DNA of 33,641 nt from Parvibaculum sp. (GTDB lineage Bacteria; Pseudomonadota; Alphaproteobacteria; Parvibaculales; Parvibaculaceae): positions 1 through 33,641 of the forward strand of contig NZ_NYVD01000119.1 of assembly GCF_002684405.1 (NCBI RefSeq), given 5' to 3'. This document shows, one piece after another, positions 1-33,641 of this stretch. The first letter of the stretch is position 1, and each line of letters begins with the position of its first letter. Made by a program: the position numbers and the translations under genes. The notes under the pieces were generated by a model that saw nothing but the letters and a program-made list of their open reading frames with translations, did not search any database and was not told the origin of the DNA.

Positions 1-13
1 GCTCTTCCGATCT
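1..13 (+). other. Residual Illumina adapter sequence at contig end
   Basis: The first 13 bases read GCTCTTCCGATCT, which is exactly the shared 3' end of the Illumina TruSeq read 1 and read 2 adapters. Its position at base 1 of the window makes a technical origin much more likely than a genomic match. The genomic sequence therefore starts at about base 14. Confidence 0.93.
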
Positions 14-126
14 CCTGCAAGGACGGCTGGGACGAAATCCTGAAATACCAGCTCGACTACCGCTACCGCCCCTGCAATTTCGTGGAAATCATGCCCCGGC
101 TTCAGGAGCATGTCGGGCGGGGGTGA
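14..126 (+). CDS. C-terminal fragment of an unrecognised protein
   Basis: An open frame runs in from the left edge and stops at TGA 124-126, giving about 37 residues ending in EIMPRLQEHVGRG. Its base composition is GC-rich, like the bulk of the window and unlike the AT-rich gene that follows. The fragment contains an aromatic and arginine-rich stretch (YQLDYRYRPCNF). I do not recognise the family. Because the first 13 bases are adapter, the first codons read from the edge are not real. Neighbouring glycosyltransferases make a surface-polysaccharide gene conceivable, but that is only context. Confidence 0.45.
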
Positions 127-221
127 AGAAGAACCGCGCCACGTAGCGAAAGCCCGACGAAAGCCCGGCGGGCCAATCGGTATTTCCTCTTGTCGTCAGG
201 CTTTGGGCCCCCGGGGTCCGG

Positions 222-1118
222 TCATCCGGTCCTGGTGCTTTCCAGCAGCATCCGATGCGATCTATTCAGCAGCTCTCGCCCCGCCTGATCGAGACCTCCG
301 CTTTTCTCTCTTGTAGATAGCGACGTGAACGTAAAAGAATTCAAATCCGATTCTTTGATCATGTTTCGATTGGTCTTGATAAAAATAGTTTCCAGCGGGC
401 ATATACTTCGCCCGAAAAAAGCATTCTCGAAAAGCGGGTCTCCCTCGCGCAAAGTATCTTCATATCCAAGGCTCCGCTTTCCCGTATTGAATTCCTCATA
501 TTGAGGAAGAAGCGAGCTAATCGACCAGCCTTGTTTGAGCACTTCCTGCGAAATTCCAATTTCATATCTTGCGATAACGTCTTCTTTTTCTAGAAAATCC
601 TCAACATCATAAAACCCCGCCGCTACAAGGTGCTTGAAAGCCTTTGATGACAAGGCATAAGCAGTCGTTTGCACATGTATAAAAGGGGGTTCATAGTCAA
701 ATAGATCACCAAACCGAACCGAGAAACTTGAAGACACAGGAAGTATATTTATAGAACCCCCAACCATCACAATGGTATCAGACAGGCGCGAAAGAAAACC
801 GTCATACCAAGGCATGGAAAAATATGTGGGCACAAAAGGGCCCCTCATTGAAGAATTTACAAACATATAGGCGTCATAGGAGAGATGATTGAACTGTCTT
901 ACGAATTCTACGACGCCACCAAAATCATGATTCTTATTCTTTATTTGAATATATTTTATGTTCTCATGGTCAGTAAGCGGCACCGAACAATCCCCTGATA
1001 TGAACACAAAATAATCTGCCGCATCATCTACAGCTGTGTTCATAAAAAATACGAAATTGTCCCTGTAAGTTTCGTTTAACTCATAAAAATGGTATATTAT
1101 GGCTACTTTTTCTATCAT
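222..1118 (-). CDS. Glycosyltransferase-like protein of probable surface polysaccharide synthesis, AT-rich
   Basis: The product has 298 residues, no signal peptide and no membrane segment. The N-terminus (EKVAIIYHFYELNETYRDNF) and later motifs (YDAYMFVNSSMRGP, VQTTAYALSSKAF, then PLETIFIKTNR near the end) resemble proteins annotated as rhamnan-synthesis or capsular glycosyltransferase-like enzymes. The assignment rests on general resemblance and no catalytic residue was identified. ATG at 1118 is preceded by AGGTAAG at a suitable distance. The gene is clearly AT-rich, with many AAA, ATA and TTT codons, whereas all its neighbours are GC-rich, so recent horizontal transfer is likely. It stands alone, opposite in strand to the fragment on its left and about 110 bp from the next gene. 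A different sugar-modifying enzyme is possible. Confidence 0.6.
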   Translation of the reverse strand: MIEKVAIIYHFYELNETYRDNFVFFMNTAVDDAADYFVFISGDCSVPLTDHENIKYIQIKNKNHDFGGVVEFVRQFNHLSYDAYMFVNSSMRGPFVPTYFSMPWYDGFLSRLSDTIVMVGGSINILPVSSSFSVRFGDLFDYEPPFIHVQTTAYALSSKAFKHLVAAGFYDVEDFLEKEDVIARYEIGISQEVLKQGWSISSLLPQYEEFNTGKRSLGYEDTLREGDPLFENAFFGRSICPLETIFIKTNRNMIKESDLNSFTFTSLSTREKSGGLDQAGRELLNRSHRMLLESTRTG

Positions 1119-1183
1119 CTGTTTTCTTACCTACTTGGTCTTTTAAGCGGCAAAGTACACAAGTCCCAGAAAAGCAACCCGGC

Positions 1184-1213
1184 GTGTCCCCGGCTCAGGG
1201 GCCGGGATGACAC
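1184..1213. repeat. Half-unit of a palindromic intergenic repeat
   Basis: The segment starts GTGTCCCCGGC and ends GCCGGGATGACAC, so the two ends are nearly inverted copies around CTCAGGG. It matches one arm of the composite repeats at 4624-4712, 6642-6729, 6739-6824 and 27289-27371, whose outer ends also read TGTCAT and ATGACA. It lies just downstream of the stop of the methyltransferase gene on the minus strand and could form a transcript-end hairpin. Confidence 0.6.
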
Positions 1214-1228
1214 GCTATGACGGCAAAA

Positions 1229-1990
1229 CTACTCCGCCCGCGTCATCACATAGAACACGTATGAAAACTCGCCGATAAAGCGCTCGGCGATATCGATCTC
1301 GCGATACATCTCGTTGAAGACGGCCTTGACCTCTTCCACGCCCTCATATTCGCCCCAGCTTTTGCGGATTTCTTCCTTCATCGGACCGTAATAGTCCGTG
1401 AACCAGTCCTCTTTCGGCAGCACCGTTGTCGCCACGACGCGGTAGCCCGCTCGTTTCGCGGCCTCGCTATTGGTCTCGACCGTTCCCATGCCCGGATACA
1501 TTTCGCGCCAATAGTCCCAGGCTTCGGGCGAAGGCGTATCGGTCAGCCAGGTGAGTTCGGAGACGACGCAGGCGCCCGCGGGCTTCAAATGCCGCCGCCA
1601 GGCGCGCAAGCCATCCTCGAAGCCCATCAGATAGATCGCGCCCTCCGACCAGATGAGGTCGAATTCCCCGTCGCCGAAGGGCAGCTCTTCCATGTCGGCG
1701 CGCTTCACCGTCAGCCGCTCGTCCGGCACCTCTTCGGCCACCGCGCGCGCATGCAGCTTGTCGAGAAAGGGCTCGAAAAGATCGACCGCCGTGATGCGGC
1801 CCTGTGTCAGGGGCAGCAGATCGAAGGCTTCCGGCCCCTGCCCGCAGCCGACATCGAGAATTTCAGGCGCGGGCGGCAGCTCCGGCACCAGCGCGAACGC
1901 CTCCGCCGTTGCGCGCGCACTGCCCGGCCCGTTGCGCGGCAGCTTCAACTGAATGTCGAGAAACAGTTTGAAGGGATCGACATCGCTCAT
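1229..1990 (-). CDS. Class I SAM-dependent methyltransferase
   Basis: The product has 253 residues with a Rossmann-type methyltransferase core. Motif I is ILDVGCGQGPEAFDL (about residues 44-58), an acidic residue follows strand 2 (ITAVDLFEPFL), and a DMEELPFGDGEFDLIWSEGAI segment corresponds to motifs II-III. The acceptor substrate cannot be read from the sequence. It is the last gene of a three-gene minus-strand operon. Its ATG overlaps the stop of the upstream glycosyltransferase gene by 4 bases (ATGA), which suggests translational coupling. The upstream partners are TIGR04282/TIGR04283 types whose family names mention arsenosugar synthesis. This protein has only two cysteines (in VGCGQG and GACVV) and lacks the cysteine set expected of ArsM arsenite methyltransferases, so I do not call it arsM. 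Confidence 0.88.
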   Translation of the reverse strand: MSDVDPFKLFLDIQLKLPRNGPGSARATAEAFALVPELPPAPEILDVGCGQGPEAFDLLPLTQGRITAVDLFEPFLDKLHARAVAEEVPDERLTVKRADMEELPFGDGEFDLIWSEGAIYLMGFEDGLRAWRRHLKPAGACVVSELTWLTDTPSPEAWDYWREMYPGMGTVETNSEAAKRAGYRVVATTVLPKEDWFTDYYGPMKEEIRKSWGEYEGVEEVKAVFNEMYREIDIAERFIGEFSYVFYVMTRAE

Positions 1991-2598
1991 TTGCGCTTCC
2001 GTCTTTCGGTCTCTTTCCAGCGGCGGTAATCCGCGCCGGTATCCACATCGTTCAAGGTGTCGGCAAGGGCAAGCGTCAGCCCTGCCCTTTCGATATTCGC
2101 CTTCGTATCGGCCAGCGTGTGCTCGCTCGACCAGCGCACATCCTCGAAGATTTCCGTCACGCGCGGAAAGCGTTTCATGCCGACAAGCCAGTAACCGCCA
2201 TCCTCCGCCGGTCCGAGCACGGTATCGGCCCGGCCCAGCGCCGCAAAGGCGCGGGCGATATGATCGCGCGTAATGCCGGGAATATCGCCGCCGACGATCA
2301 CCACCGGGCCCCGCGGCAGATCGCGAAAGAGCCGTCCCATCCGGTCGCCCAGATCTCCCGCCCCTTGCGCGATGCGCGGCACGCCCGCCGGCCAGACGCC
2401 CGTCTCATGCACCGCGCGATCCGGCGTCAGAGCCAGGACGGTCTGCCAGCGCGGATCGGGGGCGACGCGCCTCAGCAGATCGCCGCATGTCCGGCGAAAA
2501 AAGGCGAGCGCGGCCACATCGCCGATCTCGCGGGCAAGGCGGGTCTTCACCCGGCCGAGGCGCGGTGCCTTGGCCATGACCACGAGCTGCCTGTCCAT
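1987..2598 (-). CDS. TIGR04282/DUF2064-family glycosyltransferase (nucleotidyl-transferase-like fold)
   Basis: The product has 203 residues, normal for the family. It shows the N-terminal MAKAPRLGRVKTRLA motif (residues 8-22), the VVIVGGDIPGI segment with an acidic metal-site candidate, and GPAEDGGYWLVGM, all typical of DUF2064 proteins with a GT-A-like fold. The family is named for arsenosugar biosynthesis because members co-occur with arsM and arsS in some genomes; the actual reaction is poorly established. The start ATG lies 12 bases after the stop of the TIGR04283 gene, and its stop overlaps the methyltransferase start. The three genes very probably act in one pathway that builds and methylates a small glycosylated compound or glycolipid, which is inference from gene order. 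Confidence 0.88.
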   Translation of the reverse strand: MDRQLVVMAKAPRLGRVKTRLAREIGDVAALAFFRRTCGDLLRRVAPDPRWQTVLALTPDRAVHETGVWPAGVPRIAQGAGDLGDRMGRLFRDLPRGPVVIVGGDIPGITRDHIARAFAALGRADTVLGPAEDGGYWLVGMKRFPRVTEIFEDVRWSSEHTLADTKANIERAGLTLALADTLNDVDTGADYRRWKETERRKRK

Positions 2599-2610
2599 GA
2601 AATATTCCGT

Positions 2611-3306
2611 TTACTGATAGATTCGGGCGATCAGCCGGGGCGGCACGCGCAGATAATAGAGCGTGAGGCAGGTGAAATTGCGCAGCATGCGCGCGGCAAA
2701 GCCGTCGCGGATATAGCGGTCCGGGCTCGTGACGGCGCGCGAGCGCAGCATCACCAGACGCCGCCGCCCGATCCGGCGCACGAGGTCCACATCCTCCATC
2801 AGCGGCATGTCGCGATAGCCGCCGAGCTTTTCGTAAAGCCGCCGGTTGATGAGCAGCCCCTGATCGCCATAGGGCAGGCGCAGGATCGCGCAGCGCAACG
2901 CCACCATGGTTTCCAGAAAGCGCGCCCAGCCGGAAAAATCGTCCAGCGTGAAACGGAAAGCGGCGGCGATCTCGGAGCTGCGGAAGCGTCCGGCCTCGAC
3001 CTGCTCCAGGAATTTCGACACTTCTTCGTCCCAGCCCGTTTCCAGCACCGTGTCGGCATGGAGAAAGAGCAGCCAGTCGCCTTTCGCCTCGCGCGCGCCG
3101 GACGCAAGCTGGGGGCCCCGCCCCCGCTCGCCCGCTACCAGATGGGCGCCGGCCGCCTCGACCACGTCCAGCGTGCCGTCGGTGGAACCGCCATCGGACA
3201 CGATGACTTCCTTCACGCGGCCGCGCACCACCGCGCCCACCAGCGGGAACATGGCGCGGGGCAGTTCGTCTTCGGCATTCAGGGTCGGAATGATCACACT
3301 CAACAT
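2611..3306 (-). CDS. TIGR04283-family glycosyltransferase (GT2 fold)
   Basis: From ATG 3306 the product has 231 residues. It opens MLSVIIPTLNAEDELPRAM, continues with the GT2 nucleotide-binding stretch VIVSDGGSTDGTLDVV, and has LLFLHADTVLE as the DxD-like metal site. The C-terminal NFTCLTLYYLRVPPRL segment is also family-like. A TTG nine bases further upstream (3315) would add three residues, but GT2 proteins usually begin at MxSVIIPTLN, so ATG 3306 is preferred. It is the first gene of the operon with the TIGR04282 and methyltransferase genes. It is divergent from the radical SAM gene at 3407, with about 100 bp between starts, so the LexA box at 3369-3383 could affect both. The sugar and acceptor are unknown. 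Confidence 0.9.
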   Translation of the reverse strand: MLSVIIPTLNAEDELPRAMFPLVGAVVRGRVKEVIVSDGGSTDGTLDVVEAAGAHLVAGERGRGPQLASGAREAKGDWLLFLHADTVLETGWDEEVSKFLEQVEAGRFRSSEIAAAFRFTLDDFSGWARFLETMVALRCAILRLPYGDQGLLINRRLYEKLGGYRDMPLMEDVDLVRRIGRRRLVMLRSRAVTSPDRYIRDGFAARMLRNFTCLTLYYLRVPPRLIARIYQ

Positions 3307-3368
3307 GCGGGCCAATTAGCCATGGAGCGCAGTCACACTGCAAGGAAACTGTCCCCTGCCGGATAAAT

Positions 3369-3383
3369 GTTCTTGTTCTGTTC
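3369..3383 (+). promoter_or_regulatory. Candidate LexA (SOS) operator, alphaproteobacterial GTTC-N7-GTTC type
   Basis: The sequence GTTCTTGTTCTGTTC is an exact direct repeat GTTC-N7-GTTC, the established LexA recognition form in alphaproteobacteria, with the common GTTCT...TGTTC flanks. It ends 23 bases before the ATG of the SplB-like radical SAM gene at 3407. Further GTTC copies lie within it (3375) and after it (3388), so the exact operator register is uncertain. SOS control fits the DNA-repair-related annotation of this protein family. Confidence 0.65.
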
Positions 3384-3406
3384 TATCGTTCTGGTAGGAT
3401 TTCCTC

Positions 3407-4612
3407 ATGACGATGAGTCGCCACATAGCGCGTCCCGGCCGCACCGCCCGTCCCCACGCCAGTTCCCCGATTGGCTCCAAGGCGGTGGCGCGGCCGTCCC
3501 GGCTCCCCAACGCCCCGTCCCCCGTACCCCAAGGCGTGAGCGAGCCCAACCTGCCCCCCGATGGCCGCCGTGGCCGGGGCGCGCTTACCAACCGCTCGGG
3601 CCGGTTCGAGCCGCGCGGCTATGAGCTGGAAGACGATGGCTGGGAGGGGCTTTCGGCCATCCCGGCGCTGAAGACCGAAGTGACGGTCGAGAGCCCGAAG
3701 ACCATCATTACGCGCAACCAGTCGCCCGACATTTCCTTCGACCGCTCGATCAATCCCTATCGGGGCTGCGAGCATGGCTGCGTCTACTGCTTCGCACGGC
3801 CGACCCACGCCTATATGGGGCTGTCGGCCGGGCTCGATTTCGAGAGCCGCCTCTTTGCCAAGCCCAATGCGGCGCAGCTTCTGGCGCGCGAGCTTTCAAA
3901 GCCCGGCTATGAGGTGCGCCCCATCGCCATCGGCACCAATACCGACCCCTATCAGCCGATCGAGCAGCGCTACCGCATCACGCGGTCGATCCTCGAGGTG
4001 CTGTCGGCCTATAACCATCCCGTCACCATCGTGACCAAATCCGCGCAGGTGACGCGCGATCTCGACATCCTGTCCGACATGGCGGAACGCAATCTCGTCA
4101 AGGTCGCGATCTCGGTGACGACGCTGGATGCTAGGCTCGCCCGCAAGATGGAGCCGCGCGCCTCGACCCCGTCCAAACGCATGGAGGCGCTTTCCATCCT
4201 GTCGGAAGCAGGCGTACCGACGGGCGTGATGGTCGCGCCCGTCATCCCCGCCCTCAACGACAGCGAGATCGAACGCATATTGCAGGGCGCGGCCCATGCG
4301 GGCGTCGCGCAGGCCGGTTTCGTCCTGTTGCGCCTGCCGCTCGAAATCGCCGACCTCTTCAAGGAGTGGCTGGCCGAAAACGTGCCGGACAGCGCCGATC
4401 ACGTCATGTCCCTCATCCGCCAGATGCGCGGCGGCAAGGAATATGACGCCGAATGGAGCCGCCGCATGAAGGGCACCGGCCCTTACGCCTGGCAGATCGC
4501 CCGCCGCTTCGAAATCGCCGCCCGCAAGCTCGGCCTCAACCGGATCAAGTCCGACCTCGACTGCACGCAGTTCATGGTGCCCGGCCGGGGCAAGCAGCTG
4601 GAACTGCTTTAG
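3407..4612 (+). CDS. PA0069-family radical SAM protein (SplB-like, COG1533)
   Basis: The product has 401 residues. The radical SAM [4Fe-4S] motif CEHGCVYC (CxxxCxxC) is followed by FARPTHAYMG, the hallmark of the PA0069 / COG1533 group related to spore photoproduct lyase. Other family segments are IAIGTNTDPYQPIEQRYRITR, TKSAQVTRDLDIL and the C-terminal DCTQFMVPGRGKQLEL. The first 75 or so residues are basic, proline-rich and probably disordered. The in vivo substrate is not known; a DNA photolesion or nucleic-acid role is usually proposed. ATG 3407 has a TAGGAT stretch ahead as ribosome binding site. A LexA-type box lies directly upstream, which supports a DNA-damage role. A palindromic repeat follows the stop codon. 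Confidence 0.92.
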   Translation: MTMSRHIARPGRTARPHASSPIGSKAVARPSRLPNAPSPVPQGVSEPNLPPDGRRGRGALTNRSGRFEPRGYELEDDGWEGLSAIPALKTEVTVESPKTIITRNQSPDISFDRSINPYRGCEHGCVYCFARPTHAYMGLSAGLDFESRLFAKPNAAQLLARELSKPGYEVRPIAIGTNTDPYQPIEQRYRITRSILEVLSAYNHPVTIVTKSAQVTRDLDILSDMAERNLVKVAISVTTLDARLARKMEPRASTPSKRMEALSILSEAGVPTGVMVAPVIPALNDSEIERILQGAAHAGVAQAGFVLLRLPLEIADLFKEWLAENVPDSADHVMSLIRQMRGGKEYDAEWSRRMKGTGPYAWQIARRFEIAARKLGLNRIKSDLDCTQFMVPGRGKQLELL

Positions 4613-4623
4613 TTCTCCCTGCT

Positions 4624-4712
4624 TGTCATTGCCGGGCTCGACCCGGCAATCCAGCGCAACAATGCGCGGCAAATGCCGCTCTGGATGCCCGGATCAAAGT
4701 CCGGGTATGACA
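4624..4712. repeat. Composite palindromic repeat (two hairpins flanking a core)
   Basis: The left arm runs TGTCATTGCCGGGC to CCCGGCAATCCAG and forms one hairpin. A core of about 25 bases follows (GCGCAACAATGCGC...). The right arm runs CTGGATGCCCGG to CCGGGTATGACA and forms a second hairpin. The outer ends are inverted (TGTCAT / ATGACA), as are the inner ends (ATCCAG / CTGGAT). It is closely similar to the copy at 6642-6729. It fills the space between the radical SAM gene and rnhB and may terminate or stabilise the upstream transcript. Confidence 0.8.
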
Positions 4713-5388
4713 GTTGAGATTTGGCGAGGAAAATCACAAACTCCGCCCCATGCCGCGCCCCGCCAAACCGAAAACCACCACCACGCCCGACTTCGCCTTC
4801 GAGGAAGCAGCAGGCGCGCCCGCCGCGCTTGTCTGCGGCGTGGACGAAGCGGGCCGGGGTCCGCTGGCCGGGCCCGTCGTTGCCGCCGCCGTCATTCTCG
4901 ATCCCGCGCATCTTCCGCCCGGCCTCAACGACTCCAAAAAGCTCACCGCGAAGAAGCGCGAGGCGCTTTACGACCTCATCCGCGATCAGGCGCAGGTCGG
5001 CATCGGCATGGCGAGCGTCAAGGAGATCGACCGCATCAACATCCTCGCCGCCTCCATGCTGGCCATGCGCCGCGCCGTGGCGGCCCTGCCCGCCGCGCCC
5101 GCCCACGCCCTGATCGACGGCAACCGGTCGCCGGAGCTTCCCTGCCCCGCCACCCCCGTCGTCAAAGGCGATGCGCGCTCGCTCTCCATCGCCGCGGCCT
5201 CCATCATCGCCAAGGTCACGCGGGACCGGATGATGGTCGAAATGGCCGCCGACTTTCCGGCCTATGGATTCGAGCGGCATATGGGCTACGGCACGAAACA
5301 GCACCTCGAAGCGCTCGAAAAAGCCGGCGCCTGCCCGCATCACCGAAAAAGTTTCGCGCCCGTCGCCGCCCTTGGAACCCAAGATATT

Positions 5389-6633
<1,245 letters not shown>

Positions 6634-6641
6634 TCCTCATT

Positions 6642-6729
6642 TGTCATTGCCGGGCCCGCCCCGGCAATCCAGCGCAACAATGCGCAGCACGCGCCGCTCT
6701 GGATGCCCGGATCAAGTCCATGCATGACA
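6642..6729. repeat. Composite palindromic repeat, same subfamily as 4624-4712
   Basis: It begins TGTCATTGCCGGGC, shares the core AATCCAGCGCAACAATGCGC with the copy at 4624-4712, and continues CTCTGGATGCCCGGATCAAG. The right arm has decayed at its end (TCCATGCATGACA), so its hairpin is weaker. It starts 8 bases after the ccrM stop. Confidence 0.8.
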
Positions 6730-6738
6730 AAAATAGGG

Positions 6739-6824
6739 TGTCATCCCGGCGAAAGCCGGGACCCAATCCACGTTTTGGCAAATGGCAATGCGAGTGGATC
6801 CCGGGAACAAGTCCCGGGATGACA
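6739..6824. repeat. Composite palindromic repeat, second subfamily
   Basis: It has the same plan as the neighbouring copy but a different core. The left arm is TGTCATCCCGGCGAAAGCCGGGA, given here as TGTCATCCCGGC plus GCCGGGACC, and the right arm runs GTGGATCCCGGG to CCCGGGATGACA. The inner core (CACGTTTTGGCAAATGGCAATGCGAGTG) is unrelated to that of the first subfamily. It sits between the convergent genes ccrM and mutY and may act as a bidirectional terminator. Confidence 0.8.
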
Positions 6825-6837
6825 GCCTTTGGTGAAA

Positions 6838-7956
6838 CTACTTCCCCTTGAACAAAGGCCCCGCATCCGGCGCGGCATGCGCCGCGGCCTTTTTCATCAC
6901 GGTCGGCAGGGCCTGCGTATCCAGCTCTTCCTCCGGCACCCAGATACCATCCGCCTTCTTCGCCTGCGCCGCGCTCGCCTCCGCGACGAAGATCGCAAGC
7001 TGCAAATGGAAATGCGTAAAGGTGTGCTCGACGAGCCCCGGCACGCGCGCCCATTTTGCGTTCACCGGCGCGGCGCCAAGCAGCGCATCCTCGTCGAGTT
7101 CCGCCTGCGTCCATTCCGTCGTCGGCACTTCCATCATGCCGCCCAGCAGCCCCTTGTCGGGGCGGCGGCGCAACAGCACCTCGCCCTTCCCGTTCCTTAA
7201 ATAGAAGCAGGCCCCTCGCCGCGTGGGGCGGGCCTTCTTCGGCGCGCGGCGGGGCAGCGTTTCGGCAATGCCCTTTTCCAGCCCAAGACACCCGTCCGAA
7301 ACCGGACAGCGATTGCAGGACGGCGATTTGGGCGAACATATCGTCGCGCCGAGATCCATCATGGCCTGCGCGAAGTCGCCGGGGCGTGTCTCCGGCGTCA
7401 GCGTCTCGGCGGCGGGGCGGATTTCCTTCTTGGCGTCGGGCAGCGGCGTCTCGATCGCAAAGAGCCGCGCCACCACGCGCTCCACATTGCCGTCCACCAC
7501 GGTCGCCTTGCGGTCGAAGGCAATGGCGGCGATGGCGGCGGACGTATAGGGCCCGATGCCCGGCAGCGCCTTCAGCCCCTCTTCGGTATCGGGAAAGCGC
7601 CCGCCATGCTCTTCAGCCACCGTCACCGCGCAGGCATGGAGGTTGCGCGCGCGGGAGTAGTAGCCGAGCCCCGCCCAGGCCTCCATCACCTTGTCGCGCG
7701 GCGCGGCGGCGAGGCTTTCCACATCCGGCCAGCGGCTCACGAAGTCGCGGAAATAGGGGCCCACCGTCGCCACGGTGGTTTGCTGGAGCATGATCTCGGA
7801 AAGCCAGACGCAATAGGGGTCGGCCCTTGCGCCCTTGTCGCGGGCTTTGGGCCTCACACGCCAGGGCAGGTCGCGCGCGTGCACGTCGTACCAGGCCAGC
7901 AGCCTGTCGCTCACGCTCTCCGGTTTCCCACGCTTTTTCGCCGTTTTTCCCGCCAT
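6838..7956 (-). CDS. mutY: A/G-specific adenine DNA glycosylase
   Basis: MutY removes adenine mispaired with 8-oxoguanine. The 372-residue product has the N-terminal RDLPWR segment, WLSEIMLQQTTVATV, the helix-hairpin-helix LPGIGPYTSAAIAAIAF, the catalytic Asp in VVDGNVERVV, and the [4Fe-4S] cysteines in CX6CX2CX5C form (CSPKSPSCNRCPVSDGC). The C-terminal half is a NUDIX-like 8-oxoG recognition domain (GEVLLRRRPDKGLLGGMMEVP; EHTFTHFHLQL). It is divergent from the DciA-like gene and convergent with ccrM, separated from the latter by two palindromic repeats. The order mutY / DUF721 / DsbA-like / smc is common in alphaproteobacteria. Confidence 0.96.
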   Translation of the reverse strand: MAGKTAKKRGKPESVSDRLLAWYDVHARDLPWRVRPKARDKGARADPYCVWLSEIMLQQTTVATVGPYFRDFVSRWPDVESLAAAPRDKVMEAWAGLGYYSRARNLHACAVTVAEEHGGRFPDTEEGLKALPGIGPYTSAAIAAIAFDRKATVVDGNVERVVARLFAIETPLPDAKKEIRPAAETLTPETRPGDFAQAMMDLGATICSPKSPSCNRCPVSDGCLGLEKGIAETLPRRAPKKARPTRRGACFYLRNGKGEVLLRRRPDKGLLGGMMEVPTTEWTQAELDEDALLGAAPVNAKWARVPGLVEHTFTHFHLQLAIFVAEASAAQAKKADGIWVPEEELDTQALPTVMKKAAAHAAPDAGPLFKGK

Positions 7957-8051
7957 GCCTCCATATGTGGCGGGCGGGGCCTTCTCGTCAAACGCCTTGG
8001 CGACTGGCCTTGCGAAACGGTGATGTGCGTAGAAGGCAAATCCGAGTCAGA

Positions 8052-8588
8052 ATGCGCGCCATGAACGAGTTGCTGGGAAACAGGATCGCCTCCAGGCGCT
8101 ATTCCCCCGCGCCCATTGGCGGACGGGTGATGGAGGCTGCGCGCGACACCTTCAAAAAGCGCGGCTTCGCGCAGGTGCAGATCCTCTCCCACTGGCCGGA
8201 AATCGTGGGCGAGACGCTGGCGGAATATTGCGCGCCGGAAAAGCTCAGCTTTCCGCGCTTCTCGAAGGAAGAAAAACAGAAAGGCCCGTCCACCGGCGCG
8301 GTGCTGACGCTGCGCGTGGAAGGCCCGGCCGCGGTCGAGATCAAGCATCTGGAGCCCCAGATCGTCTCCCGCATCAACGCATATTATGGGTACGACGCCG
8401 TCGCCCGGCTGAAACTTGTGCAGGGCCCGCTGCCGCACAAGCCCGTCCGCAAGCGCCGCAAGATCAGGGCGCTGACGCCGGACGAACGAAAGAAGCTTGG
8501 CCAAGAGCTTGAATCGATACAGGAAACGCCTCTCAGGGGAGCGCTGGCCCGGCTGGGCGAGCGGGTCATCGGGGCCAATAAGGGCTGA
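8052..8588 (+). CDS. DUF721 family protein (DciA-like)
   Basis: The product has 178 residues from ATG 8052 (a second ATG lies at 8061). It shows the DUF721 pattern: VMEAARDTFKKRGFAQVQILSHWPEIVGETLAEYCAPEKLSFPR in sum, here seen as SHWPEIVGETLAEYC and PEKLSFPRF, then a beta-rich section (LTLRVEGPAAVEIKHLEPQIVSRIN) and a basic C-terminal tail (RKRRKIRALTPDERKK). DUF721 includes DciA, which is needed for loading of the replicative helicase in many bacteria that lack DnaC; that function is known from other species and inferred here. The frame is open upstream to 7827, but that part would overlap the start of mutY on the other strand and is not family-like. The stop is followed by a 100-bp gap with GANTC sites and a palindrome. 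Confidence 0.85.
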   Translation: MRAMNELLGNRIASRRYSPAPIGGRVMEAARDTFKKRGFAQVQILSHWPEIVGETLAEYCAPEKLSFPRFSKEEKQKGPSTGAVLTLRVEGPAAVEIKHLEPQIVSRINAYYGYDAVARLKLVQGPLPHKPVRKRRKIRALTPDERKKLGQELESIQETPLRGALARLGERVIGANKG

Positions 8589-8592
8589 ATGC

Positions 8593-8648
8593 GAGTCCCG
8601 ATTCTCGTCTGATGGCAACAGAAAGGATTCGTTGAGGGGGCCCCTCAA
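8593..8648 (+). promoter_or_regulatory. GANTC sites and perfect palindrome upstream of dsbA-like gene
   Basis: The gap between the DciA-like gene and the DsbA-like gene holds GAGTC at 8593, GATTC at 8600 and GATTC at 8626, followed by the perfect palindrome TTGAGGGGGCCCCTCAA (8632-8648). The palindrome lies about 40 bases before the GTG start and is not followed by a T-run, so it looks more like an operator or leader structure than a terminator. No clear -35/-10 pair was identified. Confidence 0.4.
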
Positions 8649-8688
8649 GGCCGCCATAATACGCAACATCTAGTGGGGACTAGCAGTC

Positions 8689-9438
8689 GTGAATCAAAAT
8701 CGAGTTATCATCATCCTTGCCGCCATCGTGGTGGTCTTGGGCCTTGGCTATCTCGCCTACACCCAGTTCGGGGCGTCCGCGGAGGCCGAGCTGGCGTCGG
8801 CCGACGTCATGACGGCCGACAGCGCGCTGGAGAAGGAGCTTCTGGTTCCCGGCCCGCTCGGCGACATGACGATGGGCAAGAAGGACGCGCCGGTGGTCGT
8901 CATCGAATATTCCTCGATGACCTGCCCCCATTGCGCCGACTTCAACAGCCAGACGTTTCCCGAGCTGAAAAAGACCTATATCGACACCGGCAAGGTCTAT
9001 TTCATTTCGCGGCCCTTCCCCTTCGACAGCGCGGCGACGGCGGCTTTCATGCTGGCCTTCTGCGCGGGTCCGGAGCGGTATTTCGGCTTTATCGACGTGC
9101 TGTTCGAGCAGCAGCGCCAATGGGTCCTCGCAAAGGATCCGATGGCCGCGCTGGAGAAGATCGCCCGGCAGGGCGGGTTCTCCAACGAGCAGTTCCAGCA
9201 ATGCATGAAGAACGGCAAGGTTTTCGACCATATCTCCAAGGTCGCCAAGCGCGCGGCGGAGAAGTTCGAAGTCCGCTCGACGCCCACCTTCTTCATTAAC
9301 GGCCAGATGGCTCAGGGTTTCATGACCTGGAGCCAGTTCCAGCCGCTGATCGAAAAGGCGCTGAAGGGCGAGGACATCACCCAGTCCGAGCCCGAAGGCG
9401 AGACCACGCCCGAGGAAAAAGCGCCCGGGGAAGAATAA
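8689..9438 (+). CDS. DsbA-family thioredoxin-fold protein, membrane-anchored
   Basis: The product has 249 residues and begins at GTG 8689, with GGGGAC about 12 bases upstream. An N-terminal hydrophobic segment (VIIILAAIVVVLGLGYLAY, residues 6-24) is a signal anchor or signal peptide, so the enzyme should act in the periplasm. The thioredoxin fold has the redox motif CPHC in EYSSMTCPHCADFNSQTFPEL and the cis-proline loop STPTFFING. It resembles the DsbA/BdbD-type oxidoreductases (DSBA, Thioredoxin_4) and would oxidise or isomerise disulfides. The C-terminal tail (EPEGETTPEEKAPGEE) is acidic and probably disordered. A terminator-like hairpin separates it from smc, so the two may not be fully co-transcribed. 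Confidence 0.9.
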   Translation: MNQNRVIIILAAIVVVLGLGYLAYTQFGASAEAELASADVMTADSALEKELLVPGPLGDMTMGKKDAPVVVIEYSSMTCPHCADFNSQTFPELKKTYIDTGKVYFISRPFPFDSAATAAFMLAFCAGPERYFGFIDVLFEQQRQWVLAKDPMAALEKIARQGGFSNEQFQQCMKNGKVFDHISKVAKRAAEKFEVRSTPTFFINGQMAQGFMTWSQFQPLIEKALKGEDITQSEPEGETTPEEKAPGEE

Positions 9439-9444
9439 TTCAGC

Positions 9445-9482
9445 GGGGAGAGCGCGAAAGCTTGCGCCTCTCCCCTTGTTTC
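9445..9482 (+). terminator. Rho-independent terminator-like hairpin between dsbA-like gene and smc
   Basis: GGGGAGAG (9445-9452) pairs with CTCTCCCC (9468-9475), and inner GCG/CGC bases extend the stem. A T-rich TTGTTTC follows at 9476-9482. It begins 6 bases after the stop of the DsbA-like gene. The smc start is only 30 bases downstream, so the structure may reduce rather than abolish read-through. Confidence 0.7.
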
Positions 9483-9511
9483 AACGCTAGAGAGACGAGC
9501 GAGCAACGCAC

Positions 9512-12500
9512 GTGAAGTTCAACCGGCTACGCCTTTCCGGCTTCAAATCCTTTGTCGATCCGACCGACCTCATCATCGAGGCCGGGCTCACCGGCGTAGT
9601 CGGCCCCAATGGCTGCGGCAAATCCAACCTGTTGGAAGCGCTGCGCTGGGTGATGGGCGAGAACTCGTTCAAGAACATGCGCGGGTCGGGCATGGAAGAT
9701 GTGATCTTCGCAGGCACCTCCGCCCGGCCTGCGCGTAACCATGCCGAAGTCGTGCTCTATATCGACAATGTCGATCGCACCGCGCCCGCCGCCTATAATG
9801 ACTGCGAGGTGGTGGAAATCTCGCGCAGGATCGAGCGCGATGCAGGCTCCACCTATCGCATCAACGGGCGTGAAGTGCGCGCGCGCGACGTGCAGCTCTT
9901 CTTCGCCGACGCCTCCACCGGCGCGCATTCGCCCGCCCTCGTCCGGCAAGGCCAGATCGCTCAGCTCATTTCGTCCAAGCCGATCAATCGCCGCCGCATC
10001 CTCGAAGAGGCCGCCGGCATTACCGGCCTTTATACGCGCCGTCATGAGGCGGAGCTTCGCCTGAAGGCGGCCGAAACCAACCTCACCCGTCTCGACGATG
10101 TCGTCGCACAGCAGGAATCGCAGCTTGCGAGCCTGAAGCGTCAGGCCCGTCAGGCCGTGCGCTATCGCAATCTCTCCGGTCAGGTCCGCGAAACGGAAGC
10201 CATGCTGCTTCACCTGCGCTGGAGCCATGCGCGCGAAACGCTGGCCGCCGAAGAGCAGCGTCTTGCCGAAACCGATGTGCGCGTCGCCGACCTTACCCGC
10301 GAGGCCGCCGCCGCCGCGCGTCTGGAAGGCGAAGCCTCGCAAGGCCTGCCCCAGCTTCGCGAAAAGGAAGCGGAAGCCGCCGCGCGGCTGCATCGCCTCA
10401 ATGTCGAGCGCGATAATCTCGATGCGGAGGAAACCCGCGCCAGGGAACAGGCAACCCGCCTTTCCGCCCGGATCGAACAGACCGACCAGGACCTTGCCCG
10501 CGAGCGGGGCCTGATCGAAGACACCAATGCCGCGATCGAAAAACTCGACGCCGAAACCGCCGAACTGAAAGCGTCCGAGGAAGGACAGGATCAGGCCAAG
10601 GCGGAAGCCGAGACCCGCGTTACCGAGACGCAGGAAAAGCTCAACAAGCACGAAAGCGAACTCGACCAGCTCAATCAGGAGATCGCGAAGCTCTCCGCCG
10701 AACGCAACAGCCTGGTGAAGTCGATCGAGAGCACGCGCCAGCGCATCGAAAAGCTGGAACGCCAGCTTGCCGACATCTCCCGCGAGCGCGACACCCTGTC
10801 GGATGCGGAAGAAAAGAAAGCCGCCATCGCCGCGCAGACCGCCGAGCTTGAAGAGGCGGCTGAGAAAGTGACGGCGTCGGAACGTCAGGCGCAGGAAGCG
10901 GAAGACGCCCGCAAGAATGCGCAGACCGCCGAAGCGCAGTCGCGCGAGCCGATGCAGGCCGCCGAGCGTGTGGTCGGCGATCTTTCCGCCGAGGCGAAGA
11001 CACTGACCGAATTGCTCGCCGTCGGCGAAAGCGATCTCTTCCCGCCGCTGATCGACGCGGTGACGGTGGAACATGGCTATGAAACGGCGCTCGGCGCGGC
11101 GCTGGGCGACGACCTCGCCGTCCCCGCCGACGATGCCGCGCCGGTCCATTGGGGCACGCTGCCGCCTTTCGAAACGCCGCCGGCGCTTCCCGAAGGCGCG
11201 ACGCCGCTTTCCTATTTCGTGCAGGCGCCACCCGCCCTTGCCCGCCGTCTGTCGCAGATCGGCATTGTGGTGTCGGAAGAAGACGGCAAGCGTCTTCATG
11301 CCACGCTGAAGCCCGGCCAGCGTCTGGTCACGCAGGACGGCGCGCTGTGGCGCTGGGACGGCTACACCGCCGCCGCCGATGCGCCCACCGCATCCGCCAA
11401 GCGTCTGGAGCAGCGCAATCGCCTCGCCGATCTCGAAGAGGAACTGATCGAGGCGCGCCGCAAGGCTGCCGATGCGCGCGCCGCGTTCGAGGCCGCGCGC
11501 CTTGCCGCGGAACAGGCCGCGCAGAACGAACAGGAATGCCGCCGTGCCATGCGCGAGGCGTCCCAGGCCCATAACCAGCTTCGCGACCGTCTGACGGCGG
11601 CCGAGCGGGCCGCCTCACAGCAGATCTCGCGCCTCGAAGCGCTTGCCGAAGCGCATGAGCGCATCACCGGCGATCTGGAAGAGGCCCGCAAATCGCTTGA
11701 GGAATCGCAAGGCGCGCTGGACGGCCTGCGCCCCGACGAGGAACTGCGCACGCGCGCGGGCGAGCTTCGCGATCTCGTCGCCTCGCTGCGGCTGGAACTT
11801 TCCGAAGCGCGGGCCCAGGCCGAGGGCCTTCGCCGCGAGGCGGAAGCCCGCACCCGGCGCCTTGGGGCGATCGGGCAGGAAAGCGCGGCATGGAAGCTTC
11901 GCGCCGACAATGCGACCAAACAGATCGAGACGCTGGAAGCCCGCCAGACCGAAGCCCGTGAAGAGCTTCAGACGCTGGAAGGCGTGCCTGCCCAGATCGA
12001 GGAAAAGCGCCGTTCGCTGCTGGAATATATTTCCGAGGCTGAAAAGGCGCGTAGCGAAGCCGCCGACCTGCTTGCCACCGCCGAGGCCCAGCTTGCCGAA
12101 ACCGCCAAGCACGCCAAGATGACGCAAAGCCAGCTTGGCGAAACGCGCGAAGAGCGCGCCCGGATCGACGGTCTCGTCACCGGCGCCCGCGAGCGTCTGG
12201 CCGAATCGGAAGCGCGCATCCGCGAAGTGCTGGAATGCGCCCCGGAAGAAGCCCTCGCCCAGGCCAATCTCGCCGAAGGCGCGGAGCTGCCCGATGCCGA
12301 CCAGATCGAAGCGCGCCTCGAAAAATACAAGCGCGAGCGTGAAAGCCTTGGCGGCGTGAACCTGCGCGCCGAGGAAGAAGCCCGCGAGCTGACCGAACAG
12401 CTCGAAGCGATGACGTCGGAACGCGAAGACCTCGTCAGCGCCATCGCCAAGCTGCGTCAGGGCATCGGCAGCCTCAACAAGGAAGGCCGCCAGCGCATGC

Positions 12501-12973
12501 TGGAAGCCTTCGAAAAGGTGAACGAGAATTTCGGCCGCCTCTTCACCCACCTCTTTGGCGGTGGCGAAGCGCATCTGAAGCTCACCGAATCGGACGATCC
12601 GCTGGAAGCGGGCCTGGAAATCATGGCCCGCCCGCCCGGCAAACGGCTTCAGGTCATGTCGCTCCTGTCTGGTGGCGAGCAGGCGCTGACCGCCATGTCG
12701 CTCATTTTCGCGGTGTTCCTCACCAATCCCTCGCCGATCTGCGTGCTGGACGAGGTGGACGCGCCGCTGGACGACGCCAATGTCGAGCGTTTCTGCGAGC
12801 TGATGGAAGAAATGACGCGCACCACCGATACGCGCTTCCTCATCATCACCCATCACGCGCTCACCATGGCCCGGATGAACCGGCTTTATGGCGTGACCAT
12901 GCAGGAACGCGGCGTTTCGACGCTGGTTTCGGTCGATCTCGACACCGCCGAGCAGCTCCGCGAAGCCTCGTAA
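9512..12973 (+). CDS. smc: Chromosome segregation protein SMC
   Basis: SMC is the ATPase of bacterial condensin and organises and segregates the chromosome. The 1153-residue product has the full plan. The N-terminal head has FKSF and Walker A GPNGCGKSN (residues 31-39). A long coiled coil (about 170-500) is followed by a hinge-like section (about 505-640, including PLIDAVTVEHGYETALGAALG) and a second coiled coil (about 640-1000). The C-terminal head has the signature LSGGEQALTAMS (from about 1052) and Walker B CVLDEVDAPLDD (from about 1077). The start is GTG 9512 with a weak ribosome binding site; the family N-terminus MKFNRLRLSGFKSF fixes it. Codons for Ala, Glu and Arg dominate, which produces long false antisense frames. 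A terminator follows at 13001. ScpA/ScpB are not in the window. Confidence 0.97.
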   Translation: MKFNRLRLSGFKSFVDPTDLIIEAGLTGVVGPNGCGKSNLLEALRWVMGENSFKNMRGSGMEDVIFAGTSARPARNHAEVVLYIDNVDRTAPAAYNDCEVVEISRRIERDAGSTYRINGREVRARDVQLFFADASTGAHSPALVRQGQIAQLISSKPINRRRILEEAAGITGLYTRRHEAELRLKAAETNLTRLDDVVAQQESQLASLKRQARQAVRYRNLSGQVRETEAMLLHLRWSHARETLAAEEQRLAETDVRVADLTREAAAAARLEGEASQGLPQLREKEAEAAARLHRLNVERDNLDAEETRAREQATRLSARIEQTDQDLARERGLIEDTNAAIEKLDAETAELKASEEGQDQAKAEAETRVTETQEKLNKHESELDQLNQEIAKLSAERNSLVKSIESTRQRIEKLERQLADISRERDTLSDAEEKKAAIAAQTAELEEAAEKVTASERQAQEAEDARKNAQTAEAQSREPMQAAERVVGDLSAEAKTLTELLAVGESDLFPPLIDAVTVEHGYETALGAALGDDLAVPADDAAPVHWGTLPPFETPPALPEGATPLSYFVQAPPALARRLSQIGIVVSEEDGKRLHATLKPGQRLVTQDGALWRWDGYTAAADAPTASAKRLEQRNRLADLEEELIEARRKAADARAAFEAARLAAEQAAQNEQECRRAMREASQAHNQLRDRLTAAERAASQQISRLEALAEAHERITGDLEEARKSLEESQGALDGLRPDEELRTRAGELRDLVASLRLELSEARAQAEGLRREAEARTRRLGAIGQESAAWKLRADNATKQIETLEARQTEAREELQTLEGVPAQIEEKRRSLLEYISEAEKARSEAADLLATAEAQLAETAKHAKMTQSQLGETREERARIDGLVTGARERLAESEARIREVLECAPEEALAQANLAEGAELPDADQIEARLEKYKRERESLGGVNLRAEEEARELTEQLEAMTSEREDLVSAIAKLRQGIGSLNKEGRQRMLEAFEKVNENFGRLFTHLFGGGEAHLKLTESDDPLEAGLEIMARPPGKRLQVMSLLSGGEQALTAMSLIFAVFLTNPSPICVLDEVDAPLDDANVERFCELMEEMTRTTDTRFLIITHHALTMARMNRLYGVTMQERGVSTLVSVDLDTAEQLREAS

Positions 12974-13000
12974 GGCCGAAAGCAAACATTACGCTACGTT

Positions 13001-13026
13001 AAGGCCCCACTTCGGCGGGGCTTTTT
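13001..13026 (+). terminator. Rho-independent terminator after smc
   Basis: GCCCCAC (13004-13010) faces GCGGGGC around a TTCG tetraloop, with a single mismatch, and is followed by TTTTTC. It lies 30 bases beyond the smc stop and separates smc from the atp operon. Confidence 0.85.
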
Positions 13027-13159
13027 CGTGGACCCCGGAGAGCCTTTCGCAGACTCGGACACGACGTTTTTTCAGAAACCTGCGAAGGCCGATGCCGCGC
13101 CTGCGAAGATGCACAATTTTTCTTTTCAAATCAGGTACTTGGGACTGATAACCCTGTTC

Positions 13160-13188
13160 TTGACAGTCCATGCCCCCGCAAGTAGGGT
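13160..13188 (+). promoter_or_regulatory. Sigma70-type promoter candidate of the atp (F0) operon
   Basis: A perfect TTGACA -35 box at 13160-13165 is followed after 17 bases by TAGGGT (13183-13188), a moderate -10 match. It lies in the 290-bp gap between smc and atpI, and the start codon of atpI is 75 bases downstream of the -10. The smc terminator just before it makes an own promoter for the atp genes necessary. Confidence 0.6.
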
Positions 13189-13262
13189 GCGCGCGGCTTG
13201 AGGCGGGGGAACTGCGGAATTTTGCGGTCCCGGAGGCCTTTTCAGAAGGCGGAGAACGGGTT

Positions 13263-13616
13263 TTGGCGAACGATAAGCGCGACCCCTACGCTGTCGATGA
13301 GAAGGCCTTGTCCGATCTGGACAAGCGTATCCGGTCCGCGCGGAAATCGACGAAGGACCCCCGAAAACAGCCAGACGATGACGCAGGCGCGCGCCGGTCG
13401 TCCGATATGAGCCTCGCATTCCGCATGTCGTCCGACCTCGTGGCGGGCGTTCTTGTCGGAGCGTTTATCGGTTGGGGGCTCGATTGGATGTTCGGTACTT
13501 CTCCGTTCGGCCTCATCGTCTTTCTGGGGCTCGGCACCGTTGCCGGCGTCAGAAATCTGCTTCGTACGGTCAGCAGGATGTCCGACGAAGATGGCAAGGA
13601 CAAGGACGGGCAATAG
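13263..13616 (+). CDS. atpI: ATP synthase assembly protein AtpI
   Basis: AtpI helps assembly of the c-ring or its ion supply. The 117-residue product has a charged N-terminal half (DEKALSDLDKRIRSARKSTKDPRKQ) and two membrane segments (LVAGVLVGAFIGWGLDWMF and SPFGLIVFLGLGTVAGVRNLL) with the glycines and DWMFGTSPFG turn seen in the AtpI/Ncs1-like family. TTG 13263 is chosen because GGAG lies 8 bases upstream and the encoded LANDKRDPYAVDEK fits a usual AtpI start. The ATG at 13170 lies inside the promoter and gives a leader unlike the family. It is the first gene of the F0 operon, 31 bases before atpB. Confidence 0.85.
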   Translation: MANDKRDPYAVDEKALSDLDKRIRSARKSTKDPRKQPDDDAGARRSSDMSLAFRMSSDLVAGVLVGAFIGWGLDWMFGTSPFGLIVFLGLGTVAGVRNLLRTVSRMSDEDGKDKDGQ

Positions 13617-13647
13617 CCCGACGTAAATAAAACAGGGGCTTTGCGCC

Positions 13648-14421
13648 GTGGCAGCTGAATCCGGGTCTGGTTTCCCCGTCGATCCTCTTCACCAGTTCGT
13701 GGTGAACAAGATTTTCCCGCTGGAGATCGGCGGCATCGATGCCTCCTTCACCAATTCCAGCCTCTGGATGATCGTCGTTCTGGGCTTCGTTACCGCCTTT
13801 ACCGTGATCGGCATGAGCCGGCGCTCCATGGTGCCCGGCCGGCTGCAATCCTCGGTCGAGATCTTCTACGAATTCATCGCCAACATGGTGCGCGACAATG
13901 CGGGCCATGATGCGCAGCGTTTCTTCCCGTTCGTCTTCACGCTCTTCATGTTCGTGTTCACCGCGAACATCATCGGCCTGTTCCCCTACGCCTTCACGGT
14001 GACGAGCCACATCATCGTCACCTTCGCGCTGGCGATCATGGTCTTCCTGGGCGTCACGGTGACGGGTCTCATCCTGCACGGGCCGAAATTCTTCGGCCTC
14101 TTCGTGCCGTCGGGCGTGCCGGTCTACATGCTGATCCTGGTGACGCCGATCGAGATCATTTCCTACATCTCGCGTCCGATCAGCCACTCCGTTCGTCTTT
14201 TCGCGAACATGCTGGCCGGTCACATCACGCTGAAGGTGTTCGCGGGCTTCGTGATTTCCTTTCTGGGCGCGGGCGCGGTCGGCTGGGCCGGCGCCGTGCT
14301 GCCCTTCGGCATGATCGTGGCGCTCACGGCGCTCGAATTGCTGGTCGCGGCGCTGCAAGCCTATGTGTTCGCGGTTCTTACCTGCATGTATCTGGGCGAT
14401 GCGCTGCATCCGGGTCACTGA
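13648..14421 (+). CDS. atpB: ATP synthase F0 subunit a
   Basis: Subunit a forms the proton half-channels next to the c-ring. The 257-residue product is strongly hydrophobic with five to six membrane segments. It has the conserved [16 protein letters not shown] stretch with the essential arginine, and the C-terminal [28 protein letters not shown]. The start is GTG 13648 with AGGGG about 9 bases upstream, and the N-terminus [26 protein letters not shown] matches alphaproteobacterial AtpB. A GCGGCCCC hairpin follows 28 bases after the stop, ahead of atpE. Confidence 0.97.
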
Positions 14422-14449
14422 TCCCGCGCGCTTCGCCTGTTAAATCATT

Positions 14450-14469
14450 GCGGCCCCATAAGGGGCCGC
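14450..14469 (+). promoter_or_regulatory. Intercistronic hairpin between atpB and atpE
   Basis: GCGGCCCC (14450-14457), loop ATAA, GGGGCCGC (14462-14469) form a perfect 8-bp stem. No T-run follows (GCGTTTGAAAAAC), so it is not a classical terminator. It lies 77 bases before the atpE start and may be an mRNA processing or stability element that sets the high atpE expression. Confidence 0.65.
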
Positions 14470-14546
14470 GCGTTTGAAAAACAAGAAATTTGTCGGGTCA
14501 CTCCGGCCCGTCAGAGTTCCAGTTAACCCCGAAGGAGCAGAAGGTT

Positions 14547-14771
14547 ATGGAAGCAGAAGCAGCAAAGTACATCGGCGCCGGTATCGCGTGCCTCGGCATG
14601 GGCGGCGCGGGCATTGGCCTCGGCGCGATTTTCGGCAACTACCTGGCGGGCGCGCTGCGCAACCCGTCGGCGGCTCAGGGCCAGTTCGGTAACCTGATCT
14701 TCGGCTTCGCCGTGACGGAAGCGCTGGGCATCTTCTCGCTGCTCGTCGCGCTGATCCTGCTGTTCGCGTAA
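14547..14771 (+). CDS. atpE: ATP synthase F0 subunit c
   Basis: Subunit c builds the proton-driven rotor ring. The 74-residue product is a helical hairpin: the first helix has the glycine repeat ([21 protein letters not shown]), the loop is [12 protein letters not shown] with the conserved RNP, and the second helix has the ion-binding glutamate in [21 protein letters not shown]. The Na+-binding pattern with Gln in helix 1 is absent, so protons are the expected ion. ATG 14547 has GGAG 9 bases upstream; an in-frame ATG at 14490 would add 19 hydrophilic residues not seen in the family. The gene is flanked on both sides by strong hairpins, consistent with separate mRNA handling for this subunit, which is needed in many copies. 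Confidence 0.97.
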
Positions 14772-14808
14772 TCCCTCAGATCTTTTTCTCGGGGATTTAA
14801 CGACTGGC

Positions 14809-14842
14809 TGGCCGCCTTTCCGGATTCGTCCGGAGGCGGCCA
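14809..14842 (+). promoter_or_regulatory. Strong intercistronic hairpin between atpE and atpF'
   Basis: TGGCCGCCT (14809-14817) and CCGGA pair with TCCGG and AGGCGGCCA (14834-14842) around a TTCG loop, leaving only a small TT bulge. The stem is followed by CTGCCCGG, not by a T-run. The ribosome binding site of the next gene (AGGAGA) begins about 10 bases after it. It may protect the atpE transcript at its 3' end or partly uncouple the b subunits from it. Confidence 0.7.
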
Positions 14843-14863
14843 CTGCCCGGTTAGGAGATACAA

Positions 14864-15457
14864 ATGGCCACTGAGACGGCGCATCAGATCGTCGCCCAAA
14901 ATGAACATGCCAACCCGACCGCCCACACGATGGAAGGTCAGGAAGCGGCTCATGGCGGCGCTCACGAGACCGGCTTCCCGCCATTCAATCCGGACTCGTT
15001 TTCGTCGCAGCTCATCTGGCTGGCGATCAGCTTCGGCATCCTCTATCTGCTGATGTCGCGCGTCGCCCTGCCCAAGATCGCGACCGTTCTGGAAGAGCGT
15101 CACGACCGTATCGCCGACGACCTCGATCAGGCGGAACAGTTCCGCTCGCAGACCGAGGAAGCGATCGCCGCTTACGAAAAGGCGCTCGGCGAGGCCCGCG
15201 ACGAAGCCCACAAGATCGCCCAGGCGACGCGTGACGAGCTTCAGGCCGAAACGGACCGCCAGCGTCAGGAAGTCGAAGGCGAACTCGCCGTGAAGATCGC
15301 CGACGCCGAATCGCGCATCAAATCGACCAAGGAAGCGGCCATGGCCAATGTCCGCGAGATCGCCGCCGATGTCGCCGGCAGCGTGGTGACGCAGGTTCTT
15401 GGCGAAAATGCCGACGCGGCCGCTCTCGAGCGCGCCGTCGACGCGGAAATCAAATAG
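14864..15457 (+). CDS. atpF2: ATP synthase F0 subunit b'
   Basis: This is one of the two different b-type stalk subunits found in alphaproteobacteria and photosynthetic bacteria. The 197-residue product has a hydrophilic His-rich leader of about 45 residues (QNEHANPTAHTMEGQEAAHGG), one membrane segment (LIWLAISFGILYLLMSRVALP) and a long charged coiled coil (EERHDRIADDLDQAEQFRSQTEEA...) ending in VTQVLGENADAAALERAVDAEIK. ATG 14864 follows a good AGGAGA site. It lies just before atpF with 11 bases between them. It is called b' and not b because it has the N-terminal extension and comes first, the usual alphaproteobacterial order. Confidence 0.93.
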   Translation: MATETAHQIVAQNEHANPTAHTMEGQEAAHGGAHETGFPPFNPDSFSSQLIWLAISFGILYLLMSRVALPKIATVLEERHDRIADDLDQAEQFRSQTEEAIAAYEKALGEARDEAHKIAQATRDELQAETDRQRQEVEGELAVKIADAESRIKSTKEAAMANVREIAADVAGSVVTQVLGENADAAALERAVDAEIK

Positions 15458-15468
15458 GGAGAACGTCC

Positions 15469-15954
15469 ATGCTCATGCAAGGTGAATTCTGGGTTCTCCT
15501 CGGTCTGATCGTTTTCATCGGCATCATCATCTATATGCGTGTGCCGGCCATGCTGACCAAGTCGCTCGACGAGCGCGGCGCCGGCATCGCCAAGGAACTC
15601 GACGAGGCGCGCCGCCTTCGCGAGGAAGCCCAGCAGGTGCTGGCCTCCTATCAGCGCAAGCAGCGCGAAGCGATGAAGGAAGCCGAAGACATCGTTGCCC
15701 AGGCCAAGGTGGAAGCCGAAGCCATGGCGAAGGAAACCCGCGAAAACCTCAACGCGCAGGTCGAGCGCCGCACCCAGATGGCGGAGCAGAAGATCGCGCA
15801 GGCCGAGGTTCAGGCGATGAACGAAGTTCGCGCCGTGGCCGCCGATGTCGCCATCGAGGCCGCCCGCCGGCTGATCGCGGAAAAGGTCGACACCTCCAAG
15901 GATGCCGAGATCATCGAAAAGTCGATCGCGGATCTCACGACCAAGCTGCACTGA
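15469..15954 (+). CDS. atpF: ATP synthase F0 subunit b
   Basis: The peripheral stalk subunit joins subunit a to F1. The 161-residue product starts with a membrane helix (FWVLLGLIVFIGIIIYMRVPAML) and continues as a charged, alanine-rich coiled coil (DERGAGIAKELDEARRLREEAQQVLASYQRKQ) to the C-terminal AARRLIAEKVDTSKDAEIIEKSIADL. ATG 15469 is preceded by AGGGAGA. It is the last gene of the F0 operon and is followed by a terminator. The F1 genes are not in the window, which is the normal split arrangement in alphaproteobacteria. Confidence 0.95.
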   Translation: MLMQGEFWVLLGLIVFIGIIIYMRVPAMLTKSLDERGAGIAKELDEARRLREEAQQVLASYQRKQREAMKEAEDIVAQAKVEAEAMAKETRENLNAQVERRTQMAEQKIAQAEVQAMNEVRAVAADVAIEAARRLIAEKVDTSKDAEIIEKSIADLTTKLH

Positions 15955-15976
15955 CGGCACCGACATACAGACATCG

Positions 15977-16016
15977 GAAACCCCGCCCTCGGAAACGAGC
16001 GGCGGGGTTTCTCTTT
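15977..16016 (+). terminator. Rho-independent terminator of the F0 operon
   Basis: GAAACCCCGCC (15977-15987) pairs perfectly with GGCGGGGTTTC (16001-16011), followed by TCTTT. It begins 22 bases after the atpF stop. Confidence 0.88.
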
Positions 16017-16100
16017 GGTGCCCTCCCACCCCTCCCCTCATGCCTTCCATCCCCCGACGCGACGGGGCAGGATAGGACTTCACATCGGGGAGAGGGGCAC

Positions 16101-16901
16101 ATGCTGTCCGACTATCAGAAGACCGAGTTCACCCATGAGGGCGTAACCAAACCCGTCTATGCGCGGGGGATGGGCCCCGCCGTCATCGTCATGCATGAAA
16201 TTCCCGGCATCACGCCGGAAGTCGTCCGCTTCGCCGATTGGGTCGTCGATGCGGGATTTCGCGTCTATATGCCGGAGCTTCTGGGCGAGGCGGGCCGACC
16301 CGTTTCGCGCAGCTATGTGCTCCGCTCCATGGCCAAGCTCTGCATCAGCCGGGAGTTTCATATTCTCGCCTCGCACAGTTCGAGCCCGGTCACCGACTGG
16401 CTGCGCGCGCTTGCCCGCCACGCGCATGAGGAAGCCGGCGGCAAGGGTGTCGGCGCGATCGGCATGTGTTTTTCCGGCAATTTCGCCCTTTCCATGATGA
16501 TGGAACCCTCGCTGATGGCACCGGTGCTGTCGCAACCCTCCATGCCCTTCCCGCTCGGCGCGGCACGAAAGGCGGCGCTGCATGTCTCGCCGCAGGAATG
16601 GCAATGCGTGAAGGATCGCTGCGCGCCCATCGAGGAAGGCGGACGGGGCGACAAAATCCTGGGCCTGCGCTTCAAGGGCGACCGGCTGAGCCCGCCGCAG
16701 AAGTTCGAGACGCTGCGCCGCGAACTCGGCGATGCGTTCGAGGGCATCGAACTCGACGACAGCACCGCCAATCCGGACTCCATCGCGCCCCAGCCGCACA
16801 GCGTGGTGACGAACGACCTCATCGACCGCGACGGCGAACCGACAAAGGAAGCGGCCAGGCGCGTGATCTCGTTCTTTCAGGAGCGGCTTCTCTCCGCCTG
16901 A
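16101..16901 (+). CDS. Dienelactone hydrolase family protein
   Basis: The product has 266 residues with an alpha/beta-hydrolase fold. The nucleophile elbow is GMCFSGNFAL, in which cysteine is the likely nucleophile as in dienelactone hydrolases, and PQPHSVVTNDLIDRDG carries the likely catalytic histidine. The N-terminal part (PAVIVMHEIPGITPEVVRFADWVVDAGFRVYMPELLG) gives the first strands and the oxyanion region with the HExPG motif typical of this group. The true substrate is unknown; membership alone does not show chloroaromatic degradation. ATG 16101 has GAGAGGGG directly upstream. The gene is transcribed on its own after the atp terminator and converges with the nucleotidyltransferase gene. 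Their stop codons sit in one perfect inverted repeat. Confidence 0.87.
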   Translation: MLSDYQKTEFTHEGVTKPVYARGMGPAVIVMHEIPGITPEVVRFADWVVDAGFRVYMPELLGEAGRPVSRSYVLRSMAKLCISREFHILASHSSSPVTDWLRALARHAHEEAGGKGVGAIGMCFSGNFALSMMMEPSLMAPVLSQPSMPFPLGAARKAALHVSPQEWQCVKDRCAPIEEGGRGDKILGLRFKGDRLSPPQKFETLRRELGDAFEGIELDDSTANPDSIAPQPHSVVTNDLIDRDGEPTKEAARRVISFFQERLLSA

Positions 16902-16918
16902 CACCATACCAGGTGTCA
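16899..16918. repeat. Perfect inverted repeat spanning the two convergent stop codons
   Basis: TGACACCATACCAGGTGTCA has 7-bp arms and a 6-base loop. Its first three bases are the TGA stop of the dienelactone-hydrolase-like gene, and its last three are the complement of the TGA stop of the nucleotidyltransferase gene. No T-run follows on either strand. Confidence 0.75.
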
Positions 16919-17470
16919 TCCCTCCACCAACCGCACTTCCGGCCACTTCTCTTTCCACCTCGCCGCCTTGCGCGCCAGTTCGTCCGCATCGAAATTCGCA
17001 ACCGGGTTGGGACGGATCACCATATCTTCAACGTCGCCGAATCCCTTTGGCGCGTAGATCTCGCCGCTTGCGGAAATCCCCACCATGCAGGCCGGCGCGA
17101 GGAAGCGGTCGATACCCTCCGTCGACCGGGCAAGCGGCGGATAGGGCCTGCCGAATTTCTCCTCATACCAGAGATGCACGCGCGCCTGATTGCGGATTTC
17201 GACCTCCGCGCCGAGATCGGCGAACATCTCCTGCCCGCGCCTGATCGCACGGTCCTCCGCCTCCCATGACGTATCGGGATCGAAATAGAAGATGTCGTAA
17301 TCCTTGATGCCATAGCCCGGCACACGGCCCGTCAGCGCGTTCCACACGGTCTGGAAGAGGCTCCCCGACACGAGCCAGCTATCGGCAAGCCCCAATTCGG
17401 GCAGCGCGGCGAGGATCGCGCGGTTCGCCGCATTGGTCAGCGCCAGTTCGGTGAAACGCGCCTCGTCCAT
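16916..17470 (-). CDS. Nucleotidyltransferase family protein (DUF925/COG3575 type)
   Basis: The product has 184 residues. The motif pattern GLADSWLVSGSLFQTVWNALTG followed by YGIKDYDIFYFDPDTSWEAEDRAI is typical of the COG3575/DUF925 nucleotidyltransferase-fold group; the DxD in KDYDIFYFD is the likely metal site. The RVHLWYEEKFG and PNPVANFDADELARKAARWKEKWP segments also fit. The substrate is not known. The ATG at 17470 overlaps the TGA of the upstream serine-hydrolase gene by one base (TGATG). A GTG three bases earlier would give the same frame. Tight overlap implies co-translation with that gene. It converges with the dienelactone-hydrolase-like gene. Confidence 0.85.
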   Translation of the reverse strand: MDEARFTELALTNAANRAILAALPELGLADSWLVSGSLFQTVWNALTGRVPGYGIKDYDIFYFDPDTSWEAEDRAIRRGQEMFADLGAEVEIRNQARVHLWYEEKFGRPYPPLARSTEGIDRFLAPACMVGISASGEIYAPKGFGDVEDMVIRPNPVANFDADELARKAARWKEKWPEVRLVEG

Positions 17471-18702
17471 CACTCCCTCTCCGACAGCTTCCGTGTGATC
17501 GCCTCGAACAGCGCGATGGTCTCGTCCTCGCGGAAGCTCGTCTCGTCATTGGTCTGGCCATACTCGCTATTGGCCGATGTCTTGACGATGACGAGATCAT
17601 GCGCCGGATCGACATAGATGAACTGGTTGTAAATGCCGACCGCCGCATAAGGACCCTCCGCCTTGCGCGGCAGCCACCACAGATAGCCATAGCCCCACAC
17701 CGTGTCGGAAATATCCTGCTTGCCGGGCATGAGCTGCGGCGCATCCGGCGTATGCGATGCCGTCACCCAGTCCGCCGGCACGATCTGCTCGCCGTTCCAT
17801 TTGCCGCCGTTCAGATAGAGAAGACCGAAACGGGCATAGTCGCGCAGGGTAACGTTCACCCCGCCGGCGGCGAGCTCCATGCCGGTATCGTCCAGCACCC
17901 AATAGCCGTCATGCTCGGCGCCGATCTTCGACCAGATCTTTTCTTCCAGATATTCGCTCGGGCCTTCGCCTGTCGCGCGCAGCAGCACAAGGCCCAGCAT
18001 CTGCGCATCGAGGCTGTTATAGAGGTTCACCTTGCCCGGCTCGGTCGCGCGGCCCAGCGTCTTGGCGAAATTCACCATGGAACTGCCAAAGGCGAGCGCC
18101 CGGCCGAATCGCGAAATGTCGGAGTCCGGATCGCTGTAATCCTCGTTCCAGGCGACGCCCGACGACATTTCCAGCGCATTGCGGATCGTCACCCCGTCAT
18201 AGCTCGTGCCTTTCAGCTCCGGCGCATATGTGACGAGCTGGTCGTTCACGCTCGCGATCTTGCCCTCCTCGATGGCAATGCCGATCAGCGCGGAAATGAA
18301 GGATTTGCCGACGGACCATGAAATCCAGCGCGTGTCCCGCGTGTTGCCACGCCAGTAGTTTTCATAAGTTACCCGGCCATTCTTCACGACCAGAAGGCCG
18401 GTCGTGTCGGTGTCGTCGAGGAAACCCTGCGTATCGCGGCTCTCGCCGTCATAGGCATAGGTCACGGGCAGGTCGATCTCATCGCCCTTGGGAAGATCGG
18501 AGACGGGCCCCTGACGATGGAACACCCGGACCGGGAAATAGGCATCCATATTCCGGAAGCGCTGGACCTGCTCCTGACCTGAGAACATGCTGGCGACGAA
18601 GCGCGCCCGCTGGATGTCCGGCCATTTCCACACGCCGACCGCCGCAGCTGCCGCCACAACCGCGACGCCTGCGCCTATGGCGATCTTCCATCCCGTCTTC
18701 AT
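17470..18702 (-). CDS. Serine hydrolase of the beta-lactamase (class C/EstB-like) family
   Basis: The product has 410 residues. A membrane anchor or signal sequence (IAIGAGVAVVAAAAAVGVW, residues 6-24) suggests a periplasmic or membrane-bound enzyme. The catalytic SxxK motif is SVGK in RWISWSVGKSFISALIGIAI, and the YxN-like motif is YNS in VNLYNSLDAQMLGLVLL. The remaining fold elements (LVVKNGRVTYENYWRGN; LEMSSGVAW; YGYLWWLPR) match the beta-lactamase / 6-aminohexanoate-dimer-hydrolase-like group. Substrates of this family range from esters to amides and peptides, so no antibiotic resistance is implied. ATG 18702 follows GGGGGAC. It begins about 40 bases after the gcv terminator and runs into the nucleotidyltransferase gene. 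Confidence 0.9.
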   Translation of the reverse strand: MKTGWKIAIGAGVAVVAAAAAVGVWKWPDIQRARFVASMFSGQEQVQRFRNMDAYFPVRVFHRQGPVSDLPKGDEIDLPVTYAYDGESRDTQGFLDDTDTTGLLVVKNGRVTYENYWRGNTRDTRWISWSVGKSFISALIGIAIEEGKIASVNDQLVTYAPELKGTSYDGVTIRNALEMSSGVAWNEDYSDPDSDISRFGRALAFGSSMVNFAKTLGRATEPGKVNLYNSLDAQMLGLVLLRATGEGPSEYLEEKIWSKIGAEHDGYWVLDDTGMELAAGGVNVTLRDYARFGLLYLNGGKWNGEQIVPADWVTASHTPDAPQLMPGKQDISDTVWGYGYLWWLPRKAEGPYAAVGIYNQFIYVDPAHDLVIVKTSANSEYGQTNDETSFREDETIALFEAITRKLSERE

Positions 18703-18742
18703 ACCGTCCCCCCGGTTTTTCGTTTCTTGCGGACTTCAGTCT

Positions 18743-18777
18743 AAACAAAAACCGCCGGCACAGAGCCGGCGGTTTTC
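18743..18777 (-). terminator. Rho-independent terminator of the gcv operon
   Basis: Read on the minus strand, GAAAACCGCCGGC pairs with GCCGGCGGTTTTT around a short loop (TCTGT), and the T-run continues as GTTT. It lies 44 bases after the gcvPB stop and before the serine hydrolase gene. The A-rich start also gives a shorter T-run on the plus strand. Confidence 0.88.
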
Positions 18778-18820
18778 ATGTCGAGTGCCGTTTTATCCGG
18801 CGGCTTTTTCCGCCGTCGCC

Positions 18821-20401
18821 TCAGTCGGCGGCTTGCGCCGGCATTTCGGGCTGCCAGCGCAGGATGGGCTTTCTCGCCGCCGCCGTTTCGTCCAACCGGC
18901 CGCGCGGGGCGAAATGCGGGGCGCCGGTGAAGCGCTCCTTGTCGTTCGAGCCGGTCGCCGCCACCAGATCGCGCAGCGTGGCGATGAAGAGGTCGATGCC
19001 CTGCTTCGACTCCGTTTCCGTCGGCTCGATCAGGAGCGCGCCATGCACGACCAGCGGGAAATACATGGTCATGGGATGGTAGCCCTCGTCGATCATCGCC
19101 TTGGCGAAGTCGAGCGTTTCGACGCCCGTGCCCTTCAGGAAGCGGTCGTCGAACAGCGCCTCATGCATGCACGGGCCCTCATAGGATGCGCTCATCACAT
19201 CCTTGAGCGAGGCCAGCACGTAATTGGCGTTGAGCACGGAATCTTCCGCCACCTGACGAAGCCCGTCTGAGCCATGGCTCATCATATAGGCGAGCGCGCG
19301 GACGAACATGCCCATCTGGCCGTGGAAGGCCGTCATGCGGCCGAACGGCGTGGTGCCGTCGGCTTTCGCCTCGTCTTCGGTTTCGATGAGGTCGTAAACG
19401 CCGTCCTTCTGCACCACGTAAGGCAGCGGCACGAAGGGGGCGAGCGCCTCGGAGAAGACCACGGGGCCTGCGCCCGGTCCGCCGCCGCCATGCGGCGTGG
19501 AGAAGGTCTTGTGCAGGTTGATATGCATCGCATCGACGCCGAGATCGCCGGGGCGCACGCGGCCCACGATCGCGTTGAAGTTCGCGCCGTCGCAATAGAA
19601 ATAGGCACCCGCCTCATGCACGGCCTTGGCGATCTCGATGATGTCGCGCTCGAACAACCCGCATGTGTTCGGGTTGGTCAGCATGATCGCGGCAACATCC
19701 GGCCCGAGCTTTTCGCGCAGCGCTTCGAGATCGACGCGACCATTGCCGTCGCCATTGATCGTGTCGACCTTGTAGCCGAGCAGCGCGGCGGTGGCCGGGT
19801 TCGTGCCATGCGCCGATTCCGGCACCAGCACGCGGCGGCGCTGTTCGCCCTCGCCCTTCGCCTCGATGGCGGCACGAATGGCCATCATGCCGCACAGCTC
19901 GCCATGCGCGCCCGCCTTGGGCGACATGGCGACGGCAGGAAGGCCCGTCAGCGTCTTCAGCCAATGCGCGAGCGTATCGATGAGTTCCATCGCGCCCTGC
20001 ACCGTCTGTTCCGGCTGCAGCGGATGCACATCGCCGAAGCCCGGCAGCCGCGCCATCTTTTCGTTGATGCGCGGATTGTGCTTCATCGTGCAGGAGCCCA
20101 GCGGATAGAGCCCGGCATCGATGGAATAATTCTTCGACGACAGCCGCACGAAATGGCGCACCACTTCCGGCTCCGACAGACCCGGCAGGCCGATGCGGTC
20201 CTTGCGCTCCAACTTGCCGAGCTTCGGCTGGTAGCCTTCCGGCTCGTCGAAATCGACGCCGCATGCACCGGGCGTGTCGCGTTCGAAGATCAGCGGCTCT
20301 TCGAGTTCGAGCCCCTTGTTCCCCGTGAAGGTCGTGCGTTCCGCACCGGCGCCGCTTTCCGCGAAACTTGTCGGACGGCCCTGCTTGTTCATTCCGGACA
20401 T
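18821..20401 (-). CDS. gcvPB: Glycine dehydrogenase (decarboxylating) subunit 2
   Basis: This is the PLP-binding half of the split P-protein, which decarboxylates glycine in the glycine cleavage system. The 526-residue product has the N-terminal LIFERDTPGACGVDFDEPE, YPLGSCTMKHNPRINEKMARLPGF region in pieces (SKNYSIDAGLYPLGSCTMK), and the PLP-lysine motif HINLHKTFSTPHGGGGPGAGP. Its length is typical for bacterial subunit 2. The ATG overlaps the gcvPA stop by one base (TAATG), so the two halves should be translated together. A second ATG three codons in (20392) is possible. It is the last gene of the operon and is followed by a terminator. Confidence 0.97.
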   Translation of the reverse strand: MSGMNKQGRPTSFAESGAGAERTTFTGNKGLELEEPLIFERDTPGACGVDFDEPEGYQPKLGKLERKDRIGLPGLSEPEVVRHFVRLSSKNYSIDAGLYPLGSCTMKHNPRINEKMARLPGFGDVHPLQPEQTVQGAMELIDTLAHWLKTLTGLPAVAMSPKAGAHGELCGMMAIRAAIEAKGEGEQRRRVLVPESAHGTNPATAALLGYKVDTINGDGNGRVDLEALREKLGPDVAAIMLTNPNTCGLFERDIIEIAKAVHEAGAYFYCDGANFNAIVGRVRPGDLGVDAMHINLHKTFSTPHGGGGPGAGPVVFSEALAPFVPLPYVVQKDGVYDLIETEDEAKADGTTPFGRMTAFHGQMGMFVRALAYMMSHGSDGLRQVAEDSVLNANYVLASLKDVMSASYEGPCMHEALFDDRFLKGTGVETLDFAKAMIDEGYHPMTMYFPLVVHGALLIEPTETESKQGIDLFIATLRDLVAATGSNDKERFTGAPHFAPRGRLDETAAARKPILRWQPEMPAQAAD

Positions 20402-21759
20402 TAGAGCACCTCCTTCATCGTCTCGGCGAGCGCTTGTGCATAGGCGTCGCGATCCGCATCGGTGTTGATTTCGGTCGAGGCGACGACCAGCAGTTTTTCA
20501 ACCGATGGATCGCCATGAATGAGGCGCGAGGCGGGTACGCCGCCCAGCACGCCCTTGTCGGCCAGCGCATCGACCACCTTTTTGGCGGGGGCCTGAAGCC
20601 TCAGCGTGAACTCGTTGAAGAACGCCTCGTTCAGCACGTCCACGCCGTCGATGGCGTCGAGCTTTTCGGCGAGCTTCACCGCATTCGCATGGTTGATGCG
20701 CGCCAGCCGCGTATAGCCCTCTTCGCCCAGAAGCGAGAGATGGATGGTGAAGGCCAGGCAGCACAGGCCCGAATTCGTGCAGATGTTCGAGGTCGCCTTC
20801 TCGCGGCGGATATGCTGCTCGCGGGTGGAGAGCGTCAGCACGAAGCCGCGCTTGCCGTCGCTGTCCAGTGTCTCGCCGCAAAGCCGGCCCGGCATCTGGC
20901 GCAGATATTTCTGTTTCGTCGCGAAGAGGCCGACATAGGGCCCGCCGAAATTGAGGCCATTGCCCAGAGACTGCCCCTCGCCCACCACAATGTCGGCGCC
21001 CATATCGCCGGGCGGCGTCACGAGGCCGAGCGAGACGATTTCCGGCACCACCGCGACGAGCAGCGCGCCCTTGGCGTGGGCGGCTTCGGCAATCGGCGTC
21101 AGATCCGCCAGCTCGCCGAAGAAGCCCGGCGTCTGCACGACGACGCAGCTCGTTTCATCGGTAATGCGCGAGATGATGTCTTCCGCCGCGCCGGGCATCA
21201 CGGGCGGCATGGTTTCCAGCGCGAAGTCGGCGAACTCCGCCAGGTTGTGCACCACCCCCGCATATTGCGGATGCAGCGTCCCGGAGAGCACGGCCTTCTT
21301 GCGCTTGGTCACGCGGTTGGCCATCAGCACCGCCTCGCCGCAGGCCGTCGAGCCGTCATACATGGAGGCGTTGGCCACTTCCATGCCGGTCAGCATCGCG
21401 ACCTGGGTCTGGAATTCGAAGAGATATTGCAGCGTGCCTTGCGTCACTTCCGGCTGGTAGGGCGTGTAGGAGGTGAGGAACTCGGAACGCTGGATCAGGT
21501 GATCCACCGAGGCGGGCACATGATGGCGATAGGCGCCCGCGCCCACGAAGAAGGGCACGTCTCCCGCAGCGACGTTTTTCGCCGCCATTTTGGAAAGGGC
21601 GCGTTCGACTTCCAGTTCGCCTTGCCGTTTCGGCAGGTCCACCAGCCCGTCGCGGCGCGCCGCTTCCGGCACGTCGCGGAACAGCTCATCGACGCTTTTC
21701 GCGCCGATGACGCCCAGCATCTCCTGTCGGTCGGTATCTGTCAGCGGAAGGTAACGCAT
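20401..21759 (-). CDS. gcvPA: Glycine dehydrogenase (decarboxylating) subunit 1
   Basis: This is the N-terminal half of the split P-protein. The 452-residue product begins [19 protein letters not shown] and contains [27 protein letters not shown] in pieces ([15 protein letters not shown]) and [15 protein letters not shown], standard for subunit 1. A GTG at 21783 is in frame and would add eight residues. ATG 21759 is preferred because AAAGGG lies about 9 bases upstream and MRYLPxT is the usual start. It is preceded by gcvH with a 59-bp gap and coupled to gcvPB by a TAATG overlap. Confidence 0.96.
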
Positions 21760-21818
21760 AACTTGATGCCCTTTAATTTGCACTACTGCCCTTGTCGGGA
21801 CGTGGACTGAACGACGCC

Positions 21819-22196
21819 TCAGTCAAGCCCGTCGCAGAATTCCTTGTAGGCCGCTTCGTCCATCAGCTTGTCGAGTTCCGAGGTGTCGGAAAGCTTCAGC
21901 TTCACGAACCAGCCATTGCCCATCGCGTCTTCATTGACGCCGCCGGGCTCGTCTTCCAGTGCGCCGTTCACTTCGACGACTTCGCCGGAGACGGGTGCAT
22001 AGACTTCGCTCGCAGCCTTCACCGATTCCACCACCGCGGCTTCGTCGCCCGCGGCCAGTGTCTTGCCGGTTTCCGGCAGCTCGACGAACACCACGTCGCC
22101 AAGCTGTTCCTGCGCATAGTTGGAAATGCCGATGGTGGCCACGTCGCCTTCGACGCGAACCCATTCATGCTGGTCGGTAAAACGAATATCGCTCAT
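21819..22196 (-). CDS. gcvH: Glycine cleavage system H protein
   Basis: The lipoyl carrier shuttles the aminomethyl group between the P, T and L proteins. The 125-residue product has the typical start [38 protein letters not shown], and the lipoylation site lysine in [22 protein letters not shown] 22196 has AGGGGA close upstream. It lies between gcvT (67-bp gap) and gcvPA (59-bp gap). Confidence 0.97.
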
Positions 22197-22263
22197 GGGA
22201 TCCCCTGATTATCCTCTTGCTTCGCGAGCGCCGACCCTGCAGTGCCGGCAATCGTCCGTGAAC

Positions 22264-23421
22264 TTACTTTCCGCGGTAGAACCGCTTTTCGACGAACGGC
22301 ATCTTCGCCACGCGGGCGGGCCGCGCCTTGCCGCGCACCACAAGCTGCAACGGCGTGCCGTCCTTGGCGAAATCGGTTTCCACATAACCCATCGCAATCG
22401 GGCCGCCCACGCTGGGGCCGTAGCCGCCGCTGGTAACGACGCCGATCTTGTTGCCGTCCATATCGGTGATGTCGGTGCCCTCGCGCGCGGGCGCCTTGCC
22501 CTCGGGCAGGATGCCGATGCGCTTGCGCGACACGCCGTTTGTAATCTGGCCAAGCACGATTTCCGCGCCGGGAAATTCGTCTTCCGCGCGGCGGCGTTTG
22601 GAAATCGTCCAGGTCAGCGCGCCCTCGATGGGCGTCGTGTCCTCGTCGAGGTCGTGGCCGTAGAGGCAGAGCCCGGCTTCCAGGCGCAGCGAGTCGCGCG
22701 CGCCAAGGCCGATGGGCTTCACCCGCTCATCCGACAGGAGCTTGCGCGTCAGCGCTTCGACCTTGTCGGCGGGCACGGAAATTTCAAAGCCGTCCTCGCC
22801 GGTATAGCCCGACCGGCTGACGAGGCAGGCCGCGCCGTCGATATCGGTTTCGTTCACCGTCATGAACGCCTGATCGGCGGTTTGCGGCGCCAGCTCCGCC
22901 ATGGCGGCGGCCGCTTTCGGGCCCTGAAGGGCGATGAGAGCACGGTCGGCCAGCACGCTCAGCGTCACGCCGGCGGGCATGTTCGCCGCGATATGCGCGA
23001 AATCGGCGTCCTTGCAGGCCGCGTTGACGACGAGGAAGAGCTTGCCGTCATTTTCCGCGCCGGCCATGCGGGTGATCATCAGGTCGTCGCGAATGCCGCC
23101 CTTCTCGTTCAGCAGCAGTGTGTAGCGCGTCGAGCCGGGTTCCAGCACCAGCACGTCGCCCGGCACCAGCTTTTCCATGGCGCGCGCGACCGTCTCGTGA
23201 TCGGGACCGGTCAGAAAGGCCTGCCCCATATGCGACACGTCGAACAGCCCCGCGGCCTGGCGCGTATGCAGATGCTCGGTCAGCACCCCGTCCTTGTACT
23301 GGACAGGCATGTCGTAGCCGGCAAAGGGCACCATCTTGGCGCCCAGTTCCACATGGAGCTCATGGAGCGGGGTGTTCTTCAGGGGCGCCTCAGCGCCGGT
23401 ATCGGCTATTGCTTCCGACAT
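22264..23421 (-). CDS. gcvT: Aminomethyltransferase (glycine cleavage system T protein)
   Basis: The T protein transfers the methylene group to tetrahydrofolate and releases ammonia. The 385-residue product has LHELHVELGAKMVPFAGYDMPVQY near the N-terminus in the usual place (PLHELHVELGAKMVPFAGY), FDVSHMGQ, SRSGYTGEDGFEISVP, and the C-terminal region KRIGILPEGKAPAREGTDI. The frame is open upstream to an ATG at 23565, but that stretch lies within the second aptamer of the riboswitch and the leader. ATG 23421, with GGAG about 10 bases upstream, gives the family-like start. It is the first gene of the gcv operon and is preceded by a tandem glycine riboswitch. Confidence 0.97.
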   Translation of the reverse strand: MSEAIADTGAEAPLKNTPLHELHVELGAKMVPFAGYDMPVQYKDGVLTEHLHTRQAAGLFDVSHMGQAFLTGPDHETVARAMEKLVPGDVLVLEPGSTRYTLLLNEKGGIRDDLMITRMAGAENDGKLFLVVNAACKDADFAHIAANMPAGVTLSVLADRALIALQGPKAAAAMAELAPQTADQAFMTVNETDIDGAACLVSRSGYTGEDGFEISVPADKVEALTRKLLSDERVKPIGLGARDSLRLEAGLCLYGHDLDEDTTPIEGALTWTISKRRRAEDEFPGAEIVLGQITNGVSRKRIGILPEGKAPAREGTDITDMDGNKIGVVTSGGYGPSVGGPIAMGYVETDFAKDGTPLQLVVRGKARPARVAKMPFVEKRFYRGK

Positions 23422-23521
23422 ATTCAGGGCTCCGTCTCTCCGTTTCGCGTCCACCACCCTTACGGGCTCTCGTGGAATCGGGGTGGCAGCACGCCTGCAC
23501 TCGCGTGCCTGGCAGCGCCCC

Positions 23522-23720
23522 ACTCTGTCGCGGAACCTGAGAGATTTCGCGGTGCCCGCCTTCAAAGGTGGCCGCCGCTTACGCCCTTCGGTGAGACAGG
23601 CCGCTTATGGCCTGTCTGCTTTCCAGAGTTTCATCCTTCTGCGGTCCTCGTTGCCTGAGAGTTTCCGGGGCGGTTGCTCCTTCGGCGCCGAGGGTAAAAA
23701 CACACCCTCGAACTCTCCCG
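23522..23720 (-). ncRNA. Tandem glycine riboswitch (gcvT leader)
   Basis: Read on the minus strand, the first aptamer starts CGGGAGAGTTCGAGGG (from 23720), followed by GCGCCGAAGGAGCAACCGCC and GGAAACTCTCAGGCAACG. The linker AGGACCGCAGAAGGATGAAA leads to the second aptamer: CTCTGGAAAGCAGACAGGCC, then CACCGAAGGGCGTAAGC and AAATCTCTCAGGTTCCGCG, ending GACAGAG. The paired conserved cores GCCGAAGG...AACTCTCAGG and CACCGAAGGG...ATCTCTCAGG are the signature of the two-aptamer glycine riboswitch. It lies directly upstream of gcvT and should switch the operon on when glycine is abundant. The expression platform must lie in the 100 bases between it and the gcvT start. Confidence 0.95.
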
Positions 23721-23744
23721 CAGAGATCATCTGTATGTAGGGGG

Positions 23745-23773
23745 ATATTTGTCCGAAATCGCCCGGGAGTCAA
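23745..23773 (-). promoter_or_regulatory. Promoter candidate of the gcv operon
   Basis: On the minus strand TTGACT (23773-23768) is followed after 17 bases by AAATAT (23750-23745). Transcription would begin about 10-15 bases before the riboswitch, as expected for a leader RNA. A GACTC (GANTC) site overlaps the -35 box. The surrounding 23774-23870 stretch is AT-rich and holds no gene. Confidence 0.5.
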
Positions 23774-23876
23774 TCCGAGAACTCGAAAAATGCATAAGTT
23801 TCAGTGGGTTAGTGAGGAAATAACGATATAAAAATACCTTTATTTCAATGACTTAGCGATATTTCCCGAGGCCATG

Positions 23877-23906
23877 AAAAAAGCCCCGGCGAGACCGGAG
23901 CTTTTT
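23877..23906 (-). terminator. Terminator after the lipoprotein gene, possibly bidirectional
   Basis: On the minus strand AAAAAGCTCCGG pairs with CCGGGGCTTTTTT around TCTCG, with one mismatch, giving a T-run. On the plus strand the same hairpin also ends in CTTTTTC. It lies 24 bases after the stop of the lipoprotein gene and so insulates it from the gcv promoter region. Confidence 0.85.
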
Positions 23907-23930
23907 CGCTTTTAACGGTTATCCCGCGAC

Positions 23931-24554
23931 TCACCGGATGGGAACCGGCGCGACCCGGCGATTATATGCCAGCTGGTCCTGGGAAAGCTGAAAACCGACA
24001 AGGATGTAATAGATCCGTCCATCGGCGCCCTTGCCATAGGGCACCACATTGCCTTCCAGCATCTTGGTGAAGCGCACCTTGGTCTCGCCGGGGGCGAAGG
24101 TGACGGGCAGCGTCATCGTCTGCTTCTTCACCAGCTTGCCGAAGCGGCGCGTCACCGCCATGAAAACCGGCAGGTTCTGCGTCCGCGAGGTCGCGCCCGG
24201 GCCAAGCTCGGCCACGCCGTCAAAGGCGATGTCGAAGGTGATGGTGGAGTCGGAGAGATTGTATTCGCACTGGGTCACCACCTTGTTCAGTTCGGCCCGC
24301 ACCGCCACATCGGTGATGTCCTGGCCGCTGCCGTTGAAGGCGGTGATGCGGTCGGCCTGGTCCAGCACGCCGACATTCGGGCAGGGATAGGCGGCGGTGC
24401 CGCCCTCTTGCGTGCTGCCGCCAAAGCCCAGCATGCTGCCGATGCCGGAGGTCGCGTACCCGTCATCGTCGGTGCTGCAGCCGGCGACGAGAAGCGTGAC
24501 GGACAGGGCGGCTGCAAGTGCGGCCGTGCGGCGCAAGACGTTGGAAAACGGCAT
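23931..24554 (-). CDS. Conserved hypothetical lipoprotein
   Basis: The product has 207 residues. A signal peptide (MPFSNVLRRTAALAAALSVTLL) ends in the lipobox LVAGC, with cysteine 26 as the lipidation site, so it is a secreted lipoprotein. A flexible Gly/Ser-rich stretch (YATSGIGSMLGFGGSTQEGG) follows, then a beta-rich domain (AYPCPNVGVLDQADRITAFNGSG; VRAELNKVVTQCEYNLSDSTITFDIAFDGVAEL; VTLPVTFAPGE-like TMTLPVTFAPGETKVRF) with two cysteines that could form a disulfide. It ends YYILVGFQLSQDQLAYNRR. I know similar proteins only as unnamed alphaproteobacterial lipoproteins, and no function is established. It is monocistronic, divergent from ispH, and has its own terminator. Confidence 0.85.
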   Translation of the reverse strand: MPFSNVLRRTAALAAALSVTLLVAGCSTDDDGYATSGIGSMLGFGGSTQEGGTAAYPCPNVGVLDQADRITAFNGSGQDITDVAVRAELNKVVTQCEYNLSDSTITFDIAFDGVAELGPGATSRTQNLPVFMAVTRRFGKLVKKQTMTLPVTFAPGETKVRFTKMLEGNVVPYGKGADGRIYYILVGFQLSQDQLAYNRRVAPVPIR

Positions 24555-24893
24555 GAGGTCCTTACCCGAGTTGGTATTGAGTGAAATCCCGATTGAGCGT
24601 CGGCCTTGTTCCGGGGCGGAACGAAAGCCATATCCCTGACGATGCAGGCTCGAGCGGCAAGGCGTAAGCCCCGGGCGCGGCCTTTCTTGACTTTGGCTGC
24701 CCGCCCCCCTCTATTACCGCGAACAAGGCCTTTCGCCCTTGCTTTTCAGTGGCTTGGGGAGGCCCGACGGGGTGCTTGAGGCCGAGGGCCGCAGCGCCGA
24801 AACTCTATCGGGTTGCTCGCGCCATCACAAGCAATTGCGCGCGGAAAGCACCTGCAATGAAGCGCCCGTATTTCTGCCGATCGGACGGACGAG
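24555..24893. other. 339-bp intergenic region between lipoprotein gene and ispH
   Basis: No credible gene is visible here: the open frames present lack family motifs and ribosome binding sites. The region holds the ispH promoter candidate at 24687-24715 and would then give a leader of about 170 bases. I could not recognise a known riboswitch or tRNA in it, and I found no GANTC site. Confidence 0.6.
24687..24715 (+). promoter_or_regulatory. Promoter candidate of the ispH-thrB-rnhA operon
   Basis: TTGACT (24687-24692) is followed after 17 bases by TCTATT (24710-24715), which agrees with TATAAT at four positions. It is the best -35/-10 pair in the gap before ispH. The start codon is about 180 bases downstream. 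Confidence 0.45.
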
Positions 24894-25853
24894 ATGAACG
24901 CCAAACCCGAGCTTACCCTGCTTCTGGCAAGCCCGCGCGGCTTCTGCGCCGGGGTGGATCGCGCCATCCAGATCGTCGAACTGGCGCTGACGAAATTCGG
25001 TCCCCCCGTCTATGTCCGCCATGAGATCGTGCATAACCGCTATGTGGTGGAATCACTCGAGGCCAAGGGCGCCGTCTTCGTGGAAGAGCTGAGCGAAGTG
25101 CCCGAAGGGGCGAAGGTCATCTTCTCCGCCCATGGCGTGCCGAAATCGGTCCCGGCGGAAGCGCAGTCGCGCGAGCTCTTCTATCTGGACGCCACCTGCC
25201 CGCTCGTCTCCAAGGTCCATGTGGAAGCGGAACGCCATCACAATGCCGGATTACAGGTTCTGCTGATCGGCCATGCGGGCCACCCGGAAGTGATCGGCAC
25301 GATGGGCCAGTTGCCGGACGGCGCCGTCACGCTCATCGAGACGGTCGCGGATGCCGAGGCCATTGCGCCCGCCGACCCGTCGAAGCTTGCCTATATCACC
25401 CAGACCACGCTGTCGGTGGACGACACTTCGGCCATCGTCGCCGCGCTGCGCCGCCGCTTCCCCGACATTACGGGGCCGCACAAGGAAGACATCTGCTACG
25501 CGACCACCAACCGGCAGGACGCGGTGAAGGAGATCGCGCCGCGTTCGGATGCGCTGCTCGTCATCGGCGCGCCCAATTCGTCGAACTCCATGCGCCTCGT
25601 GGAAGTCGCCGAGCGGGTGGGCTGCCCTTACGCGGCGCTGGTGCAGCGCGCGGAGGATATCGACTGGGCCGCGCTCCGGCCCGTCCTGAAGGATGGCGGC
25701 ACGATCGGCCTGACGGCGGGCGCCAGCGCGCCGGAAGTGCTGGTCGAAGAAGTGATCGACGCCTTTCGCGAGCATTATGACGTCAAGGTCGAGACGGCTC
25801 TCATTCGCGACGAAGCGGTGCAGTTCAAGCTGCCGCGCGTCCTGGCAGAATAG
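24894..25853 (+). CDS. ispH: 4-hydroxy-3-methylbut-2-enyl diphosphate reductase
   Basis: IspH makes isopentenyl and dimethylallyl diphosphate in the last step of the MEP isoprenoid pathway. The 319-residue product has the three conserved iron-sulfur cysteines in [28 protein letters not shown] and [13 protein letters not shown]. It also has the HEIVHN motif and [13 protein letters not shown] ([11 protein letters not shown]). The length is typical. ATG 24894 has GGACGAG just upstream. It opens a plus-strand operon with thrB (11 bases away) and rnhA, an arrangement common in alphaproteobacteria. Confidence 0.97.
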
Positions 25854-25864
25854 GCGGCGCGCGG

Positions 25865-26830
25865 ATGGCGGTTTACACGGAAGTCGGCGACGAGGAGCTG
25901 CGCGCCTTTCTGAAGGACTACGAGATCGGCGACGTGCTCTCGCTCAAGGGCATTGCGGAAGGCGTGGAGAATTCCAACTTCCTGCTCCATACCGACAAGG
26001 GCAGCTACATCCTGACGCTCTATGAAAAGCGCGTGGCGGAGAAAGACCTGCCCTTCTTTCTCGGCCTGATGAACCATCTCTCATCGAACGGTCTTCGCTG
26101 CCCCACGCCCATTGCCAACCGCGAGGGGCGTATGCAGGGAGAGCTGGCCGGCCGTCCCGCCGCCATCATCAGTTTTCTCGAAGGCATCTCGGTCAAGCGG
26201 CCGCTGGCGCGCCATTGTATGGAAGTGGGCGCGGCGCTGGCGCGGCTTCATCTGGCAGGCGCCGATTTCAAACTAACGCGCAGGAATTCGCTCAGCGTCG
26301 ACGGCTGGCGGCCGCTTTTCGACTCCTGTCGCGAAGGCATTGCGGCCTTCTCGGGCGGCCTCGACACCGAGATCGAGGCGGAACTCGATGCGCTGGAAAA
26401 GGGCTGGCCGAAGGATCTGCCGCATGGCGTCATTCATGCCGATCTCTTTCCCGACAATGTCTTCTTTATCGGCGACAAGCTGTCCGGGCTGATCGACTTC
26501 TATTTCGCCTGCAACGATAGCTTCGCCTACGACCTCGCCATCTGCCTCAATGCCTGGTGCTTCGAGGCCGACGGGTCGTTCAACGTCACCAAGGCGCGCG
26601 CCCTGTTGCAGGCCTATCGCCAGACGCGCCCGATGGAGAAGGAAGAAATCGAGGCGTTGCCGCTTCTCGCACAGGGCAGCGCCATGCGCTTCCTGCTGAC
26701 GCGGCTTTACGACTGGATCAATCATCCGCCCGGCGCCTTCGTGCAGCCCAAGAACCCGACCGAATATCTGCGCCGCCTGCGCTTCCACCGCGATATCGGC
26801 TCGCCCGCGGCTTACGGAATCGACGTATAA
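25865..26830 (+). CDS. thrB: Homoserine kinase
   Basis: ThrB phosphorylates homoserine in threonine synthesis. The 321-residue product belongs to the aminoglycoside-phosphotransferase-like (type II) homoserine kinases. The N-lobe has [27 protein letters not shown] in sequence ([20 protein letters not shown]), and the catalytic loop is [14 protein letters not shown] with the DFG-like [18 protein letters not shown]. The start [16 protein letters not shown] is typical. It is 11 bases after ispH and 7 bases before rnhA, with weak ribosome binding sites that suggest coupling. Confidence 0.95.
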
Positions 26831-26837
26831 GAGCGGC

Positions 26838-27278
26838 ATGAAAGACAATATCGACATCTATACGGATGGCGCCTGCTCGGGAAATCCGGGACCGGGCGGC
26901 TGGGGCGCGCTGATGATCTGGCGCGACGAAGAAAAAGAACTCTGCGGCGGCGAAACCGCGACCACCAATAACCGCATGGAACTGATGGGCGCCATTCAGG
27001 CGCTGGAGGCGCTGAAGCGACCGTCAAAGGTGGCGCTGCATACCGACAGCACCTATGTGCGCGACGGCATCACCAAATGGATCCACAACTGGAAACGCAA
27101 TGGCTGGAAGACCGCCGCCAAGAAGCCGGTGAAGAATGCCGAGCTGTGGCAGCGCCTCGAAGCCGCGCTTGAGCGCCATGAGGTGGAGTTCCACTGGGTG
27201 AAAGGCCATTCCGGCCACCCCGAAAACGAGCGCGCCGACGAACTCGCGCGTCAGGGCATGGCGCCCTATCAGGGGTAG
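26838..27278 (+). CDS. rnhA: Ribonuclease HI
   Basis: RNase HI cleaves the RNA of RNA-DNA hybrids. The 146-residue product has all the catalytic elements: Asp in [17 protein letters not shown], Glu in [13 protein letters not shown], Asp in [12 protein letters not shown], and the loop His and last Asp in [17 protein letters not shown]. It is the third gene of the ispH-thrB-rnhA operon. Together with rnhB at 4750 the window carries both RNase H classes. A palindromic repeat follows its stop. Confidence 0.97.
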
Positions 27279-27288
27279 TCCCTTCACC

Positions 27289-27371
27289 GTCATGGCCCGG
27301 CTTGTCCGGGCCATCCACGTCTTTTCTTTACCGCCAAGACGTGGATGCCCCGCATAAAGCGGGGCATGACG
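27289..27371. repeat. Composite palindromic repeat between convergent rnhA and peroxiredoxin genes
   Basis: The left hairpin is GTCATGGCCCGG / CCGGGCCATCCACG, the core contains AAGACGTGGAT matching ATCCACGTCTT as a further inverted repeat, and the right hairpin is ATGCCCCGC / GCGGGGCATGACG. The plan is the same as in the copies at 4624, 6642 and 6739, though the arm sequences differ. Placed between two convergent genes, it could end both transcripts. Confidence 0.78.
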
Positions 27372-27390
27372 TCTCAACAGAAAAGCTCTC

Positions 27391-27876
27391 CTAGACCTCA
27401 GCGAGCAGATGCTCCGCGCCGGAGACTTTCGCCTCGCCGGGGTTCGGCTCCTGGTTCAGCGATTTCACCACGCCGTCTTCCACCAGCATGGAATAGCGCA
27501 GGCTGCGCGTGCCCATGCCGAAGCCGGAGCCGTCGAAGTCGAGGCCCATCGCCTTGGTCAGGTCGCCATTGCCGTCGCCCAGCATGGTCACCTTGCCGTC
27601 CGCGCCCTGCTGCTGGCCCCAGGCCCCCATGACGAAGGCATCGTTCACCGACAGGCAGACGATCTCGTCCACGCCCTTCGCCTTGAATTCATCCGCCTTC
27701 TGAATGAATCCCGGCAGGTGCTGGTTGGAGCAGGTCGGCGTGAAGGCGCCGGGCAGCGCAAAAACCGCGACCTTGCGGCCCTTGAACAACTCGCTCGTCT
27801 TGATCGGGGCCGGGCCCTTGTCCGTGAGCTTCATCAGCGTCGCTTCGGGAATCTTGTCGCCAACCTTGATGGTCAT
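27391..27876 (-). CDS. Peroxiredoxin (Prx5-like)
   Basis: The enzyme reduces hydrogen peroxide and organic peroxides. The 161-residue product has the peroxidatic cysteine in PGAFTPTCSNQHLPGF (PxxxTxxC) and the Prx5-type segments MTIKVGDKIPEATL, CLSVNDAFVMGAWGQ and DFDGSGFGMGTRSLRYSMLVEDG. The only other cysteine is in EIVCLSVND, so a classical C-terminal resolving cysteine is absent; reduction by a glutaredoxin or glutathione is likely but inferred. An in-frame start further up (27960) lies inside the preceding gene. ATG 27876 has a strong GAGGAGG, which overlaps the stop of the DsbD-like gene 10 bases before, so the two genes form an operon. Confidence 0.94.
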   Translation of the reverse strand: MTIKVGDKIPEATLMKLTDKGPAPIKTSELFKGRKVAVFALPGAFTPTCSNQHLPGFIQKADEFKAKGVDEIVCLSVNDAFVMGAWGQQQGADGKVTMLGDGNGDLTKAMGLDFDGSGFGMGTRSLRYSMLVEDGVVKSLNQEPNPGEAKVSGAEHLLAEV

Positions 27877-27886
27877 GGTCGCCTCC

Positions 27887-28966
27887 TCATTGTCCGGCTT
27901 CAGCGCCGGGTTTCGGTTTCGTGGCGGCCTCGCCGCCGGGTACGGTAAACTCGGTTTCATACCCGCCCCGGCCGTCCGCGCGCGCCAGGGTGAGCGTCAA
28001 TGTCTTGCCGTCGAGCGACTTGTCCTTGTCGATCCGGACCGGGACCGCATAGCGGATCGCCTTTGCGTCGCGCGTAACGTCGGGCACACCGAACCATGCA
28101 TAATATGGCCCCTCCACCGCAAGCATGGGCGGGGCGTCCGGCGTTTCCTTCAATGTCACGTCCAGCGTGCCCTTGCCGTTTTCTGTTTTCAGCGCGGCGC
28201 TTACCCGTCCGGGAATTTTGGGGGCGAGCGGTACGCGCGCCAGCGCCGCGCGAATGTCCTGCGCATATTCCGTGTCGGACGCAGCCTTGAAACCTTCACC
28301 CGTTTTCTCTCCGCTTTTCCGGGCGCTTTTTCCGGCGGCAGGCACCGTCAGCTCCAGCGTCACATCATGCGGCACGCAAATCTGCGAACAGACGGCATAG
28401 AAAAGATCAAGATGCAGCGTGACCGGCTTTTCCGCCTCGCGCGGCATGACCAGCACCGGCCAGATGACGGTCGTGTCATAGCCATAGGTCACGTCGCCGG
28501 GATTGTCGAAGCGGCGCGGCGCGGGCCAGCGAACATGCGCATAATCGATATTGTCCGACTTCGACCAGCCGAACACCGGCGCGGAGCCGCTGTCGCCGGG
28601 TTTGCGCCAATAGGTATGCCAGCCCGGATCGATTTCCATTTCCACACCGGCAAGGAACGGCCGGTCGTCATGCGCGGTCTCGGCGAGAACGAGGCGCACC
28701 CGCGCACCCAGCTCCTCCGCCCAGGGCGTGACGGGCCGAAATGGGACAGCTTCGGTACTCGCCGTCTTTTCCGAAAGGGTCGGAGAGGCTGCGGCGGGCG
28801 CCGCGCAGGCCAGCGACAGCGCGCCTGCGCAGAGCGCGGTGCGGAACAGGCAATTCAGTTTGCCGGTCAGTTTACCGGTCAGCTTGCTGCGCTGTTTGCT
28901 CGTCGTTCCGCCGTTGCTCGGCAACATATCGAGGCCCTTTCCTTCGTCCGGCAGAGTGTCGCCCAT
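27887..28966 (-). CDS. Secreted DsbD N-terminal-domain / ScsB-like protein
   Basis: The product has 359 residues. A longer than usual N-region precedes the signal peptide core (LFRTALCAGALSLACAAPAAA), so export is expected. The mature part has the pattern of the DsbC/DsbD N-terminal (alpha) domain: VEMEIDPGWHTYWRKPGDSGSAP, then FYAVCSQICVPHDVTLEL, whose CxxxC pair is the likely redox centre, as in ScsB-like proteins. The transmembrane and C-terminal thioredoxin domains of full DsbD are missing. Near the N-terminus is a small repeat KLTGKLTGKLN. It precedes the peroxiredoxin gene by 10 bases. A role in periplasmic thiol redox or copper tolerance is inferred from the family. ATG 28929 or others within the N-region could be the true start. 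Confidence 0.82.
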   Translation of the reverse strand: MGDTLPDEGKGLDMLPSNGGTTSKQRSKLTGKLTGKLNCLFRTALCAGALSLACAAPAAASPTLSEKTASTEAVPFRPVTPWAEELGARVRLVLAETAHDDRPFLAGVEMEIDPGWHTYWRKPGDSGSAPVFGWSKSDNIDYAHVRWPAPRRFDNPGDVTYGYDTTVIWPVLVMPREAEKPVTLHLDLFYAVCSQICVPHDVTLELTVPAAGKSARKSGEKTGEGFKAASDTEYAQDIRAALARVPLAPKIPGRVSAALKTENGKGTLDVTLKETPDAPPMLAVEGPYYAWFGVPDVTRDAKAIRYAVPVRIDKDKSLDGKTLTLTLARADGRGGYETEFTVPGGEAATKPKPGAEAGQ

Positions 28967-29164
28967 AATCCGGATGGTTTTCCAGCCGAGTGTTTCCTCC
29001 GGCCCGAAAAACGGTTTAGGCTTATCTCATTCGGCGCGCCGGGCCTATACACATCTGTGTGACGGATGTGAAAGGAAAGAGGAGACCAGCCGGCCGGTGC
29101 GCGAAATTGTGCTGCAGGCGCATGCGCGTTACGGCAATCATGTGCCAGCCGGAAAGGGATCGCC

Positions 29165-29776
29165 ATGAACCCGACTTTGCACGGATTGAGCTATCAGCCG
29201 GAAGAAGACGGCTATATGGAAGGCAAGATGCTGATCGCCATGCCCTCCATGGAAGACGAACGCTTCGAGCGGACGCTGATCTATATGTGCGTGCACAATC
29301 CGGAAGGCGCGATGGGCATTGTGGTCAACAAGCCCGCGCCGGACGTTACCTTTCCCGAACTCCTCACACAGCTATCGATCGACGTGCCGCCGCGCAGCAT
29401 GACGCAGCCCATCGCCTGCCCCGTTCTCGTCGGCGGGCCGGTGGAGGTGGGACGCGGTTTCGTTCTGCATACGCAGGATTATTTTTCCGAGGAATCGACC
29501 CTGCCCGTCGATGCCGATGTCGGCCTCACGGCGAGTGTGGATATTCTGCGCGCCATGGCGGCGGGCGGCGGTCCCTCGCGCGCCCTGCTCGCGCTCGGCT
29601 ATGCAGGCTGGGCGCCGGGCCAGCTCGATCAGGAAATCCAGGCCAATGGCTGGCTGCATTGCGAAGCCGATCCGGACCTGATCTTCGGGCTCGACCTCGA
29701 CGCGAAATACACCAGCGCCCTCGGCAAGCTGGGCGTCGACATATCGCTCCTGTCGGGCGCCGCCGGTCACGCGTGA
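29165..29776 (+). CDS. YqgE/AlgH family protein
   Basis: The product has 203 residues with the DUF179 pattern: [41 protein letters not shown] in pieces ([30 protein letters not shown]), [17 protein letters not shown], and [24 protein letters not shown]. The biochemical role is not settled, though one homologue is linked to alginate regulation. ATG 29165 has AAGGGA in good position. The gene is divergent from the DsbD-like gene across a 198-bp gap and converges with the GGDEF/EAL gene with only 4 bases between the stop codons. Confidence 0.94.
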
Positions 29777-29780
29777 GGCG

Positions 29781-32700
29781 TCAGCCCCGGTTCCAGTAGC
29801 GCGCGATGAAGTCCAGCGCATCCGACGCGCGCATGGGCTGGCCGAAATAAAAGCCCTGCCCGTAGTCGCAGCCCATCGCGGCGAGGTCGGCGGCCTGATC
29901 CTCGCTTTCGGCCCCTTCCGCCACCACTTCCATGCCCAGATCATGCGCCAGCGTGACCATCGAGCGGATGATGAGCGGCGTGTCGCGGTCGGCGGACATC
30001 TGCGCCACGAAGGACCTGTCCACCTTCAGCGTGTCGAAGGGGAAACGCTGCAGATAGCTGAGGCTCGAATAGCCGGTGCCGAAATCGTCCATCGACAGCC
30101 CCGCGCCCAGCGCCTTGATGCGCGCGAGCACATTGGAGGCGTATTCGGGATTTTCCATCACCAGCGATTCGGTGACTTCCAGTTTCAGCGTCCCCGGCGC
30201 AATGTCGATCCGGTGCAGCACGCGCTTCACATCGTCGATGAGGTCGTGACGCAATAGCTGGCGGCTCGACACGTTGACGCTCGCAAAGAGCGGCCTTTCC
30301 ATCGGGAAGAGTTTCTGCCAGGTCGCCAGTTCTTCCGATGCCGCGCGCAGCGCGAAGCGGCCGATCTCGTTGATGAGGCCGATCTCTTCGGCCAGCGGCA
30401 CGAATTCCGCCGGGCTCATCAGCCCGTCCTTGGGGTGGTTCCAGCGGATCAGCGCCTCGAAACCCGCCACCCGTCCGTCGGCGAGCGACATGATGGGCTG
30501 GTAGTAGATTTCGAGTTCCTTGCGCTCCACCGCCCGGCGCAGATCCGCCTCGAGCTTCAGATGCGTGTCGGCTTCGGCGCGCATGCCGGGCTCGAAGAGT
30601 TCCACCTTGCCCTTGCCGCCGCGCTTGGCGCGGTACATGGCGATCTCGGCTTCGTTCAGCAGCTCTTCGGGGTTTTCATGCGCATCCTCGCAAATCGCGA
30701 TGCCGACGGAGCAGCTCGGGAAGATTTCATGACCGGCCACGCTGATCGGCTGGCCGAGGAATTCGGAAAGCTGTTCGGCGAAGGTCTGCGCGTCCTCGCG
30801 TTCGGTGCGCGTGGTCAGCAGCACGGCATATTCGTCGCCGCCGAAGCGCGCCACCGTATCCTCATGCGTCACGAGGGATTCCAGCCGGCGGGCCAGCGCC
30901 ACCAGCAGCGCATCGCCGCCGGAGGGACCGATCGAATCGTTCACCGTCTTGAAGCGGTCGAGGTCGATCACCAGAAGCGCCGCGCGCGGACGGTCGATGA
31001 GCCCGGTGCGCCGGATCGCGCGTTCCATGCGGTCCATGAAGAGCGCCCGGTTGGGCAGCCCCGTCAGCCCGTCATGCACGCTGTCATGCAGCATGCGTTC
31101 CTGCGCGTGTTTCGTCGCCGTCACGTCGCGCACCGTGCCGATGCAGCGCGTCGCATAGCCTTCCGGCCCCGCCACGCAGCTTGCCTGCAGGGCCAGCCAG
31201 CGGAACGATCCGTCTGAATGGCGCATCCGGAATTCGAGCGTGAAATGCACATTGCCGCGCCCGATATAGGCGTTCAGCGCATTGCGATAGGTCTCGCGGT
31301 CATTGGGGTGCATATGCGCGCGCCAGTCGAGTTCGTGGCCCGACAGCGACCCGGCTTCGAGCCCCAGCATGGTTTCGATGGCGGGCGAGACATAGAGCTT
31401 GTCGGCCATGATGTCCCAGTCCCACACGCCCATGCGCGCGCCCGTCAGCGCGAAGGCGTGGCGCTGCTCGCTGCGGAGCGACCCGATATCGGCGCGGCGC
31501 CGTCCCCCTTGCGCGTGATAGGCGGCGGCGAAGGCAAAGAGCGCCAGCGCGGAGGTAAAAATGCCGCCGCTCAGCGTCGTGCCGGTAAAGACGCCCGGCA
31601 TCCAGCCCAGCGCATGAAGCACGGCCACCAGCGCGGCAAGGCCGAAGAGCGCCGTGCCCGGCACCAGAAGCTGCGCGGGCCGCACGCCTCTGAGCGCGGC
31701 CAGCACGATGAGCGGCGCGCCGCCGAACAGCGCCAGCGCCAGCATGAGCCGCACATAAAGCCCGCCCAACGCGGGCTCGAACAGCGCCAGCGGGATCGCC
31801 GCCAGCGCGGCATAGGTCGCGATCCGCGCCACCTGCGCCGCCCTGTCGAAATGCCGTCCGAGATCAAGGAAGAAGCGTTCCAGCGCAAAGAGCGTGGAGG
31901 CAAACAGCGCATAGGCCGCCACGCTTGCGACACCGGCCCAATAGGCGGAGAGCCCGAGGCCCGCTTCCATGAAGCCGAATTCGGTGAAGAGCAGCAGGAA
32001 GCCGGTTGCGAGCACCGCCGCCGTCGCCTGCGCGGCGGGCACGCGGGTCAGCACGGCGAGCGCGGAGAGATAGATGCCGAGCGCGGCCACCACGCCCAGC
32101 AGCAGGCCTTCCACCAGCGCCAGCGAACGCTTGAAACTCTGCCAGGCCTGCTCGTCCCACAGATAGACGCCGGAGGGCGATGGCATCTCGGCATGCATGG
32201 CCAGCGTCACGCTGGTGATGGGATCGACGGAAATGCGGAACACGCTGAAACCCGGCTGGTTCAGCGCGGCGTCGTCTTCCGGCATCTGGCCGCCCGCCAC
32301 CTGCGCCTCGTCGACGCCTGCGGAAATGCGCGGCCAGAAAAGCCCCGCGACCCCTCTCGGACGGTCATCGGCCACGACGAGCCGCGAGACCTCATCTTCG
32401 CTGCGGTTTCTCAGCGCAATCGCGATCCATTCCCCGGTCGCCTCCGCGCTGCCGTCGGAAAGCAGGATGGAGCTGTTGCCGGTATCGGTTCCGTCTTCAT
32501 TGTCTGCGGCCTCCGCTTCGGTCCCGCTCGCTTCATCTGTGGCGGATGCGTCGGCGGATACATCGGCTTCCCCCTCGCCCGTGGTCACGATATCGCCGGG
32601 GGCGGAGGGTTCTTCCAGCGTCAGCCTGTTGCCGGCCGCCTGATAGCGTTCCAGATAGGGGGTGATGTCCAGCACGGGGCGCAAATCGTCGATGGCGACG

Positions 32701-32819
32701 GCGTCGAGCGCATGGGCCTGCTGCGCCACAAGAACCGGCAGCAATAGCGGCGCCAGCAATATGGCCAGCGACGCCGCCGCGCCCGTTACGCGCCGGCGCA
32801 TGCCCCTTCCCTGCCGCAT
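29781..32819 (-). CDS. Membrane PAS-GGDEF-EAL cyclic-di-GMP signalling protein with 7TM-type sensor
   Basis: The product has 1012 residues from ATG 32819. The order is a signal peptide ([21 protein letters not shown]), a periplasmic 7TMR-DISM-like domain, about seven membrane helices ([20 protein letters not shown] onward), a PAS domain ([21 protein letters not shown]), GGDEF and EAL. The GGDEF motif reads [10 protein letters not shown], with Tyr in place of Phe, and no RxxD inhibitory site precedes it. The EAL domain has [22 protein letters not shown] and [13 protein letters not shown] and looks catalytically complete. Phosphodiesterase activity is therefore likely, cyclase activity uncertain. 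The periplasmic part has an acidic low-complexity insert. The frame is open to ATG 32876, and a GTG at 32828 is also possible; none has an ideal ribosome binding site. Confidence 0.93.
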
Positions 32820-32895
32820 CGGCTTCACCGTCCCCTCAGTTTTATGACTCACACGCACCCGCCCGACACATACCATCTTTTCACATCATTTCCGC

Positions 32896-33483
32896 TCAGG
32901 GGCGCGGGTCGTCTCGAAGCAGTGCGAAAACGACATGGTCGCGCCAGGCCCCGTCGATCCTGAGATAGCCCCGCGCATATCCCTCTTCCTGAAAACCGCA
33001 TTTCCGCAGGACCGCCTTGGAGGGTTCGTTCTCCGGCAGGCAGGCCGCCTGCAGCCTGTGCAATTTCAGTTCCTCGAACACGTAAGGGATGAGCGTCCGC
33101 ACCGCCGCGGTCGTATATCCCCTGCCCGCATGAGGTTCGCCCGCCCAATAGCCCAGCGAGCAGCATTGCTGCACCCCCCGCTGGACGCCCGAGATGGTCA
33201 CGCCCCCGATCAGTTCGCCAGTCTGCTCGCGAAAGATGAAGAAGGGGTAGGCGCGGTCGTCGCGCACATCCTGCGCATAGCGGCGCAGGCGGCGGCGATA
33301 GGCATTGCGCGTCAGGTCGTCATGCGGCCAGGTCGGTTCCCAGGGTTTCAGGAAGTCCCGACTGCGCTCGCGCAGCGTCGACCATTGCGGATAGTCGTCG
33401 CTTTCCGGCCCGCGCAGATAGACCCCCTCGCCCGTGATCATGGGCGCGCTATCCGGCCGGGAAATGGATTTCAGAAATGCCAT
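32896..33483 (-). CDS. GNAT family N-acetyltransferase (RimJ/RimL-like)
   Basis: The product has 195 residues. The GNAT fold is seen in VYLRGPESDDYPQWSTLRE (strand 1), GELIGGVTISGVQRG (strands 2-4), SLGYWAGEPHAGRGYTTAAV with the acetyl-CoA loop, and LKLHRLQAACLPENEPSKAVLRKCGFQEEGYARGYLRIDG in pieces (LHRLQAACLPENEPS, LRKCGFQEEGYARGY). This pattern is that of RimJ-type enzymes which acetylate protein N-termini, but the substrate here is not known. It lies between the GGDEF/EAL gene and a probable M16 peptidase gene, all on the minus strand, a neighbourhood I associate with alphaproteobacteria. Confidence 0.93.
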   Translation of the reverse strand: MAFLKSISRPDSAPMITGEGVYLRGPESDDYPQWSTLRERSRDFLKPWEPTWPHDDLTRNAYRRRLRRYAQDVRDDRAYPFFIFREQTGELIGGVTISGVQRGVQQCCSLGYWAGEPHAGRGYTTAAVRTLIPYVFEELKLHRLQAACLPENEPSKAVLRKCGFQEEGYARGYLRIDGAWRDHVVFALLRDDPRP

Positions 33484-33543
33484 GATGCGACGATCCCCCC
33501 GCTCAAACCCCTCTCGGCGCCCGCTTCAGGCGCTGGATTCCCT

Positions 33544-33641
33544 TCAAGGGGTGAATCTTGCCGCTATATGGTCCCTGCTTTCAAGGCCGCCGCCTTTTCC
33601 GCCCAGCGGCCCCACCGCCGCCACGGCGGGCGCGCTGCGCC
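33544..33641 (-). CDS. C-terminal fragment, probable M16-family peptidase
   Basis: A minus-strand frame enters from the right edge and stops at TGA (33544-33546). The 31 residues read APAVAAVGPLGGKGGGLESR then DHIAARFTP at the end. The PxVAxxGPL pattern followed by a short tail is typical of the C-terminus of mitochondrial-processing-peptidase-like M16 proteins. The fragment is too short for certainty. It precedes the GNAT gene by 60 bases, a gene order that also fits an M16 protein. Confidence 0.5.
   Translation of the reverse strand, partial: RSAPAVAAVGPLGGKGGGLESRDHIAARFTP

Follow-up and report, generated by a model that had tools for sequence, protein, structure and literature searches.

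The closest solved fold to the one predicted for the protein considered here is that of spore photoproduct lyase, represented by SplB of Bacillus subtilis, whose cluster cysteines are C91, C95 and C98, whose fourth cysteine, C141, is essential, and in which Y97 and Y99 belong to a radical relay (excerpts of PMC3742179 and PMC5368176); spore photoproduct itself is there described as a product of spore DNA (PMC3742179). LexA control of splB was predicted in 2012 by Sanchez-Alberola et al. for alpha- and betaproteobacteria and, according to the excerpt of that paper used here, was not observed in gammaproteobacteria (PMC3323433). Excerpts of other papers describe SOS regulation of SplB (COG1533) in several species (a 2021 Bacteroidetes paper, PMC8565304), a radical SAM protein as a member of the core regulon of Gram-positive bacteria (PMC7739468), SplB-like proteins tied to SOS gene neighbourhoods (PMC3765255) and, from ChIP-seq and RNA-seq, a radical SAM gene, vnz_31145, in the LexA regulon of Streptomyces venezuelae (PMC9380542); the excerpts of PMC6473078 and PMC12700426 do not mention the gene. 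In the literature searched, no paper was found to place a LexA box at a gene by the name of PA0069, and an earlier report is possible. LexA control of PA0069 or Rv2578c may reportedly have been noted already by da Rocha in 2008 (Caulobacter), by Cirz in 2006 (Pseudomonas aeruginosa) or by Davis in 2002 (Mycobacterium tuberculosis).

The locus analysed here lies in a stretch of 33,641 nucleotides from Parvibaculum sp. (hereafter the window) and comprises the following features.

2611–3306, minus strand: TIGR04283 glycosyltransferase gene, divergent (profile match); a neighbour, doubted as a conserved target
3369–3383, plus strand: predicted LexA box GTTCTTGTTCTGTTC (GTTC-N7-GTTC); exact match, kept at 79/91 alphaproteobacterial orthologues
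3373–3378, plus strand: proposed −35 element TTGTTC, within the box; inferred from the constant box-to-TAnnnT distance at 23/23 loci
3395–3400, plus strand: proposed −10 element TAGGAT (TATACT in many relatives); positional alignment of 23 loci
3407–4612, plus strand: PA0069-family radical SAM gene, 401 aa, with C121-x3-C125-x2-C128 (NF033668; 202-sequence alignment)
4613–4749, plus strand: structured repeat between PA0069 and rnhB (fold z-score −4.78)
4750–5460, plus strand: rnhB (ribonuclease HII), possible operon partner; NCBIfam ribonuclease HII models above cut-off
5461–6633, plus strand: ccrM-like adenine DNA methyltransferase gene; NF050803 650.9 bits, under the cut-off of 830; N6_N4_Mtase and RAMA domains

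The gene starting with the ATG at 3407 is a PA0069-family radical SAM gene, as a preliminary description of this DNA had proposed (NF033668, 550.8 bits against a cut-off of 360). The nearest other sequence family is that of Rv2578c (NF038135), yet at 226.3 bits the protein falls under its cut-off of 430. That description had also read an exact GTTC-N7-GTTC just upstream of the start codon as a LexA box. Both strands of the window were scanned, and the sole exact match is the plus-strand site at 3369–3383, GTTCTTGTTCTGTTC, separated from the ATG by 23 bp. When the window is shuffled with its dinucleotides preserved, an average of 0.92 matches turns up, and by itself the match therefore carries no significance. 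The two extra GTTC copies previously thought to create overlapping registers do exist (3375–3378 and 3388–3391), but the registers do not: only the 3369/3380 pair is 11 bp apart, and the copies at 3375 and 3388 have no partner at that distance. The 3375 copy is moreover part of the box spacer and is not kept, since most Parvibaculum-type relatives have TTGTTAT at the same place; overlapping LexA registers were accordingly rejected.

It is comparison across orthologues, rather than the bare match, that decides for the box. A search of named genomes yielded 80 loci, which record titles divided into 59 alphaproteobacterial and 21 others; with one locus lacking upstream DNA dropped (L083), a box lay within 300 bp upstream in 55/58 alphaproteobacterial loci, as against 0–3 of 58 when the spacing was altered or the motif rearranged, and 14/1026 blocks elsewhere in the same loci. 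Because many of the 80 loci represent close relatives, the class was also sampled evenly. The PA0069 family scored above cut-off in 92 of 190 alphaproteobacterial genomes, and 91 of these, the window's own genome being excluded, were counted over −400 to +60 relative to the start of the model match (two come from the window's own family, and in G178, where the gene is split across contigs, the N-terminal piece was used). Exact GTTC-N7-GTTC was present at 79/91, and this exceeds chance: other spacings scored 0–3, and shuffles averaged 1.3 and never went above 3. Six additional alphaproteobacterial genomes had it without exception (6/6). Twelve of the 91 orthologues are without the exact box; ten of these hold some one-mismatch match in the region. 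L185, with GTACTTGTTTTGTTC, and L191, with GCTCTTGTTGTGTTC, are examples; other matches among the ten look like chance. Loss of lexA was rejected as the cause of the missing boxes, lexA being found in all 12 genomes concerned. In the nearest named relative found, Parvibaculum indicum (L076, 93% protein identity), one base of the second half-site is changed (GTTCTTGTTCTGCTC), so control may be weaker there.

Among 26 non-alphaproteobacterial orthologues, taken from a sample of the phylum Proteobacteria, the alphaproteobacterial box was found at none (0/26), and the gammaproteobacterial LexA box CTGT-N8-ACAG at 18/26 (shuffles: mean 0.12, maximum 1); the corresponding counts for the 21 non-alphaproteobacterial loci of the first set were 0/21 and 12/21. 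A third box type, TTAG-N6-TACTA (TTAGTAATAATACTA), stands before the PA0069 gene of locus L258 (genome G266), and in this genome and two more of the same family lexA has TTAGTAGTA[A/T]TACTA just ahead of its start; the PA0069 genes of those other two genomes did not have the third type. None of the three types was found at 7/26 orthologues, and of the eight genomes without the gammaproteobacterial box, three are without lexA above cut-off (G212, G284 and G290). The site shifts together with the repressor's own specificity, which points to LexA rather than another factor. The PA0069 orthologues of Legionella (L123, L127) carry CTGTTTGTTTGAACAT, one mismatch off the gammaproteobacterial box and possibly a relic of it; Legionella is a genus not known to possess LexA.

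The window's own genome (3.42 Mb in 184 contigs) contains 84 matches to GTTC-N7-GTTC compared with 61 for the reversed pattern, and hence most matches are background and a bare match is weak evidence. It possesses recA and, by profile search, lexA (C99:1196-1894, 176.9 bits), the latter itself preceded by an exact box at C99:1098-1112. Exact boxes also precede recA, uvrA (about 0.3 kb upstream of the gene), imuA, dnaE (two boxes, at 205 and 231 bp) and yifB/comM, and one stands at an imuB-like start; the scores behind the names imuA and imuB-like do not reach the model cut-offs, and for uvrA and dnaE the frames are incomplete, running off the ends of the stretches analysed. The uvrA and imuA boxes are GTTCTTGTTTTGTTC, differing from that of the window by one spacer base. 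An excerpt of PMC3323433 names dnaE and comM as Caulobacter SOS genes. Apart from PA0069, the boxed genes identified in the genome are mainly concerned with DNA repair or replication. Two other boxes, GTTCTTGTATTGTTC (L033 1501) and GTTCTTGAAATGTTC (L058 1501), are found close to a hydrolase frame that is phage-like or gene-transfer-agent-like and to a gene for a serine recombinase; these are possibly mobile or phage-derived genes under SOS control.

Promoter geometry could be compared at 23 loci in which a divergent glycosyltransferase gene lies next to PA0069. In all of these (23/23), TAnnnT, often TATACT, starts 26–27 bp past the start of the box; a TTGTTA-like −35 would then fall inside the box at a spacing of 16–17 bp, and in most loci the ATG follows 6–7 bp past the proposed −10. 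From this arrangement we infer that LexA would block the −35 and that the mRNA would begin at or next to the AUG, that is, be leaderless. A consensus promoter scan of the window did not list the proposed −35/−10, the hexamers there being weak. These sequence comparisons (79/91 orthologues, the motif switch and the geometry) lend strong support to the proposal that the box brings the PA0069 gene into the SOS regulon: LexA regulation of the PA0069-family gene appears highly likely, and the enzyme very probably belongs to the response to DNA damage.

On the plus strand, PA0069, rnhB and the ccrM-like gene stand in line (3407–6633). The ribonuclease gene follows PA0069 directly and on the same strand in 26/59 alphaproteobacterial loci, with a gap of 24 bases in L124. 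Transcription induced in the SOS response might continue into the ccrM-like gene for the GANTC methyltransferase. The intergenic repeat occurs at 4613–4749 and again at 6647–6672; when up to three mismatches are allowed, its 26-base core has 11 occurrences across the genome (control 0), and it looks like a REP-type element. On the minus strand, the TIGR04283 gene is followed by a TIGR04282 gene and then by a methyltransferase-like gene, and these ‘arsenosugar’ glycosyltransferase genes and their methyltransferase-like companion (1229–3306) stay together beside PA0069 in many relatives.

Residue conservation was read from an alignment of 202 PA0069-family sequences, from which L158, L159, L274 and translations of ≤250 residues had been excluded. 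The CX3CX2C [4Fe-4S] motif (C121, C125 and C128) is present in 202/202, and these are the only invariant cysteines: no fourth conserved cysteine was found, no other place in the alignment having cysteine in more than 72/202, and a cysteine near the active site may occur in a subset of members. Y127, at the place of SplB Y97 before the last cluster cysteine, is invariant in the 202 sequences; the residue after that cysteine, at the place of Y99, is Phe in 141/202 and Tyr in 61/202, and is F129 in the window protein. The first ~55 residues (3407–3571) form an N-terminal extension ahead of the family core, with an NSPI-type motif common to most of the Parvibaculum-type relatives shown. When a fold model (AlphaFold2, 36-row alignment, mean pLDDT 75.8, N-terminus of low confidence) was compared with solved structures, the six best chains were all spore photoproduct lyase (Z 18.5–19.1, rmsd 3.5–4.0, 266–273 residues aligned); the next family scored Z 14.6, with NifB and lipoyl synthase among those at Z 13–15. 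When the PDB was searched by sequence, using the family profile, spore photoproduct lyase was absent from the hits (the best was SkfB, E 0.0028), so the likeness came from fold comparison only. The cut-offs of the spore photoproduct lyase families were likewise missed (TIGR04070, 17.1 bits against 400; PF20903, 15.5 against 27), and PF20903, which marks true spore photoproduct lyase, was above cut-off in only 3/181 alphaproteobacterial genomes. Since the SplB Cys-Tyr relay is not conserved, the enzyme, if acting in this way, should consume SAM.

The explanation that best fits the whole, to which we give a probability of roughly 0.8, is that LexA has a functional operator at 3369–3383, covering the −35 region of a PA0069-family promoter, and that the gene's product most likely acts on damaged DNA. 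The course of events that we infer would be as follows. LexA would occupy the operator in undamaged cells and so block RNA polymerase; on damage, RecA filaments would provoke LexA self-cleavage and the promoter would open, with PA0069 transcribed from the AUG or next to it; and the enzyme, with a predicted spore photoproduct lyase fold, would most likely attack damaged DNA by hydrogen abstraction through a 5′-deoxyadenosyl radical, but would lack the relay of cysteine and tyrosine that serves to regenerate SAM in spore photoproduct lyase. This explanation is preferred because of the boxes in 79/91 and 55/58 alphaproteobacterial loci, the LexA boxes that each lineage has as its own, the presence of lexA, recA and boxed SOS genes, the geometry, the fold and the cysteines. 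Counted against it are the mismatch in P. indicum, the 12/91 alphaproteobacterial misses despite lexA, the 7/26 non-alphaproteobacterial orthologues with no box and the weak hexamers.

Other explanations bear either on the site or on the enzyme. The expectation of 0.92 matches per window, together with the largely background nature of the 84 genomic matches (61 for the reversed pattern), is what one would bring in favour of a functionless chance match, but an exact box at 79/91 orthologues across the class, where shuffles average 1.3, led us to reject this, and we consider it extremely improbable. Alternatively, the box might belong to the divergent glycosyltransferase operon or be shared between that operon and PA0069. 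The preliminary description gave about 60 bp as the distance to that operon, and the ATG at 3306 indeed lies 62 bp from the box; the two genes form a divergent pair at 23 of the loci studied. Over those same loci, however, the distance from box to PA0069 has a standard deviation of 7 bp and that from box to glycosyltransferase one of 186 bp, the latter gene lying more than 500 bp away in 5/23, so that the site is tied in position to the radical SAM gene and not to its divergent neighbour. Nor was a glycosyltransferase gene found by tblastn beside PA0069 in loci L099–L155, save in L099 (partly), L124 and L137, and most alphaproteobacterial ones among these keep the box. The operon was therefore rejected as the main target, and its being served by the box at all is very improbable; of the earlier suggestion that it might be affected too, what stands is a possible incidental effect in this strain, while a conserved role is unlikely.

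With LexA control of PA0069 taken as the preferred reading of the site, the substrate can be weighed in turn. An ordinary, SOS-regulated spore photoproduct lyase repairing 5-thyminyl-5,6-dihydrothymine would agree with the splB label and with the best fold match; a true spore photoproduct lyase was rejected on the scores far under both family cut-offs, on the 202 sequences, which share no fourth cysteine, and on the Phe that the window protein has at the place of the relay tyrosine Y99. Spore formation is not known from Parvibaculum. The excerpt of the 2012 paper presents the alphaproteobacterial gene as a spore photoproduct lyase homologue (PMC3323433), against which stands the description of spore photoproduct as a product of spore DNA in the excerpt of PMC3742179. 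On the whole, an ordinary lyase is improbable, if a little less so than service to the glycosyltransferase operon. A more serious contender, though still unlikely, is that the gene is SOS regulated and its enzyme acts on an RNA, protein or metabolite made under stress. Radical SAM families with non-DNA substrates (NifB, lipoyl synthase) match the model at Z 13–15, and the position directly upstream of rnhB in 26/59 alphaproteobacterial loci cannot by itself separate DNA from RNA; on the other hand, the nearest fold is that of a DNA repair enzyme, well above the others, and the other boxed genes identified in the genome are mainly those of DNA repair or replication. The inference of a repair role from SOS membership, made in the preliminary description, is plausible, and DNA, to judge from the modelled fold and the regulation, is somewhat favoured as the substrate.

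The SOS placement in several lineages tells when the protein is made and narrows the search for its substrate to damage chemistry, in a family that is widespread (above cut-off in 92/190 sampled alphaproteobacterial genomes). A tentative extension would make the PA0069 family a core proteobacterial SOS enzyme for the direct reversal of some DNA lesion, not spore photoproduct, SOS control having been kept or regained while the LexA motif changed at least twice; the missing Cys-Tyr radical relay would mean that SAM is consumed in the process. If true, this would place the family among the small number of enzymes that work by direct reversal and are controlled by SOS.

SplB (PDB 4FHC and 4K9R) and the PA0069 protein are alike in fold, as modelled for the latter, in the CX3CX2C motif and in the Tyr before the last cluster cysteine, but SplB has C141 and Y99, whereas the PA0069 family is without a conserved fourth cysteine and has Phe at the Y99 place in 141/202. 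Residues needed by spore photoproduct lyase are thus not conserved, and the common ‘spore photoproduct lyase’ label should not be read as function. The gene vnz_31145 is a radical SAM gene under LexA, as that of the window is predicted to be, and differs in phylum and in type of box (excerpt of PMC9380542). The splB predicted in 2012 shares with our gene a LexA box before an SplB-homologue radical SAM gene in alphaproteobacteria (excerpt of PMC3323433), and, because PF20903 is above cut-off in so few alphaproteobacterial genomes, it most likely belongs to the PA0069 family. The same excerpt differs from the present results in not observing the trait in gammaproteobacteria; here, CTGT-N8-ACAG is found at 18/26 non-alphaproteobacterial orthologues. 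It also takes the protein for a photoreactivation enzyme, a reading that finds no support in the residues. That ‘splB’ is under SOS control in alpha- and betaproteobacteria had already been predicted (PMC3323433); the present analysis adds boxes of the gammaproteobacterial type, a count across the class, the geometry of the promoter, a predicted SplB fold without a conserved fourth cysteine, and the residue evidence.
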